Assembly: GCA_027490955.1 (NCBI GenBank)
Contig: JAIXXB010000013.1
Coordinates: forward strand, 1-64,000
Direction of reading: 5' to 3'
From: Rhodobacter sp.
GTDB lineage: Bacteria; Pseudomonadota; Alphaproteobacteria; Rhodobacterales; Rhodobacteraceae
Length of the DNA: 64,000 nt
In this document: positions 1 through 64,000 of the stretch, piece after piece
Layout of the letters: each line of letters starts with the position of its first letter
How positions within the stretch are numbered: position 1 is the stretch's first letter
Translations under genes and position numbers: made by a program
Notes under the pieces: model-generated
Seen by the model: only the letters and a program-made list of their open reading frames with translations
What the model was told of the DNA's origin: nothing
The model's database searches: none

Positions 1-117
1 GGCGCATCAAGGATTGGCGTAGGGTCGCCATGCGGTTCGACCGACGCCCAGAAATCTTCCTGTCCGCCTGCGCACTTGCCGCAATCGTATTGTTCTGGCT
101 ATGAGTCCTGAGCCTAG
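1..117 (+). mobile_element. 3' end of an IS5-family insertion sequence (transposase C-terminus and right end)
   Basis: Reading the frame that starts at position 3 gives 33 codons ending at a TGA at 102-104. They contain IKDWRRVAMRFDR, a PEIFLSA run and a hydrophobic tail ending in FWL. This matches the usual C-terminus of IS5-family (IS427-like) DDE transposases common in Rhodobacterales. The element probably ends about a dozen bases beyond the stop, near the gcctag at 112-117, because the following codons already read as restriction-modification protein. The left end and the target-site duplication lie outside the window, so the exact boundary is inferred. The family call rests on recalled C-terminal motifs only. 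Confidence 0.7.
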
Positions 118-2915
118 ATACAGAAATCGATAAGAAACGCCTGAAGGGCTATCCCCAAGACAACATCATTTACGAGAACACCGAAACGGCGGTGCTGTGG
201 CAGAACAAGGAAGAAGTCCTGCGCTGCAAGATGACCGATGTCGATGCGCTGGAAAAACTGCTGAACCTGTTCTTTGGTTATCAACGTCCCGAAATCGCGC
301 AGTTTCGCGGCGCGGTGGCGCAGTTCAAAACCGACCTGCCCGCCGTTCTAGAGGCCCTGCGCGAAAAGATCGATGATGCCTATAAATACAACCCCGCCTT
401 TCAGGATGTGGCGGCCAAGTTTCTGGATCACGCCCAGAAAACCATCAACCCCAGCCTGACCCCCGCCGACATACGCGAGATGCTGATCCAGCATATCCTG
501 ACCGAAGAAATCTTTTCCCGCGTGTTCAACGAGGCAGATTTTCACCGCGACAACAATATCGCCAAACTGCTGTATGCGCTGGAAAAGGCGTTCTTTACGG
601 GCGAGGTCAAGAAATCCACCCTTCACGCCCTAACGCCATACTACGCCGCCATCAACGCCAATGCCGCGCAGATCAGCAGCCATGCCGAAAAGCAAACCTT
701 CCTTAAGGTGATCTACGAAAATTTCTACAAGGTCTATAACCCCGCCGCTGCCGATAGGCTGGGCGTGGTCTATACCCCAAACGAGATTGTGAGATTCATG
801 ATCGAGGGCACAGATTGGCTGTGCGACAAGCATTTCGGCAAACGGCTGATCGACCCAGGGGTGGAGATTCTAGACCCCGCCACAGGCACGGGCACCTATA
901 TTTGCGAAATGATCGAATATTTTCGCGGCCAACCTGCCAAGTTGCAGCACAAATACAAATCTGAACTGCACGCCAACGAAGTGGCGATTTTGCCCTATTA
1001 TGTGGCCAATTTAAACATCGAGGCCACCTATCAATCGGTCGCAGGGCAGTATGCCGAATTTCCCAACCTGTGCTTTGTCGATACGCTGGACAATATCGCG
1101 GGGCTGGGCATTAAATCGGGGCATCAGGGCAATTTGTTTGCCGCGCTGTCGGATGAAAACGTCGAACGGGTGCAGCGGCAGAACAAGCGTAAGATATCGG
1201 TTGTTATCGGCAACCCGCCCTATAACGCGCAGCAGCAGAACGAGAATGACAACAACAAAAACCGCGCCTATCCGCATATTGATGATCTGATCAAGCGCAG
1301 CTTTGTCAAACTGTCCACCGCGCAGAAAACCACAGTTTATGATATGTATGCGCGGTTTTTTCGCTGGGCATCCGACCGTTTGCACGATGATGGCATCATC
1401 GCCTTTGTCACCAACCGCAGCTTTATCGACAGCCGCACCTTTGACGGGTTTCGGCGCTATGTGAGCGAGGAGTTTGACGAGGTTTACATCGTTGATCTGG
1501 GCGGGGATGTGCGCGCCAACCCCAAGCTTTCGGGCACCAAGAACAATGTTTTTGGCATTCAAACGGGCGTTGCCATTTCATTCATGGTGCGGCGCAAGCG
1601 GGATGCAGTGAAACCCAAACCCCCCGCCAAGATATTCTATGTGCGCAGGCCAGAAATGGATACTGCGGAAGAAAAGCTGGCATGGCTGTCGCATGTCAAG
1701 GCAAGCAATGCCGCGTTTGTCTCAATCACGCCCGACAAGAATAACAACTGGATCAATCTGACCGAAAACGATTGGGACAGTATGATTGCGGTGGCCGATA
1801 AGGCGACGAAAGCGGCCAAGACGAAGGGGCAGGAACGAACTATTTTCAAATCGTTCTCAACGGGAATCATGACTGGTCGGGACGAATGGGTATACTGCTT
1901 TGACGATAAAAACTTAGTGAAAAAAGCCGCCTTCTTTGCTACGAATTTTGACACCGCGTTACAGACGCCTGAGAGCGACAAGCCGATACTGAAGCTGTCT
2001 AGAAATATAAAGCGAAAGGCAAAAGTCGCCGACTTTTCTCGCCTAAAAACATTTGATTTGGCCCTCTTTCGTCCTTTCACTAAACAGTCAGTGTTTCTTT
2101 CAAGAACACTTGTCGATGAGTTAGGCGCTTTCCCGCGAAACTTTGTTTCGTCAAACCAAGTCATTGGCTTTCTATCAGTCCATTCAGCCAACCCATTATG
2201 CGCCTTAGCAAGTGACTTACCCTTTGATTACGGCCTCTTAAAGAATGGTAACGGTGGAACCCAGTGCCTATATCGCCACCGCTACGCCTCCACGGGCGAG
2301 CAGCTTGACAATATCACCGATTGGGCGCTTTCCCAATTCACCGCCCATTACGGGGCTGGCATCACCAAAGACGCGATCTTTGCCTATGTCTATGCCGTGC
2401 TGCACGACCCGATCTATCGCGAAACCTATGCGCTGAACCTGAAACGCGAATTTCCGCGCATTCCCTTTTACCCCAATTTCGCCCAGTGGCAGGCATGGGG
2501 CCAAACCCTGTTGGATTTGCATATCGGATACGAAACCGTCACCCCATGGCCCCTGCACCGCCATGATGTGCCCGACACCCGCGCAGCCTCCGCTGGCCTG
2601 CCCCCCAAACCCGCACTCAAGGCGGATAAGGCAGCAGGCACGATTACGCTGGACAGCGAAACCACCCTATCGGGCATCCCCCCCGAATGTTGGGACTATA
2701 AGCTGGGCAATCGGTCGGGCCTTGAATGGGTGCTGGATCAGTAAAAGGAAAAGACCCCCAAAGACCCGACCATTCGCGAGAAATTCAACACCTACCGCTT
2801 TGCCGATTACAAAGAACATGTGGCGGCGCTGCTGGCCCGCGTGACCCGCGTTTCGGTGGAAACCATGGCGATCACCAATGCCATGCGGAATGTGCCGCGA
2901 GATGGGGCCAGTTGA
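118..2915 (+). pseudogene. Type ISP-like restriction/modification enzyme, 5'-truncated by an IS and carrying an in-frame stop
   Basis: This is the methyltransferase and specificity part of a large helicase-methyltransferase restriction enzyme. Numbering from the GTG at 192, adenine-methylase motif I (DPATGTGT) is at residues 228-235 and the catalytic NPPY at 341-344, followed by a target-recognition region. The open frame extends upstream of 192 to the IS end at about 117, so the nuclease/helicase N-terminus was cut off by the insertion. The frame stops at TAA 2742-2744. The same frame then reads KEKTPKDPTIREKFNTYRF and continues to TGA 2913-2915, which looks like the normal C-terminus, so a tyrosine codon probably became a stop. 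Bases 1840-2250, in the specificity region, are clearly more AT-rich than the flanks. The locus is probably inactive, unless an N-terminal half upstream of the IS still makes a partial product. Confidence 0.8.
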
Positions 2916-2966
2916 CCCAGCCCCCCCGCCCCGCTAGGACATACCCAAACCTATGCAGGACATCCC

Positions 2967-3581
2967 ATGGCCATCTATCTGTATCAAAACGACTTGCCCG
3001 ATGGGCTGAACCTTGGGCCAGTGGTGGCGATTGATACGGAAACGATGGGGCTGAACCCTGCGCGCGACAGGCTTTGCCTTGTGCAATTGTCCAGTGGGGA
3101 TGGCCATGCGCATTTGGTGCAAATAGCAAAGGGGCAGACCTTGGCCCCGAATTTGGTGCGGATGCTGACCGACCCAAAGGTGCTGAAGCTGTTTCACTTT
3201 GGGCGGTTTGATATTGCCGCGCTTCAGGCGGCGTTTGGTGTGCAAACGGCCCCCGTCTGGTGCACGAAAATCGCCAGCAAGCTGATCCGAACATATACCG
3301 ACCGCCACGGGCTGAAATATCTGGTGGCAGAGTATTGCGGCGTCGATGTGTCCAAGGCGCAGCAGACATCCGATTGGGGCAGCGCCGTGCTGACGGACGC
3401 GCAGCGCGATTATGCCGCCAGTGATGTGCTTTACTTACACAAGTTGAAGGAGGCGCTGGAGGCGATTTTGATCCGCGAAGATCGCCTTGCCTTGGCGCAG
3501 GCCTGCTTTGATTTTCTGCCCACGCGGGCAAAGCTGGATTTGCTGGGCTGGGACGAACCCAATGACATCTTCCACCACTGA
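2967..3581 (+). CDS. rnd: Ribonuclease D-type 3'-5' exonuclease (short form)
   Basis: This 204-residue DEDDy exonuclease would trim the 3' ends of structured RNAs such as tRNA precursors. ExoI is seen as AIDTET (D23, E25), ExoII as HFGRFDIAAL (D82) and ExoIII as DYAASD (Y149, D153). All four acidic residues and the tyrosine are present. It lacks the HRDC domains of the E. coli enzyme, so it is about half that length; this short form is normal in alphaproteobacteria. The next gene, kdsD, starts at 3562 inside its last codons, so the two are translationally coupled at the head of the Kdo/LPS-export operon. Confidence 0.85.
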   Translation: MAIYLYQNDLPDGLNLGPVVAIDTETMGLNPARDRLCLVQLSSGDGHAHLVQIAKGQTLAPNLVRMLTDPKVLKLFHFGRFDIAALQAAFGVQTAPVWCTKIASKLIRTYTDRHGLKYLVAEYCGVDVSKAQQTSDWGSAVLTDAQRDYAASDVLYLHKLKEALEAILIREDRLALAQACFDFLPTRAKLDLLGWDEPNDIFHH

Positions 3582-4527
3582 CCCAATCGCCACGGGCCGC
3601 CGCGTGATTGCTGCCGAGGCCGCCGCGCTGACAGCCCTTGCCGACAGTATTGGCCCCGAGTTTGGGGCGGCCTGCGCGCGCATACTGGCCTGCGCGGGGC
3701 GGGTGATTGTGTCGGGCATCGGCAAATCGGGGCATATTGCGCGCAAAATTGCCGCGACGCTGGCCAGCACGGGCACGCCTGCCCATTTTGTCCACCCTGC
3801 CGAGGCCAGCCATGGCGATTTGGGCATGCTGACGGCAGGGGATATTGCGCTGCTGATCTCGAATTCAGGCGAGACGGCGGAACTGGCCGATATCATCGCG
3901 CATTGTCAGCGTTTTGGCATTCCGATGCTGGGGATTTCATCGGGCAAAGCCAGCACCATGGCGCGCGCCTGCGAGATTGCGCTGATTTTGCCCCCTGTAC
4001 CAGAGGCAGGGGCCGAGGCGATTGTGCCCACCTCGTCCACCACGATGACGCTGGCACTGGGCGATGCGCTGGCGCTGGCGCTGATGCAGCACCGCGCCTT
4101 TACCGCCGATCATTTCCGCCAATTCCATCCAGGTGGCCCCTTGGGCGCAAAACTGCTGCGCGTGGCCGATGTGATGCATAAAGGCATGCCGCTGATTGCC
4201 GACAGCGCCCCGATGAGCGAGGCAATCTTGACCATCAGCCAAAAGGGGTTTGGCGTGGTGGGCGTTCAGGATGGGCAGGGCGATTTGGTGGGCATCATCA
4301 CCGATGGCGATTTGCGCCGCCATATGGATGGGCTGATGGGCAAAACCGCAGGGGATGTGATGACGCGCGGCCCGCGCAGCCTTGCCCCTGATGCGCTGGC
4401 GGGAACGGCGCTGGCGCTGATGACACAGGCGCAGATCACCTGCCTGTTCGTGATTGACCCCGCCACGCCCAAACGGGCGCGCGGCATCGTGCATATCCAC
4501 GACTTTTTGCGCGCGGGGGTGATATGA
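3562..4527 (+). CDS. kdsD: Arabinose-5-phosphate isomerase (KpsF/GutQ family)
   Basis: It interconverts ribulose 5-phosphate and arabinose 5-phosphate, the first committed step towards Kdo of the LPS core. The protein has 321 residues. An N-terminal SIS sugar-isomerase domain shows SGIGKSGHIARK and SNSGETAEL, and a pair of CBS domains fills the C-terminal third (ADVMHKGMPL and GDVMTRGPRS start the two repeats). The start chosen is ATG 3562, overlapping the end of the RNase D gene by 20 bases; a longer frame from 3487 would run through that gene. Its stop overlaps the lptC start as ATGA. The neighbouring lpt genes support an LPS role rather than capsule or glucitol metabolism. Confidence 0.88.
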   Translation: MTSSTTDPIATGRRVIAAEAAALTALADSIGPEFGAACARILACAGRVIVSGIGKSGHIARKIAATLASTGTPAHFVHPAEASHGDLGMLTAGDIALLISNSGETAELADIIAHCQRFGIPMLGISSGKASTMARACEIALILPPVPEAGAEAIVPTSSTTMTLALGDALALALMQHRAFTADHFRQFHPGGPLGAKLLRVADVMHKGMPLIADSAPMSEAILTISQKGFGVVGVQDGQGDLVGIITDGDLRRHMDGLMGKTAGDVMTRGPRSLAPDALAGTALALMTQAQITCLFVIDPATPKRARGIVHIHDFLRAGVI

Positions 4528-5138
4528 GCGATCCCTCTGGCAGCATGCCAAAGCGCAGCTATGCCTTTGCCCGCCATTCGCGGCGCATCCGCTTTTTGAA
4601 ACTGATCCTGCCCACCGTGGCACTGGCCATCTTGTCCAGCCTGTTCCTGTTTTCGCGCAGCATCACGATGGACGGCGCCTTGCCCTTTGGCGAGGTGGAT
4701 ATCAAAGATCGCCTGCGCGAGCCGAAAATGACCAATGTGCGCATTGCCACCACCGCCAGCAATGGCGCGGCGATTGATATGACCGCCACAACTGTCATCC
4801 CCAAAGGGGCAAGCCGCACGATTGCCGAAATCGCCACGGGCCAGATTACATCCTTGTCGGGCGATGTGACCACGGTCACCGCCACAAAGCTGAACTATAA
4901 CGATGGCGCGGAAAAAGCCTCGCTGCTGGGCGGGGTTCAAATTGCATCGGGCGGCTATAAGATGACCACACAGGCGCTGGATGTAGATATTGCCAGCGCC
5001 ACCGCCACCAGCCAATCCGAAGTACAGGCCAAAGGGCCGCTGGGCGAGTTGACTGCGGGCCGCATGAGCGTGCAGCAGATCGAGGGGAAATTTCTTATTG
5101 TTTTCAATTCAGGGGTGCGCCTGTTATACAGGCCCTAG
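4524..5138 (+). CDS. lptC: LPS transport protein LptC
   Basis: This 204-residue bitopic inner-membrane protein would pass LPS from the LptB2FG transporter to LptA. A basic N-terminus (RHSRRIRFLK) precedes one membrane helix at about residues 24-45. The rest is periplasmic and shows the beta-jellyroll pattern of the LptC/YrbK family, with alternating short strands such as ATKLNYN and GGYKMTT. It overlaps kdsD by 4 bases (ATGA) and is followed directly by lptA. Sequence similarity among LptC proteins is low, so operon position carries much of the weight. Confidence 0.82.
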   Translation: MSDPSGSMPKRSYAFARHSRRIRFLKLILPTVALAILSSLFLFSRSITMDGALPFGEVDIKDRLREPKMTNVRIATTASNGAAIDMTATTVIPKGASRTIAEIATGQITSLSGDVTTVTATKLNYNDGAEKASLLGGVQIASGGYKMTTQALDVDIASATATSQSEVQAKGPLGELTAGRMSVQQIEGKFLIVFNSGVRLLYRP

Positions 5139-5167
5139 CGCTTGGGCCAGATGGTTTGGGCAGTGGG

Positions 5168-5755
5168 ATGAGGTTGGGGTTTTTGGGGCAAAAGATGCGG
5201 CGTTATATTTTGGCACTGGCCGTGGTGGTTCTGCCTTTTGGGCAGCCCTTTTTGCCGCCTGCCTTTGCACAGCAGGCCGATACGGCAGACATCGCCTTTG
5301 GCGGGCTAAAGGGCGATCCCAAAGCGCCTGTTACAGTCACATCCGAAAGCCTGACAGTGGATGAAAAGGCGCGCACCGCAGTGTTCACGGGCAATGTGCT
5401 GGTCGTGCAAGGGCAGATGCGACTCTCGGCCGCCGAAGTGCGGGTGGAATATGAGGCAGAGCAAAACCGCATCGCGCGGCTTTGGGCCACGGGTGGGGTG
5501 ATTTTGGTCAATGCCGAAGATGCCGCCCAATCGCAAAAGGCCGATTATGTGATTGATACGGGTGTTGTCACAATGACAGGCGATGTTGTGCTGACCCAAG
5601 GGCCTGCCACCTTTACCGCCCAGACATTTGTGGCCAACATGACAACGGGCCTTGGCCAGTTGCAAGGCGCGGTGCGCAGCACCTTTACGCCCAGCGCCGC
5701 CGCCGAGGGCGCGGGCGAGGGCGCGCAAGGCGACACACAGAAAGCAGACCCATGA
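5168..5755 (+). CDS. lptA: Periplasmic LPS-binding protein LptA
   Basis: LptA forms the periplasmic bridge that carries LPS to the outer membrane. A signal peptide ([13 protein letters not shown], cleavage near AFAQ/Q) leads into an OstA-type beta-jellyroll with [19 protein letters not shown], the usual start of the domain. The C-terminus is a low-complexity Ala/Gly/Glu tail. Possible starts are TTG 5156, ATG 5168 and ATG 5195. The one at 5168 has GGGCAGTGGG in front, while 5195 would give a tighter signal peptide, so the start is uncertain by nine codons. It overlaps lptB by 4 bases. Confidence 0.8.
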
Positions 5756-6507
5756 CAGCCACGATTGCGCAAAGCGCCGCGACCACGGGCCTGACTGTGC
5801 AAAACCTGCGCAAAAGCTACAAAAAACGCGTGGTGATCCGCGATGTGTCCTTGCGGTTGGAACGGGGCGAAGTGGTGGCCTTGCTGGGGCCAAATGGCTG
5901 CGGCAAAACCACCTGCTTTTATTCGATTGCGGGGCTGGTTACCCCCGATGCGGGCCATGTGATGATTGATGGGCAAGATGCCACAGCGCTGCCCATGTAT
6001 CGGCGCGCGCAAATGGGCATTGGCTATTTGCCGCAAGAAATGTCAATTTTTCGCGGGCTGAATGTGCAAGAGAATATTCTGGCCGTGCTGGAAATCGCCG
6101 AAAAAGACCACCGCCGCCGCCGCGAACGGCTGGAACAGCTTTTGTCGGAATTTTCGATCAGCCATCTGCGCGAAGCCCCCGCCATGGCCCTGTCAGGCGG
6201 CGAGAGGCGGCGTGCGGAAATTGCGCGCTGCCTTGCGGCCAACCCGCAATATCTGCTGCTGGACGAACCTTTTGCCGGCGTGGATCCCATTGCCGTGGGC
6301 GATATTCGCCATTTGGTGCATGATCTGAAATCGCGCGGCATTGGGGTTTTGATCACCGACCATAACGTGGCCGAAACCCTATCCATCGTTGACCGCGCCT
6401 ATATCTTGCACGATGGCGTGGTGCTGAAAACAGGCACCACCGCCGAGATTGTCGAAGACGAGGTGGTGCGCCGCGTCTATCTGGGAGAGAACTTTCGCCT
6501 ATCGTGA
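5752..6507 (+). CDS. lptB: LPS export ABC transporter ATPase LptB
   Basis: This cytoplasmic ATPase would power LPS extraction from the inner membrane together with LptF and LptG, which are not in this window. The 251 residues contain Walker [10 protein letters not shown] (46-54), the Q-loop region LPQEMSIF, the signature LSGGERRR (147-154), Walker B LLLDEP (D171, E172) and a switch histidine in TDHNV. These are the LptB variants rather than those of a generic importer. ATG 5752 overlaps the lptA stop as ATGA. The 236 bases that follow separate it from hpf. Confidence 0.93.
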
Positions 6508-6743
6508 CAGTTTTATGAAAACGCTTCTGCTAATTTGTTGACAAGTGCCCATCGGCATCCCCAAATGAAAGGGATGCAAGCCGAACTTTCCCAGTCTGGT
6601 TTTCGCTTTGCGGCCATCACCTTGGCCCCGCGCAAAGCTGGGCTGGACAAAAGCAAAGCTGCGTCATCACCCACAATCGGATGGCCCTATGCGCCCCTGC
6701 CTTTGCGCGGGCGGCACGGCAGGCCATGAATAAAGGAGGCACT
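6508..6743. other. Intergenic region between lptB and hpf
   Basis: No gene is evident in these 236 bases. There is an inverted repeat with arms GCATCCC (6555-6561) and GGGATGC (6571-6577) around a 9-base loop, without a following T-run. A TTGACA at 6538-6543 could be a -35 box, but no good -10 box lies 16-18 bases downstream. The region ends in a strong Shine-Dalgarno (AAAGGAGG, about 6733-6740) just before the hpf ATG. Confidence 0.35.
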
Positions 6744-7319
6744 ATGCGGTATCAGATCAGCGGCAAACAAATTGACATCGGCGAGGCGTTGCAAACCCAC
6801 GTCAAGGCCGAGCTTGGCGAAGTGGTGGAAAAATACGCCCAGCGCCCGACCGAGGCCGTGGTCGTGTTTTCGCGCGTGGCGCATGAATTTGTCTGCGAAG
6901 CCGTCATTCACTTGTCAACGGGGCTGACGGCGCAGGCCAAGGGCCATGCCTCTGAAATCTATGCCGCTTTTGAATCTGCGCGCGAAAAAATGGACAAGCA
7001 ATTGCGCCGCTACAAGCGCCGCATCCGCAATCATCACCAAACCCGCCCCCAGCCTGTTGAATTTGGCGGTGCTTCTTCGTATATCCTTGCCGCAATCGAA
7101 GAACCCGAGGATGACGACAGCGCCGAGTTGACCCCAATCATCATTGCCGAGATGGAGACGAAGATCCCCTCTATCACGGTGGGTGAGGCGGTGATGCAGT
7201 TAGAGCTTTCGAACAATCGTTTTTTGGTGTTTCGAAACGAAAGCCATGCGGGCGTCAATGTGGTCTATCGCCGAGATGACGGCAATATCGGCTGGATCGA
7301 TCCGCGCAATATCAGTTAA
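6744..7319 (+). CDS. hpf: Ribosome hibernation promoting factor, long form
   Basis: It binds the 30S decoding region and, through its C-terminal domain, pairs 70S ribosomes into inactive 100S dimers in stationary phase. Residues 1-110 are the S30AE domain (MRYQISGKQIDIG start, then a basic KQLRRYKRRIRNH stretch). After a linker of about 30 residues, the C-terminal dimerisation domain shows NNRFLVFRNESHAGVNVVYRR. The 191-residue length fits long HPF. The ATG at 6744 follows AAAGGAGGCACT, the best ribosome-binding site nearby; the longer frame from 6681 is not needed. It precedes ptsN, the usual alphaproteobacterial order. Confidence 0.9.
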   Translation: MRYQISGKQIDIGEALQTHVKAELGEVVEKYAQRPTEAVVVFSRVAHEFVCEAVIHLSTGLTAQAKGHASEIYAAFESAREKMDKQLRRYKRRIRNHHQTRPQPVEFGGASSYILAAIEEPEDDDSAELTPIIIAEMETKIPSITVGEAVMQLELSNNRFLVFRNESHAGVNVVYRRDDGNIGWIDPRNIS

Positions 7320-7357
7320 ACGCAGCGCCATGGGCCTGCGACATAAGGAAGTCAGTA

Positions 7358-7822
7358 ATGGACTTGTCCAAAATTCTTGCGCCAAATTCTGTCAAGGTCA
7401 TCGCCCATCAACCCAGCAAAAAGCGACTATTTCAAGAGTTGGGGGAATTGGCGGCGCAGGCCCATGGCTTGATGGCGGCAGCAGCCATTGATGGGCTGCA
7501 AGAGCGCGAGACTTTGGGGCCAACGGGCGTGGGCAATGGCATTGCCCTGCCCCATGCCCGCCTGCATGGGCTGGACAGAATTGTTGGGGTGTTCATGCGG
7601 CTGGAAAAACCGCTTGATTATGAAAGCGTCGATCGCCAGCCCGTTGATTTGGTGTTTGCCCTTTTCGCGCCCTCGGATTCGGGCGTAGATCATTTAAAGG
7701 CCTTGGCGCTGGTCTCGCGCACTATGCGCGATACGGGCATCTGTTCCAAACTGCGGGCCAATAGTGACCCCGCAACGATTTTCGCCATTTTGACCGAAAA
7801 CCGCGCGCCGCAAGCGGCCTGA
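7358..7822 (+). CDS. ptsN: Nitrogen-regulatory phosphotransferase protein EIIA-Ntr
   Basis: It is the final phosphoacceptor of the nitrogen PTS and regulates potassium, nitrogen and envelope functions through protein contacts rather than sugar transport. The 154-residue PTS EIIA type-2 domain shows GVGNGIALPHAR, with the phosphorylated histidine at H66, and DLVFALFAP further on. It lies 38 bases after hpf with an AAGGAAG ribosome-binding site. It converges on the sulfotransferase gene that ends at 7864. Confidence 0.9.
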   Translation: MDLSKILAPNSVKVIAHQPSKKRLFQELGELAAQAHGLMAAAAIDGLQERETLGPTGVGNGIALPHARLHGLDRIVGVFMRLEKPLDYESVDRQPVDLVFALFAPSDSGVDHLKALALVSRTMRDTGICSKLRANSDPATIFAILTENRAPQAA

Positions 7823-7863
7823 TGGCGCGCCATACATGCCCGCCGCGCCTGCGCCGCCCTTTA

Positions 7864-9261
7864 CTACTGCCACGGGCCAAAGCCAAAGCCTGTGTAATCT
7901 TTGTCATAGGCGGCGCGGGCGGCGGCATCTAAATCGGGGCCATAAATGCGCATGAGGCTGGGGTAGACAGGGTCTGGCGCATCAGGTGCGATCTGCGGCG
8001 CGGGCAGGCCCAAATCTGCGGCAATGCGCCCCAAATCACGGGGCAAATCCGCCTCGCGGATGATGGAATCGGGCAGGCCAATGGCGGCAAAGCCCTGCAG
8101 AATGGCCGTTTGGCTGGCAAATTGCGTCAGCACCTTTAGCCCCGTCTGCCCTGCCAAATTGCGTTTGAGAAAATTCAAAAAGGTCAGAAAGGCGCTGCGA
8201 AACGCATCGTCAGAGGCAAAGGACTCGCCCTGCGGGGGCAGGGGCAGATAGTGAAACTTGGCCAGATAGGGGCGCAATTCGGGCTGCAGCGGGCTAGAGA
8301 GGAACAGGCAAAACATCGCATGGGCGCGCGCCAGCGGATGGCGCAGCACCGTAAAACTGCGAAAGCCTGGTCGCGCCTCTTTCCATTTGCGCAGCGCTTT
8401 GCGATCAAAATCGCGGCTGACCGCGCCCGCAGATTTCAGCCACGCCGCCACCGAGCCCCAAGGCGCACCCGCCACAGGCATAAACAGCAAGGCGGGCGAA
8501 TCCAGCCCCACATACTGCAGCACGCCTGCATTGCGGCGCGGCTCGAAATTGGGGGTGCGGGTTAGGTTGAACCGATCCAGCCGCGCAAGGGCTGCGGCCA
8601 TCTCCTGAGGGTTGGTGACCTTGTCTTCCAATGCCTCGGGGTTTTGCTTTTTCAGCGTGGTGTCAATGTTGCGCAGCCGATCCTTCAGCCCCAAGAATGC
8701 CGCCACGCCATTGAGAACATCGACATTCAAGATGTCTTCATAATCCAGATAAAAGGCCGTCTGCCCCGATATTTGCAAACGATTAAGCAAGAGCAACTGA
8801 AAATCTTGGATGTTTTCCAAGTGCCGTTCAAATTGCGCAATGTCAAAGCTGGGCTGCATCGTGGTGTGGCGGCGGGTGTTCATCAGCCGCCACTGATCGG
8901 TTTCGCGCGCAATTTTCCAACTGATGAAACTTTCCACGGGGTTGCGCGTCAGAATGATCTTGGCGCAGGTCGGATCATCCAGCACCGCATCCAAAATGCG
9001 CGGGTCATGGTCGTGAAAATAGCGAAAGCCAGACAAGCCTTCGGTTTGCGCGCGCATCGCCGCAAGCAGGCCCAAAGGGTTTTCATCGCGCTGCGCGGCG
9101 GTAAATCCGCACAGCGTGTCATTGGTATGATTGCCCAAAAGATAGGGGTTAAACGCCTCGCCATAGCAGTGAAAGCCTGCCAGCCGATTGAGGTTCATTT
9201 CCAGAAAATTCGACCCCGTGCGCATTTCGCCAAAGATCACAAAACTGGTAAAGCGCGACAT
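7864..9261 (-). CDS. Tandem two-module sulfotransferase-like protein
   Basis: The 465-residue chain appears to hold two sulfotransferase folds. Residues 1-225 begin FVIFGEMRTGSNFLEMNL, like the 5'-phosphosulfate loop of Stf0-type enzymes, and carry a 3'-phosphate motif IILTRNPVESFIS at about 102-114. Residues 250-465 have VAGAPWGSVAAWL and a second 3'-phosphate-like motif, TVLRHPLARAHAMF, at about 304-317. No signal peptide is visible, so it should act in the cytoplasm using PAPS. It is 3 bases from the glycosyltransferase gene at 9265-10962 and so in its operon, which suggests a carbohydrate acceptor. The substrate is unknown and the second module's activity is inferred. NodH-like annotations are common for such proteins but not informative. 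Confidence 0.65.
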   Translation of the reverse strand: MSRFTSFVIFGEMRTGSNFLEMNLNRLAGFHCYGEAFNPYLLGNHTNDTLCGFTAAQRDENPLGLLAAMRAQTEGLSGFRYFHDHDPRILDAVLDDPTCAKIILTRNPVESFISWKIARETDQWRLMNTRRHTTMQPSFDIAQFERHLENIQDFQLLLLNRLQISGQTAFYLDYEDILNVDVLNGVAAFLGLKDRLRNIDTTLKKQNPEALEDKVTNPQEMAAALARLDRFNLTRTPNFEPRRNAGVLQYVGLDSPALLFMPVAGAPWGSVAAWLKSAGAVSRDFDRKALRKWKEARPGFRSFTVLRHPLARAHAMFCLFLSSPLQPELRPYLAKFHYLPLPPQGESFASDDAFRSAFLTFLNFLKRNLAGQTGLKVLTQFASQTAILQGFAAIGLPDSIIREADLPRDLGRIAADLGLPAPQIAPDAPDPVYPSLMRIYGPDLDAAARAAYDKDYTGFGFGPWQ

Positions 9262-9264
9262 GGG

Positions 9265-10962
9265 TCACTGCACCAAATAGGGGCGCACAGGGGGTTTTGC
9301 GCCTTTGTGGCCCTGCTCGGTCAGGGGGAAATCCCCCACCAAAGTGGGCTGCATGCCCTGATTGCGCAGCGCCTGCAAAAACTGGCCAAACCCTGTCAGA
9401 TCGGTCAAAATCGGGGCCTCGGTCAGCCGGCGCATCGCGCGGGGGCTGATTTCATCGACAATGGCTTGCAGCGGCTCGATCGGGTTTTCGACAAATTCCG
9501 CCAGATTCCACACCCGCACCCGCGCCTTAACCCATGGCAGGCGCAGCAGATTGGCAAAATCGGTTTCAATTTTCTGCAATCGCGCCGCCTCGCGGCGGAT
9601 ATCGGCAAAATCACGGTTGGATTTGAACAGGGCCAGCGCCCACCCCCCCGTGATCATAGAAATCTGCGCATTTGGATCGCGGGCCAAGAAATGCGTGATG
9701 GCTTGGTTATCGGCAGGGCCGAATTGAAAGCATTGCCTCTCGCCCCGCGTGTTCCACAAAAGATTGGTCAAAAAGTCCAGCGGGCGATAATCGCGCGATG
9801 CCGCAGAATCGGGCAGCCCGCCCATAAATGTGGTCTCGCCTTGGGCGAAATGCACGCGGTCTGGGGCGTAAAGATGGCCATGCACGCGCGCGCCTGTCGA
9901 TTTGACCAGCCATTTTTCCCAGTTTTCAAACACTTCGGAAAACCCTGCAAATACCGAATAGGGCGCGGCGGTGACGCCATTTTCCCAATCGTGGTTGGGA
10001 TGGCGGCTTTGCATATACAGGCCAGAGCGCCCCTTGGTGCGCCGCTCGACCGCCTTGGCAAACAGGCGGTCTATTTTGGCGGCATTCGGCTCTCCTCCCA
10101 AATCGGGGGCAGGTTGACCCGACAGGAAAGTGTCATACAGCTTATCGGCCTGCGACCAGATTTTGCGCGCCACAAAGCAATCGGATTTGCGCAACAGGGC
10201 AAGGTGATCGTCATAAAACACATGCGGCTTGCCCTGAAAATCAAACTTGGCCAGCGTCAGCGAACGGCTTTCGACATTGCCAGAGACCTGCCGCACCATG
10301 GTTTGAAAATAGCTTTCATCGGGAATCCAGACGCGGCGGAAATAGGCGTCAATGGCGGGGCGGTCGGGGTTTTGCAAAATCGCTGTTAGGGTTTGGCGTG
10401 TCAGGCACCACCATTGGCTGCCCAAATGCGGCACAATCCCCGCAGGAATGCGGCGGCGAAACCCGATACTGCGCTGCAATTTGACATAAAAATCAAAGGC
10501 CAAGCGCTGTTTGCGCCACGAGAAGGGAAAGCGCAGGGTAAAGCGTTCAATATCCAGCCCGCCCACTGTCCAACCCACATCGGCGGTGGTCACGCTTTCG
10601 ATGAAATTGGTTTGCGGGCGCGCATCCAGATAGGCGCGCAAATCCTCGACAGGGCGCAGCGGGATGCAAGAGCCTGATGCCAAAAACACATGGCGCACCT
10701 GCGCAAAATCGCGCAGCATGATGGTGGCGGCATCTTGGGTGGCGGCAACCAGCCCCCATGTGCCCCATTCGCAGGCAAAGCGCCGCGCAAAGCGAATATT
10801 GGGCAGGCCCGACAGCGCGCGCACCATCTCGTCGTAATTTCTGCGCTTGGTGCGCCGATCAACATGGATGACCACGGGGCAATCATGCTGGGCCCAATGG
10901 CGCGCCACCTGCACGGCGCGCGTCAGGTCATTGTGGCACAGCATGATAAAGCCCACGCTCAT
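9265..10962 (-). CDS. GT14-type (core-2/I-branching) glycosyltransferase with unknown C-terminal domain
   Basis: Residues 1-290 look like the GT14 family: MSVGFIMLCHNDLTRA, VVIHVDRRT, then FLASGSCIPLRP and GSQWWCLTR, as in beta-1,6-N-acetylglucosaminyl- and xylosyltransferases. About 275 further residues have no motif I recognise beyond a resemblance to Rhodobacterales-specific uncharacterised domains. The chosen start is ATG 10962, which overlaps the stop of the upstream GT2 gene as ATGA; a longer frame to 11040 would run into that gene. With the sulfotransferase 3 bases downstream, it forms a three-gene carbohydrate operon. Sugar donor and acceptor cannot be read from sequence. Confidence 0.7.
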   Translation of the reverse strand: MSVGFIMLCHNDLTRAVQVARHWAQHDCPVVIHVDRRTKRRNYDEMVRALSGLPNIRFARRFACEWGTWGLVAATQDAATIMLRDFAQVRHVFLASGSCIPLRPVEDLRAYLDARPQTNFIESVTTADVGWTVGGLDIERFTLRFPFSWRKQRLAFDFYVKLQRSIGFRRRIPAGIVPHLGSQWWCLTRQTLTAILQNPDRPAIDAYFRRVWIPDESYFQTMVRQVSGNVESRSLTLAKFDFQGKPHVFYDDHLALLRKSDCFVARKIWSQADKLYDTFLSGQPAPDLGGEPNAAKIDRLFAKAVERRTKGRSGLYMQSRHPNHDWENGVTAAPYSVFAGFSEVFENWEKWLVKSTGARVHGHLYAPDRVHFAQGETTFMGGLPDSAASRDYRPLDFLTNLLWNTRGERQCFQFGPADNQAITHFLARDPNAQISMITGGWALALFKSNRDFADIRREAARLQKIETDFANLLRLPWVKARVRVWNLAEFVENPIEPLQAIVDEISPRAMRRLTEAPILTDLTGFGQFLQALRNQGMQPTLVGDFPLTEQGHKGAKPPVRPYLVQ

Positions 10963-11969
10963 GCCCAATTTCCTTTTGACATCAGCCCCAGAATTTCCAG
11001 TTGCCGCCAGTTGATATAACGCTCGCTCCACTTGGTCCAAAGGTCGGGCTGGCTGGCGATGCCCGCGCGATAGGCGCGGTATTCGTGCGAATTGGCGTAA
11101 TGCTGGCGGCGATCCATTTCTTCTTCGGCCTTATCGACCAGCGTGTGAATGAACTTGGCATGCAGCAAGCATCCCGATGCCTTTTCCCCGCCCCATTCAT
11201 CATAGACAAGGTTCAGCCCGCGCGGCAGCAGCATATGGGTGGATGAAACATAGGCATAGGGCCGTTGCCATTTGACCAGTGGAATCTTGTTCAGCGCGGG
11301 GGCGCGTTCGGGCAAATCGGCAAAGAACATGCGCGCACGCGGGCCACCTTGGATCCACAGGTTGCCAAAGCGGCGGTTGCGTTCAATCACGTAATTGCCG
11401 CTGTCAAAATAGGGCGCATGGGCGATAGGGTCTTGCCCCTCGCGGTAGGGGATCAGATCAAAGGGGCCTTTGGGATACATATCCAGCAGCATGGCCGAGA
11501 AAGATTTGATCGAAGAGGCATCCAGCCAATCTGTCAGCGCGCGCAACGGGCGCGTGTCACAAAACGGATAGACGAAGAATTCGTCAGGATCGACTGTCAG
11601 GCACCAATGGTTATGGCCATAGCGCAAGAGCAGCCAATTGATCCAATCCATGCCAAAGCGGGCGCGCTTATAGCTGGCGGTGCTGTGCCAGAGCGAGACA
11701 TCGGGCTGGGCGGCCAGATATTCGCGCGTGCCATCGCTGCTGTCATTATCGACAATCAGAAAATGGTTCACACCCAAATCGCGGTAGTATTTCAGAAAAT
11801 AGGGCAGGCGGATGCGTTCGTTGCGCATGGTGGAAAACAGCAAAATAGCGCTGCGGCCAATCTGGGCGGTTTGGTCGGCAATAGGGCGCAGTTCACGCCG
11901 CTTGCGAAAGGCGCGCACCAGCCAGCGCCTGCGCGCAAGGCGTAACATATACCGCGTTGCCAATCTCAC
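10959..11969 (-). CDS. Glycosyltransferase family 2 protein
   Basis: The 336-residue protein begins with a basic, tRNA-synthetase-unlike leader (LRLARRRWLVRAFRKRR), then the GT-A core: LFSTMRNERIRLPYFL, FLIVDNDSSDGTREYL and a metal-binding LTVDPDEFFVYP. This arrangement fits the Glyco_tranf_2_4 type of GT2. The GTG start at 11969 is taken, but ATG 11948 is also possible. It is first in a three-gene minus-strand operon with the GT14-like protein and the sulfotransferase, coupled by a 4-base overlap. Product unknown. Confidence 0.75.
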   Translation of the reverse strand: MRLATRYMLRLARRRWLVRAFRKRRELRPIADQTAQIGRSAILLFSTMRNERIRLPYFLKYYRDLGVNHFLIVDNDSSDGTREYLAAQPDVSLWHSTASYKRARFGMDWINWLLLRYGHNHWCLTVDPDEFFVYPFCDTRPLRALTDWLDASSIKSFSAMLLDMYPKGPFDLIPYREGQDPIAHAPYFDSGNYVIERNRRFGNLWIQGGPRARMFFADLPERAPALNKIPLVKWQRPYAYVSSTHMLLPRGLNLVYDEWGGEKASGCLLHAKFIHTLVDKAEEEMDRRQHYANSHEYRAYRAGIASQPDLWTKWSERYINWRQLEILGLMSKGNWA

Positions 11970-12015
11970 CTAAATGCCTAGCCTGTTGCCGTTACCCATT
12001 TCATGCCCACGCAAA

Positions 12016-13146
12016 TTACCCGATCTGCGTCAACACCACCTTAAAGTGATCTGCCCAAAGTGGTAGATTTTGTTTTTTGCGACCGCTTTGCTGATCTGCG
12101 GCCAAGATTTTGATTGTTTCCAACCAAGAATAACTGTCCCTTGGGTCAAGGTAAACTGGGAAGTCACCACAAACTTCGCGTAAAACGGGTAAATCTGAGG
12201 CGATGACTGCAGTGCCAAGGCCCGCCGCCTCTAGCGGGGGCAGGCCAAAGCCTTCGGCAAGGCTGGGAAACAGCAGCGCGCGCGCGCCTTGCAACAGGCT
12301 GGCCACTGCGCCATCGGACAGATTTTCGCCGTGCAGCACCGCGCCTTGCGCCTGCAACTGGGCCATTTGCGCAAACAGCGCCGCATCCGCCCAGCCTGCC
12401 GCGCCAATCACCACCAATTGCGGGGCGGGTGCGGGCAGGTTTGGCCAGATGTCAAACAGCAGCTTCAGGTTTTTGCGCGGCTCGATCGTGCCAAGGGCCA
12501 CGAAGTAGGGGCGGGTCGGGGTGATGGGGCTGGGCGCGGGGGCGGCCAGCGTCACCCCCAGCGGGGCCAGAATGGCGGGCGGAATGCGGCCTGCGGCAGC
12601 AAAATGCGCCTCGGTTTTGGCGCGGGCATCGGCGCTGATATGAATGACGCGGGCCGCAAACCGCGCCGTGGCGGCGATTTTTGCGGCAAAGGGCACATGC
12701 GTGCCCGCGCGGGCAAATTCGGGGTGATCCAGCGGGATGGTATCATGGATCAACACCACAGATGTCACCCCATAGCGCTGCATGGCGGCCAGCGTCGAGG
12801 CGCGCAGATTGCTGTGACCCACATTCAGATAGGCCGTGCCATGGGGCAGGCGGCGCAGTAGATGGCCCAGCATGAAATGGGGCCTACGCGCGATGGCATA
12901 AGGGCGGATGACAGCCAACAGATCTTTGGGAAAGATGGGCCTGCCAAGGCTGGCCTGCAATTGCGCGCATCCCTGCCGCCCCAGCAGAACAAGGCCCAAA
13001 GCTGTGCGGATCAGCCCAAAGATCGGGCTATCTTGCGCCAAAAGATGCGCAAGATAGGCCGCTTCTACCCGATCAATCCCCGTCATCTGGCCGCGCCCAC
13101 TGCGCGAGACCAGCCGCGTCAGATCCAGCAGAAAGCCCCCCGCCAC
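12016..13146 (-). CDS. Glycosyltransferase family 1/4 (GT4-like)
   Basis: This 376-residue GT-B enzyme has the second-domain motifs of retaining GT4 transferases: YFVALGTIEPRKNLKLL at the domain start and LFPSLAEGFGLPPLEA, the E-x7-E donor-binding motif. The N-terminal half shows GQMTGIDRVEAAYL and HDTIPLDHPEF, common in mannosyl- or rhamnosyltransferases of polysaccharide clusters. The start is GTG 13146, 12 bases after the galU stop, so the pair is probably cotranscribed from galU. The C-terminal 25 codons are rather AT-rich. Donor and acceptor are unknown. Confidence 0.78.
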   Translation of the reverse strand: MAGGFLLDLTRLVSRSGRGQMTGIDRVEAAYLAHLLAQDSPIFGLIRTALGLVLLGRQGCAQLQASLGRPIFPKDLLAVIRPYAIARRPHFMLGHLLRRLPHGTAYLNVGHSNLRASTLAAMQRYGVTSVVLIHDTIPLDHPEFARAGTHVPFAAKIAATARFAARVIHISADARAKTEAHFAAAGRIPPAILAPLGVTLAAPAPSPITPTRPYFVALGTIEPRKNLKLLFDIWPNLPAPAPQLVVIGAAGWADAALFAQMAQLQAQGAVLHGENLSDGAVASLLQGARALLFPSLAEGFGLPPLEAAGLGTAVIASDLPVLREVCGDFPVYLDPRDSYSWLETIKILAADQQSGRKKQNLPLWADHFKVVLTQIG

Positions 13147-13158
13147 CAGCCTAGGGGC

Positions 13159-14052
13159 CTATTGCGCGGCTTTTTGCAGGGCCATCATATCGTGCAAATA
13201 GGCCCCAAATTCTTCGCACAGATCAGGCCGCGACAGGCCAAAGGCCACAGTCGCCTGCAAAAACCCCGCCTTAGAACCGCAATCATAGCGCTGACCGCGA
13301 AAGCGATAGCCAAAGACTTTGCCCGAGGCAGCCTCTTCGGCGATGGCATCGGTCAGTTGAATTTCACCGCCCGCGCCCTGCTTCATCTTATTGAGATTGG
13401 TCATGATTTTTGGCGACAGAATATAGCGCCCGATCACCGCCAGATTCGATGGCGCTTCTTGGGGTTTTGGTTTTTCCACCATGCCCTTGGCGCGCACGAT
13501 CATGCCGTTGTCTTGGTCAATATCCAAAACGCCATAGGAGGACGTCCGATGCGGCGCAACTTCCATGGCCGCTACCATATTGCCGCCTGTTTCGGCATAG
13601 GCCTCGACCATCTGCTGCAAGCAGGGCTTTTCGGCGGCAATCACATCATCGGGCAAAAGCACGGCAAAGGGTTCATCCCCGACCAATTTGCGCGCGCACC
13701 ACACCGCATGGCCCAAGCCCATAGCACGGTTTTGCCGCACATAGGCAATCGCGCCAGAATCCATATTGGTGGATTTCAATATCTCTAACAGATCCGTCTT
13801 GCCCGCCCGTTTCAGCGCGGTTTCCAGTTCGGGCGAATGATCGAAATAATCCTCTAGCGCGGATTTGCCGCGCGAGGTGACAAAAATGAAATCTTTGATG
13901 CCAGCGGCCCGCGCCTCGTCGATGGCGTATTGGATCAAGGGGCGGTCAACCAAAGTCATAATCTCTTTGGGGATGGATTTGGTCGCAGGCAAAAACCGCG
14001 TTCCCATCCCAGCAACAGGAAACACTGCTTTGGTAACTTTTTTGATCTTCAT
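13159..14052 (-). CDS. galU: UTP-glucose-1-phosphate uridylyltransferase
   Basis: It makes UDP-glucose, the donor for surface polysaccharides and the precursor of UDP-galactose and UDP-glucuronate. The 297-residue nucleotidyltransferase shows GMGTRFLPATKSIPKEIM, the nucleotide-binding loop with the activating lysine, then LVDRPLIQYAIDEA, VLLPDDVI and GYRFRGQRYDCGSKAGFL. These are close to the family consensus and the length is typical. It heads a pair with the GT4 gene. The 135-base upstream gap (14053-14187) is AT-rich and probably holds its promoter, but no convincing -35/-10 pair was found. Confidence 0.92.
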   Translation of the reverse strand: MKIKKVTKAVFPVAGMGTRFLPATKSIPKEIMTLVDRPLIQYAIDEARAAGIKDFIFVTSRGKSALEDYFDHSPELETALKRAGKTDLLEILKSTNMDSGAIAYVRQNRAMGLGHAVWCARKLVGDEPFAVLLPDDVIAAEKPCLQQMVEAYAETGGNMVAAMEVAPHRTSSYGVLDIDQDNGMIVRAKGMVEKPKPQEAPSNLAVIGRYILSPKIMTNLNKMKQGAGGEIQLTDAIAEEAASGKVFGYRFRGQRYDCGSKAGFLQATVAFGLSRPDLCEEFGAYLHDMMALQKAAQ

Positions 14053-14187
14053 CTGCTCGAACCTTTGGATGTGCTGCGGCTGCAGGACAGCTCTTGTTTC
14101 AATTTATGGCATGGCTCTGGCCTATTGCATAGGTTTTTCAATCAAAAGATTAAAAATCGTCCAAGTTTGTCGCGCATGACGACCATA

Positions 14188-15405
14188 TCAACCGGTCAAG
14201 CCGCGATAGGGCGCGATGCGGGCGGTCTCTTTGGCTGCGCGGGCGGCAAAGCCGCGCCAGAACAGGGCGGATATATCGCGGTCACTGCGGCCCCAAATGC
14301 CGCCCTCTTGCCACCAATAGCCTTGGGGCAAAAACTGCATCTTATGCCGCCGCAGGCTGGGGGCAAGGCAGATCACAGTGACGATCTGGCCCTGCGCAAG
14401 GGCGGTGGCTGCGCGCCTGTGCAGCGCCTTTTGCGCCCAAACCCAGCCAAAGATCACCACAGATTGGCGCGGGCCTGCGCCGAGAAGGGGCAAAAATGGC
14501 GCGGCTGCACCAAATGTTTGCGCCGCGCCACAGGGGCGCGCCATGCCAGCCTGCCAGCCTGCATCAAGGCTTTCGCGCAGCGCCTGCGCCTGCACTGCGG
14601 TGACTTTGCCCGATGCGCGCAGGGATGCGATCCGCGCGGTCTGCGCCGCAAACATCCCCTCGCGCCCGAGTTCGGCATCAGGCCCTGCATGTTTGCGCAA
14701 AAACACCGCCGTGCTGGCCGCAATATCAAACAAGGTCACAGGAACGCGGTTGGCCTGCCTGCGCGCGCTGGCCAAAAACCCGTGATGCACCTGCGCATCT
14801 GGCACGATCATGGTGCGGCCCAAAGGGGCGATGCGCAGGTTTACATCTGCCTCATCCAGATAAAAGGCAAAGGCAGGGTCAAAGCCACCGATGGCGCGCA
14901 GGGCAGACAGGCGAAAGGCGCAATTTGTGCCTTGGGTTTTGACCGTTCGGGCGCGCGTGCCCTGATGCAGGCTGGGGGTTTGGGGCACATCTAGCGGGTG
15001 ATCTTGGCCCAAATGATCCACGGCGCAGGCCTGCCATTGGTAAGAAATGCCACTCCTCCCGCGCACAAAGCCCGTTGCCGCCACCACATCCGCGCTGTCA
15101 AAGGCCGCAATCAGCCGCGCGGCCCATGTCGGTTCGGGCACGGCATCATCATCGATAAACAGCGCCAGATCACCCGCCGCATGGGCAATGCCCAAATTGC
15201 GCGCCGCACTGATATTGGGCTGATCAAAGGGGATAATCTTCACATCCCCCTGCCCTGCCAGCCCCGCGCAGGCGGCAGGATCGGCGACCACGATCAGTTC
15301 GATGTCAGGCGCGCTTTGCTGGCGCAGGGCGCAGACAGCGCGCGCAAGGGCCGCGGCGCGGTGGCGCGATACAATGATGACCGAGGCGCGCAGCCCTTTG
15401 CTCAC
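14188..15405 (-). CDS. Glycosyltransferase family 2 protein with C-terminal extension
   Basis: Residues 1-250 are a GT-A/GT2 core: SVIIVSRHRAAALARAV, IELIVVADP, NISAARNLGIAHAAGDL and LFIDDDAVPEPTWAARL, with the DDD metal site. The last roughly 120 residues are arginine- and alanine-rich without a motif I recognise. The best start is GTG 15405, 8 bases after the kdsB stop and preceded by TGGGGCGG; the frame stays open to 15432. It is coupled to kdsB and cysQ in a minus-strand operon, which places it in envelope or LPS glycan synthesis. The sugar is unknown. Confidence 0.75.
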   Translation of the reverse strand: MSKGLRASVIIVSRHRAAALARAVCALRQQSAPDIELIVVADPAACAGLAGQGDVKIIPFDQPNISAARNLGIAHAAGDLALFIDDDAVPEPTWAARLIAAFDSADVVAATGFVRGRSGISYQWQACAVDHLGQDHPLDVPQTPSLHQGTRARTVKTQGTNCAFRLSALRAIGGFDPAFAFYLDEADVNLRIAPLGRTMIVPDAQVHHGFLASARRQANRVPVTLFDIAASTAVFLRKHAGPDAELGREGMFAAQTARIASLRASGKVTAVQAQALRESLDAGWQAGMARPCGAAQTFGAAAPFLPLLGAGPRQSVVIFGWVWAQKALHRRAATALAQGQIVTVICLAPSLRRHKMQFLPQGYWWQEGGIWGRSDRDISALFWRGFAARAAKETARIAPYRGLTG

Positions 15406-15415
15406 GGCCGCCCCA

Positions 15416-16216
15416 TCAGGCCAGCCCCGCATTATGGGCGATCATCGCTTCGACAATGGGGATGTCTTCGGGGTTATTCACCTCCCAAAACTGATGCGCG
15501 CGGGCTTGGACCTGCACACAATGCACCCGCCGCCCCTGTTCCAAAAAGCGCAGTTGTTCCAAGCCTTCGCGCGCCTCTAGCGGGCCTATGGGCCAGCGCG
15601 GGTAATCGCGCAGCGCCCCCGCGCGATAGGCGTAAAGGCCCACGTGATGAAACACAGGGGTCGGGTCGGCAGGCGCGAAGTTTTGCGCACAAAAGGGGAT
15701 CACCTCTTTGGAAAAATACAGCGCCGCGCCATCTGCGGCAAAAACAGCCGTTGTGCCGCCCACACGCCCTGCTGCGCGGTCGGCGATTAGGGCGGCGCGC
15801 ATCGCGCCATCGCAGCACAGCACGGGGGTGGCAACATCGCAGCCGCCCTGCGCCATGGCCGCAACCAAATCAAGGGTAAACCATGGCGGGGTCAGCGGCG
15901 CATCGCCCTGCAAATTGACGATCACATCAAAATCGCCCATCGCCGCCGCCACTTCGGCGCAGCGTTCGGTGCCGTTTTGCGCCTGCGCGCTGGTCATCAC
16001 CACCGCGCCGCCAAAGCCCTGCACATGGGCGGCAATGCGCGCATCATCCGTGGCCACGACCACCTGCGCGCCAATCATCTGCCCTGCGGCCATTCCCGCC
16101 GCCCATGCGCGCTGCACAAGGGTCTTGGCCCCATCTGGCCCTGTAATCTGCGCCAGAGGTTTGGCGGGAAAGCGCGATGAAGCATAGCGCGCGGGAATGA
16201 CAATAAGGGTTTTCAT
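15416..16216 (-). CDS. kdsB: 3-deoxy-manno-octulosonate cytidylyltransferase
   Basis: It activates Kdo as CMP-Kdo for transfer to lipid A. The 266-residue enzyme begins MKTLIVIPARYASSRFPAKPLA, the cytidylyltransferase N-terminal loop, with VNLQGDAPL and the HVGLYAYR motif later. The length is slightly above the roughly 250 of E. coli KdsB. It lies 3 bases from the cysQ stop and 10 bases from the following GT2 start. kdsD for the same pathway is about 11 kb away on the other strand. Confidence 0.9.
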   Translation of the reverse strand: MKTLIVIPARYASSRFPAKPLAQITGPDGAKTLVQRAWAAGMAAGQMIGAQVVVATDDARIAAHVQGFGGAVVMTSAQAQNGTERCAEVAAAMGDFDVIVNLQGDAPLTPPWFTLDLVAAMAQGGCDVATPVLCCDGAMRAALIADRAAGRVGGTTAVFAADGAALYFSKEVIPFCAQNFAPADPTPVFHHVGLYAYRAGALRDYPRWPIGPLEAREGLEQLRFLEQGRRVHCVQVQARAHQFWEVNNPEDIPIVEAMIAHNAGLA

Positions 16217-16219
16217 GTG

Positions 16220-17017
16220 TTAGCGTTTCAACTCCACACCCGGGGCATAGGCAATGAAGAAAGGGTTGTCCCATCCTGCCTTGCCATAGATCAGCGGATC
16301 ATGGCTGTGAAAATCCACCATCACCCCCCCTGCCCCGCGCAGCACCGCATCGCCCGCCGCCGTATCCCATTCCATCGTGCGCCCAAGGCGGGGATACAGA
16401 TCAGCCTCGCCCGTGGCGATCAGGCACAGTTTCAGCGAACTGCCAGCCGAGGTCATATCGCGCACAGCATATTTGGCGATATAGTCATCGGTCGCAGCGT
16501 CGCGGTGCGATTTAGAGGCCACGACCATCAGGGCAGAATTGTCGGGCGCAGGGTTTACCGCAATGGGCTGCATTGGCCCCACGTGATCCAGATCATGCGC
16601 GCCCATCTCTTCAACCGAAGCCCCCTGCGCCGTGGTGTAAAACAGCCGCCCCTTGGCAGGGGCATAGACCACGCCGCGCACAGGCACGCCGTTTTCGACA
16701 TAGGCGATATTCACAGTAAAATCGCCGCGCCGTTGGATAAACTCTTTGGTGCCATCCAAAGGATCGACAATCAAAAACGTGGCCGCGCGCTGGGCATGGC
16801 TTTCGGCATCTTCCTCGGTGATCAGGGGCACGGCGGGAAAGGCTGCGCGCAGACCTGCGGCAATAATCGCATTCGCGGCCTCGTCTGCCTCGGTCACAGG
16901 GCTGGCATCGGATTTGATTTTCACATCAAAATCGGGGCCGTCATAGACCTGCATGATCTTTGCCCCCGCCAGCAGCGCCAGCCTGCGCATCACCGCCTGC
17001 AACTGCCCATAGTCCAT
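16220..17017 (-). CDS. cysQ: 3'(2'),5'-bisphosphate nucleotidase CysQ
   Basis: It hydrolyses 3'-phosphoadenosine 5'-phosphate, the by-product of PAPS use in sulfate assimilation and in sulfotransferase reactions. The IMPase-fold motifs are present: EEDAESH for metal binding, DPLDGTKEF and the late EWDTAAGDAVL. Start ATG 17017 (MDYGQLQ) is preceded by GGGGGCG and gives 265 residues, close to the family; the frame extends to 17050. It begins the kdsB-containing operon. Because the neighbourhood contains sulfotransferases, it may serve to clear PAP from glycan sulfation; this is inference. Confidence 0.88.
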   Translation of the reverse strand: MDYGQLQAVMRRLALLAGAKIMQVYDGPDFDVKIKSDASPVTEADEAANAIIAAGLRAAFPAVPLITEEDAESHAQRAATFLIVDPLDGTKEFIQRRGDFTVNIAYVENGVPVRGVVYAPAKGRLFYTTAQGASVEEMGAHDLDHVGPMQPIAVNPAPDNSALMVVASKSHRDAATDDYIAKYAVRDMTSAGSSLKLCLIATGEADLYPRLGRTMEWDTAAGDAVLRGAGGVMVDFHSHDPLIYGKAGWDNPFFIAYAPGVELKR

Positions 17018-17061
17018 TTTCGCCCCCAAACTGGCCGCGCTGCCACACAAACGCCGCCTTG

Positions 17062-17090
17062 TTGATTAATACCTTATTTGCCCTTATCAT
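17062..17090 (+). promoter_or_regulatory. Candidate sigma-70-type promoter of the ABC permease gene
   Basis: TTGATT (17062-17067) and TATCAT (17085-17090) are separated by exactly 17 bases in the divergent gap between cysQ and the permease. The predicted transcript would start about 65 bases before the ATG at 17164. The call is based on box quality and spacing only. Confidence 0.55.
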
Positions 17091-17163
17091 GGCACGAAAG
17101 GGAAACAGCAAGATTTCCCGTCAGATTTCGCAAGGCTGACATCACAAGAGGCAAGGCAAACCC

Positions 17164-17985
17164 ATGTTTCGCGTCCACACAAGCACTTCAGGATGGGCTA
17201 TCACTTGGCGGCTGCTGGAACTGATCTTCCACGCCTCGGTGCGCCATATCCGCAAAAGCCACGGCAACGCGCTGGTTGGCCTTTTGATGGCGATTTTGCA
17301 ATCGGTCATCATGGTGGCCGTCATGGTCTTTATGATGGATTTGCTGGGCATGCGCCGCATGGCCGTGCGCGGCGATTTTGTGCTGTATATGATGACGGGC
17401 GTGTTCAACTTTGCCACCTATACCCAAACCTTGGGCGCCGTGGCAAAATCTGATGGCCCCACATCAGCGATGATGAAACATTCGCCCATGAACCCCATTG
17501 TCGCCATTGGGGCAGCGGCGCTGGGCACACTGTATTTGCAAGTGCTGTCTGCCGCCACAATCTTGTTCTTTTACCACACGCTGTGGACACCCATCACAAT
17601 CCACGAGCCGCAATATGTTTTTGGGGCCTTCATGCTGTCATGGTTTTCGGGCATCGCCACGGGCATGATCTTTAAGGCCGCAACCCCGTGGCAGCCCGAA
17701 TTGGTGGGCACGCTGACCTCGATCTATTCGCGCATGAATATGATCTTTTCGGGCAAGATGATGCTGGCCAATTCCACACCGGGCTACATTCTGGCGATGT
17801 ATTCGTGGAACCCCTTGTTCCACACCATCGATCAGACCCGCGGCTATATGTTTGAAAACTATCACCCGCATTATTCGTCCATCACCTATCCGATCTATGT
17901 CTCGCTGGCGCTGATGATGATCGGCCTGATGGGCGAGCATTATTCAAACCGCTACATCTCGCTGAGCTGGAGCGCGAAGCGATAG
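17164..17985 (+). CDS. Capsule-type polysaccharide ABC-2 transporter permease
   Basis: The 273-residue membrane protein resembles KpsM/Wzm permeases that move lipid-linked polysaccharide across the inner membrane. A cytoplasmic amphipathic start is followed by about six hydrophobic helices, including [21 protein letters not shown] and the late [19 protein letters not shown]. Conserved ABC-2 loop features such as [21 protein letters not shown] sit before the last helix. No KpsT/Wzt ATPase is adjacent; the next gene is dnaK. The partner must be elsewhere. The start ATG 17164 lacks a strong Shine-Dalgarno but is preceded by AGAGGCAAGG. Confidence 0.78.
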
Positions 17986-17999
17986 CCCAGACCCGCAGG

Positions 18000-18028
18000 G
18001 CGCGACCAAGGCGCGACCAAGGCGCGAC
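18000..18028. repeat. Short tandem repeat, 11-base unit
   Basis: The unit GCGCGACCAAG occurs at 18000-18010 and 18011-18021, followed by a partial copy (GCGCGAC) at 18022-18028. All copies are identical. It lies just after the permease stop codon and before the terminator hairpin. No function is evident. Confidence 0.8.
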
Positions 18029-18032
18029 ATGG

Positions 18033-18058
18033 CCTGCGCCCGTTTGGCGCAGGGTTTA
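18033..18058 (+). terminator. Candidate terminator after the ABC permease gene
   Basis: A perfect 8-bp stem, CCTGCGCC (18033-18040) with GGCGCAGG (18046-18053) around a 5-base loop, is followed by the short GTTTA. The U-run is weak, so termination may be partial. Confidence 0.5.
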
Positions 18059-18113
18059 CACAAGTTTAAGCATTATTTTGCTATCGCCTTGCGCAAATCT
18101 TAGGCAGCCCCCG

Positions 18114-18145
18114 CTTGCAGCCACTGGGCACCCTGCCTATATACG
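18114..18145 (+). promoter_or_regulatory. Heat-shock (RpoH-type) promoter of dnaK
   Basis: CTTG at 18114-18117, an 18-base spacer and CCTATATACG at 18136-18145 match the published alphaproteobacterial sigma-32 consensus CTTG-N17/18-CYTATNTN(N)G at every fixed base. The transcript would have a leader of roughly 85-90 bases before the dnaK ATG. The position upstream of dnaK fits the expected heat induction. Confidence 0.75.
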
Positions 18146-18239
18146 CCTCAGCTGGCGAGAAACGCCAACGCCTCTTTGGAACGGGCCCGAATGCCTTCGG
18201 GGTTTTGGCCCCCAACATCGCCTAACGAAAGGGATCATC

Positions 18240-20147
18240 ATGGCCAAAGTAATTGGAATTGACCTTGGGACGACCAACTCTTGCGTCGCCATCATGGACG
18301 GCTCGCAGCCGCGTATCATTGAAAACTCGGAAGGTGCGCGCACCACGCCGTCGATTGTCGCCTATACCGACAACGAACGCCTTGTTGGCCAAGCGGCCAA
18401 GCGTCAGGCCGTGACCAATGCAAGCAACACGATTTTCGCCGTCAAGCGCCTGATTGGCCGCCGCCACGACGATCCGGTCATCGTCAAAGACCAAAAGAAT
18501 ATGCCGTATAAAATTGTCAACGGCGGCAATGGCGATGCTTGGGTTGAAGCACGCGGCGAAAAATTCTCGCCCGCCCAAGTCTCGGCTGTGATTCTGCAGA
18601 AAATGAAAGAAACCGCCGAAGCCTATCTGGGCGAGACGGTGACGCAGGCCGTGATCACGGTGCCTGCCTATTTCAACGATGCCCAGCGCCAAGCCACCAA
18701 AGATGCAGGCAAAATCGCGGGTCTTGAAGTGCTGCGCATCATCAACGAACCCACGGCGGCTGCGCTGGCTTACGGCCTTGACCGCAAAGAATCCAAAACC
18801 ATCGCCGTCTATGACCTTGGCGGCGGCACATTCGATATCACCATTTTGGAAATTGACGACGGCCTGTTCGAAGTGAAATCGACCAATGGCGACACTTTCC
18901 TTGGCGGTGAAGATTTCGACATGCGCATCGTCAACCATCTGGTGGACGAATTCAAAAAGGAAAACGGTGTTGATCTTTCCTTGGACAAGATGGCCCTTCA
19001 GCGCCTGAAAGAAGCCGCTGAAAAAGCCAAGATCGAGCTGTCCTCGGCCAACCAAACCGAAATCAACCAGCCGTTCATTTCGATGGACAAGAACACAGGC
19101 CAGCCTTTGCACTTGGTTGTGAAACTGACCCGCGCCAAGCTGGAATCTTTGGTGGATGATCTGATCAAAAAGTCGATGAAACCCTGCAAAGACGCGCTGA
19201 AAGATGCGGGCCTGTCGATGTCGGACATTGACGAGGTGGTTTTGGTGGGCGGTATGACCCGTATGCCGCGCGTCATCGAAGAAGTGACCAAGTTCTTTGG
19301 CAAAGAACCCCACAAGGGCGTGAACCCTGACGAGGTTGTCGCCGCAGGCGCTGCCATTCAGGCGGGCGTCTTGCAGGGCGATGTCAAAGACGTGGTGCTG
19401 CTGGACGTGACCCCGCTGTCGCTGGGTATTGAAACCTTGGGCGGGGTCTTCACCCGCCTGATCGACCGCAACACGACCATCCCGACCAAAAAGTCGCAGG
19501 TCTTTTCGACCGCCGAAGACAACCAAAACGCCGTGACCATCCGCGTCTTCCAAGGCGAGCGGGAAATGGCTGCCGACAACAAAATGCTGGGCCAATTCAA
19601 TCTGGAAAACATCCCGCCCGCCCCGCGCGGTATGCCCCAGATCGAAGTGACCTTTGACATTGACGCGAACGGCATCGTTTCGGTCAAAGCCAAGGATAAG
19701 GGCACGAATAAGGAACAGGCGATCACCATCCAAGCATCGGGTGGCCTTTCGGACGAAGACATCGAAAAGATGGTCAAAGACGCCGAGGCGAACGCCGAAG
19801 CCGATCGCGAGCGCCGCGAGTTGGTCGAGGCCAAGAATCAGGGCGAAAGCCTGCTGCATTCGACCAAAAAGTCGCTGGCCGAACATTCCGATAAGATCGA
19901 CCCGTCTACTGTGGAAGTGATCGAATTGGCTATGTCGGCGCTGGAAGATGTTCTGAAAACCGACGAGGTTGGCAAGATCAAGGGCGGCATCCAGAATCTG
20001 ACCGAGGCTGCGATGAAACTGGGCGAGGCCATTTACAAGGCCAGCGCCGACCAAGACGATGGCGAAGGTGAGGACCGCGCGCGCGACGTGGACGAAGACA
20101 TCATCGACGCCGATTTTGAAGACTTGGGGAACAACAAGCGGAAGTAA
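18240..20147 (+). CDS. dnaK: Chaperone protein DnaK (Hsp70)
   Basis: This ATP-driven chaperone works with DnaJ and GrpE on nascent and heat-damaged proteins. The 635 residues include the phosphate-1 loop [24 protein letters not shown] (phosphate-2), [12 protein letters not shown] (adenosine region), a substrate domain starting [17 protein letters not shown], and the acidic C-terminal tail. The correct ATG is 18240 ([10 protein letters not shown]), preceded by GAAAGGG; the frame extends open to 18078 but that stretch is leader. It is followed 72 bases later by dnaJ, with a GC-rich hairpin between them. grpE is not adjacent. Confidence 0.97.
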
Positions 20148-20166
20148 TCCGCGCCGAACGGCACAG

Positions 20167-20191
20167 GGGCGGCCCTAAATCGGGGCCGCCC
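20167..20191 (+). other. RNA hairpin between dnaK and dnaJ
   Basis: A perfect 9-bp stem, GGGCGGCCC (20167-20175) with GGGCCGCCC (20183-20191) and a 7-base loop, lies in the 72-base gap. It has no U-run, so it is more likely an mRNA-processing, stability or pausing element than a full terminator. It could set the dnaK:dnaJ expression ratio. Confidence 0.55.
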
Positions 20192-20219
20192 AATCCCGTT
20201 CGCAACTAGGGGGTTTCCC

Positions 20220-21377
20220 ATGGCAAAGCGCGATTTTTATGATGTGTTGGGCGTGTCCAAAGGGGCATCGGCGGAAGATTTGAAAAAGGCCTATCGGGCC
20301 AAGGCCAAAGAATTCCACCCTGACCGCAACTCTGACAACCCCAATGCCGAGGCCCAGTTCAAAGAGGTGAACGAAGCCTATGATGTTCTGAAAGACGAAA
20401 ACAAAAAGGCCGCCTATGACCGCTATGGCCATGCCGCCTTCGAAGGCGGTATGGGCGGTGGTGGGCCGCGCGGCGGCGGGGCGGGCAATGCCGATTTTGC
20501 TTCGGCCTTTTCGGATGTATTCGAAGACCTGTTTGGCGATTTCATGGGCGGCGGGCGCGGCGGCGCGGGTGGCGGGGCGCGCGCACGCGCGCAGCGCGGG
20601 TCTGATCTGCGCTATAACCTGCGCGTCAGTTTGGAAGAGGCCTATTCGGGCCTGCACAAAACCATTTCCGTGCCCACCGCTGTTGCCTGCGATACCTGCC
20701 GCGGCACGGGGGCAGAAGGCGGCTCGGAACCTGTGGGCTGCCCCACCTGCGGCGGTGTGGGCAAAGTGCGCGCGCAGCAGGGCTTTTTCACAGTGGAACG
20801 CACCTGCCCCACCTGCGCAGGCGCGGGGCAAATCGTCAAAAACCCCTGCCGTTCCTGCGCAGGCCAAGGGCGCGTGCAAAAGGAACGCTCGCTGGCCGTC
20901 AACATCCCAGCGGGGGTGGAAACGGGCACGCGCATCCGCCTTGCAGGCGAGGGCGAGGCAGGCATGCGCGGCGGGCCTGCAGGGGATTTGTATATTTTCA
21001 TCGAGGTGAAGGAACACGCGATTTTCCAGCGCGATTCGGTGCATTTGTTCTGCCGCGTGCCGATATCCATTGCCACAGCAGCCTTGGGCGGCGAGGTAGA
21101 GGTGCCCACCATCGACGGCGGCAAATCGCGCGTTAAGGTCACGGCAGGCAGCCAAACGGGCCGCCAGTTGCGCCTACGCGGCAAGGGCATGCCAGCCCTG
21201 CGCGGCGGCGGATCGGGCGATATGGTGATCGAACTGGCGGTGGAAACCCCCGTCAACCTTACCGCGCGCCAGCGCGAGATTTTGCAAGAATTTGACACGC
21301 TTGCCGCCGATAATAACCCCGAAGGCAGCAGCTTTTTTGCCAAGGTCAAAGGGTTTTGGGACGGGATGAAATCCTAA
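20220..21377 (+). CDS. dnaJ: Chaperone protein DnaJ (Hsp40)
   Basis: DnaJ delivers substrates to DnaK and stimulates its ATPase. The 385-residue protein has a full class I layout. A J domain (residues 1-70) carries the HPD motif in EFHPDRN. A Gly/Phe-rich linker with [16 protein letters not shown] follows, then a zinc domain with four CxxCxGxG-type repeats ([32 protein letters not shown]), then the C-terminal substrate domains. The ATG follows an AGGGGG ribosome-binding site. Expression is likely shared with dnaK from the heat-shock promoter. Confidence 0.96.
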
Positions 21378-21430
21378 AACCACCGCGCACGTTAACGCGC
21401 CCTTAACCAATATCAGGCCAAGCTGCGTGT

Positions 21431-22198
21431 ATGACACAGCTTGGCTTTCATGATTCATCCCCTGGCCTCTTCGCCCCCGATCAGGACGAGGCAGAGGGCG
21501 CGCTTTTGGCCGCAGGGGCGCGCCTGCCCTCTTATATCGGTGATCATCGCAAGCGGCTGCGCACGCGCTTTATGGCGGGCGGCGCGCAGGCCCTGCCCGA
21601 TTATGAAATGCTGGAATTGGTGCTGTTTCGCGCCATCCCGCGCCAAGATGTCAAACCCCTTGCCCATCTTTTGCTGCAAACCTTTGGCGATTTTGGCCGC
21701 GTCATTTCGGCCAGCCCTGCACGGCTGATGCTGATCAAGGGCGTGGGCGAAGCGGTGGTGCAGGAACTCAAAATCGTCGAGGCAGCCGCACAGCGATTGA
21801 TGCGCGCGCGCGTGATGCACCGCCCCGTCCTTTCATCATGGGCGGCGCTGCTGGATTACTGCCACACGGCACTGGCGCACCGCGAAACCGAATGTTTTCG
21901 CGTGCTGTATCTGGACCGCAAGAATGTGCTGATTGCCGATGAGGAACAGGCCAAAGGCACAGTCGATCATGTGCCTGTTTACCCGCGCGAAGTGGTCAAA
22001 CGCGCGCTGGAACTGAACGCCTCGGCGCTGATTTTGGTGCATAACCACCCCTCAGGCGATCCCACCCCATCAGAGGCGGATATTTCCATGACCCACCAAA
22101 TCCAAGATGCGGCGCAGGTCTTGGGGCTGACGCTGCATGACCATCTGATCATCGGCAAATCCAAAGAGCTGAGTTTTCGCGCCGAAGCCCTGCTTTAA
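21431..22198 (+). CDS. radC: RadC-like JAB domain protein
   Basis: The 255-residue protein has an N-terminal helix-hairpin-helix region (LMLIKGVGEAVVQELK) and a C-terminal JAMM/MPN domain with the metal motif LVHNHPSGDPTPSEAD. RadC was first linked to DNA repair in E. coli, but that role is disputed; the true function of the metalloprotease-like domain is unknown. ATG 21431 lacks a clear Shine-Dalgarno. Its stop overlaps that of the convergent methyltransferase gene (22195-22198). Confidence 0.88.
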   Translation: MTQLGFHDSSPGLFAPDQDEAEGALLAAGARLPSYIGDHRKRLRTRFMAGGAQALPDYEMLELVLFRAIPRQDVKPLAHLLLQTFGDFGRVISASPARLMLIKGVGEAVVQELKIVEAAAQRLMRARVMHRPVLSSWAALLDYCHTALAHRETECFRVLYLDRKNVLIADEEQAKGTVDHVPVYPREVVKRALELNASALILVHNHPSGDPTPSEADISMTHQIQDAAQVLGLTLHDHLIIGKSKELSFRAEALL

Positions 22199-22911
22199 CC
22201 GCCAGCTTTGGCCTGCGCGCGCGCCGCCCGCCGTGCACGGCGCTTGGCGCGGTCTTCCGCCTCGCGGGCAAGGCGGGCAGCCGCGCCAATGGCGACCAAT
22301 TCAGGATCGGGGCGCAAAGGCTGGGCAGGGGCGCGACTGGGCTTTTCAAAAAACCATGACGGAAAGCGGTTATAGGTTTCATCCAAAACCTGATCGGTGA
22401 TGGTCAGCGGCACATCCAATTGCGCGACAAAATGATTAACCCCCCAGACCACCAGTGGCCATTTCTTGGGGCTATAGTCATCGCCCGCCATAATGCCGCC
22501 CACCTTCAGCTTGGCATACCAATCAATCATGGTGCGCCCGCCCTCCTCGCCCGTATGGGCATAGCCATCGACATAGATAAAATCGAAAAAATTGTCGGGA
22601 AACAGATCAAGCGCCTCGGCAAAGGTCATGCGCAGCAGGGTATAGGGCGCCTCTAACCCTACATGGCGCAGGGCCTCTTTATACTGGGCGGTGTTATGGG
22701 TGTCGCTATAGCTGTCCACCCCCCAAAACCGCGCAAATCGGCCAGACTCCAGCATGCGCCGCGAAAATGACCCCGCCGCAACCCCCAGTTCGATGCCGCG
22801 ATTGGCATGGCCTGTTAGCCCGTCAATGACGTTCCAGCGGTAGCTGCCCGCAGCCACCCGCAAATCCACCTGCGGAATATCGTTCAGATCAAAAACCAAG
22901 GCTGGATCCAT
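22195..22911 (-). CDS. Class I SAM-dependent methyltransferase (Methyltransf_24 type)
   Basis: The 238-residue protein shows GIELGVAAGSFSRRML (SAM motif I) and DFIYVDGYAHTGEEGGRTMIDW, an acidic-loop pattern of the Methyltransf_24 family seen in sugar or macrolide methyltransferases and in surface-polysaccharide clusters. A basic, Ala/Arg-rich C-terminal tail (ARLAREAEDRAKRRARRAAR) may bind nucleic acid or membrane, or be disordered. The start at 22911 lies close to the stop of the upstream fusion gene (22925), so cotranscription is likely. The substrate is unknown. Confidence 0.7.
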   Translation of the reverse strand: MDPALVFDLNDIPQVDLRVAAGSYRWNVIDGLTGHANRGIELGVAAGSFSRRMLESGRFARFWGVDSYSDTHNTAQYKEALRHVGLEAPYTLLRMTFAEALDLFPDNFFDFIYVDGYAHTGEEGGRTMIDWYAKLKVGGIMAGDDYSPKKWPLVVWGVNHFVAQLDVPLTITDQVLDETYNRFPSWFFEKPSRAPAQPLRPDPELVAIGAAARLAREAEDRAKRRARRAARAQAKAGG

Positions 22912-22924
22912 CGCGCGCCGCCCC

Positions 22925-24460
22925 CTATTGCGGCAGCGGCGCAGGCCGCAGCCACAGTTCCACGCGGCGGTTCAGCCGCTTTCCCGCAGCAGTTGTATCA
23001 CAGGCGATCGGCAAAGCAGCCCCAAAAGCATCGACTTGCGGCCAATATGCGGCCTCGACATCAGGGGCCAGCGCCTGCAGCGCAGCCAAGACGGCGGCCG
23101 CCAAGGCTTTGGATGCGGCAAGGTCAGCCTCGGCATCGCCTGTGCTGGCGGTAAAGCCTGCAAGGATCAGCGATTTATCGGCCAATTCGCCCGCAGCAAT
23201 CAGTTGGGCAAGGCTGGCCAGATTGCTTTGGCTGACCACATCCAAATCGGATGTGCCGTCTTCAAAGCGAAAAGTCATGGCGGCACGTTCAGCCCCATCC
23301 ATCGCCGCAGCAAGGCGTTGCAACAGGGGCAAAGCCTCTTTTCCCGATGCCGCATTCAGCGCATTGATCAGCCGCGCCCCATCCTTGGCCAAGGGCACGC
23401 TTTCAAAATTGCGCGCCACAAAACCCGCATCCGCAATCGCCGCTTGGGCGGCAGGCAGGGCCAGAAACTCTAGAAACTCGCGCGCCATCAGGGGCAGGCG
23501 GCGCTGCGGGGTCAGCAGGTAAATCGGCAGGGTCAGCGGATAATCTTCGGATTTGACCGATTGCGGCGAGGGGTCAAGCACGAAGCCGCAGCTATCGGCC
23601 AAGGGCAAGGGCCGCGCCGCCCCTGCGTTGGCGCGCCCCGTCACCGCCAGCGCCCAAGGATCGCGTGCCACGGCCTGCGCAAGGCTGGCCAAATCTGGGT
23701 GGGTTTGATCGGCGCGCGGCGTCTGGCCAAGCCGCGCGGCCAAGGCTGCGGCCAAATCACTGCCCTGATCCAACCCATGCAGCACCAAGGGCATATCGGG
23801 GCCGCCGATCTGTTGCCAATTCTGCACCTTACCCGCAAGGGCTGCGGCCAAATCGGCAGTAGACAGGCGCGGCAGCGGATTTTCGGGCGATACAATCGGG
23901 ATCAGCGCATCAAGCGCCAAGACTTGCGCAGGGCTATCGAGCGGGGCAAAGCGCGCCACAACCAAATCTGCCGCCACATCGGTCATGGCCGAACGGGCCG
24001 CCTCTGGCGCGCGGGCGGTAAAGGTGAATTCGGCCAGCACCAACTGGCTGCCCTTTTGCAGCAAAAGCGTGGGAGCATCGGGGCGTTCTGGCGCGCGCAG
24101 ATCAAAGCCGCGCGCGCGCGCAAAGGCGGCAATCAGCGCGGGCAATAGTGTGCGGGCCGCCTCGCCATCGCCCGTCAGGCGGATCAGCGCCTTAGGCGCG
24201 GTTAAATCTGGGCAGGCAGGCCCTTCGCAAACCACGCTTTCGGCGGCAATGGTCAGCGGGCCAAATGCGCTGGTCAGGCGATAAAACGCGCCGTCATAGC
24301 TGGTGAATTGCCCCGACACCGACAGCGCCCCATCGCGCGAGGTCAAGGTGATATCTTGCGCGCGCGCGCCACTGGGCCAGCCCAAGATCAGCCCTGCGCA
24401 AAGGGCAAAGACGGGCCAAGCCCGCCTTTTGTCTTTGCCCTGTTGGCCAAGCCACATCAT
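22925..24460 (-). CDS. PstS-like periplasmic binding domain fused to an OmpA/MotB domain
   Basis: The 511-residue exported protein has a signal peptide (VFALCAGLILGWPSGARAQ, cleavage after AQ). A phosphate-binding-protein-like domain spans about residues 80-350, with NPLPRLSTADLAAALAG, NWQQIGGPDMPL and a PLTLPIYLLTP segment. The C-terminal 130 residues are a peptidoglycan-binding OmpA-like domain (FRFEDGTSDLDVVSQSNLASL, then AAGKRLNRRVELWL). Start ATG 24460 is chosen because GAAGG lies 8 bases upstream; the frame extends to 24499. The fusion would tether a solute-binding domain to the cell wall. Ligand unknown. Confidence 0.7.
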   Translation of the reverse strand: MMWLGQQGKDKRRAWPVFALCAGLILGWPSGARAQDITLTSRDGALSVSGQFTSYDGAFYRLTSAFGPLTIAAESVVCEGPACPDLTAPKALIRLTGDGEAARTLLPALIAAFARARGFDLRAPERPDAPTLLLQKGSQLVLAEFTFTARAPEAARSAMTDVAADLVVARFAPLDSPAQVLALDALIPIVSPENPLPRLSTADLAAALAGKVQNWQQIGGPDMPLVLHGLDQGSDLAAALAARLGQTPRADQTHPDLASLAQAVARDPWALAVTGRANAGAARPLPLADSCGFVLDPSPQSVKSEDYPLTLPIYLLTPQRRLPLMAREFLEFLALPAAQAAIADAGFVARNFESVPLAKDGARLINALNAASGKEALPLLQRLAAAMDGAERAAMTFRFEDGTSDLDVVSQSNLASLAQLIAAGELADKSLILAGFTASTGDAEADLAASKALAAAVLAALQALAPDVEAAYWPQVDAFGAALPIACDTTAAGKRLNRRVELWLRPAPLPQ

Positions 24461-24552
24461 TGGATAAACCTTCGCCGTGATCTGCCTGCTTTCAACCATA
24501 CCTTGCAGGACATGGCCAGATCAGCCGCCATGTTTGGCGGGTTTTGGGCGCA

Positions 24553-25455
24553 TTAATTTGCCAGCGCCAAGGCAGGGTTGGGCGGCACAAAGCCCAAATG
24601 CACATATTCGCCTACTGCGTCACAGTCAGGCATGGCCACAGTCATTTCCGATTTTTCCACCGCGCCACCCTTGGAAAACAACACATCTCCCATCATCTCG
24701 CCCGCGCAATTGGTCTGGGTCACGGCCGCCTCGAACAGCACTTCGGTTGGGGTGGCAGGATCATAGGTAAAGACCTGCGCCAGCAGCGGCATGGCCACAG
24801 CCCCATCGCCCAAAAGTTGCACATAACCGCCCGTGGCAGACGCACCCGCTGCTGGCAGATTCGGGGCCTCTTGCCAGATATGGCCCGCCGCGCCAAAGGC
24901 TGCGCCATTTTCAAAAGCATGGATGACAAAGCCATCCTCATAGGGCCATTGCACCGCCACGCGCTGCACGGCGGCGGCATCAGGCATGGGCACAGAGGCC
25001 GAGGCGGTTTCACCATCGGTGAAACGGATGTCAACCTTGCCATCGGTTTTCAGCGCGGGCAGGCTAAAGAACAGCGCGCCTGTTGACAGGGTTTTGGCCG
25101 AAAACACCATGCCCGCATGGGCGATGACCAAATCTTGATTGGGCAGGCAGGGCGCCAGCAGCGTGCCGCCTATCATCGCCCCGCCTTCGTCCATCACTTC
25201 CAGCGAGATGGGGCAGGCGCTGGCCGCGATTGCAGGCACAGTCGGGCTGGCCTCGGGCGCTATGGCGTTTTGCGTGACAAGATCGGGCGCGCCCGCTTGG
25301 GCAAAGCTGGGCAGCGACAGGGTGGCAAAATTGGCAGGCCCCACGCTGAGTTTGCCCATAACAAGGCCAGACAAAAGCACGACCGATGCAGCCACCAAGC
25401 CCAAAACCAGATCAGACCTCGCCGCGCATTTGGATAGGAATTTAGGATAATGCAT
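24553..25455 (-). CDS. Uncharacterised N-terminally anchored envelope protein
   Basis: I do not recognise a family. The 300 residues begin with a basic stretch and one hydrophobic helix (LVLGLVAASVVLLSGLVMG, about residues 16-35), so the rest is probably periplasmic and membrane-tethered. The body is rich in Ala, Gly and Pro, has four cysteines in CPISLEVMDEGG, LLAPCLPNQ, TNCAGEMMGD and MPDCDAVGEY, and appears mostly beta. The ATG at 25455 follows GGAGG with a short spacing. It lies just downstream of secA, whose terminator precedes it. Some annotations call this neighbour a translocase, but nothing in the sequence supports that. Confidence 0.6.
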   Translation of the reverse strand: MHYPKFLSKCAARSDLVLGLVAASVVLLSGLVMGKLSVGPANFATLSLPSFAQAGAPDLVTQNAIAPEASPTVPAIAASACPISLEVMDEGGAMIGGTLLAPCLPNQDLVIAHAGMVFSAKTLSTGALFFSLPALKTDGKVDIRFTDGETASASVPMPDAAAVQRVAVQWPYEDGFVIHAFENGAAFGAAGHIWQEAPNLPAAGASATGGYVQLLGDGAVAMPLLAQVFTYDPATPTEVLFEAAVTQTNCAGEMMGDVLFSKGGAVEKSEMTVAMPDCDAVGEYVHLGFVPPNPALALAN

Positions 25456-25545
25456 CACAACCTCCGCAGTTTGTTGCCCCTAAAGAAACAACACATCACG
25501 TCAAGGGTGGGGCAAGACTGTGGGTATTTGCGGGCAAATTATGTC

Positions 25546-25570
25546 AAAAGGCGGCCCGAAGGCCGCCTTT
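25546..25570 (-). terminator. secA terminator with UUCG tetraloop
   Basis: On the minus strand a perfect 10-bp stem, AAAGGCGGCC and GGCCGCCTTT, closes a TTCG loop and is followed by a T, lying 22 bases after the secA stop. UUCG-capped GC-rich stems with T tails are typical intrinsic terminators. Confidence 0.8.
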
Positions 25571-25592
25571 CACACCGCTTTGGCAGGCGCGA

Positions 25593-28292
<2,700 letters not shown>

Positions 28293-28404
28293 ATTTTCCT
28301 CGCCAGATCGTTTCTAACAAAATTGTGTGTCGCCTTACTCTTGCCCGCGCCAGTGCCCTTGCCTAGAAGGGCGGCAGGCACAGCCTTTGATCTGCGACTG
28401 TCGC

Positions 28405-28433
28405 GATGTAAGGGCTGGCACGGGTATAGTCAA
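28405..28433 (-). promoter_or_regulatory. Candidate secA promoter
   Basis: On the minus strand TTGACT (28428-28433) and TACATC (28405-28410) are 17 bases apart, about 110 bases upstream of the secA start, in the gap shared with the divergent parvulin gene. A plus-strand TATAGT (28425-28430) overlaps the -35 box and could be the -10 of the parvulin promoter, though no matching -35 is visible. If both are used, the two promoters would overlap. Confidence 0.4.
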
Positions 28434-28470
28434 CGCCGCGCAAAACTGCCGGCCAGATCGGAGAAGTTTG

Positions 28471-29319
28471 ATGGCGAAATCGCACCTATTTTTGGCGGCA
28501 TTGGCACTGGGCGCGGCGCTGTCCTCGCCCGTGCAGGCGCAAGATGAAACCGCAGCAACCGTGGTGGCCAAGGTCAATGGCGTTGAAATCACGCTGGGCC
28601 ATATGATTGCCGCGCGCGAGGCGCTGCCCGAACAATACAAAACCCTGCCCAATGAAACCTTGTTCAAGGGGATCTTGGATCAGTTGATCCAGCAAACCGC
28701 GCTAGAGCAAACTGTCGAAGGCAAGCTAAAGCTGGTCGATCAGTTGCAACTGGACAATGCGCGCCGCGATTATCTGTCTAATGTCGCGCTGACCGATGTG
28801 GTGACAGGCGCGGTGACAGATGCGGCGCTGCAAGCGGCCTATGATGATCGGTTCAAGGATTATGCCCCGCAAAAGGAATATTCCGCCGCACATATCTTGG
28901 TTGATACCGAAGAAAAGGCCAATGAATTGAAGGCCCAGCTTGACGGCGGGGCCGATTTTGCCGAACTGGCCAAGGCCAATTCGACCGATGTCGGTTCGGG
29001 CGCGAATGGCGGGGAATTGGGCTGGTTTGGTTTGGGCCAAATGGTCAAACCCTTTGAAGATGCGGTGGTCGCCGCCGAGATTGGCAAAGTGGCAGGGCCG
29101 ATTAAATCTGATTTTGGCTGGCATTTGATTTTGGTCAAAGAAAGCCGCATTGCCGAAAAGCCAACGCTAGAGGCGATGCGCGAAGAATTGGCCAGCGAGT
29201 TGCAAAACCGCGCGATTGATGCCCATATCAAAGCTGTGACCGAGGCGGCCACTGTGGAACGTTTGGGCGATGGTCTTGACCCTGCCCTGCTGTCTGACAC
29301 GGCATTGCTGGACAAATAA
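28471..29319 (+). CDS. Periplasmic parvulin-type peptidyl-prolyl isomerase
   Basis: The 282-residue exported protein has a signal peptide (HLFLAALALGAALSSPVQAQ) and an N-terminal helical SurA/PrsA-like region. A parvulin rotamase domain occupies about residues 135-230, with YSAAHILVDTEEKANELKAQL, NGGELGWFGLGQMVKPFEDA and SDFGWHLILVKE. It probably assists folding of outer-membrane or periplasmic proteins. The start ATG 28471 follows GGAGAAG. It diverges from secA, which pairs export with periplasmic folding. The next gene, argJ, begins 50 bases later. Confidence 0.87.
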   Translation: MAKSHLFLAALALGAALSSPVQAQDETAATVVAKVNGVEITLGHMIAAREALPEQYKTLPNETLFKGILDQLIQQTALEQTVEGKLKLVDQLQLDNARRDYLSNVALTDVVTGAVTDAALQAAYDDRFKDYAPQKEYSAAHILVDTEEKANELKAQLDGGADFAELAKANSTDVGSGANGGELGWFGLGQMVKPFEDAVVAAEIGKVAGPIKSDFGWHLILVKESRIAEKPTLEAMREELASELQNRAIDAHIKAVTEAATVERLGDGLDPALLSDTALLDK

Positions 29320-29369
29320 CGCAAGATTGATCGGCGCGGCCACGATCGTGGCGCGCTATGGGGGGCGAT

Positions 29370-30719
29370 ATGGCCAAAAAAGATTGGAAAGCCAAAGCCA
29401 AAGCTTTGAAAAAACAGATCGCGCAACTGGTGGGCGGGGCCGCGCCCGCCGCTGCCAAAACTGCCGCAAAATCTGCCACAAAATCTGCCAAGCCCGTATC
29501 GCCCCTTGCCCCCGCTGCCTTTCCCGCCCTGCCCCATATTGCGGGGGTAGAGTTTGCCGCCATTGAAGCGGGGATCAAATATCAAAACCGCAAAGATGTG
29601 ATGCTGGTGCGCCTGTGCGGCGGCACGCAAATGGCGGGGGTGTTTACCCGTTCGACCACACGCTCGGCCTGCGTGCGCGCCTGCCAAGATAGCCTTGCCG
29701 CCAAGGTGCCTGCGGGCGCGGGGGCAGCGATACTGGTCAATTCGGGCAATTCCAATGCCTTTACGGGCGCTGCGGGCGAGCGCGCCGTTGCCGCCATCAC
29801 CACGGCTGTGGCAGATGCCTTGGGCCTGCCTGCCGCGCGGGTGTTCACCTCTTCGACAGGGGTGATTGGCGAGCCGCTGCCCTATGAAAAAATCACCGCT
29901 GCGGTGCCGCAATTGGTCAAAGACCTGCGCGGCGATGCGATTGATATGGCAGCCCTTGCCATGATGACCACGGACACTTTCCCCAAAGGCGCAGCGGCCA
30001 CAGTGCAGGCCGAAGGCGGCGTGGTGCATATTGCAGGCATTGCCAAAGGGTCGGGCATGATTGCCCCCGATATGGCCACGATGCTGGTCTATATCTTTAC
30101 CGATGCCAAAATCTCGGCGGCGACTTTGCAAAAAATCCTGTCGCGCCATGTCGAAACCACCTTCAATTCGATCACTGTGGACAGCGATACCTCGACCTCG
30201 GACACGCTTTTGCTGGCGGCCACGGGCATGTCACCTGCGGCAGAGTTAAAGGGTGAGGCGCTGAAGGCGTTTGAAACCGCCCTGCAGGGGGTGATGAGCA
30301 ATCTGGCCCATCAGGTCGTGCGCGATGGCGAAGGCGCGCGCAAATTTGTCGAAGTGCGCCTGACAGGGGCTGCGACAGATCAGGACGCAAAGCTGGCCGC
30401 CTTTGCCATTGCCAATTCGCCGCTGGTGAAAACCGCGATTGCGGGCGAAGATCCAAATTGGGGCCGTATCGTGGCCGCCATTGGCAAATCTGGCGCAGCG
30501 GCTGAACGTGACCGCCTGACCATCAAATTTGGCGATATTTTGGTGGCGCAAAAGGGCTGGCGCAACCCGCGCTACCGCGAGGAAGAGGGCGCTGCCTATA
30601 TGAAACAGCCCGAATTGGTCATTGCGGTCGATCTGGGCATGGGCCGCGCCAAGCGCACAGTTTGGACATGCGATTTAACATCGCGCTATATCGAGATTAA
30701 CGCGGATTATCGGTCTTGA
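29370..30719 (+). CDS. argJ: Bifunctional glutamate N-acetyltransferase/ornithine acetyltransferase with basic N-terminal extension
   Basis: ArgJ makes N-acetylglutamate and recycles acetyl from N-acetylornithine in arginine biosynthesis. The core starts at about residue 45 (LAPAAFPALPHIAGVEFAA) and includes TSSTGVIGEPLP and the self-cleavage motif PDMATMLVY, where the alanine-threonine bond is cut and the threonine is the nucleophile. The first 40 or so residues are an unusual Lys/Ala-rich segment (AKKDWKAKAKALKKQIAQL, then AAAKTAAKSATKSAKP). The ATG at 29370 follows GGGGGGCGAT. Its stop overlaps the mutT start. Confidence 0.92.
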   Translation: MAKKDWKAKAKALKKQIAQLVGGAAPAAAKTAAKSATKSAKPVSPLAPAAFPALPHIAGVEFAAIEAGIKYQNRKDVMLVRLCGGTQMAGVFTRSTTRSACVRACQDSLAAKVPAGAGAAILVNSGNSNAFTGAAGERAVAAITTAVADALGLPAARVFTSSTGVIGEPLPYEKITAAVPQLVKDLRGDAIDMAALAMMTTDTFPKGAAATVQAEGGVVHIAGIAKGSGMIAPDMATMLVYIFTDAKISAATLQKILSRHVETTFNSITVDSDTSTSDTLLLAATGMSPAAELKGEALKAFETALQGVMSNLAHQVVRDGEGARKFVEVRLTGAATDQDAKLAAFAIANSPLVKTAIAGEDPNWGRIVAAIGKSGAAAERDRLTIKFGDILVAQKGWRNPRYREEEGAAYMKQPELVIAVDLGMGRAKRTVWTCDLTSRYIEINADYRS

Positions 30720-31114
30720 GGCTGCTGCTGGTCACGGCCGTTGCCCTGATTGACGCAGATGGCCGCATTCTGCTGGCCCAGCGGCCAGAGGGAAAGTCAC
30801 TTGCAGGTCTATGGGAATTTCCGGGCGGCAAGGTTGAAGCGGGCGAGACGCCAGAGGCGGCGCTGATCCGCGAATTGCGCGAGGAACTCGGCATTGAAAC
30901 CAAGGAATCCTGCCTTGCGCCGCTGACCTTTGCCAGCCATTCCTATGGCGATTTTCATTTGCTGATGCCGCTATTTGTTTGCCGCCGTTGGCAGGGCATA
31001 GCCACCCCGCGCGAAGGGCAAACCTTGGCTTGGGTGCGCGCGCAGGATTTGCGCAATTACCCCATGCCGCCTGCAGATATTCCGTTGATCCCAATCCTAC
31101 GCGATTGGCTATAA
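30716..31114 (+). CDS. mutT: 8-oxo-dGTP diphosphatase MutT (Nudix hydrolase)
   Basis: It removes oxidised dGTP from the nucleotide pool. The 132-residue protein has a complete Nudix box, GGKVEAGETPEAALIRELREELGIE split across residues 37-61, fitting GX5EX7REUXEEXGU, and the MutT-like end FADRAQ equivalent is replaced by PMPPADIPLIPILRDWL. The start is a TTG at 30716 that overlaps the argJ stop (TTGA), so translation is coupled; this rare start is supported by a full-length family match from residue 1. Confidence 0.87.
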   Translation: MRLLLVTAVALIDADGRILLAQRPEGKSLAGLWEFPGGKVEAGETPEAALIRELREELGIETKESCLAPLTFASHSYGDFHLLMPLFVCRRWQGIATPREGQTLAWVRAQDLRNYPMPPADIPLIPILRDWL

Positions 31115-31217
31115 GATGCACCCAATTGAGAGGGTCTTTTCGCCCTTTTGAACTCTTCCAGAAAGCAAGTGTTAGGAATTACGCTGTAACCTGAACGTGC
31201 AAGAAAGGAGATGGCAT

Positions 31218-31361
31218 ATGCTGAGAACAATTTCTATTGGAAGCTGCGTATCTATCCAAGGGCTGATGGTGTGCCAGCTTGCAGATGGGAAAATCAAAAT
31301 CGTGGTCGATGACAAAACCTATGTCGGAACACCCGTCACCGCGATGACGCGCCCGTCATAG
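31218..31361 (+). CDS. Small conserved-looking protein of 47 residues
   Basis: The frame begins at ATG 31218 with the strong ribosome-binding site AAAGGAG seven bases upstream and ends at TAG 31359-31361. The translation starts MLRTISIGSCVSIQGLMV and contains the charged, beta-like stretch DGKIKIVVDDKTYVG. It has two cysteines (C10, C19) and no signal peptide or membrane helix. A perfect terminator follows 27 bases after the stop. The strong ribosome-binding site, tight terminator and own gap of about 100 bases upstream argue it is a real, separately expressed gene. I recall similar short proteins in Rhodobacterales but cannot name a function. Confidence 0.7.
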   Translation: MLRTISIGSCVSIQGLMVCQLADGKIKIVVDDKTYVGTPVTAMTRPS

Positions 31362-31387
31362 GGCAGCGCCGCGCGTATTGAGTTTGA

Positions 31388-31415
31388 AAAAGGCCAGCGG
31401 TGACGCTGGCCTTTT
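31388..31415. terminator. Bidirectional intrinsic terminator
   Basis: A perfect 12-bp stem, AAAAGGCCAGCG (31388-31399) and CGCTGGCCTTTT (31404-31415), with a GTGA loop, is followed on the plus strand by CTTTT. It separates the small ORF (plus) from infB (minus) and has A/T runs on both sides, so it should stop transcription from both. Confidence 0.9.
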
Positions 31416-31457
31416 CTTTTGCTGTGATGGATGCGCGGCGGCCGCGCCAGCCAGCCC

Positions 31458-34052
31458 TTAGGCCAGCTTGCGCTGAATCTCTTCGCGTTCAAAGATTTCG
31501 ATCACATCGCCTTGGCGAATGTCTTCATAGCGTTCAAAGGCCATGCCACATTCTTGGCCAGACTGCACTTCTTTGACCTCGTCCTTATACCGCTTCAGCG
31601 TTTTCAGCGTGCCTTCATGGATCACCACATTGTCACGCAGCAAACGCACCCCCGCACTGCGGCGCGCAATGCCTTCGGTCACGATACAACCCGCCACTTG
31701 GCCGATGCCCGTAACCTTGAACACTTCTTTGATCTGCGCATAGCCGATGAAGGTTTCGCGCACTTCGGCCTTGAGCAGGCCAGATGCTGCCGCCTTAATG
31801 TCATCAACCAAATCATAGATGATCGAGTAATAGCGAATCTCGACACCTTTTTGATGGGCCGAATTGCGGGCCGACGCATTGGCGCGCACGTTAAAGCCGA
31901 TGATCGGGCAATTGGACGCTTCGGCTAGGCCGACATCGGTATCGGTGATCGCGCCCACGCCGTAAGACAGAACGCGCACACGCACCTCTTCGTTGCCAAC
32001 CTTTTCAAGGGCTTGCACGATGGCTTCGGCGCTGCCTTGCACATCAGCTTTCACCAGCACGGGCAGTTCGGCCACAGATTGGTCGGCCTTGGCCTTGGCC
32101 ATAAGCTGTTCCAACGTGGTCGCAGCGCCTGCGGCGGCGCGCTTGTCCTTGGCGGTTTTCTCGCGGTAGGCGGCAATTTCGCGCGCCTGCGCTTCGGTTT
32201 CCACCACGTCCAGCGTATCGCCTGCCGATGGCGTGCCAGACAGGCCCAACACTTCCACAGGAACCGAAGGGCCTGCTTCATCAATCCGCTCGCCCTTGTC
32301 ATTGACCAAGGCGCGCACCTTGCCCCATTGCTGGCCAACCACAAAGATATCGCCCTTGCGCAGCGTGCCGTTGCGCACCAAAACGGTGGCAATAGGGCCG
32401 CGGCCCACGTCCAGCTTAGCCTCGATCACCGCGCCAGAGGCGGCGCGGTTGGGGTTGGCGCGCAACTCCAGAATCTCGGCCTGCAAAGCGATGGCTTCCA
32501 AAAGATTGTCCAGCCCCTGCCCCGTTTTGGCAGACACTTCCACATCTTGCACTTCGCCCGACATCGCCTCGACCACGATTTCGTGTTGCAGCAAATCGGT
32601 GCGCACTTTCATCGGGTCTGCGCCGTGTTTATCCACCTTGTTGATGGCAACAATCATCGGCACTTTGGCGGCCTTGGCATGGGCAATCGCCTCGACTGTC
32701 TGGGGCATAACGGCATCATCTGCCGCCACCACCAGCACCACGATATCGGTCACCTGCGCCCCGCGCGAGCGCATGGACGTGAAGGCAGCATGGCCCGGCG
32801 TGTCAAGGAAGGTCAGCTTTGCCCCGCCTTCGGTTTGCACCTGATAGGCGCCGATATGCTGGGTAATGCCGCCCGCTTCGCCCGCCACAACATTGGCCTT
32901 GCGCAGCGCATCCAGAAGCGAGGTTTTGCCGTGGTCGACATGGCCCATGATCGTGATGATCGGTGGGCGCACCTGCATATCTTCGGGCGCATCTTTGATC
33001 GTCTCGATCGCCTGTTCCACATCCGAATCAGACACGCGCACAGTTTTGTGGCCGAATTCTTCAATCACCAATTCGGCGGTGTCGGCATCGATGGCTTGGT
33101 TCATCGTCACCATCATGCCCATTTTCATCAGGCTTTTCACCACGTCAGCGGCGCGTTCGGCCATGCGGTTGGCAAGTTCTGACACAACGATGGTTTCGGG
33201 CAGTTGCACATCGCGCACTTGCTTTTCTGGCTTGTCAAAGCCCATGGCCTTTTGACGGGCCTTTTCCTGCTTGCGCTTGATTGCGGCAAGGCTGCGCGTG
33301 CGGCCCCCCTCGCCTGACAATGCCTCGTTCAGCGACAATTTGCCCGAACGGCGGCCTTCGTCGCCCTTGGCTTTGGCATTGCGCTCGCGCTCTTCGCGTT
33401 CGCGGTCGGTTTTGCGCGGCGCAGCAAGGCCGGGTTTGGCCCCCATGGGCGCGCGGGCAATCGGATCATCGGCGCTGGCAGGGACAGCAGGGGCGCTGCG
33501 GCCATTGCTGCTGCCGCGTTCGGCTGGCTTTTCGGGCGCAGGCGGTTGGCGGCGCGTCGTGCCCAGCACATCGGCCTTGCGGGCAGCGGCGGCGGCAATG
33601 GCGGCGGCCTCGGCCTCGGCCTTGGCGCGGGCCTCTTCTTCGGCCTTGGCGCGCTGGGCAATGGCCCGTTCGCGGTCTTCGCGTTCCTTGGTCTCGGCCT
33701 CTTCACGCTTGCGCGCGCGTTCTTCATCGCGGGCGCGATCTTCGATGACGCGGCGGGCGGTATCTTCGGCCTCGCGGGCCTTGGCCACCTTCAGCGCCGC
33801 CAAACGGCGTTCCATTTCCGCATCGGAAATGCCCGCAGGGCGCTTGCTTGGGTCGCCGTAATTGTTATTCGGCGCGGGCGCAGCAGCCCCCCCTGCAGCG
33901 GGCTTGCCCGCCACAGTTGGCACCACAACGCGCTTGCGTTTGGTTTCAACCACCACGCTTTTGGTTCGGCCATGGCTGAAGCTTTGCTTCACCTGTCCAG
34001 AACGCGGAGCGCCACCCAAGCCTAGGGGTTTTTTGCCGTCAGAATCGGTCAT
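31458..34052 (-). CDS. infB: Translation initiation factor IF-2
   Basis: IF-2 brings initiator tRNA to the 30S subunit and promotes subunit joining. The 864-residue protein has a long, charged and low-complexity N-terminal region with [20 protein letters not shown] repeats. The IF2 N domain follows, then the G domain with [27 protein letters not shown] and NKVDK, then EF-Tu-like domain 2 and the C-terminal fMet-tRNA-binding domains. Its ATG overlaps the ylxR stop by 4 bases. It is the last gene of the rimP operon. Confidence 0.97.
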
Positions 34053-34693
34053 GCGTCTTTCGTATCCTTTTCGGCGGGAATTCCGCCATTTTGCAATGAG
34101 GCCGCATCACGCAAACCCCATAGCCTTGCTGCGTCCTCTACTACACGAGACGTGAGTCCGCCAGCGGCAAGCGCGGCGTGTATCGCACGTTCGCGGCCAA
34201 AAGCCAAACCCAATTCCTGCGCAGTCAAGAAACCAATAAAGCGCCCCTCGCCTTCGGGCGCGCGAAGTTTCGTCTTGCCCCGTTCAGACCCGTCTGCCGC
34301 CTGTATCAGCAGCACAGCCTTACCCGACGCCAGCCATTCCTTGACCTTTTCATAGCCCATCACCGCGCCAGAGGCTTTGCGCGCCATCGAGATCAGATCA
34401 ATCACGCGGCGCAGCAGCAGGGTTTCGACCAAATCTGACAGGGCTTCGGGCGATTTCACGGGCTGGCGCGCGGCGCGGGAAAACAGCCCCTTTGCCGCCG
34501 CCTTATCAATCATCGCGCGGTCGGCAGAGACGTAAAATCCCCGCCCAGGCAGGCGCGCCAGAATATCGGGCACAACCATGCCATCAGGCCCCAGACAAAA
34601 GCGAATCAATCCCGCCTTTGGCTGAACCTCGCCCGACACAATACATTTGCGTTCGGGGTCGTCTTGATCGGTTTGGCGGCCACCGCGTGTCAC
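34049..34693 (-). CDS. YlxR-L7Ae fusion RNA-binding protein
   Basis: The 214-residue protein combines a YlxR/DUF448 domain (residues 10-90: [19 protein letters not shown] and [19 protein letters not shown]) and an L7Ae/ribosomal-like domain (about 95-180: [29 protein letters not shown]). It sits between nusA and infB, its standard place in alphaproteobacteria. YlxR has been linked to transcription or RNase P in other bacteria; here only an RNA-binding role is supported. Confidence 0.85.
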
Positions 34694-34717
34694 GGTCTGC
34701 TCATCCGAGGTCTGAGA

Positions 34718-36316
34718 TCAGACCTCGGCCTCCTGTTCTTCTTGAGGTGCTTCCATCTCGGCCACGTCAACCCAGCCCAGCATGACGCGGGCGGTCATGA
34801 TCAGGGTCTGCGCCTCTTCCAAGGAAACATCAAACTTTTCCAAAACGCCCTCATCCTTGACGCGCTGGCCTTTCACAGTTGTCCAGCCGCCCGCCAATTC
34901 CCAATCGGCCACAGTGGCGAAATCTTCCAGCGTTTTGATGCCGTCTTTGCCCAAGGCTTCCAGCATTGGCGGGGTGAGGCCTTCGAATTCGACAAGGCTG
35001 TCTTCCACGCCCAGCGCGCGGGCGGCGTCCATGGCCTTTTTATTGGCCGCTTCCAGATAATCGCGCGCACGGGCCTGCAATTCGCCTGCCGTGCCTTCGT
35101 CAAAGCCATCGATGGACAACAGCTCGTCCACCTCGACATAGGCCACTTCTTCCAAATTGGTAAAGCCTTCGGCGACCAAAAGCTGCGCCATCATCTCGTC
35201 CACATCCAGCGTGTCCATGAACAATTGGGTGCGTTCGGCAAATTCGGCTTGGCGGCGGGCCGATTCGTCTGATTCGGTGACGATATCGATATCCAGCCCC
35301 GTCAACTGGCTGGCCAGACGCACGTTTTGCCCGCGCCGACCAATGGCAAGCGAAAGCTGCTCGTCTGGCACGACCACTTCGATCTTGCCTGCTTCTTCGT
35401 CGATCACCACTTTGGACACTTCGGCAGGCTGCAGCGCGTTCACAAGGAATGTCGCCTGATCTTGGTTCCACGGAATGATGTCGATCTTCTCGCCCTGCAA
35501 TTCGCCCACAACGGCCTGCACGCGGCTGCCGCGCATACCCACGCAGGCACCCACGGGGTCGATGGAATTGTCATGGCTGATCACAGCGATTTTCGCGCGG
35601 CTACCGGGGTCGCGGGCCACGGCCTTGATCTCGATGATGCCATCGTAAATCTCGGGCACTTCCATTTTGAACAGTTCGGCCATGAATTGCGGGTCGGTGC
35701 GCGAGAGGAACACCTGCGGGCCGCGCGCCTCGCGCCGAACATCCTTGATATAGCAGCGGATGCGGTCATTGGGGCGATAGCTCTCGCGGCCAATTTTTTC
35801 GTTGCGGCGCAAAATGGCTTCGCCGCGGCCAATATCCACGATGATATTGCCGTATTCTTCGCGCTTGACTTGGCCGTTGATGATGGTGCCCTTGCGGTCT
35901 TTGAATTCTTCATACTGGCGGTCACGCTCGGCCTCGCGCACCTTTTGCAAGATGACCTGCTTTGCAGATTGCGCGGCGATACGACCCAGCTCCACAGGGG
36001 GCACTTCATCGGTGATCTCGTCGCCGATGGCAGGCTCTTTCAGATAATCTTTGGCCTGCTTGACTGTCAGCTGCGCGTGGTGGTTTTCCACTGCGTCATC
36101 TTCCACCACAGTGCGCACGCGGGTAAAGGTGGCGCGGCCTGTCTTGCGGTCAATCGCCACGCGAATGTCCATATCCGCGCCGTAGCGCGACTTGGCCGCG
36201 CGGGCAAGACTGTCTTCCATCGCCGCGATCACCAGATCGGGATCGATCATCTTTTCGCGTGCCACCGCTTCGGCGGTTTGCAACAATTCGAGCTGGTTGG
36301 CAGAGGTAATGGCCAT
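34718..36316 (-). CDS. nusA: Transcription termination/antitermination protein NusA
   Basis: NusA binds RNA polymerase near the exit channel and modulates pausing, termination and antitermination. In order, the 532 residues show the N-terminal RNAP-binding domain, S1 (GTIINGQVKREEYGNIIVD), KH1/KH2 (SRAKIAVISHDNSIDPVGAC, then SLAIGRRGQNVRLAS) and the C-terminal acidic repeats (about residues 365-515). Upstream rimP and downstream ylxR-infB define the classic operon. A terminator-like hairpin precedes rimP and may be controlled by NusA itself. Confidence 0.97.
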   Translation of the reverse strand: MAITSANQLELLQTAEAVAREKMIDPDLVIAAMEDSLARAAKSRYGADMDIRVAIDRKTGRATFTRVRTVVEDDAVENHHAQLTVKQAKDYLKEPAIGDEITDEVPPVELGRIAAQSAKQVILQKVREAERDRQYEEFKDRKGTIINGQVKREEYGNIIVDIGRGEAILRRNEKIGRESYRPNDRIRCYIKDVRREARGPQVFLSRTDPQFMAELFKMEVPEIYDGIIEIKAVARDPGSRAKIAVISHDNSIDPVGACVGMRGSRVQAVVGELQGEKIDIIPWNQDQATFLVNALQPAEVSKVVIDEEAGKIEVVVPDEQLSLAIGRRGQNVRLASQLTGLDIDIVTESDESARRQAEFAERTQLFMDTLDVDEMMAQLLVAEGFTNLEEVAYVEVDELLSIDGFDEGTAGELQARARDYLEAANKKAMDAARALGVEDSLVEFEGLTPPMLEALGKDGIKTLEDFATVADWELAGGWTTVKGQRVKDEGVLEKFDVSLEEAQTLIMTARVMLGWVDVAEMEAPQEEQEAEV

Positions 36317-36330
36317 AGGTCTTCTCCCGC

Positions 36331-36951
36331 TTAGTGTTTTGCAACTGGCGCGATGTCATCATCATCGCCCGCGTCGGTTTCAATCTCGTCAAATTGGGTT
36401 TCGTCGATTTCGCTGTCGCTGATCTGGCCGCTGACCTTTTTCTGGCGCAGCATTTCGGCAATCAGATCATCGGTCAAAATCAGCTTGGCATCGGACAGCC
36501 AGTCAAATTGCAGGCCAATCGTGAGGGTTTCTTTGCCCTCTTCAATCTCGATCAGCACTTCGTCGCCCTCAATGCCCGCCAGCATACCCTTGAACCTGCG
36601 GCGGCCATCAATCAGTTCGGTCGTCTCAAGGCGGGCTTCCCAACCTTTCCACGCCTCGAAATCTTTCAGCCGCGTCAAGGGGCGGTCAATACCGGGTGAG
36701 GAGACTTCGAGAATATAGTTATCTTCAATCGGGTCTTCCACATCCAGCACGGCGGAGACGGCGGTGGATATTTCGCCACATTCATCCACTTCGATACCGC
36801 CATCGGGGCGGTCGGCCATGATTTGCAGCGTGCGGGTTTGCCCGCCCATCAGGCGAATGCGCACCAGTTCAAACCCCAGCCCCTCGATCACGGGGGTGAT
36901 GATATCGGCCAAGCGGCGATCCATAGCGGTTTTGGCGATCAGGTCTGACAT
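36331..36951 (-). CDS. rimP: Ribosome maturation factor RimP
   Basis: RimP helps mature the 30S subunit. The 206-residue protein has the N-terminal alpha/beta domain ([21 protein letters not shown]) and SH3-like C-terminal domain with [20 protein letters not shown], the most conserved stretch. A highly acidic tail ([15 protein letters not shown]) extends beyond the usual roughly 150-residue size. It is the first gene of the nusA operon; ATG 36951 is preceded by AAAGG placed only a few bases after a terminator-like structure. Confidence 0.92.
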
Positions 36952-36966
36952 CGGGGCCTTTAAATG

Positions 36967-36989
36967 AAAAAGCGGGCCAGCAGGCCCGC
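36967..36989 (-). promoter_or_regulatory. Intrinsic terminator-like hairpin in the rimP-nusA leader (candidate attenuator)
   Basis: On the minus strand GCGGGCC-TGCT-GGCCCGC forms a perfect 7-bp stem (36972-36989) followed directly by TTTTT (36967-36971). It lies between the promoter at 37041-37069 and the rimP ATG at 36951, so every transcript from that promoter must pass it. It could also end transcription of the upstream sulfotransferase gene. Confidence 0.65.
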
Positions 36990-37040
36990 GCGTGTGTTTC
37001 GGTGGCGTCTGGTTTGGACCCAGATGCAGCTGTGGCCCTG

Positions 37041-37069
37041 TCTATACCCGCAATGGGTGCAGCGCGCAA
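37041..37069 (-). promoter_or_regulatory. Promoter of the rimP-nusA-infB operon
   Basis: On the minus strand TTGCGC (37064-37069), a 17-base spacer and TATAGA (37041-37046) form a good sigma-70-like promoter starting 7 bases after the sulfotransferase stop codon. The leader to rimP would be about 80 bases and contain the hairpin at 36967-36989. Confidence 0.6.
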
Positions 37070-37075
37070 GCCCGC

Positions 37076-37855
37076 TTATGCCGCAAAGCGGCGCGCGCGG
37101 ATCGGCAGATCATAGCCCAAGCTTTGCTCTTGGCTTGCATCCAATTGGCTGTGGATAAAGTCCAGATCCACATCTGAAATGGGCGGGACATCCTTTGCTT
37201 GGAACAGGCCACGCGCGGGCGTGGCGCGGTCATACAAAACGGGTTCAAAATTGCGCTTGCGGCGCAGCCCGTAGGCCGTGCACAGCCCGTCCAGAAACCC
37301 CTGCGGATCGGCAAGGACAGTTTCGTAATTGACGCGCAGCACATTGTCGGATTTGTGATCAAGGCTGGCAAAGCCGCGATTTTTGACATTGCGCATTTGG
37401 ATGGCATTGGCAAAGCGACGGCCCGTCAGCGGGTCACGATCGGCCAACAATTCACTGTGCCACAGCGGGCTGTCGCGGGTGACGCCAAAAGCCTCGTCAT
37501 CAATGATAGACATCCATTCCCTGCGGATGAATTGCGAAAAGGTGACATTGCGCAAATGTGCCGCCGCATGCCACGGGGTGCGGAACATGCTGTGCAGCCA
37601 CGCCAGCGGCTCGCGGTAAACGGCAATGGTCAGCACATCTTTGGGCGCCGCCATCATCATGGGAAATCCGTGTTTCCAACCAAAGCGGTCGGAATTCTGC
37701 GGATCATACAGGCTACGGCCCGTTTCACTGCCGCAGTTGCTGATAATCAAACTGTTGATATAATTGGTTCCAGAATTGCGGCAGCCGTACACGTAAATCG
37801 ACTTGATCGCCGCCCCTGACGCCTTTAGCGCGAGAACACGCATTTGCCTAACCAT
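37076..37855 (-). CDS. Sulfotransferase-like P-loop protein
   Basis: The 259-residue protein has a 5'-phosphosulfate-loop-like GCRNSGTNYINSLI near the N-terminus (about residue 25) and a 3'-phosphate-like TIAVYREPLAWLHSMFR, the two landmarks of PAPS-dependent sulfotransferases. No signal peptide is seen. Starts at 37858 (GTG), 37855 (ATG) and 37843 (ATG) are all possible; 37855 is used here. It stands alone, upstream of the rimP promoter and divergent from an EamA exporter. The substrate is unknown; a kinase-like P-loop NTPase remains possible. Confidence 0.6.
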   Translation of the reverse strand: MVRQMRVLALKASGAAIKSIYVYGCRNSGTNYINSLIISNCGSETGRSLYDPQNSDRFGWKHGFPMMMAAPKDVLTIAVYREPLAWLHSMFRTPWHAAAHLRNVTFSQFIRREWMSIIDDEAFGVTRDSPLWHSELLADRDPLTGRRFANAIQMRNVKNRGFASLDHKSDNVLRVNYETVLADPQGFLDGLCTAYGLRRKRNFEPVLYDRATPARGLFQAKDVPPISDVDLDFIHSQLDASQEQSLGYDLPIRARRFAA

Positions 37856-38038
37856 CACAAATCACCCCGAAAAAACACTCCTTTCAGTTTCACGCAGCAG
37901 CGCCCCCCTGCGCAAAAGCTCTTTGGTCTATTCTATTCTGCCATGGTGTATAAAGCGTGATTAAGGGATTATTTCGGCGCGAAAGTGGCAATAATTCTGC
38001 GTCAATTTTTCAAGATATACAGACTAAAGGATAGGTTT

Positions 38039-38947
38039 ATGGCGCATCAACCTGCGCGGCCCTTGCTGGGAATTGGCCTGATTACGGCTGCCGTTATGCT
38101 GTTTGCCATCGGGGATGTGGCCAGCAAGCATTTGACCATGCTTTATGCCGTGCCCTTGGTGATGGCGCTGCGCTATGCCATCAATTTGGCGCTGATCGTG
38201 GCGGTGTTTGCGCCCCAGCAAGGCCGCGCGGTGCTGCGGGTCAATCGGCCGTGGCTGGTGGGGCTGCGCGCCGCCTCGCTGACGCTGGGATCGCTGATGA
38301 TCGGCCTTGCCCTGCGCCATATGCCCGTGGCCGAAACCATTGCCATCATTTACCTTTCGCCATTTTTGGTGATGTTTGCCGCCGTTTGGCTGCTGGGCGA
38401 GAAGGCAAGCCCCATCGGCTGGATCGGCGCGGCTATGGGCTTTGCGGGGGTTTTGCTGATTGCACGGCCAGGGTCGGGGCTGGACTTTTGGGGCGTGATC
38501 TTTTCGCTGATCAACGCCTGTGCGGCCACCTGCTATAACCTGCTGTCGCGCGAATTGGCCAAAACCGAAACCACCCCCGCGCTGATGTTTCACACTGCAT
38601 GGGTGGGGCTGGCGGCCTTTTGCATCATGCTGGTGGCCACGGGCACAGGCCCCATGCCGCAAGGGATCGATTGGGCCTTTATCGTGCTTTTGGGCATAAT
38701 CGCCACGGCGGGGCATTTCTTGATCACGGCCGCCTACCGCGAGGCGGACGCCAGCCTGCTTGCGCCCGTCAACTACCTACACCTGTTTTGGGCAGGTCTG
38801 CTGGGTTGGCTGGTCTTTGGCCATATTCCCGATGCAATTTCGCTGCTGGGCATGGCGATGATCGCGCTGGCGGGGGCGGGCGTGGCGCTGCACGCCCATT
38901 TTATGCGGCGCGCGAACTTGCCAATAGCTCCCGCACCCGTGGAATAA
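38039..38947 (+). CDS. EamA-family (DMT) transporter
   Basis: The 302-residue protein has about ten hydrophobic helices in two EamA repeats. Examples are IGLITAAVMLFAIGDVASKHL at the start of repeat 1 and FWGVIFSLINACAATCYNLL at the start of repeat 2. Glycine- and proline-containing turns such as LLIARPGSG separate them. DMT proteins usually export amino acids or other small metabolites; the substrate cannot be read. The ATG at 38039 is preceded by AAAGGATAGG; the frame is open to 37985. Its last 47 bases overlap the 3' end of the convergent oxidoreductase gene. Confidence 0.82.
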   Translation: MAHQPARPLLGIGLITAAVMLFAIGDVASKHLTMLYAVPLVMALRYAINLALIVAVFAPQQGRAVLRVNRPWLVGLRAASLTLGSLMIGLALRHMPVAETIAIIYLSPFLVMFAAVWLLGEKASPIGWIGAAMGFAGVLLIARPGSGLDFWGVIFSLINACAATCYNLLSRELAKTETTPALMFHTAWVGLAAFCIMLVATGTGPMPQGIDWAFIVLLGIIATAGHFLITAAYREADASLLAPVNYLHLFWAGLLGWLVFGHIPDAISLLGMAMIALAGAGVALHAHFMRRANLPIAPAPVE

Positions 38948-39941
38948 CGCGGGTTCCATACAACTCGATACAGCGCATCTGCTCGGCATGGGGCACGGGG
39001 CCTGTGGCATATTTCATATCAAACCGCTGCACGCCCAGATCGCGCATGGCGCTGGCGATTTTCTGCGCCACCGTTTCGGGGCTGCCCACATAGAGTGATC
39101 CGCGACGCACCTCGTCTACATAGCGCTCTTTCGTGGTGGGCGGCCAACCACGCTCGCGGCCAATGCGGCCAAACATGGCGCTGTAATGGGGCCATAGGGT
39201 TTCCATCGCCGCCTCGTCCGTATCGGCCACAAACCCGGGCGAGTGAATACCAATGGGGCGCACGGCGCGATCAAGCTGGGTGCACGCGCGGTGATACAGT
39301 TCGATATAGGGGACAAAGCGGCGCGGATCACCGCCGATGATGGCCAGCATCAATTGCAAATCTTGGCGCACAACGCGCACCACCGATTCAGGGCTGCCGC
39401 CCACACCAACCCATGTGGTCAGCCCCTGCGGGCCAAGGGGCGGATAGACCTTTTGGTTGACCAAAGGCAGGCGCGTTTGGCCTGACCAAGTGACCGTGTC
39501 TTGCCGCACCAGTTTGGCGAAAAGATCCAGCTTTTCTTCGAACAAAACCTCGTAATTGGCCAGATCATAGCCAAACAAGGGATAGCTTTCGGTGAAAGAC
39601 CCGCGGCCCAAAATCACCTCGGCCCGCCCATTTGACAGCGCGTTCAGCGTGGAAAAGCGTTGAAACACGCGAACCGGATCATCGGATGACAGCACGGTCA
39701 CCGCCGTGCCAAGGCGGATGGTTTTGGTCTGCGCGGCAATCGCGGCAAGGATAACCTCGGGCGATGAAATGGCAAAATCACTGCGGTGATGTTCGCCAAG
39801 GCCAATGAAATCTGCGCCCACCTGATCGGCCAAAACCGCTTGGGCCACCACATCGCGCAGCACGGCGTCCATCGGCATATCCGCGCCGCTGGCATCCTTT
39901 GTCACATCGCCAAAGGTATCAAGGCCCAGTTCAATTTGCAT
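38901..39941 (-). CDS. LLM-class flavin-dependent oxidoreductase
   Basis: The 346-residue luciferase-like TIM-barrel protein shows the early MQIELGLDTFGDV strand, FIGLGEHHRSDFAISSP and LGRGSFTESYPLFGYDL. A later YVGSPETVAQKIASAM is typical of FMN-dependent LLM oxidoreductases that take flavin from a separate reductase. ATG 39941 is preceded by GGAGAAACC. It overlaps the convergent EamA gene by 47 bases. The substrate is unknown. Confidence 0.85.
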   Translation of the reverse strand: MQIELGLDTFGDVTKDASGADMPMDAVLRDVVAQAVLADQVGADFIGLGEHHRSDFAISSPEVILAAIAAQTKTIRLGTAVTVLSSDDPVRVFQRFSTLNALSNGRAEVILGRGSFTESYPLFGYDLANYEVLFEEKLDLFAKLVRQDTVTWSGQTRLPLVNQKVYPPLGPQGLTTWVGVGGSPESVVRVVRQDLQLMLAIIGGDPRRFVPYIELYHRACTQLDRAVRPIGIHSPGFVADTDEAAMETLWPHYSAMFGRIGRERGWPPTTKERYVDEVRRGSLYVGSPETVAQKIASAMRDLGVQRFDMKYATGPVPHAEQMRCIELYGTRVIPRVRELLASSRAA

Positions 39942-40018
39942 GGGTTTCTCCTATTTTGCCCCAGCATAGCCCAAGACACAGGCTATGAACATCGGCAGCC
40001 CTGTTCATTTGCGCACAG

Positions 40019-40807
40019 TCACAGGTGCAGCACCGCCTCGCGGATCAGATTCAGCCCCGTTAGCACCAACAGCACCTGCGTGGCGCGGCGAAAGCGGCTT
40101 TGGTCAAGGCGGTCTTGGCATGCAAAGCCGATGGCTTGCCCGATCAGCGCGGGCAAGACGAGCAGCGCCGAAAAGGTCAGCGCCGCGCGATCCAGCAGGC
40201 CCGATTGCAGATGTGCGCCAAGCAGCACGCAAGCCCCGATCAAAAACACCACGCCCTGCACGCGCACCGTTTCAGTTTTATCGGCCTTGATCGACAAAAG
40301 ATACACCAGCAGCGGCGGGCCCCAAATGCCTGAAACCCCGCCATATAACCCGCCAATACTGCCCAAAACCCATTCAGCCCGCGCGCGGTGCTGCACCTGT
40401 ATCGCCAAGGGCAGGCCCGCAAGTTGCGCCCCTGCAAAGGCGGTGATCGGCAGACCCAGCAACAGCAGAAACAGACCCTGTGGAATGGCCCAGAAAAACT
40501 GCGCCGAAAGGGGGATAAACAGCACCGTCGCCGCAAGAATACGCCAGTATTTGCGCGCCGTTTGCTGCGCAGGGTGCCAGCCCTGCCGAAACGCTTGGCT
40601 GATATTCGAGATCAGCGTGGGCAGCACCAGCCCCGCCAGCGCCATGTCTGGCGACAAAAACGCCGAAAACGCCCCCATCATAATCAGCGGCATGGCAAAG
40701 CCCACCGCACCTTTGACAAAGCCTGCCAGCAGCGTGACGACCAGCGCCAGCGCCAAATCTTGCCCGCCCAAATCTTGCCCCACCAGTGTGGAAAAAATAT
40801 CGCCCAT
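40019..40807 (-). CDS. TauE/SafE-family (sulfite exporter-like) membrane protein
   Basis: The 262-residue protein has about eight membrane segments with internal duplication: LALALVVTLLAGFVKGAVGFAMPLIMMG near the start, split by the conserved glycine/proline turns, and GSIGGLYGGVSGIWGPPLLVYL in the second half. This is the TauE/SafE anion-exporter pattern for sulfite or organosulfonates. The start at 40807 has GAGG just upstream; the frame extends to 40903. No taurine or sulfite genes are next to it, so the anion is undetermined. Confidence 0.8.
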   Translation of the reverse strand: MGDIFSTLVGQDLGGQDLALALVVTLLAGFVKGAVGFAMPLIMMGAFSAFLSPDMALAGLVLPTLISNISQAFRQGWHPAQQTARKYWRILAATVLFIPLSAQFFWAIPQGLFLLLLGLPITAFAGAQLAGLPLAIQVQHRARAEWVLGSIGGLYGGVSGIWGPPLLVYLLSIKADKTETVRVQGVVFLIGACVLLGAHLQSGLLDRAALTFSALLVLPALIGQAIGFACQDRLDQSRFRRATQVLLVLTGLNLIREAVLHL

Positions 40808-40986
40808 CATGCCTCGCTTGGGGCAGATTAGCGCCCGATCCTTGCAAAGGCGAGGGGCGCTGCACAATCGGCTGCGACATTTTAGAACCAAAACAGCTTT
40901 CATTACGAAATCTTATTGCGCGCCCGATGCAAAGGGGCTAACCCTTTCGCAGTTGCAGAATCGCCCCTATTCTTGAAAGCCCCGCT

Positions 40987-42651
40987 ATGCCGCATGATGG
41001 ACAAACAATGCCACACAGCTTTTTGATGGATGATCTGTTGTCCACCACCGCCCGCGCCCTGCAAGATGCAGACGCGGTGCTGGCCGCTGGCATCGCGGCC
41101 CTGCGCGTATCTTGCGCCCCTGCGGGAAAGCCTGATGCAGCGCTGCTAGAGGCGCACCAAACTGCCGCGCATGGGGTGGCATGGCTGGCCACCTATGCAC
41201 AGGCGCTGCGCCAAATGCAGGCTTGGGCCGAGGCAGGGACAGCGCAGGGCCAATTTGGCCCGATGGAGCAGGTGATTCACCAAATCGCCTTTGGCGAATA
41301 TCTGGCGCAGATTTACGGCGGCATCCCCATGTCGCAGGGCGAGATGATCCGCCTTTCCGATATGGACATCACCGCTACCCCCAGCGCGGCCAGTGCGGCA
41401 TTGATCGCCAATGGCAACACGCATGCCGCCCGCATGGCGCTGACCGCGTTGATGCAAGATAATGTTGGGCGCGCCACATTTGGCCATGTCGGGCTGGGCG
41501 AAGAATTAGAGATGATCCGCGACCAATTCCGCCGCTTTGCCGATGAAAAGGTCATCCCCCACGCCCATGATTGGCACCTGCAAGACGCGCTGATCCCGAT
41601 GGAAATCATTGCCGAACTGGCCGAGATGGGCGTATTCGGCCTGACCATCCCCGAAGATTTCGGCGGCTTTGGCATGTCAAAGGAATCGATGGTTGTCGTG
41701 TCCGAAGAACTCTCGCGCGGGTATATCGGCGTGGGATCACTGGGCACGCGCACCGAAATTGCCGCCGAATTGATCCTGTGCGGCGGAACCGATGCGCAAA
41801 AGGCGCAATGGCTGCCCAAACTGGCCAGCGGGGAAATTCTGCCCACTGCCGTGTTTACCGAACCCAATACGGGCAGCGATTTGGGCGCGCTGCGCACCCG
41901 CGCGGTGCTGGGGGATGCGGGCTATAGCATCACGGGCAATAAAACATGGATCACCCATGCCGCGCGCACCCATGTGATGACATTGCTGGCGCGCACAGAC
42001 CCCAACAGCACCGATTATCGCGGCTTGTCGATGTTTTTGGCCGAAAAGACCCCCGGCACCGACGAGGCCCCTTTTCCCACACCCGGCATGACGGGCGGCG
42101 AGATCGAGGTGCTGGGATACCGCGGCATGAAAGAATACGAGCTGGCCTTTGACGGATTTGCCGTTGCGCGCGAAAACCTTCTGGGCGGCGTCGAAGGGCA
42201 GGGCTTTAAGCAATTGATGCAAACATTTGAATCCGCGCGGATTCAAACTGCGGCTCGCGCTGTGGGCGTCGCGCAATCAGCGCTGGAACTGGCGCTGGAT
42301 TATGCCCAGTCGCGCCAGCAATTTGGCAAAGCCTTGGTACAATTCCCGCGCGTGGCCAGCAAATTGGCGATGATGGCTGTCGAAATTATGATCACCCGCC
42401 AGTTGACCTATTTTTCGGCCCGCCAAAAAGATGCAGGCAAGCGCTGCGATCTAGAGGCGGGCATGGCCAAATTGCTGGGCGCGCGCGTGGCATGGGCGGC
42501 GGCAGACAATGGCCTGCAAATTCATGGCGGCAATGGCTTTGCGCTGGAATATAAAATCTCGCGTATCCTGTGCGATGCGCGCATTTTGAACATCTTTGAA
42601 GGTGCAGCAGAAATTCAGGCGCAGGTGATTGCGCGCCGTCTTTTGGACTGA
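40987..42651 (+). CDS. mcd: Acyl-CoA dehydrogenase, probable (2S)-methylsuccinyl-CoA dehydrogenase
   Basis: The 554-residue protein is about 170 residues longer at the N-terminus than ordinary acyl-CoA dehydrogenases. That extension is characteristic of Mcd, which oxidises methylsuccinyl-CoA to mesaconyl-CoA in the ethylmalonyl-CoA pathway of acetate assimilation. The extension includes FGEYLAQIYGGIPMSQGEM. The core has FTEPNTGSDLGAL and NKTWITHAARTH for FAD and substrate binding, then RVASKLAMMAVEIMITRQL and IHGGNGFALEYKISRILCDAR. No other pathway gene (ccr, ecm, mcl) is adjacent. The family call is from length and motifs; a generic acyl-CoA dehydrogenase is the alternative. ATG 41008 is a possible later start. 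Confidence 0.72.
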   Translation: MPHDGQTMPHSFLMDDLLSTTARALQDADAVLAAGIAALRVSCAPAGKPDAALLEAHQTAAHGVAWLATYAQALRQMQAWAEAGTAQGQFGPMEQVIHQIAFGEYLAQIYGGIPMSQGEMIRLSDMDITATPSAASAALIANGNTHAARMALTALMQDNVGRATFGHVGLGEELEMIRDQFRRFADEKVIPHAHDWHLQDALIPMEIIAELAEMGVFGLTIPEDFGGFGMSKESMVVVSEELSRGYIGVGSLGTRTEIAAELILCGGTDAQKAQWLPKLASGEILPTAVFTEPNTGSDLGALRTRAVLGDAGYSITGNKTWITHAARTHVMTLLARTDPNSTDYRGLSMFLAEKTPGTDEAPFPTPGMTGGEIEVLGYRGMKEYELAFDGFAVARENLLGGVEGQGFKQLMQTFESARIQTAARAVGVAQSALELALDYAQSRQQFGKALVQFPRVASKLAMMAVEIMITRQLTYFSARQKDAGKRCDLEAGMAKLLGARVAWAAADNGLQIHGGNGFALEYKISRILCDARILNIFEGAAEIQAQVIARRLLD

Positions 42652-42702
42652 CTTCCCATATCGCCCTTTTTTACCTATAAGGCGAGTAAAGAAGGGGTGA
42701 CG

Positions 42703-43710
42703 ATGAGCGAGACAGTCGTTCTGACGGGGATTTCAGGCTTTGTGGCCAAGCATATCGCGCTAAAGGTGCTGGCGGCTGGCCACAACGTGCGCGGCAGCTT
42801 GCGCGATTTGTCGCGCGCGGGCGAGGTGCGCTCGGCCCTTGCCCCGCATATCGCTGGCAGCGCCTTGGATCGTTTGTCATTCGTGCAGCTTGACCTGACG
42901 CGCGATGACAATTGGGACGCCGCGATGCAGGGCGCAACAGCGCTGATCCACAGCGCATCGCCCTTTCCCATCGCCAACCCAAAGGATGAGAATGATCTGA
43001 TCCGCCCCGCTGTAGACGGAACGCTGCGCGCCATGACCGCCGCCCATCGGGCAGGGGTTTCGCGCGTGATTCTGACATCTTCTGTCGTCGCCATTATCGA
43101 TACTTACAAACGCGGGCTGCAGGACGAAACCGATTGGTGCAACCTAGAGGCCCCGGGCACCACGGCCTATGCCAAAAGCAAAACCTTGGCCGAACGCGCG
43201 GCATGGGATTTCTCGACCCAGCACGGCATGGCCTTGACCACGATCAACCCAGGCTTTGTGGTGGGCCCCCCACTGGATGGGCATTATGGCAGTTCGATTT
43301 CGGTCGTCGCGCGCCTGCTGCGCGGGCGCGATCCGATGTTGCCGATGATTTCCTTTACCTGCGTCGATGTGCGTGATGTGGCCGAGGCGCATCTGCGCGC
43401 GCTTGAACGCCCCGAAACCGCAGGCCGCCGCATCCCTTGCACAGCGGGGATGATGTCGATGCCCGATATGGCGCGCGTGCTTAAGGCGGCCTACCCTGCC
43501 CGCCGCATAACGCGCCGCGTGGCCCCAAAATTCGTACTGCGCCTTATGGCCGTGTTCGATCCTGATATCCGTGCCATTATCCCCAGCCTTGGGCAGGCGC
43601 ATCACGTGTCCAATGCGCGGGCGCGCAAAGATTTGGAAATGCGCTTTGTCTCGGCCGAAGGTGCGCTGCGCGCCAGTGCCGAATGGCTGGTGGCAAACGG
43701 CCGCGCCTAG
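42703..43710 (+). CDS. NAD(P)-dependent epimerase/reductase of the extended SDR family
   Basis: The 335-residue protein has a Rossmann motif VVLTGISGFVAKHIA at the N-terminus, a catalytic YAKSK (tyrosine and lysine of YxxxK) and SSVVAII, resembling dihydroflavonol-4-reductase-like or aldehyde/ketone reductases. The start at 42703 is preceded by GAAGGGGTG. It follows the acyl-CoA dehydrogenase gene by 51 bases, but a functional link is not evident. The substrate is unknown. Confidence 0.78.
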   Translation: MSETVVLTGISGFVAKHIALKVLAAGHNVRGSLRDLSRAGEVRSALAPHIAGSALDRLSFVQLDLTRDDNWDAAMQGATALIHSASPFPIANPKDENDLIRPAVDGTLRAMTAAHRAGVSRVILTSSVVAIIDTYKRGLQDETDWCNLEAPGTTAYAKSKTLAERAAWDFSTQHGMALTTINPGFVVGPPLDGHYGSSISVVARLLRGRDPMLPMISFTCVDVRDVAEAHLRALERPETAGRRIPCTAGMMSMPDMARVLKAAYPARRITRRVAPKFVLRLMAVFDPDIRAIIPSLGQAHHVSNARARKDLEMRFVSAEGALRASAEWLVANGRA

Positions 43711-43752
43711 GCGGGCAGACAGGCTGGCGGGCAGGCTGGCAGGCTTTCGCCC

Positions 43753-44943
43753 CTAGCGCGGCTGCCCACCATGCGAGGGGCGCTCGGCCCCCAGACGCGG
43801 ATGCACCTTTGCAGCAATGGCAAAAGATGCGGCAAAGCCCAGCCCAGCGGCGGCAAACACCCCCGCCAGCGGGGCCACCCACAACACCGCCCATGCCACA
43901 GCGGGGGTCGCAATGCCCGATACATCACGAAAGCTGGAATAAACCGCCGCCATTTCTGCCCTTTCTGAAGGTTTGACAGACATCATAAAGGGCAAGCCCC
44001 CCACCACATCCAGCAGCACCAACCCAAAAGAGGCCAAGAACAAACACCCCGCCGCAACGATGGGCCAAGGCGATGTCAGCGTCGCCAAAATGAACAAAGT
44101 CGCCGTATAGGCTTGCGCTGCGCGCAGGCTCACGCGCACAGATGCGCGCCGCGCCCATGCCGCCATAAAGGGGGAAATCAGCAGCAGCGCATTCGACACC
44201 GACAGCAGCGCGCCGCCAAGGCTTTCGCCCAGACCCTGCTCGATGCAGAACACGGGCAAATACACCACATAAACCCACCAACCGCAGCTGCGAATCACGG
44301 CAAACATCCACCCTGCGATCAGGCGCGGTTGGGCAAAAAACCGCCCCAGATAGGCCAAAGGATTGGCCGCTGGCCCTGCCGCGCGCGCAATCTGCCGCCC
44401 ATTGCCCAGCCGCAGATACAGGAAAACCCCCATCTGCAGCGTCGCAAGCCCCGCCCCAATGATAAAGGGCAGCGGATCCCAAACATGGCGCATCCAGACC
44501 CCGCTCAGCGGGCCAATCGCCCAAGGCAGGGCGGCATAGACCATTTGCAGGCTTTGCGTGCGCCCCAATTCGGCGCGCGGGACATAGTCTAAAACATAGG
44601 CATTCAGGCAGACAAAGGCGGTGACAGTGGCCATGCCCATCACCAAAATGCCCAAAGACACGCTGGCAGGCGTGCCCGCAATAAACAGCCCCATGGCCAG
44701 CAGATACAGCCCCGTGCCCCCAACATAGACCCACGCGCGCGGCCAAATATGGGTCATGCGCGGCACAAGCAGCCCCCAAACTAAGGTGACCACCCCCGCA
44801 ATCAGATATACAGTCGACAAGACCTGCGCCGAGCCGAAGGCATCATAAACCGCGATGGGAATTGTCGAAATCAGCGTGCCGCGCACCAGCGCATCCAAAG
44901 CGCTGAGAATCGCAAAATGCTGCAGCTTCGGTGCAGGGTTCAT
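43753..44943 (-). CDS. Major facilitator superfamily transporter
   Basis: About twelve hydrophobic helices fill the 396 residues. The pattern begins AILSALDALVRGTLISTIPIAVYD, split by a charged turn, and includes LGILVMGMATVTAFVCLNAYVLDY. MFS loop 2/3 lacks a classical GxLaDrxGrk motif, as in some exporter families. Starts at 44943, 44988 and 45003 are possible and none has a strong Shine-Dalgarno. It follows recO as the last gene of the minus-strand run, 76 bases downstream of the recO stop. Substrate unknown. Confidence 0.78.
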   Translation of the reverse strand: MNPAPKLQHFAILSALDALVRGTLISTIPIAVYDAFGSAQVLSTVYLIAGVVTLVWGLLVPRMTHIWPRAWVYVGGTGLYLLAMGLFIAGTPASVSLGILVMGMATVTAFVCLNAYVLDYVPRAELGRTQSLQMVYAALPWAIGPLSGVWMRHVWDPLPFIIGAGLATLQMGVFLYLRLGNGRQIARAAGPAANPLAYLGRFFAQPRLIAGWMFAVIRSCGWWVYVVYLPVFCIEQGLGESLGGALLSVSNALLLISPFMAAWARRASVRVSLRAAQAYTATLFILATLTSPWPIVAAGCLFLASFGLVLLDVVGGLPFMMSVKPSERAEMAAVYSSFRDVSGIATPAVAWAVLWVAPLAGVFAAAGLGFAASFAIAAKVHPRLGAERPSHGGQPR

Positions 44944-45019
44944 GCCCGCCGCGCGCTGCAATTCAAGAGATTGATATTTTAACGCCATGGCCCAGCGTGG
45001 CAAGCGCGCCCTGCCCCGT

Positions 45020-45763
45020 CTAAGATATCTGCGACCCAGACTGCGACAATCGCGCCAACCTTTCGATCAGCCGCGCGCGCGCCTGCGGCAGATGTTTGCC
45101 ATTCAGCACCGCCTCTAAACCCCGTTCCAGAAAATGCCCCGTCAGGGCCAAACCTTGGGCAAGTTCTGCTGGCGGCACAGGCCCCTGCCCCAGCATCCCC
45201 GCAGGCAAGGGCAGCAGGCGGTCTGCCCATTGCCCCGCCCCTGCACGGCTGACAGCGCGGCCCGACTTGGGGCTGACAAAGATCAAATCCTCGCGCCCGC
45301 CCGTGACGGCGCAGCAGGTCAGATCCAGACCAAATCCCAATACCTCTAGCAAATCACGCTCCCAGCGCAGATAATCGGCTGGCCAATTGCGCCCTGCCTC
45401 CATCGCATCCAAAAGCGCCATGGTTTGCCCGTAAAACGCCCCCAAAGGCTGCCGTTCGGCCAGCGCCACGCGCAGCAGCGCGCATACGGCATTTAGCCCT
45501 GCCAGCGCCTGCGCATCCGCCATAATCTGCGCCCTTGCGCGCATCGGTTCCACCAAAAAGGCCCCCATATGCTCGCCCAGACGCGCGCGCCATGTGACCG
45601 AAACTTGCGCCCCCGCCTGCAAATGCGCAGCCATGCGGCGCGACGCCCCGCCGCGCACCACGCCTGCATGGCGGCCATGCAGGGCGGTCAAAACCTCGAT
45701 GATTGCGGCGCTTTCGCCATGCGGGCGCATGGACAAAATCGCGCCTTCGCTGTGCCATTCCAT
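45020..45763 (-). CDS. recO: DNA repair protein RecO
   Basis: RecO helps load RecA on SSB-coated DNA in the RecFOR pathway. The 247-residue protein has the OB-fold start MEWHSEGAILSMRPHGESA, RHAGVVRGGASRRMAAHLQ, and a C-terminal helical region with DLTCCAVTGGREDLIFVSP. There a normal cysteine zinc site appears reduced to one CC pair. The start ATG 45763 gives the usual length; the longer frame to 45880 is not needed. It follows the DUF1491 gene by about 50 bases. Confidence 0.9.
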   Translation of the reverse strand: MEWHSEGAILSMRPHGESAAIIEVLTALHGRHAGVVRGGASRRMAAHLQAGAQVSVTWRARLGEHMGAFLVEPMRARAQIMADAQALAGLNAVCALLRVALAERQPLGAFYGQTMALLDAMEAGRNWPADYLRWERDLLEVLGFGLDLTCCAVTGGREDLIFVSPKSGRAVSRAGAGQWADRLLPLPAGMLGQGPVPPAELAQGLALTGHFLERGLEAVLNGKHLPQARARLIERLARLSQSGSQIS

Positions 45764-45816
45764 AGGGGCAGTCTTGCGCGGGATTGCGGGCGCGTCCAGC
45801 CCCCTCATCGCGCTGC

Positions 45817-46152
45817 CTAATCCAGCCCCTCTTCGCCCAGCAAATGCCGCCCCGCGCGATCTTCGATCTCGATCACCCATAAATCGGGATCACGGGCGCG
45901 GGCGCGCGACAAAAGGATATCCATCTCGCCCTCGTCACCTGTTGCCAGAACGCTCCAAACGCGGCGGTCTTGCTCTAGATCAAAGCGGCGCTCAAACAGG
46001 CGCGCAGCCCCATCCATCGTGGCCACTTTCACCACCACCGCCCCCGCCGTCGCGTCACCCTTGGCCATCACATATGCCGCAATCCCCGCCAAACGCAGGC
46101 GGTTCAAATAGGCCGAAACCCACAGCCCTGCCGTCAGGCGCGCCCCGTTCAT
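45817..46152 (-). CDS. DUF1491 family protein
   Basis: The 111-residue protein shows GLWVSAYLNRLRLAGIAAYV and a C-terminal DPDLWVIEIEDRAGRHLLGEE, the signatures of DUF1491, a small alphaproteobacterial family of unknown function. It is conserved in place between era and recO. No membrane helix or signal peptide is present. Confidence 0.82.
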   Translation of the reverse strand: MNGARLTAGLWVSAYLNRLRLAGIAAYVMAKGDATAGAVVVKVATMDGAARLFERRFDLEQDRRVWSVLATGDEGEMDILLSRARARDPDLWVIEIEDRAGRHLLGEEGLD

Positions 46153-46230
46153 GCCGCTTTCATTGTGGCAAAAACATCCGCCGCGCAGGATGTGCCCGCC
46201 GCCGCGAGCGCGGGCCGCAGGCTGGCACGC

Positions 46231-47163
46231 CTAGGCATCGCCATCGCGAAACTCCAGCCCCATTTCGGTAAAGCGTTCAGGCTCTTCCAACCAATTTGGC
46301 CGCACTTTCACCTGCAAAAACAAATGCACTGTGCGGCCCAAAAATTCAGAAATCTCTGCGCGGGCCGATTGGCCGATGGATTTGATCGTCTCGCCCTTAT
46401 TGCCCAAAACAATGCCCTTGTGCCCATCGCGGGCAACATAGACCACTTGGTCAATGCGCGTTGACCCATCGGGCTTATCCTGCCAAGCCTCGGTTTCCAC
46501 AGTCAATTGATAGGGCAATTCTTCATGCAAGCGCAGCGTTAGCTTTTCGCGCGTCATCTCGGCGGCGATCATCCGCATGGGCATATCGGCAAGCTGATCT
46601 TCGGGGTAAAACCACGCGCCTGCAGGCACTTCGGCCGCCAGCCATTCCTTCAGATCCTGCACGCCATAGCCCTTTTCGGCCGAGATCATGAAGGTTTTCA
46701 CAAAGCCATAGGCCTCGTTCATCTTTTCGGTCAGCGCCAGCAAAACCTCGGCGCGCACGCGGTCAATTTTGTTGATGGCCAGCGCCACAGGCTGGCCCAG
46801 CGGTATTTGATCGCGCATCCGTTCGATGATACTGGCGACCCCCGCCGTCAGGCCGCGCTGCGCCTCGATCAACAGCACGATCACATCGGCATCTGCCGCC
46901 CCGCCCCATGCCGCCTTGACCATCGCCCTGTCCAAACGGCGGCGCGGGCGAAACAGTCCCGGCGTGTCAACAAAGACAATCTGGCTGGCCCCCTGCATCG
47001 CCACACCGCGAATACGCGTGCGCGTGGTCTGCACCTTATGGGTGACAATCGACACTTTCGCCCCAACCATACGGTTGAGCAGCGTGGACTTGCCCGCATT
47101 CGGCTCGCCAATCAGCGCCACAAATCCTGCGCGGGTGGGGGTGGCGTTTGGAGTATCGGACAT
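46231..47163 (-). CDS. era: GTPase Era
   Basis: Era binds 16S rRNA and acts in 30S assembly. The 310-residue protein has G1 GEPNAGKST, G2 TTRTRIRGV, G3 DTPGLF, G4 NKID and the C-terminal KH domain with KGIVLGNKGETIKSIGQ. ATG 47163 fits the family start, with AGAGGTTCTG upstream; the frame runs to 47223. It is placed after rnc, with a broken antitoxin-like relic in the 304-base gap between the two. Confidence 0.95.
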   Translation of the reverse strand: MSDTPNATPTRAGFVALIGEPNAGKSTLLNRMVGAKVSIVTHKVQTTRTRIRGVAMQGASQIVFVDTPGLFRPRRRLDRAMVKAAWGGAADADVIVLLIEAQRGLTAGVASIIERMRDQIPLGQPVALAINKIDRVRAEVLLALTEKMNEAYGFVKTFMISAEKGYGVQDLKEWLAAEVPAGAWFYPEDQLADMPMRMIAAEMTREKLTLRLHEELPYQLTVETEAWQDKPDGSTRIDQVVYVARDGHKGIVLGNKGETIKSIGQSARAEISEFLGRTVHLFLQVKVRPNWLEEPERFTEMGLEFRDGDA

Positions 47164-47285
47164 CAGAACCTCTTTGTGACAAGCCTGCCGCATACTGCAA
47201 AAGGGGGGCGGGTGGAAGATCAATCGCGTGTGGGGGGTAATCGGTGCTTAAGCGCCGCCTAATGCCGTTCAAGTTCTGCGCCCAA

Positions 47286-47459
47286 TCAAAACTGGCGAAA
47301 CAGTTCCAAAGGCAGAGCGTTGTTGTCGACCCATGCGGCATAGGCCGCAATCGCCGCGCGGTTTTCTTCCAACCTCTGCGCTGCATCGCCTTTTTCCTGA
47401 TCAAGGCCAAGCTTGGAAAACGCTTAGCAGTCTGCCTGTTTGAAGCTGTCCTTCGTCAT
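47286..47459 (-). pseudogene. ccdA-like antitoxin relic with internal stop codon
   Basis: Between rnc and era the minus strand reads ATG 47459, eleven codons (MTKDSFKQADC), an in-frame TAA at 47424-47426, then the same frame continues to TGA 47286-47288. The second part contains LEENRAAIAAYAAWVDNN and ends LPLELFRQF. This closely resembles the C-terminus of CcdA-family antitoxins (an EN-AIAAYN-WVEKNGLPL pattern). The DNA-binding N-terminal half is missing or eroded, and no CcdB toxin gene follows. It is a decayed toxin-antitoxin remnant by family resemblance; the second part could be translated only from an internal start, none of which is obvious. Confidence 0.6.
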
Positions 47460-47467
47460 ATCAACCC

Positions 47468-48148
47468 CTACCCCTCCATCCGCGCCAGCAGTGCCTTTGC
47501 GGCCATTTGCTCGGCGATGCGTTTTGATCCTGCTTCGGCGCGCTCGGCTTCGCCATTGTCTAGGCGCACCTCGACTGTAAAGATGGGCTGATGGTCGGGG
47601 CCAAAGCGGCCCAGTTCGTTGTAGGCGGGCGGGGCCATGCCGCGCCCTTGCGCCCATTCTTGCAAGGCTGATTTGGCATCGCGCGCATCCTGCGCCACAG
47701 CGCCAATCCGCGCGCCCCACAGCCGCAGCACCAGCGCGCGCGCCGTATCAAAACCTGCGTCCATATAAACGGCGGCAATCACCGCCTCCATCGCATCACC
47801 CAGCAACGCATCGCGCCGCCGCCCACCCGACATCATTTCCGAACGGCCCAGTTTCAGCACTTCGCCAAGGCCAATTTCCCGCGCCACATCGGCATTGGTT
47901 TCCTTGCGCACCAAGGCGTTGAACCGCGGGGCAAGTTGGCCTTCGCTGGCATTTGGATCAGCTTTCAGCAGGGCCTCGGCCATCACAAGGCCCAAGATTC
48001 GGTCGCCCAAAAATTCAAGCCGTTCATTATCGGGGCGTGTGGGGCTGGACAAAGAGGCATGGGTGACAGCCCGCACCAGCAAGGCAGGCTGGGCAAATTC
48101 ATGGCCGATGCGCGCGGCAAAGGCCAAAAGATCCGCCGAAAGCTTCAT
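47468..48148 (-). CDS. rnc: Ribonuclease III
   Basis: RNase III cleaves double-stranded RNA in rRNA maturation and mRNA regulation. The 226-residue enzyme has the signature [20 protein letters not shown], the second acidic site [18 protein letters not shown], and a C-terminal dsRNA-binding domain ([10 protein letters not shown] to [15 protein letters not shown]). ATG 48148 overlaps the upstream signal peptidase stop as ATGA, which decides the start; the frame extends to 48190. Confidence 0.95.
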
Positions 48149-49158
48149 CCGTCTAGCGCACTCCAAAAGCGGCCCAGCCGCACTGTCCATGGGGTCATAA
48201 TAAAGCGGCCATCCGAAGAAATCACCACCCGCTTTGCCACCCCCAAAACCGATTGAGCGGGCACAAAGCCAAGCCCGCCCAGCCCCGCGCCAAAACGGCT
48301 GTCCATGCTGGCATCGCGGTTATCGCCCAACACAAACATCATGCCCGCGGGAACGGTCACTTCGGCCATCTCGTCGCCCACGCCGCCCGTTTCGATGTTC
48401 AATACCCCATAGCCGCGCCCATTGGGCAGCACTTCGCGCAGGTGCGATTTGCGGCAGATTGCGCCTGCGCCGACCAAGCCGTTTGCGCAGCGCGGACGTG
48501 TGCCAAGCGGGCCCTGCGCGGCCATCACTTCGACAAAATCGCCTTGCGGCAATTGCACCAGCGGCGCGCCGTTTAGCCAAACTTGCCCACCGCGCAGCGC
48601 AACCCGATCACCTGCCAAACCGATCACCCGCTTGACGTCTTGGGCGCCATAGAGCCCAAGATGCATCAGCACGATATCGCCGCGCACCACAGGCTCGCCC
48701 GCCTTGGCCACCAGATAATCGCCCACCAGCAGCGCAGGCTTCATGCTTTCGCCGACCACGGCATAGGGCACCCACCAAACGCGCAGCACCCCCAAGGTCA
48801 GAACCATCACAACCAGAACAAAACCCGCCAAACGCCCACCGTTATTGGCCCAGATCAACCCGCGCCGCTGTGGCAGCAGGGCAATGAAAAACCCCGCCGC
48901 CAATCCCCATGCGGGGATCAACGTAAGCAGCGCCCAGCCGCGTGATTTACCTGCATCATATAATCTGCGCGCCGACACGGCCAATAAGACCACGGCAAAC
49001 AGCGCGACCAGCGGATAGGCATAGCGCACCTGCATCGGCGCGACCTCGTCCAGAATACGCAGGCCGACATAGGCAATCAGCGCGGTCAGCGCCACGCAAA
49101 CTGCCGCAAAGCGCGACGCGGGGCCGCTGAAACTAAACAGAAATGCAAACGCAGTCAT
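48145..49158 (-). CDS. Signal peptidase I paralogue fused to an N-terminal DUF805-like membrane domain
   Basis: The 337-residue protein has two parts. Residues 1-100 resemble DUF805, with [27 protein letters not shown] and three or four hydrophobic helices. Residues 108-337 are a signal peptidase I with catalytic Ser138 in GESMKP, Lys176 in [11 protein letters not shown], and the late [11 protein letters not shown]. It follows the ordinary lepB gene by 6 bases and overlaps rnc by 4, so it belongs to the same operon. It could process a distinct set of exported proteins. The DUF805 assignment is by motif pattern. Confidence 0.75.
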
Positions 49159-49164
49159 GGGGTG

Positions 49165-49950
49165 CTATTGCACCGCGTGGAAAAAGCGGTCTTTGCGCCA
49201 TGTCCAGAACATCAGCATGCTGCGCCCCGCCGAGGAAAACATCACCCGATCCGCCCGCCCCAGCAGATATTCCGCAGGAACAAAGCCGACGCCGCCCTGT
49301 GCAGGGTCAAATCGGCTGTCCAGCGAATTGTCGCGGTTATCGCCCATGAAAAAATAATTGCCTTCGGGCACAGTAAACACGCCCGTATCATCGGCAGCCA
49401 TCCCATCGGCAATATTCAGCACAGCGTGGCTTTTGCCTTCGGGCAGGGTTTCGATGTTGCGCGGTTTTTGGCAGATTGCGCCGTCTTCGACGGGTGCATT
49501 GGCGCAGCCGGGGCGGTTGCGCATCGGGCCTTGGGGTTCGTTGATTTCTTCAAACACGCCATCGGACTTTTGCGGGGCAACAGCGCCATTGATGTAAAGC
49601 ATGCCCTGTTTGACCTGAATCTGATCCCCCGGCAGGCCGATCAACCGCTTGATCATATCGCTGCCGTTATGGGGGTGACGAAACACCACCACATCGCCGC
49701 GCTGCGGATCGCTGGCCAAGATACGGCCCGAAATCGGGCAAATGGCAAAGGGGCAAGAGTATTTCGAATAGCCATAGGCCATTTTATTGACAAAGATAAA
49801 ATCGCCAATCAGCAAGGTGGATTTCATCGATTCTGACGGAATCCAGAAAGGCTGAAAAAACAATGTGCGAAACACGCCCGCGATCAGCAGCGCATAAACC
49901 ACGGTTTTTAGGTGATCGACCCATGTTTCTTCTTTTGCGGCGGTGGCCAT
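49165..49950 (-). CDS. lepB: Signal peptidase I
   Basis: This inner-membrane serine protease removes signal peptides. The 261-residue protein has one clear N-terminal helix (VVYALLIAGVFRTLFFQ), catalytic Ser41 in PSESMKS, Lys101 in DMIKRLIGLPGD, and the box-E motif MGDNRDNSLDSR. The start at 49950 has CAGGAGCGCC upstream. It lies 84 bases after the acpS stop and directly before the second signal peptidase gene. Confidence 0.95.
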   Translation of the reverse strand: MATAAKEETWVDHLKTVVYALLIAGVFRTLFFQPFWIPSESMKSTLLIGDFIFVNKMAYGYSKYSCPFAICPISGRILASDPQRGDVVVFRHPHNGSDMIKRLIGLPGDQIQVKQGMLYINGAVAPQKSDGVFEEINEPQGPMRNRPGCANAPVEDGAICQKPRNIETLPEGKSHAVLNIADGMAADDTGVFTVPEGNYFFMGDNRDNSLDSRFDPAQGGVGFVPAEYLLGRADRVMFSSAGRSMLMFWTWRKDRFFHAVQ

Positions 49951-50034
49951 CTGGCGCTCCTGTAAACTGATGCTTTCTCTTGCGCGCGCAGGGCAAAAGA
50001 GTCAAGTTTCGCGCAGCCCCGTTGCGGTGGTGCA

Positions 50035-50439
50035 TTAGGCTATAGGCCGCGCTTCTATCACCACAAAGGCCTGCGCCCAAGGATGGTCATCGGTCAGCGT
50101 GACATGCACCACAGCCTCGTGGCCTGCGGGGGTCATCTGCGCCAAACGCTGGGCGGCCCAGCCTGTAAGATGCATTACAGGCTGGCCCGTGTGCATGTTG
50201 GATACGGCCATATCAATCCAAGAAATACCCATGGCCAGCCCCGTGCCCAGCGCCTTGGAGCAGGCCTCTTTGGCGGCCCAACGCTTGGCATAGGTCGCAG
50301 CCTCGCCATGCGGGCGGCTGGCGGCCTTGGCCTGTTCCAGCGGGGTGAAGACGCGGTTGCGAAAACGGTCGCCAAAGCGGTCTAGCGTGCCTTGGATACG
50401 CTCGATATTGGCAAGGTCCGTGCCGATGCCAAGGATCAT
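50035..50439 (-). CDS. acpS: Holo-[acyl-carrier-protein] synthase
   Basis: AcpS transfers 4'-phosphopantetheine to acyl carrier protein. The 134-residue protein has the metal-binding [15 protein letters not shown] at the N-terminus and [16 protein letters not shown], where the acidic and lysine residues bind CoA and magnesium. It lies 4 bases from the pdxJ stop, in the expected pdxJ-acpS-lepB order. Confidence 0.94.
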
Positions 50440-50443
50440 CGCC

Positions 50444-51199
50444 TTACCCCGCCCGCGCCAAATCCATCAGGCGGCGCATTTCCTCGATCGCGGGGCCAAG
50501 GCCCAAAAACACTGCCTCGCCGATCAGGAAATGGCCGATGTTCAGTTCGACCACTTGGGCAATCGCGGCGATGGGGGTGACATTATCATAGGTCAGGCCG
50601 TGGCCTGCATGCACCTCTAGGCCCAAGGAATGGGCCAGCGCCGCGCCCGCGCGCAGGGCATTGAGTTCGGCCTCTGCCTCATCCTCGCGCCCTTCGGCAT
50701 GCAGGTCAGAATACAGGCCCGTATGCAACTCGACCACCGCCGCGCCGATGCGCGCACTGGCTTCGATTTGGCGCGGATCATGGCTGATGAACATCGACAC
50801 GCGGCAGCCCGCCTCGCGCAGCGGCGCGATATAGGATTTCAGCCGCGCCTCATCGCCCGCCACATCCAGCCCGCCCTCGGTGGTGCGCTCTTCGCGCTTT
50901 TCTGGCACAAGGCACACGGCATGGGGGCGCAGGCGCAGGGCAATGGCCTGCATTTCTGCCGTGGCCCCGCATTCGAAATTCAGCGGAATACCGATACCTG
51001 CGCGCAGCGCGTCCATATCGGCGTCACGGATATGGCGGCGGTCTTCGCGCAGATGGGCAGTGATGCCATCGGCTCCCGCCGCCTCGGCCAAAAGGGCCGC
51101 GCGCAGCGGGTCTGGCCAAGCACTGCCGCGCGCGTTGCGCAGCGTTGCCACATGGTCGATATTCACCCCAAGCCGCAGCTTAGCTGTTGTTATGGCCAT
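50444..51199 (-). CDS. pdxJ: Pyridoxine 5'-phosphate synthase
   Basis: PdxJ condenses aminoacetone phosphate and deoxyxylulose 5-phosphate in vitamin B6 synthesis. The 251-residue TIM barrel shows [18 protein letters not shown] near the N-terminus, [29 protein letters not shown] and [13 protein letters not shown]. Its first 20 bases overlap the end of the upstream DUF2062 gene, suggesting coupled translation. Confidence 0.95.
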
Positions 51200-51878
51200 C
51201 CTCTGCCCCCCCTTCGTCGCGCCGCGGTTTCACCCGCGCTGCCGCCGCTGCAATGGCCGACCGCAGCCTGCCCCGCTTTTCGCTGCGCTCGTCCGCCTTG
51301 GCGGCGCGGGCCTTTTGATAGGCGCGCACAATCGGGATCGTCAAGTAATAGGCGATGGCCGACAGCACAAACCCCGCAATAAAGGCCCCGATGAAATAGG
51401 GCACATAGATTTCGTGCCAAAACCGCAGCAAGCCATCCCATTGCATTTTGTCATCGTTGAAAATGGCCATGAAATTGCGCCACAGATCTTCGCCCGCATT
51501 GGCAAATGCGCTGCCAATGCCGCGCGCGCTTAGCGGGGCTTCGATGCCCATGATCCAATGGCCGAAGGAAAGGGAAAACACAGCAAAGAACGGCGTGGTG
51601 AGGGGGTTGGTGTTAAACGTGCCCAACAGCGCGGCCAAAATATTGCCCCGCATCAGCACCGCCGCACCCCATGCGGCCAAAAACTGCAACCCGGGCAGAG
51701 GCAAAAACCCCACCAAACAGCCTGCAAACACCCCGCGCGCCACGCGGTAGGGGTCATCGGGCAGGCGCGACATGCGGTGCATCACATAGCGGGTGGCGCG
51801 CACAAATCCGCCGCGCGGATAGACCATCGCCAGCAGCCACGCGCCCCAGCCCAATGGTTTTGCACGCTTAAATACCAC
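51180..51878 (-). CDS. DUF2062 domain membrane protein
   Basis: The 232-residue protein has two or three hydrophobic segments, with [28 protein letters not shown] split by polar turns, and [13 protein letters not shown], the pattern of DUF2062. A basic C-terminal tail ([19 protein letters not shown]) follows the last helix. It sits between rsh and pdxJ, conserved in Rhodobacterales; function unknown. Confidence 0.8.
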
Positions 51879-51912
51879 TCTAGCCTACTTTCTTCATCCG
51901 TTTGCCTGCCTT

Positions 51913-54030
51913 TTACGGCTTGCGCGTGACATCTCTGTGACGCGTCACCTGCGCCACATCTGTCTCTGCCTCAAGCGCTGTCATCACCATGTGCAAGTGT
52001 TCCACATCGCGCAAGTCCACATCAATGAAAAGCCTATAAAAATCTGGCTTCCTTTCCGTAAAGCGCAGATCAGAGATATTTGCTTTTTGCTCGCCGACAA
52101 GGGTGCAGATGCGGCCTAAAACACCCGTGTCATTGGCAATGGCCACATCCAGCGTGACAGTATTGACCGCAGCATGCCGCCCCGAATGCCAATGCAAATC
52201 CACCCAGCGGGTGGGCTGATCTTCCAATTCAGCCAAGGCGGGGCAATCGATGGAATGCACCAAAACCCCGCGCCCGCGATAGGTGATACCGACAATCCGC
52301 TCGCCTGGCAGGGGTTGGCAACAGGGCGCGCGCGCAAAGCTTTGATCGGCCGTCAGGCCCGCCACGGCGCGGGTGCTGTCCACCTCGTCGCCTGCCTTGG
52401 CAGACAGATCAGGATACAGCGCCTCGACCACGCGGCGCGCGGTAATCTCGGCACTGCCAAGGGCGGCCAGCAAATCTTCGTCATCGCTATAGCCCAGCAG
52501 TTTGGCCCCCGTGCGCAGCGCCTTGTCGGTGGCCTTTTTGCCCACATGTTCAAAGGCCGCGCGCGCCAATTCTTGGCCCAGCCGCATAAATCGCCCACGA
52601 TCCTCTTCGCGCAACGACCGCCGAATGGCAGCCTTGGCGCGGCCTGTGGTGACAATATCAATCCACGACACCTGCGGCTTTTGCCCTTCGGCGGTGATGA
52701 TTTCCACCGATTGGCCATTTTTCAGCCGCGTCCACAAAGGCACGCGGATGCCGTCAATCTTGGCCGAGACGCAAGAATTGCCGATGCGGGTATGGATGGA
52801 ATAGGCGTAATCGAGGGGCGTGGCCCCGCGCGGCAATTGGATGACATCGCCCTTCGGCGTGAAACAGAACACTTGGTCAGAATACATCTCTAGCTTGACG
52901 TTTTCCAAAAATTCGGACGTGTCCCCTTCGTCCAGCCGTTCGGTCATGGATGCGATCCAGCGCGCGGGGTCTACGGCAAAGGGGTTCTTGGCGCGTACGC
53001 CTTCGCGGTAAGACCAATGCGCAGCAACGCCTGCCTCGGCCACTTCATGCATCTCGCGGGTGCGGATTTGCACCTCGACCCGCTTGCCATCGCGGCCCGA
53101 CACAGTGGTATGGATCGATCGATAGCCGTTGGTCTTTGGCTGGCTGATGTAATCTTTGAACCGCCCAGGCACGGCGCGCCAGCGTTGGTGGATCACCCCC
53201 AAAATGCGATAGCAATCGCCCACATCGCGGCAAATCACGCGAAAGCCGTAAATGTCGGACAGGCGCGAAAAGGCCAAATCCTTTTCCTGCATTTTGCGCC
53301 AAATCGAATAGGGCTTTTTCGCGCGCCCATAGACCGATGCATCGATCTGCACCTTGTCGAGTTCGGTCATAATATCGCCGGTGATCTGATGCACGACATC
53401 GCCCGCCTCGCGCTGCAAGATCAAAAAGCGCCGTATGATTGAACCGCGCGCTTCGGGATTGATCACGCGAAAGGACAGGTCTTCCAATTCCTCGCGCATC
53501 CATTGCATCCCCATACGGCCTGCAAGGGGGGCGTAAATCTCCATCGTCTCGCGGGCTTTTTGCGCCTGCTTTTCAGGCTTCATCGATTTGATGGTGCGCA
53601 TATTGTGCAAGCGGTCGGCCAGTTTGACCAAAATCACCCGCAGGTCTTTGGACATGGCCATGAACAGCTTGCGAAAGTTTTCTGCCTGCTGGCTTTCGGT
53701 GGAAGACAGTTGCAAATTGGTCAGCTTGGTCACGCCATCGACCAATTCGGCCACTTCGGTGCCAAACAGGCGCTCTACCTCGGTATAGGTGGATTTGGTA
53801 TCTTCGATCGTGTCGTGCAACAGCGCGGTGATGATGGTGGCATCATCCAAATGCTGCTCGGTCAAAATGGCGGCAACGGCGACGGGATGGGTAAAATACG
53901 GTTCGCCCGATTTGCGAAACTGGCCCTCGTGCATCTCGCGCCCATAGGCATAGGCGGCGCGGATCAGGTCTGAATTGCTGCGCGGGTTGTAATTGCGAAC
54001 AAGGGCGATCAGGTCTTCGACATCGATCAT
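51913..54030 (-). CDS. rsh: Bifunctional (p)ppGpp synthetase/hydrolase (Rsh/SpoT)
   Basis: The single Rel/Spo homologue in most alphaproteobacteria makes and breaks the stringent-response alarmone. The 705-residue protein has the HD hydrolase domain (H48 in YFTHP, H72-D73 in LLHDTIEDT), a synthetase domain with YRSIHTTVSGRDGKRVEVQI, a TGS domain (VFCFTPKGDVIQLPRGATPLDYAYSI split) and a C-terminal ACT domain (ISDLRFTERKPDFYRLF). The full complement argues for both activities. rpoZ lies 40 bases upstream, as in E. coli. Confidence 0.95.
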   Translation of the reverse strand: MIDVEDLIALVRNYNPRSNSDLIRAAYAYGREMHEGQFRKSGEPYFTHPVAVAAILTEQHLDDATIITALLHDTIEDTKSTYTEVERLFGTEVAELVDGVTKLTNLQLSSTESQQAENFRKLFMAMSKDLRVILVKLADRLHNMRTIKSMKPEKQAQKARETMEIYAPLAGRMGMQWMREELEDLSFRVINPEARGSIIRRFLILQREAGDVVHQITGDIMTELDKVQIDASVYGRAKKPYSIWRKMQEKDLAFSRLSDIYGFRVICRDVGDCYRILGVIHQRWRAVPGRFKDYISQPKTNGYRSIHTTVSGRDGKRVEVQIRTREMHEVAEAGVAAHWSYREGVRAKNPFAVDPARWIASMTERLDEGDTSEFLENVKLEMYSDQVFCFTPKGDVIQLPRGATPLDYAYSIHTRIGNSCVSAKIDGIRVPLWTRLKNGQSVEIITAEGQKPQVSWIDIVTTGRAKAAIRRSLREEDRGRFMRLGQELARAAFEHVGKKATDKALRTGAKLLGYSDDEDLLAALGSAEITARRVVEALYPDLSAKAGDEVDSTRAVAGLTADQSFARAPCCQPLPGERIVGITYRGRGVLVHSIDCPALAELEDQPTRWVDLHWHSGRHAAVNTVTLDVAIANDTGVLGRICTLVGEQKANISDLRFTERKPDFYRLFIDVDLRDVEHLHMVMTALEAETDVAQVTRHRDVTRKP

Positions 54031-54070
54031 CTGTTTGCCCCAACGGGCATCATGGCCCTAGCTTGCCCCG

Positions 54071-54424
54071 TCAGTTATCCCCTTGCGCTTCCATCAAGGC
54101 GCGCAACAGTTTTTCCTCGCTCATATCATCATGGGCGGGGCGGTCGATATCGCCCGTCATCAGCAGGGCCATCTGATCTTCTTCAGGCTCGTCCACTTCG
54201 ATCTGGGTCTGATAGCTTTCGATCATCCGCTCGCGCAGGCTTTCGGCCAGTTGGGTTTCCTCGGCAATTTCGCGCAGGGCGACGACGGGGTTTTTGTCAT
54301 TGTCGCGGTCCACTGTCGGAGCAGAGCCTGCCTGCATCTCGCGCGCACGATGCGCGGCCAGCATCACCAATTCGAAACGATTTGGAACTTTGTCAACGCA
54401 ATCTTCTACCGTCACGCGGGCCAT
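54071..54424 (-). CDS. rpoZ: RNA polymerase omega subunit
   Basis: Omega stabilises the beta' subunit and in E. coli helps form a ppGpp site. The 117-residue protein begins [21 protein letters not shown] and continues [11 protein letters not shown], the conserved core; the C-terminal half is acidic and variable. It is directly followed by rsh, linking the alarmone enzyme with its target polymerase. Confidence 0.93.
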
Positions 54425-54461
54425 GGGGACACTCCAATACAGGAAGGGCTTTGAAAGCGCC

Positions 54462-54490
54462 TACCTAGGCGGGATTTATACAATTGACAA
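54462..54490 (-). promoter_or_regulatory. Candidate rpoZ-rsh promoter
   Basis: On the minus strand TTGTCA (54485-54490), a 17-base spacer and TAGGTA (54462-54467) lie about 40-65 bases upstream of the rpoZ ATG. The -10 match is moderate. A nearby TATAAA offers a competing -10 without a well-spaced -35. Confidence 0.35.
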
Positions 54491-54509
54491 GGGTATAATC
54501 ACGCCAATG

Positions 54510-55079
54510 TCATCCAAACAGGGGCAGGACACTGTCGCGGCCCGCCTGTGGCAAGGCATCATGCATCTGGCGCACTGTATGGCCAAAGACAGGATGGCAC
54601 CAATCGGGGGCGATATCCAGCAGCGGCACCAAAACAAAGGCGCGTTCATGCAGGCGCGGGTGGGGCAGGATCATACGATCTGGCGCGGTGCTGCGCTGGG
54701 CTGCGGCATCCAAATTGGCCCAGTGCAAAAACGTGGCGCGGTCGGGGGCAACCTGCCCCCCGATGCCCAAAAGATCCAGATCCAGCGTGCGCCCGCCCCA
54801 GCGCTGCACCCTCTCGCGCCCATGCTTGGCCTCGACCCGCGCCAAGGGGGCATAGACCTGTTCTGGCGTCAGATCACCTGCAATCTGCAGTTGCGCCGCG
54901 GCATTCACGTAATCTGGCCCCGAGCCTGCAGGAAAGGCAGGGGTTTGAAAAAGCCTGCTGCAGGAAATTACAGAAAATCCTTCATATTCAAGATCACGCA
55001 AGGCTTGGCGCAGGGTGTCTTGGGGCAATACCCCCTGATAGGCCAAATTCGCCCCCAGCGCGATCAACACCTGCATCAC
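54510..55079 (-). CDS. folK: 2-amino-4-hydroxy-6-hydroxymethyldihydropteridine diphosphokinase
   Basis: FolK activates the pterin for dihydropteroate synthesis in folate biosynthesis. The 189-residue protein begins LIALGANLAYQGVLPQDTLRQAL and contains WGGRTLDLDLLGIGG (the conserved RxLDLDLL acidic pair for magnesium) and HPRLHERAFVLVPL. folP and folB are not next to it, as often in Rhodobacterales. Confidence 0.93.
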   Translation of the reverse strand: MMQVLIALGANLAYQGVLPQDTLRQALRDLEYEGFSVISCSRLFQTPAFPAGSGPDYVNAAAQLQIAGDLTPEQVYAPLARVEAKHGRERVQRWGGRTLDLDLLGIGGQVAPDRATFLHWANLDAAAQRSTAPDRMILPHPRLHERAFVLVPLLDIAPDWCHPVFGHTVRQMHDALPQAGRDSVLPLFG

Positions 55080-55156
55080 ATGTTACCTTTATGGGCGTGG
55101 CTTGCGCCCCCTGTGTAAAATCATCGCGCCCCGCTTGCCTAGCCCAATTATCCTGT

Positions 55157-55176
55157 TATAGACCAATTATTCTATA
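55157..55176. repeat. Inverted repeat in the folK/NYN divergent region
   Basis: TATAGA (55157-55162) and TCTATA (55171-55176) are inverted around an 8-base AT-rich spacer. It lies in an AT-rich 199-base divergent gap. It could be an operator or just promoter-like AT sequence. Confidence 0.4.
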
Positions 55177-55278
55177 CGATATCCATTTGCCGAACCTGCT
55201 AGACATATGGTTAATGGATCGTAACATGGCAAGGTTTGACGACAACGCATTTGACAAAGTGGCAGCGAAAAGGGGTAA

Positions 55279-55854
55279 ATGTTGTTTTATAAAGACGAGC
55301 GGCTTGCACTATTCATAGATGGGTCAAATCTGTATGCAGCCTCGAAGGCGCTGGGATTTGACATAGATTACAAGCTGTTGCGCACCGAGTTTTTGCGGCG
55401 CGGCAAATTGCTGCGCGCCTTTTACTACACGGCCTTGCTGGAAAATGACGAATATTCGCCCCTACGGCCCTTGGTCGATTGGTTGAACTACAACGGCTTT
55501 ACCATGGTGACCAAAAACGCCAAGGAATACACTGATTCGATGGGCCGCCGTAAGGTAAAGGGAAATATGGACATCGAATTGACTGTCAATGCGATGGAAT
55601 TGGCCCCGCATGTTGACCATATCGTGCTGTTTTCGGGCGATGGCGATTTTCGCCCGCTGATCGAAAGTTTGCAGCGCCAAGGGGTGCGTGTGTCGGTTGT
55701 GTCCACCATCCGCAGCCAGCCGCCCATGATTTCAGACGAGTTGCGCCGCCAATGCGACAATTTCATCGAATTGGACGAGCTGCGCGATGTCATCGGCCGC
55801 CCCCCGCGCGAGCCGCGGGCCGAATACGAGGCCGAATCTGCCCCTGCGAAATAG
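55279..55854 (+). CDS. NYN-domain (LabA/DUF88) PIN-like protein
   Basis: The 191-residue protein has the NYN/PIN-like fold of putative RNases: LALFIDGSNLYAASKALG (first acidic residue), NMDIELTVNAMELAPHVDHI and VLFSGDGDFRPLIESLQ (later acidic pair). These are the residues thought to bind a metal. The ATG at 55279 follows AAAAGGGGTAA. It is probably an RNA-degrading or RNA-processing nuclease, but no substrate is known. A C-terminal tail of charged residues follows the domain. Confidence 0.82.
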   Translation: MLFYKDERLALFIDGSNLYAASKALGFDIDYKLLRTEFLRRGKLLRAFYYTALLENDEYSPLRPLVDWLNYNGFTMVTKNAKEYTDSMGRRKVKGNMDIELTVNAMELAPHVDHIVLFSGDGDFRPLIESLQRQGVRVSVVSTIRSQPPMISDELRRQCDNFIELDELRDVIGRPPREPRAEYEAESAPAK

Positions 55855-55927
55855 CGCCCGCCGCATCACAGGGCCTAGACCTGCGCGCCAAGCCCGCCTA
55901 AAGTTTGCAAAAACCACAGGATGAGAC

Positions 55928-56884
55928 ATGAGTGCGCTGCCCCCGCTGACATTGTATCTGGCCGCCCCGCGCGGGTTTTGCGCGGGCGTTGACCGCGCCA
56001 TTAAAATTGTCGAACTCGCGCTGCAAAAATGGGGCGCGCCTGTCTATGTGCGCCACGAGATCGTGCATAACAAATTTGTCGTCGATGCCCTGCGCGCGCA
56101 AGGTGCGGTGTTTGTCGAAGAGTTGGACGATTGCCCCACCGACCGCCCCGTGGTGTTTTCTGCCCATGGCGTGCCCAAATCTGTGCCAGCCGCCGCCAGC
56201 GCGCGCCAGATGATTGCCGTTGATGCGACCTGCCCCTTGGTGACAAAAGTGCATAACGAGGCGCAGCGCCACCATGAGGCAGGGCTGCAAATGGTGATGA
56301 TCGGCCATGCGGGCCATCCTGAAACCATCGGCACGATGGGCCAATTGCCCGAAGGCGAAGTATTGTTGGTGGAAACCGCCGAAGATGTGGCGCGCCTGGC
56401 CCCGCGCGATGCGGCCAAACTTGCCTATATCACGCAAACCACCCTCTCGGTGGATGACACAGCGGGCATTGTTGCCGCCCTTCAAGCGCGCTTTCCCGCC
56501 ATCATCGGGCCGCATAAAGAAGATATCTGCTATGCCACCACCAACCGCCAAGCCGCCGTTAAGGCGATTGCGGGCAAGATCGACGCGCTGCTGGTTATCG
56601 GTGCGCCCAATTCGTCCAACTCGCGCCGCTTGGTCGAGGTGGGGGCGAATGCGGGCTGCGCCTATGCCCAACTGATCCAGCGCGCAGGCGATATTGATTG
56701 GCGCGCGCTGGAAGGTATCCGCGCATTGGGCCTGACGGCGGGCGCATCGGCCCCCGAAGTGCTGGTGGATGAGGTGGTGGACGCTTTCCGCGCCCGTTAT
56801 GACGTGACAGTGGAATTGGTGGAAACGGCGGTTGAGGCGGTCGAGTTCAAAGTGCCGCGCGTGCTGCGCGAGGAAAGAGTATGA
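55928..56884 (+). CDS. ispH: 4-hydroxy-3-methylbut-2-enyl diphosphate reductase
   Basis: IspH is the last enzyme of the MEP isoprenoid pathway and holds a 4Fe-4S cluster. The three ligand cysteines are C18 in [13 protein letters not shown]102 in [12 protein letters not shown] and C201 in [10 protein letters not shown]. The 318-residue length is standard. Its stop overlaps the LysE-like gene start as ATGA. Confidence 0.96.
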
Positions 56885-57483
56885 GCGCCGAATTTCTGCT
56901 GACAGCCTTTGTCGTTTGCATCAGCCCTGGCATTGGCGTGGTCTATACCCTGTCCAGCACTTTGGGCGGCGGGTGGCGGGCAGGGCTATGGGCCAATCTG
57001 GGCTGCACCATGGCCACAGTTTTCCATTTGGCCGTGGCCATGGCGGGGCTTGCCGCAGTGTTGCACACCAGCGCCGTGCTGTTTCAAACCATCAAAATTG
57101 CAGGGGTGGCCTATCTTTTGTGGATGGCATGGGCAGTGTTGCAAGAACGGGGCAGCATGTCTATCACACCCGCCGCGCCCATCCCTGCGGCGCGTATCCT
57201 CTGGCGGGGCATTGTGCTGAATATTCTCAACCCCAAACTGCCGCTGTTCTTTGTGGCCTTTCTGCCCCAGTTTTTGCCTGCAGATGCAGGGCCGCCTGCG
57301 CTGGTGGAATTGGGATTGGGATTTACGGCCATGACATTTGCCACCTTTGGGCTGTATGTTTTGCTGGCGGCATCGGGGCGGCAGGCGCTTGTGAAAAGTG
57401 CGCGCGCCATGGCATGGATGCGCCGCGCCTTCGCGTTTTCTTTCGCGGCGCTTGGGGTGAAACTTGCCCTTCAGCGGGCCTGA
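56881..57483 (+). CDS. LysE-family amino-acid/metabolite exporter
   Basis: The 200-residue protein has about six helices and the LysE/RhtB start [29 protein letters not shown], split by short loops, and [25 protein letters not shown]-like segments (here [14 protein letters not shown]). Such proteins export amino acids or small metabolites. It is coupled by a 4-base overlap to ispH and followed 3 bases later by the DUF3429 gene. Substrate unknown. Confidence 0.86.
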
Positions 57484-57486
57484 CCC

Positions 57487-57957
57487 ATGGCGGCCATTCC
57501 CAAATCTGCGCTGTGGCTAGGCCTTGCGGGGCTGATCCCGTTCCTTGCCGCTGCCGCTGTCATCGCCCTGCGACCCAGTATGGCGATGGGCGGGTTCGAT
57601 GTGCCGCTATCGGGCTATGGGCAGATGGTGATGCTGGCCTATGGCCGCGTGATCTTGGCCTTTATGGCGGGGGTGCTGTGGGGGTTTGCGGCGCGCGGCG
57701 CGGCGGGGTTTTGGGCCTATGCGGCATCGGTCACGCCTGCGCTTTGGGTGTTTTTCACCTCTTTCCTGCCAGATCCGCGCGAGGCGCTCACCCTTGCCAT
57801 TGGCTTTGCCGCGCTGCTGGCGCTGGACTGGGCTTTTGCGCGGGCAGGGCTAACCCCGCCTTGGTGGATGCGCCTGCGCATGTTGCTGACCGCTGTGGTG
57901 CTGGCCTGTTTGGCGACAGCCGTTTTACCTGACTTACCCATCTGGAATGTATCATGA
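57487..57957 (+). CDS. DUF3429 membrane protein
   Basis: The 156-residue protein has about five hydrophobic helices with YGRVILAFMAGVLWGFAARG and WVFFTSFLPDPREALTL, the motifs of DUF3429. The function is unknown. Its stop overlaps the next start as ATGA. Confidence 0.78.
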   Translation: MAAIPKSALWLGLAGLIPFLAAAAVIALRPSMAMGGFDVPLSGYGQMVMLAYGRVILAFMAGVLWGFAARGAAGFWAYAASVTPALWVFFTSFLPDPREALTLAIGFAALLALDWAFARAGLTPPWWMRLRMLLTAVVLACLATAVLPDLPIWNVS

Positions 57958-58463
57958 AATTGTCAAACCTGTTTGCGGCCCTTTGCATGACCTGCGCGCT
58001 GGCACTTGTGGCCAGCAGTGCCAAGGCGGGGGATATCCTTGCCAGCTATTCGGAAAACAGCGGCAGTTTGCCGCCCGCCTATGCATGGCATTACGACGTG
58101 ACCTTTGCCGCCGATGGCACTGTGGCCACGCGCTATTGCAAAGGCTATGGCGATGCCGCCCCCGATTGCGCAGCGCGCAGCGATACTTTGCCCGCAGACC
58201 GCCTTGCCGCGCTGAAAGCGGCCCTTGCCCCGATTGCCGCTGATTTGGCCGCGAACCCCGTGGCGCAACTGACCGAACCGCCCGTGGGCGGCGGCTCGAC
58301 CACGGCGCAGATTTTCGGCAGCGCAGGCGCGGCCCTGCCCCTGCCCGCCTTCCCAACCGAGGCAGACGCAGCCCGCACTATGGCCGCCATCGACGTGCTG
58401 CGCGCCTTTACCCCTGCAGGCGCGCTGGACGAGACGAAATCCCGCGCTGTGCAGCCCGAATAA
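57954..58463 (+). CDS. Small secreted protein of unknown function
   Basis: The 169-residue protein has a signal peptide ([21 protein letters not shown], split after the alanine-lysine-alanine) and then a beta-rich body with [19 protein letters not shown] and one pair of cysteines ([15 protein letters not shown]) that could form a disulfide. I do not recognise a family. It is translationally coupled to the DUF3429 gene upstream and to rnhA downstream (stop and start share one base), so it is a true gene within an operon. Confidence 0.7.
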
Positions 58464-58948
58464 TGGCCGATCTTTTCGCCTATACCGATGGGGCCTGTTC
58501 GGGCAACCCTGGCCCTGGCGGCTGGGGCGTGCTGCTGCTGGCGCGCGAAGGCGGCGCTGTTGTCAAAGAACGCAGCCTGCAAGGGGGCGAGGCCGATACC
58601 ACCAACAACCGCATGGAATTGATGGCGGCCATTTCGGCATTGGAGGCGCTGACGAAACCCAGCGAGCTGACCATCGTCACCGATTCTGCCTATGTCAAAA
58701 ACGGCGTGACGGAATGGATCCATGGCTGGAAGCGCAAGAATTGGCGCACAGCGGGCGGATCGCCTGTGAAAAACGTCGATCTGTGGCAGCGGCTGGATGC
58801 GGCGCAATCGCGCCATAATGTGACGTGGAGGTGGATCAAGGGCCATGCAGGCCACGCGGAAAATGAACGCGCAGACGAGTTGGCCCGCGCGGGCATGGCC
58901 CCGTTTAAACAGGCATCGCCTACCCCAAAATCCGCAGGGGCGGCATGA
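58463..58948 (+). CDS. rnhA: Ribonuclease HI
   Basis: RNase HI degrades the RNA of RNA-DNA hybrids. The 161-residue enzyme has the catalytic acids in [16 protein letters not shown] (first Asp), [12 protein letters not shown] (Glu), [10 protein letters not shown] (Asp) and [10 protein letters not shown] (last Asp), plus the basic-protrusion-like [15 protein letters not shown]. The short C-terminal tail is Pro/Ala-rich. It overlaps the following TRIC-like gene by 4 bases. Confidence 0.95.
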
Positions 58949-59607
58949 CATTGTTATACATTTTAGATATCGCCTCGGTCGCGGTGTTTGGGCTGACGGG
59001 GGCGCTGGTCGCTTCGCGCAGCCAATTGGATATCGTGGGGTTTATCTTTATCGCCTGTCTTACAGCCGTGGGGGGCGGCACGATCCGCGATGTGCTGCTG
59101 AACCGCGCGGCGGTGTTTTGGGTGGCTGACCCCTCTATCCTGCTGGGGGCCGTTCTGGCCGCGGTTGCAGTGTTCTTTACCGCCCATCTTTTGGAAAGCC
59201 GCTACCGCGCCATTTTGTGGCTGGATGCCTTTGCCCTTGCTGTGGCGGTGCCCGCAGGGGTGGGCGTGGCGCTGGGCATGGGGCAAAGCTGGCCCGTGGT
59301 GTTGGTGATGGGGGTGATTACGGGGGTTTTGGGCGGGCTGATGCGCGATGTGGTCTGTAATGAAGTGCCGCTTGTGTTGAAACAGGGCGAGATTTATGCA
59401 ACCGCCGCCTTTGCAGGGGCTGGGGCGGCGCTGGTGGCAGTTTGGGCGGGGCTGGATCTGCGCACATCGCTTTTGATCTGCGCCGCCGTCACGCTGGTGC
59501 TGCGCGCGGGGTCTATCGGACTTGGCTGGCGCATGCCTGTCTATAAATCAACCCCGCCCAGCGACAAAGCCCCCAAAAAGGCCCCCACAAACGAACCCAA
59601 TCGCTAA
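58945..59607 (+). CDS. Trimeric intracellular cation (TRIC/UPF0126) channel family protein
   Basis: The 220-residue protein has seven hydrophobic helices in two glycine-rich repeats: [21 protein letters not shown] and [11 protein letters not shown] in the first, [19 protein letters not shown] in the second. This is the UPF0126 (YicG) pattern, which structural work places with TRIC channels. A polar Pro/Lys tail ends it. It is the last gene of the ispH-led plus-strand run and converges on the FkbM gene. Confidence 0.84.
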
Positions 59608-59619
59608 ACCCAACTTTGG

Positions 59620-60375
59620 CTAAATCCAATCCAGATTGACCTTGCCCGCGTGGTAATGGGCCGCAACATCGGCCCGCAGCGCCTTGTAGCGCGCGCGCAA
59701 ATCTTTGAACTTGCGCTCATGCGTTTCGGCCACAAAGCAGCGGGTATGGGCGAACAGCCCTTGCTGGTGCATGGTTTCCAAAATATCCAACTCGGCCCCT
59801 TCGATATCCATCTTCACAAAGGCCACCTCGCCGCGATCTGCGACAAAGCCTTTCAAAAGGGTCGGAAAATCCAGCAGCGGCACGTCGATAGAGTTTTCCG
59901 CATCAATCCGCCGCCCGCCACCCAAAATCGTGCTTTTCACGGATGCGCCTTCGGGATTGGCGGCAAAGTTATCTGCCCGCATCAGCCGCACCGTGCCACT
60001 GCCAACCCCTACCGCGGCATTGACCAGCGTTATATTGGGCACGCCTGCAAAGCGGTCTTGCAGCCTGCCAAAGGCAAAGGGGTCAGGCTCGTAGGCAATC
60101 ACATCTGCGCCTGTGGCGACCAGCTTTTCGCTGACCACCCCCATATTCGCGCCCAGATCCAGCGCCAAATCCCCCGGTTTCAGCATGGCGCAGACCGCCA
60201 AAAGATACCCATCCGCCCAAGCACGGCGCAGATTGCGCTTTTGGCGGCGTATCATCGCCTCTATCTCTTCGGGCGTGGTGGGCAGCGGTTTGGTCGAGGG
60301 CTTGCGGCCCATCGCTTCGGCTAAATCCTCGCCGCCCTCTTCTGCGCCGCCCTCATCATCACTGTCCATCGCCAT
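59620..60375 (-). CDS. FkbM-family methyltransferase
   Basis: The 251-residue protein has the SAM motif I LALDLGANMGVVSEKLV, motif II VIAYEPDPFAFGRLQ and the FkbM-type late pair FVKMDIEGAELDILETM. These enzymes methylate sugar or polyketide hydroxyls, often on surface glycans. An acidic N-terminal leader (DSDDEGGAEEGGEDLAEA) precedes the domain. The start ATG 60375 (with GGGGC upstream) leaves about 100 bases to the divergent TetR gene; the frame runs open to 60465. Confidence 0.75.
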   Translation of the reverse strand: MAMDSDDEGGAEEGGEDLAEAMGRKPSTKPLPTTPEEIEAMIRRQKRNLRRAWADGYLLAVCAMLKPGDLALDLGANMGVVSEKLVATGADVIAYEPDPFAFGRLQDRFAGVPNITLVNAAVGVGSGTVRLMRADNFAANPEGASVKSTILGGGRRIDAENSIDVPLLDFPTLLKGFVADRGEVAFVKMDIEGAELDILETMHQQGLFAHTRCFVAETHERKFKDLRARYKALRADVAAHYHAGKVNLDWI

Positions 60376-60474
60376 GCCCCTGTCTTTCGCGCAGATTGGC
60401 AAATTGATCCCGCCCTGTCCAGCAAGCGCGCAACTTTGGCTTGAAAATGCGGAACGATCATTCATATTGGGGCC

Positions 60475-60987
60475 ATGTCACGCAGAAAACTGATATCCGA
60501 TGCGGCCATTCTGACCATCGTGCGCGAGCGGTTGCTGCGCGGCGGCGAAAGGGCCGTATCTTTCCGCGACGTGGCGGCGGCCACGGGCCTGTCTGCCCCC
60601 GCTTTGGTTCTGCGCTTTGGCAGCCAAGCCGCTATGGTCAGCGCGGCGCTACAGGCCGCTTGGGCCGAATTGACCAAACTGGCGCAAAGCGCGGCGCAGG
60701 ATATGGGGCGCAGCCCAAAGGATGTGCAAGAGTTTTTGAAACGGCAGGCCGATTTTGCCGATCTGCCCGCGCTATTGGCGCATAGCCTGCGCATCCCCGA
60801 GGCGCGCAGCGCCGCCACCGCCTATCGCAGCGAGGTCGAGGCAATTCTGGCCGCCCATTTCGGCGGCGGGATTTCGGGGCGCAACGCCGCTGGGCTGGTT
60901 TTTGCCGCGTGGCAGGGCCGCTTGGCATGGGGCGAGGCGGGGGGCAAAACCTATCGGCTGGGCGAATTGATCCGCAGCCTTGATTGA
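60475..60987 (+). CDS. TetR/AcrR-family transcriptional regulator
   Basis: The 170-residue protein has an N-terminal helix-turn-helix, with VSFRDVAAATGLSAPALVLRFG, split by the turn, at about residues 28-48. The C-terminal ligand-binding half is helical and short for the family. It diverges from the FkbM methyltransferase gene, so it may control it; it converges on the GlsB gene with adjoining stops. Ligand unknown. Confidence 0.75.
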   Translation: MSRRKLISDAAILTIVRERLLRGGERAVSFRDVAAATGLSAPALVLRFGSQAAMVSAALQAAWAELTKLAQSAAQDMGRSPKDVQEFLKRQADFADLPALLAHSLRIPEARSAATAYRSEVEAILAAHFGGGISGRNAAGLVFAAWQGRLAWGEAGGKTYRLGELIRSLD

Positions 60988-61224
60988 TTATTTCGCGATA
61001 TAGGTCTTATAGGCCCAAATCAGCAAAACCGCGCCCAACACAGCGCCGACAAAGCCCGAAAGCATCCCCGCCAACATCGACAGGCCCTGCAACACCAGCC
61101 CGCCAATCAATGCCCCGCCCACGCCAATGGCGATGGTCGTGGGCAGATCGACATCCAGACGCATGACTTTGGTGGCGATGAACCCCGCCGCAATGCCAAA
61201 GATAATCACCGCGATGACCGACAT
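60988..61224 (-). CDS. GlsB/YeaQ/YmgE-family stress-associated membrane protein
   Basis: This 78-residue protein has two or three helices, with MSVIAVIIFGIAAGFIATKVM and a glycine-rich IAIGVGGALIGGLVLQGL, the family's pattern. The start at 61224 follows a GGGGGTC stretch; the frame is open to 61245. Family members are linked to general stress in other bacteria; the mechanism is unknown. Confidence 0.82.
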   Translation of the reverse strand: MSVIAVIIFGIAAGFIATKVMRLDVDLPTTIAIGVGGALIGGLVLQGLSMLAGMLSGFVGAVLGAVLLIWAYKTYIAK

Positions 61225-61308
61225 GAATGACCCCCATCTGTGCAACCTTGTTGCCTGCCTTGCATATGGGGGGCAGGGCCGCCAAAGGAAGGGGGAAGAT
61301 GCGCGAAT

Positions 61309-62217
61309 TTAGCGCAAGATATCAGGCAGGCTTGCGCCGCGCAAAAACTCCTCTGCGCTGGCGCGCCGCTTGCCTTCGCGCTGGACCTCTAGGATGCGCA
61401 CCGCGCCCGTCGCGCAGGCAATCACAAACCCGCCCAAATGCGCGCCTGCTTCGCCTTGGCCCAGATCACTTGGGCCTAAGGCCACGGCGGCGCGCAGCAA
61501 TTTCACCCTTTCGCCGCCAATGTCCACCCAAGCGCCCGGAAATGGGGAAAGCCCGTTGATCTGGCGCGCAATCTCGGCAGCAGGGCGCGCCCAGTTGATG
61601 CGCGCTTCGGCCTTGTCGATCTTGGCGGCATAACTGACCCCAAGCGCAGGCTGCGCTTGGGCAGGCAGCGGCAGGCGCGGCAAAATCTGCACAATCATCT
61701 GCGCCCCCAGCGCCGACAAACGATCATGCAATTCGGCCGTTGTCTCGCTGGCACCAATGGGCAGGGCCGCGCGCGCCAGCACAGGCCCCGTGTCCAGCCC
61801 TGCCTCCATCTGCATGATGCAAATGCCTGTCTCGGCATCGCCCGCCATAATTGCGCGGTGAATGGGGGCCGCGCCACGCCAACGCGGCAAAAGACTGGCA
61901 TGGATATTCACGCAGCCCAAACGCGGCGCATCCAACACCGCCTGCGGCAAGATCAACCCATAGGCCACGACCACCGCAATATCTGCGCCCAGCGCGGCAA
62001 ATTCGGCCTGCTCTTGCGCGCCTTTCAAACTGACGGGATGGCGCACGGGCAATCCCAGTGCCTGCGCGGCCATATGCACAGGGCTTGGCCGATCAGCCTT
62101 GCCACGCCCCGCAGGGCGCGGGGGCTGGCAATACACCGCCAAAACCCTGTGCTGCGCCGCCAGTGCCTGCAAGATTGGAACCGAAAAATCAGGCGTGCCC
62201 ATGAAGATGATATTCAT
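61309..62217 (-). CDS. fmt: Methionyl-tRNA formyltransferase
   Basis: Fmt formylates initiator Met-tRNA. The 302-residue protein begins [16 protein letters not shown], with [18 protein letters not shown] (the SLLPxxRG formyl-binding loop) and a [11 protein letters not shown] motif, then the C-terminal tRNA-binding domain. Start ATG 62217 gives the standard length. It lies 10 bases after the degenerate deformylase gene stop, in the def-fmt operon. Confidence 0.95.
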
Positions 62218-62227
62218 GCCCGCACCC

Positions 62228-62740
62228 CTAATTCCGCTTGGCCCATTTGTCCGCCTTGGCCAGCAGCATTTTGCGGCGCAGCGGCGAGAGGTGATCGAAA
62301 TACATCTTGCCCGCCAAATGGTCGATTTGATGCTGCACCGATGTCGCCCAAAGTCCCACAAAATCGCGCTGTTCAAGCATGCCCTGTTCGCTGATAAACT
62401 CGACTGTCACCGCGCGCGGCCGTTTGATCGCCGCCGAAACGCCCAGCAAATTGGGCGAGGCTTCTTCATGTTCGCGCATCTGGGCGCTGGCGTGCAAGAT
62501 ACGCGGATTGGCCATGCGCACCGCTTGGCCGCGCGCCTCGGACGCATCCACCACCGCCAGCGATAAAGGCACGCCCAGTTGCACCGCCGCCAGACCAACG
62601 CCGGGCATGGCATCCATGGCGACAATCATCTCATCCCACAGGGCGCGGATGGTATCGGTGATCGCATCCACTGGGGCGGCAGGCTGGCGCAAAACCTTAT
62701 GCGGATAGGGCAGAAATGGGCGCGGATAAGGCGCGCTCAT
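62228..62740 (-). CDS. Peptide deformylase-like protein lacking key catalytic residues
   Basis: The 170-residue protein aligns with the deformylase fold: motif [11 protein letters not shown] (47-56) is kept. However, the motif II site EGCLS reads EASPN (92-97), so the metal-ligand cysteine is a serine at about residue 95. Motif III HEIDH reads HQIDH (137-141), so the catalytic glutamate is Gln138. The gene is coupled to the genuine def by a 4-base overlap and precedes fmt. It should not deformylate with the normal mechanism; a binding, regulatory or altered-metal role is possible. Similar inactive paralogues are reported in other lineages as deformylase-like proteins. Confidence 0.8.
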
Positions 62741-63252
62741 ACCCCGCGCGCCCGCTCGCGTTTCAGCTTTTCCATCTTGCGGGTGATCATCTGGCGCTTT
62801 AGCGGGCCCAGATTGTCGATAAACAAACGCCCGTTCAAATGGTCAATCTCATGCTGCGCGCAGGTTGCCCATAGGCCGCTGAACTGGCGTTCACATTGCG
62901 CCCCATCCAGCCCCATCCACCGCACAGTCACCACGCTGGGGCGGGTGATTTCGGCATATTGGTCTGGAATGGACAGGCATCCTTCTTCGTAAACATTCAT
63001 CTCTTGCGACGAGGCGATGATTTCGGGATTGATCAGCACCATCGGCTCTGGCACACCTTCCTTGATGCAATCCATCACGAACAATCGTTTGAGTACCCCC
63101 ACCTGCGGCGCGGCTAGCCCGACACCCGGCGCATCATACATTGTCTCCAGCATATCGGCGGCAAGCTGGGCAATATCTGCTGTCACCTCGGCGATCGGCT
63201 CGCAAGGTTTTTTCAGGCGCGGGTCGGGGTGGATCAGGATGTCGCGTATCAT
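62737..63252 (-). CDS. def: Peptide deformylase
   Basis: It removes the N-formyl group from nascent proteins. All three motifs are intact in the 171 residues: GVGLAAPQVG (43-52), EEGCLSIP with Cys92, and HEIDHLNG with His134, Glu135 and His138. It is first in the def/def-like/fmt operon, the normal deformylation partner of Fmt. The stop overlaps the next start as ATGA. Confidence 0.97.
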   Translation of the reverse strand: MIRDILIHPDPRLKKPCEPIAEVTADIAQLAADMLETMYDAPGVGLAAPQVGVLKRLFVMDCIKEGVPEPMVLINPEIIASSQEMNVYEEGCLSIPDQYAEITRPSVVTVRWMGLDGAQCERQFSGLWATCAQHEIDHLNGRLFIDNLGPLKRQMITRKMEKLKRERARGV

Positions 63253-63360
63253 AGGGGGGATTTACGGTGCGCAGGGCTTTGGTGCAAGAGGGGTGGGCAG
63301 ATCCCGCCGATTGGCGCGGCCAAAGCTGAAAAGTAGAAAGTTTCGCAATTTATCTGGTTA

Positions 63361-63388
63361 TTGGATTGATTTTCTGACTTCATACAAT
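63361..63388 (+). promoter_or_regulatory. Candidate promoter of the aminotransferase gene
   Basis: TTGGAT (63361-63366), a 16-base spacer and TACAAT (63383-63388) lie in an AT-rich stretch of the divergent gap, giving a leader of about 30 bases to ATG 63423. The -10 is good, the -35 weak. Confidence 0.45.
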
Positions 63389-63422
63389 AAAGTGGATAAA
63401 ATTACCAAAAAAGGCACATATC

Positions 63423-64000
63423 ATGGATTTTGATACCTTAATCCCCCGCAAGGGCACGCATTCGGTGAAATGGGATATGATGCAGACGCTGTATGGCGTC
63501 TCGCCCGATGATGGGCTGGCCATGTGGGTCGCAGATATGGAGTTTCGCCCCCCCGCCTGCGTGCAAACCGCATTGGAAAACATGCTGGCCCATGGGATTT
63601 ACGGCTATTACGGCGATGACGCCGCCTATCTTGCCGCCATTCAGTGGTGGATGAAGACGCGCCATGGCTGGGATATTGACACCAAACATATCTTTACCAC
63701 GCATGGATTGGTCAATGGCACGGCGCTGTGCCTGCAGGCCTTTACCGATGTTGGCGATGGGGTGATTTTGATGACCCCCGTCTATCACGCCTTTGCCCGC
63801 GTGATCATCGCATCAGGGCGGCAAGTGGTCGAATGCCCGCTTGCCTTGAACGAAGGCCGCTATATGCTGGACATCCCCGCATGGGAGGCGCGCCTGACAG
63901 GCCGCGAGAGGATGTTGATCCTATGCTCGCCCCATAACCCCGGTGGCCGTATCTGGAGCGCCGAGGAATTGGCCCAGATCGCCGCCTTTTGCGCGCGCCA
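63423..64000 (+). CDS. MalY/PatB-family PLP-dependent aminotransferase or cystathionine beta-lyase (partial)
   Basis: The first 192 codons are in the window and the gene runs off the right edge. The frame starts MDFDTLIPRKGTHSVKWD, a MalY/PatB-type start, with LAMWVADMEFRPP (substrate-gate region), GIYGYYGDD and CSPHNPGGRIWSAEEL (the asparagine-proline-glycine-rich turn that binds PLP in fold type I). The PLP lysine lies beyond the edge. MalY-type enzymes act as C-S lyases; the exact substrate is open. The ATG is preceded by AAAAAGGCACATATC. Confidence 0.83.
   Translation, partial: MDFDTLIPRKGTHSVKWDMMQTLYGVSPDDGLAMWVADMEFRPPACVQTALENMLAHGIYGYYGDDAAYLAAIQWWMKTRHGWDIDTKHIFTTHGLVNGTALCLQAFTDVGDGVILMTPVYHAFARVIIASGRQVVECPLALNEGRYMLDIPAWEARLTGRERMLILCSPHNPGGRIWSAEELAQIAAFCAR

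Follow-up and report, generated by a model that had tools for sequence, protein, structure and literature searches.

A near-universal Rhodobacteraceae operon of GT2, GT14-DUF5927 and two-module sulfotransferase genes and its probable role in a Kps-exported sulfated surface polysaccharide

The gene trio and the longer operon around it

The window, the whole 64,000-nucleotide stretch of Rhodobacter sp. DNA analysed here, contains three minus-strand genes that form one operon: a GT2-type glycosyltransferase first, a GT14-DUF5927 fusion second and a two-module sulfotransferase (Stf) last (Table 1). A preliminary description of this DNA had called the trio one operon from a 4-base overlap and a 3-base gap, and both junctions were borne out, the overlap lying between GT2 and GT14 and the gap between GT14 and Stf. 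Among 80 named loci, 63 of the 79 in which the GT2-GT14 junction could be measured have it at -4 bases, and GT14 and Stf are separated by 0-19 bases in all 76 measurable cases; one of these 76, locus L131, has an Stf frame of just 183 aa. The ATG at 10962 is most likely the start of GT14, giving the frame 9265-10962; the list of open reading frames holds a longer GT14 frame, from a TTG at 11040. Promoter and terminator scans stayed near shuffled expectation (5 versus 4.2 and 20 versus 15.0, respectively). When a phage origin was considered, a viral collection yielded a single partial hit (52 residues, 38%).

The three genes close a longer operon, cysQ-kdsB-[GT2b]-galU-[GT4 or GT2']-GT2-GT14-Stf, beside which a permease gene diverges; the upstream genes were counted in the 62 loci that offer 9.5 kb or more of upstream sequence. 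All 22 genomes tested have kdsB somewhere, and loss of Kdo in those lacking kdsB at this locus was ruled out, the gene lying elsewhere in all five tested. cysQ, taken earlier as a pointer to sulfation from its position 5 kb away, does head the same gene run; it also still adjoins kdsB in six genomes that lack an intact trio (G094, G110, G141, G156, G174 and G075), which makes it weak evidence for sulfation, and we rejected it as proof. APS kinase was present in all 20 genomes tested, including all 8 without GT14. Scanning 8 permease loci for motifs revealed no ATPase beside it; a candidate ATPase is located at the KpsE-kdsA site described below. At locus L176 an LptB-like match (31%) lies about 5.6 kb from the permease.

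Table 1. Positions of the trio, its domains and motifs, and the neighbouring genes in the window
Feature	Position	Strand	Evidence
Stf, two-module sulfotransferase	7864..9261	-	465 aa
Stf C-module, residues 251-465, degenerate sulfotransferase-like	7867..8511	-	motif counts, 79 sequences
Stf N-module, residues 3-239	8545..9255	-	MRTGSN, E35, R106, S114 invariant in 79/79
3'-phosphate site R106...S114 of Stf	8920..8946	-	79/79; R106 after strand 99-105, S114 in helix 108-121 (model)
5'-phosphosulfate loop MRTGSN, Stf residues 13-18	9208..9225	-	79/79; between strand 6-10 and helix 17-24 (model)
GT14-DUF5927 fusion	9265..10962	-	565 aa; PF02485 + PF19349
DUF5927 domain	9268..10167	-	PF19349 7.7e-146
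GT14 (Branch) catalytic domain, residues 1-287	10102..10962	-	fold match + D215/E216 in 80/80
GT2-type glycosyltransferase (Glyco_tranf_2_4)	10959..11969	-	336 aa; PF13704 1.8e-36
GT4 glycosyltransferase, variable slot (second GT2 there in many genomes)	12016..13146	-	PF00534 8e-20; 32/62 loci
galU, UDP-glucose supply	13159..14052	-	TIGR01099 345 bits vs cut-off 326.8; 60/62 loci
GT2b, second GT2-family glycosyltransferase, variable slot	14188..15432	-	PF00535 1.6e-17; 33/62 loci
kdsB, CMP-Kdo synthetase	15416..16216	-	NF003950 305 bits vs cut-off 234; 50/62 loci
cysQ, PAP phosphatase, operon head	16220..17050	-	TIGR01331 262 bits vs cut-off 228.8; 62/62 loci
KpsM/VexB-like ABC-2 export permease	17164..17985	+	VexB NF011723 2.1e-14, KpsM NF050053 2.3e-8; both under cut-offs

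Domains of the trio proteins

GT2 alone gave no match in the PDB at E <= 1. The assignment of its neighbour as a GT14-like transferase held up: Branch (PF02485) matched at 3.1e-18, with 66.7 bits against a curated cut-off of 23.4, and in structural alignments the domain was closest to C2GnT-L (3otk; Z 25.1, 268 residues, rmsd 2.9) and XYLT1 (6eja; Z 23.0), the best entry outside GT14 reaching Z 15.4. E216, one of the two invariant acidic residues, probably corresponds to the acidic catalytic residue of C2GnT-L. The terms 'branched' and 'proteoglycan-type' of the preliminary description derive from this fold and nothing else. XYLT1 was the top match of the GT14 domain by sequence profile and by Foldseek, as would be expected if the trio glycosylated a protein by a xylosyltransferase-like reaction, as in animal proteoglycan synthesis; the sugar-acting C2GnT-L is nevertheless the better structural match, and the co-inherited genes, among those tested, are capsule genes, so we set this very improbable role aside as unneeded.

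The remainder of the fusion protein, DUF5927, may have a sulfotransferase fold as well, a degenerate one and the third in the trio. Its hhalign score against the Stf N-module was 30.1 (P = 0.0016, HH probability 16%), exceeding all 60 shuffles (maximum 24.6) and 12 control profiles (maximum 17.1); the margin is moderate, because DUF5927 scored just 18.2 against the Stf C-module and an unrelated control profile gave 22.3 with the N-module itself. Judged by eye on the full-protein model, in which pLDDT is low in places, the order of strands and helices is similar to that of Stf. By hand alignment the domain is without PAPS signatures, its loop being mostly GF[SAT][ED]LF and its 3' site S/T with F. 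The comparison gives DUF5927, a domain of unknown function, a candidate fold. A higher hhalign match, between DUF5927 and the GT14 domain (49.5), proved to be an artefact of a 21-residue overlap between the sequence slices.

Stf of the window has no Pfam match, and its homologues matched Sulfotransfer_2 (38/60), Sulfotransfer_3 (35/60) and Sulfotransfer_1 (24/60) at E <= 1. In the AlphaFold model (pLDDT 88.6), residues 2-233 match Stf0 (1tex) with Z 13.6, followed by 6xkg (Z 12.9) and 1nst (Z 12.4), and the best Foldseek E value was 1.0e-4; a 60-sequence Stf profile found a PDB chain named LPS sulfotransferase NodH (9vki) at 8.3e-12. The N-module combines the sulfotransferase fold with both PAPS signatures at strand-loop-helix positions across 79 sequences and the model, and is probably the catalytic PAPS module. 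The C-module, which scored 31.4 against the N-module in hhalign, retains R307 in 73 of the 79 sequences and H308 and P309 in all of them, with S at position 315 in just 4; its loop has K or R at position 264 in 65/79 (A in this window) and mostly reads P-x-[RK]-[GS]-G-P instead of P-K-x-G-G-[TS], which we take to be the standard 5'-phosphosulfate loop motif. Its PAPS signatures are thus degenerate, which leaves the first module as the one with an intact PAPS site. Of the earlier proposal of two sulfotransferase signatures, the general pattern stands; the intact PAPS signature is confined to the first module, which also has the site geometry in the predicted structure. All 50 VIA rows among the matches listed fall in Stf residues 1-241, and fold-search rows barely cover DUF5927; since the VIA and Foldseek lists are each filled by one domain, missing rows for the C-module and DUF5927 are uninformative.

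Conservation of the trio and its co-occurrence with Kps genes

We sampled 196 genomes from 88 genera of Rhodobacteraceae, the family of the window. DUF5927 was found in 189 of them (one a remnant), Stf in 187 and GT2 in 190, a co-conservation far beyond chance that agrees with the earlier expectation of a co-conserved trio. In a phylum-wide sample, 14 of 249 matched DUF5927, all within the family, and there was no match outside it. Stf alone is absent beside an intact GT14 at L082, L087, L092 and G059, which fits expectation for a late modification. That about 95% of sampled family genomes carry this glycan gene set points to a structure that is hard to change.

The literature searched, mostly open-access, held no description of the gene set, no paper on DUF5927 and, as the preliminary description had supposed, no characterised product. 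From its name, 'Core-2 I-branching enzyme family protein', we infer that SPO0035 is this GT14; the available text of one study lists it among groups that producers of a sulfur aminolipid (SAL) have in common and that Sagittula stellulata and Dinoroseobacter shibae lack (PMC8319176). A role in SAL was rejected: that text traces the lipid to salA and lists SPO0035 without a reported test (PMC8319176).

Homologues of KpsM, KpsT, KpsE, KpsD, KpsC and KpsS are all present in the source genome; the named components score below the NCBIfam equivalog cut-offs, and the name KpsC comes from PF05159 only. Two groups, KpsS-KpsD-KpsC (L194) and KpsT-KpsE-kdsA (L205), lie at two sites away from the operon. 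Capsule genes are usually in one cluster, and it counts against a capsule that the Kps-type genes here are spread over contigs C31, C26 and C17, at three separate sites. The adjacent export permease and these dispersed genes, missed in the preliminary description, suggest a destination for the glycan.

For the co-occurrence analysis, 188 genomes counted as having GT14 (DUF5927 at E <= 4.7e-59) and 8 as lacking it (7 with no match, 1 with a remnant). A close relative of the permease (E <= 6.0e-64) was found in 188/188 genomes with GT14 and 0/8 without, 5 of these 8 having no match and 3 only matches of 1e-5 to 1e-8. KpsC/KpsS at E <= 2.4e-42 followed the same division (188/188 versus 2/8), as did a VexC-like ATPase at E <= 2.5e-27 (16/16 tested versus 0/8), a comparison that depends on score size alone, since every one of the 14 control genomes also matches the VexC model. 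The co-occurrence test gave p = 2e-14, a value that ignores phylogeny and depends on just 8 genomes without GT14.

That small number leaves room for a reading in which core genes of shared ancestry were jointly lost in a handful of reduced or unusual lineages with no functional link, and G110 and G141, which hold another kps-type set, may never have had this one. G060 and G075, however, keep kdsB, APS kinase and WaaA but have no GT14, Stf, permease, strong KpsC/KpsS or VexC-like ATPase; their genus-mates have the set, so there seem to have been two or more independent joint losses, and we regard coincidental loss as highly unlikely. Several cases count against a capsule: in G123, G004 and G183 the trio and the permease are separated, and locus L148 has no permease in its stretch. 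G117, counted among the 188, keeps Stf, GT2, permease and KpsC/KpsS with the GT14 frame broken in the assembly, meaning that the link between GT14 and Kps is not absolute.

LpsS sulfates LPS in Sinorhizobium, and the trio might instead build and sulfate the LPS outer core. This would suit its synteny with kdsB and a kdsD-lptC-lptA-lptB block (kdsD and lptA being named from domain or position) and the NodH name of the top PDB sequence match of Stf, a likeness in sequence only; a review, in its available text, also describes the LPS carbohydrate backbone of the family member Loktanella rosea as unique and highly negatively charged (PMC3210612). We nevertheless consider an LPS role unlikely, as kdsB was found in 22/22 and the WaaA family in 21/22 tested genomes, including 7 of the 8 without GT14, and lptB stays in a block with ptsN in G085, G094 and G174; it is the Kps machinery that vanishes with the trio.

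Proposed pathway and comparison with known systems

The reading that we think likely is that the trio forms the invariant assembly and sulfation end of a Kdo-primed, ABC-exported (Kps/Vex) sulfated surface polysaccharide, near-universal in the family. It draws on permease, KpsC/KpsS and KpsT-like genes tracking the presence of GT14 across genomes; on kdsB and galU in the operon, the PAPS site in 79/79 sequences on a sulfotransferase fold, CysQ at the operon head and APS kinase in 20/20; and on the KpsS-KpsD-KpsC and KpsT-KpsE-kdsA sites of the source genome, which complete the machine. From gene order, conservation, co-occurrence, motifs and the folds of the GT14 domain and Stf N-module, we infer the following reactions and their order. 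KdsA, KdsD and KdsB would supply CMP-Kdo, from which KpsC and KpsS could place a beta-Kdo linker on lipid; GalU would provide UDP-glucose, and the glycan may be extended by the variable GT2b and GT4/GT2' together with the fixed GT2 and GT14. The Stf N-module would then transfer sulfate from PAPS to the glycan, CysQ would remove the by-product PAP, and KpsM, KpsT, KpsE and KpsD would export the polymer. The Stf C-module and DUF5927, as degenerate sulfotransferase-like folds, perhaps bind the acceptor or a partner.

Typical capsule loci are variable from strain to strain. A variant in which the product of the trio is a short sulfated glycolipid or oligosaccharide that merely uses the Kps/Vex exporter would account for a trio fixed across most of the 88 genera, the few glycosyltransferases in the operon and the presence of exporter parts; the GT4 and GT2b genes vary between genomes, as in capsules, and we hold a short product to be rather improbable. 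Returning to the polysaccharide, a bolder proposition, which we put forward tentatively and with less than even confidence, is that the whole family might carry one fixed sulfated Kdo-anchored glycan replacing the usual variable capsule, with a GT14 fused to a dead sulfotransferase paired with the two-module Stf: three such folds in two adjacent proteins, one of them catalytic.

Few marine bacteria are as common as roseobacters and their relatives. A sulfated polymer on their surface, if confirmed, would bear on the attachment of phages and gene-transfer agents, on biofilms and on marine sulfur chemistry. The trio, cysQ, the permease, KpsC/S/D and KpsT/E form a concrete, testable gene list.

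Among known systems, the genome-predicted capsule pathway of Cobetia marina KMM 1449, with kpsETMD, kpsSC, PAPS genes including cysQ and a sulfotransferase, resembles ours in Kps export, KpsS/KpsC priming, sulfation and CysQ (PMC11766843). It differs in comprising one large cluster with a solved structure, in contrast to three sites and a family-wide fixed trio here, and the available text names no GT14 enzyme, whereas here a GT14-DUF5927 fusion accompanies a two-module Stf (PMC11766843). Vibrio sp. KMM 8419 likewise carries kps genes and sulfotransferases for a sulfated, ABC-exported capsule, but kpsC is absent there according to the text available, and the term 'i-branching' occurs nowhere in its main text (PMC11641403). 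The RcGTA-receptor capsule of Rhodobacter capsulatus is a surface polysaccharide from the same family; we set it apart by its description only, namely wza/wzb/wzc export and the absence of its genes rcc01081-01086 from another R. capsulatus strain in the portion of the paper available (PMC10218006). A figure legend in the accessible part of a roseobacter study names KpsC and KpsT (PMC10090131), and the available text of PMC11625862 mentions neither alphaproteobacteria nor rhodobacter.

At the level of the enzymes, C2GnT-L and xylosyltransferase 1 share the GT-A fold of the window GT14, yet at 15-19% identity. We know of no animal GT14 enzyme with DUF5927. Stf0/NodH-type sulfotransferases have the fold of the N-module in common with Stf, to which a second, degenerate module is added here.

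Layout of the trio and its operon

The three adjoining genes of the preliminary description are real and tightly packed, as frames and junctions bear out both in the window, where GT2 and the GT14-DUF5927 fusion overlap by 4 bases and GT14 and the two-module sulfotransferase Stf lie 3 bases apart, and in 80 named loci of related bacteria, the top-scoring 80 of at least 597 relatives; among these, GT2 meets GT14 at -4 bases in 63 of the 79 loci where this could be measured, and 0-19 bases separate GT14 from Stf in 76/76.

Positions in the window of the trio and of other features discussed
Feature	Position	Strand	Remark
GT2	10959-11969	minus	first of trio in reading direction
GT14-DUF5927	9265-10962	minus	second of trio
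Stf	7864-9261	minus	third of trio
Membrane protein (permease)	17164-17985	plus	divergent from cysQ
GT4, GT2b region	12016-15432		
850-residue protein	192-2744		

We compared the neighbourhood by tblastn of the window proteins against these loci and 20 from diverse genomes. In most, a kdsD-lptC-lptA-lptB-hpf-ptsN block (kdsD and lptA named from domain or position only) faces cysQ-kdsB-(GT2b)-galU-(GT4 or second GT2)-GT2-GT14-Stf; next come a divergent 273-residue membrane protein and dnaK. The 20 diverse loci hold ptsN in 17, cysQ in 19 and the membrane protein in 19. Of the 80 named loci, 62 extend 9.5 kb or more upstream, and these contain cysQ (62/62), the membrane protein (61/62), galU (60/62), kdsB (50/62), GT2b (33/62) and GT4 (32/62). 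Stf is present in 76 of the 79 that extend 1.5 kb or more downstream; for 2.5 kb or more, ptsN is present in 69 of 78. By these counts cysQ, galU, GT2 and GT14 are fixed, Stf is nearly so, and variation lies in the other glycosyltransferases. CysQ and GalU score above NCBI's own cut-offs. An intact GT14 stands without Stf in loci L087 and L092 and genome G059, with ptsN only a few bases behind it, and also in L082.

GT4 plus GT2b, as in the window, and a second GT2 look like alternative operon cassettes, a hint that the outer structure of the glycan comes in two forms. Five loci (L067 of genome G046, L090, L094, L099, L103) carry the operon without kdsB, and kdsD is gone from its usual place; kdsB lies elsewhere in all five genomes, near a kdsD-like gene in G046. 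In L131 (2712-3263), a 183-residue Stf frame behind an intact GT14 is either a truncated gene or an assembly error. Near core genes, the window's 850-residue protein matches PF18135 (5.8e-69), the specificity domain at the C-terminus of type ISP restriction enzymes.

Predicted folds and motifs

Structural matches of the Stf model (mean pLDDT 88.6) fall within residues 1-241 and include Stf0 (Z 13.6), heparan 3-O-sulfotransferases (12.9) and NST1 (12.4). A PAPS site is expected at strand-loop-helix positions; on the model these are occupied by MRTGSN, E35, R106 and S114, invariant in 79/79 sequences. Of the two sulfotransferase modules described earlier, the N-module (residues 3-239) thus keeps an intact predicted PAPS site, but the C-module (251-465) does not: it retains an R-H-P strand end (R307 in 73/79, H308 and P309 each in 79/79), with an altered loop and serine at 315 in just 4/79. 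A lack of PAPS-binding geometry, which would have spoken against the preliminary description, is thus not seen in the N-module.

The GT14 model (mean pLDDT 71.5) matched C2GnT-L over residues 1-287 (Z 25.1) and xylosyltransferase 1 over 1-286 (Z 23.0), the best other family reaching 15.4; XYLT1 ranks first by Foldseek and by sequence profile, and D215 and E216 are invariant (80/80). The predicted fold is that of GT14, which alone fixes neither sugar nor branch-making.

The DUF5927 profile scored 30.1 against the Stf N-module (P = 0.0016; HH probability only 16%). All 60 column shuffles scored lower (maximum 24.6), as did the two reversed controls (20.8 and 20.4) and a set of 12 unrelated neighbourhood profiles (maximum 17.1); DUF5927 scored 18.2 against the C-module, and the N-module reaches 22.3 with an unrelated control. 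By eye, strand and helix order is alike in the two models over ~10 elements, Stf strand 42-44 being unmatched, and PAPS-holding residues are absent at the corresponding places in DUF5927. With moderate confidence, profiles and models suggest a degenerate sulfotransferase-like domain; the HH probability, the C-module score and the N-module's score with the unrelated control count against this.

Distribution of the trio and the Kps machinery

In an order-level draw of 196 genomes, every one labelled with the window's family (88 genera), genomes with a match at E <= 0.001 numbered 189 for DUF5927, 187 for Stf and 190 for GT2, confirming co-conservation of the proposed trio; phylum-wide, DUF5927 occurred in 14 of 249 genomes, 14/14 of them in this family. 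All three genes are absent from G085, G094, G110, G141, G156 and G174; G060 lacks DUF5927 and Stf (GT2 weak, 7.7e-14), G075 lacks Stf (DUF5927 and GT2 weak, 1e-8 and 1.6e-8), and G059 misses Stf alone. We term these genomes other than G059 'without GT14', the remaining 188 having DUF5927 at E <= 4.7e-59. The 188 include G117, whose GT14 frame is broken in the assembly by several stops (L075, 9440-10640; longest matching piece 174 residues) between intact Stf and GT2 frames, and which nevertheless keeps Stf, GT2, permease and KpsC/KpsS.

Among the matches listed, the named relative closest to the window's own genome (2.96 Mb, 42 contigs) at this locus is a metagenome bin of Rhodobacter sp., at 92% over GT14. 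A DUF5927 search of this genome matched only the window's own copy; a second Branch-domain (GT14) protein, a 528-residue frame, lies at G000:C2:58175-58885 (L001).

In Pfam the membrane protein matches an ABC-2 permease family weakly, and its best NCBIfam matches, the Vi-capsule protein VexB (2.1e-14) and KpsM (2.3e-8), both fall under curated cut-offs. A close relative (E <= 6.0e-64) occurs in 188/188 GT14 genomes; among the eight without GT14, the permease is absent from G060, G075, G085, G156 and G174 and matched only distantly (1e-5 to 1e-8) in G094, G110 and G141. KpsC/KpsS (PF05159), the enzymes laying the Kdo linker, occur in 188/188 GT14 genomes (E <= 2.4e-42), are absent from G085, G094 and G156, are weak in G060, G075 and G174, and score highest of all genomes in G110 and G141, so that the set there is probably of another kind, as though another capsule took the place of the trio's. 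A KpsT/VexC-like ATPase matches at 1e-27 to 1e-33 in 16/16 GT14 genomes tested; in the eight, matches are poorer, with 2.5e-22 in G141 as the best, or absent. Since the VexC-like model also hits each of 14 control genomes, weight is given to the difference in score alone. Fisher tests against GT14, ignoring shared ancestry, gave p = 2e-14 (permease), 4e-10 (KpsC/KpsS) and 1e-6 (ATPase). Because genus-mates of G060 and G075 carry the full set, at least two joint losses look independent.

The window's own genome groups KpsS-KpsD-KpsC on contig C26 and KpsT-KpsE-kdsA on C17, and G002 has the same two groups; with the window permease, the Kps pathway is complete in homologues, spread across three sites. 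Trio and permease lie at separate places in G123, G004 and G183. Two genomes lacking the trio show other arrangements: in G141 (C1, 2138553-2142503) a distant permease and VexC-like ATPase adjoin a strong KpsC/KpsS set, and in G110 (C31, L199) such a set lies ~13 kb from a distant permease.

Among genomes tested, kdsB occurred in 22/22, the WaaA family in 21/22 and APS kinase in 20/20, and cysQ still adjoins kdsB in G094, G110, G141, G156, G174 and G075, all without GT14; the G085 and G060 stretches covered do not show this pair. As kdsB, APS kinase and cysQ persist without the trio, Kdo, PAPS and the removal of PAP have other uses as well. The link once drawn from nearby cysQ to sulfation is therefore weakened: cysQ heads the operon and is present in all 62 of those named loci, but its retention in six genomes without GT14 makes it weaker evidence than first assumed.

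A proposed sulfated polysaccharide and its nearest described relatives

The likeliest role of the operon is to make and sulfate a polysaccharide, which KpsC/KpsS would prime and a Kps/Vex machine would export. The analysis shows gene order, co-occurrence, folds and motifs, and from them we infer the reactions, acceptor, anchor and order of steps. The main rival, that the trio instead sulfates the LPS core, draws on the lpt and kds genes adjoining the operon; the co-loss pattern speaks against it.

In the literature excerpts consulted, the sole printed trace of the GT14 gene that we found is one table line, SPO0035 of Ruegeria pomeroyi (PMC8319176), matched by printed name. Table 2 of that paper lists this Core-2/I-branching gene for every sulfur-aminolipid producer and for neither Dinoroseobacter shibae nor Sagittula stellulata; gene and lipid perhaps share a loss pattern. 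Within the same limits, the nearest described system to the sulfated polysaccharide proposed here is the sulfated capsule of Cobetia marina, described with kpsETMD, kpsSC and cysQ (PMC11766843); compared with that account, the window's system is dispersed, is fixed across its family and has a GT14-DUF5927 fusion and a two-module Stf.
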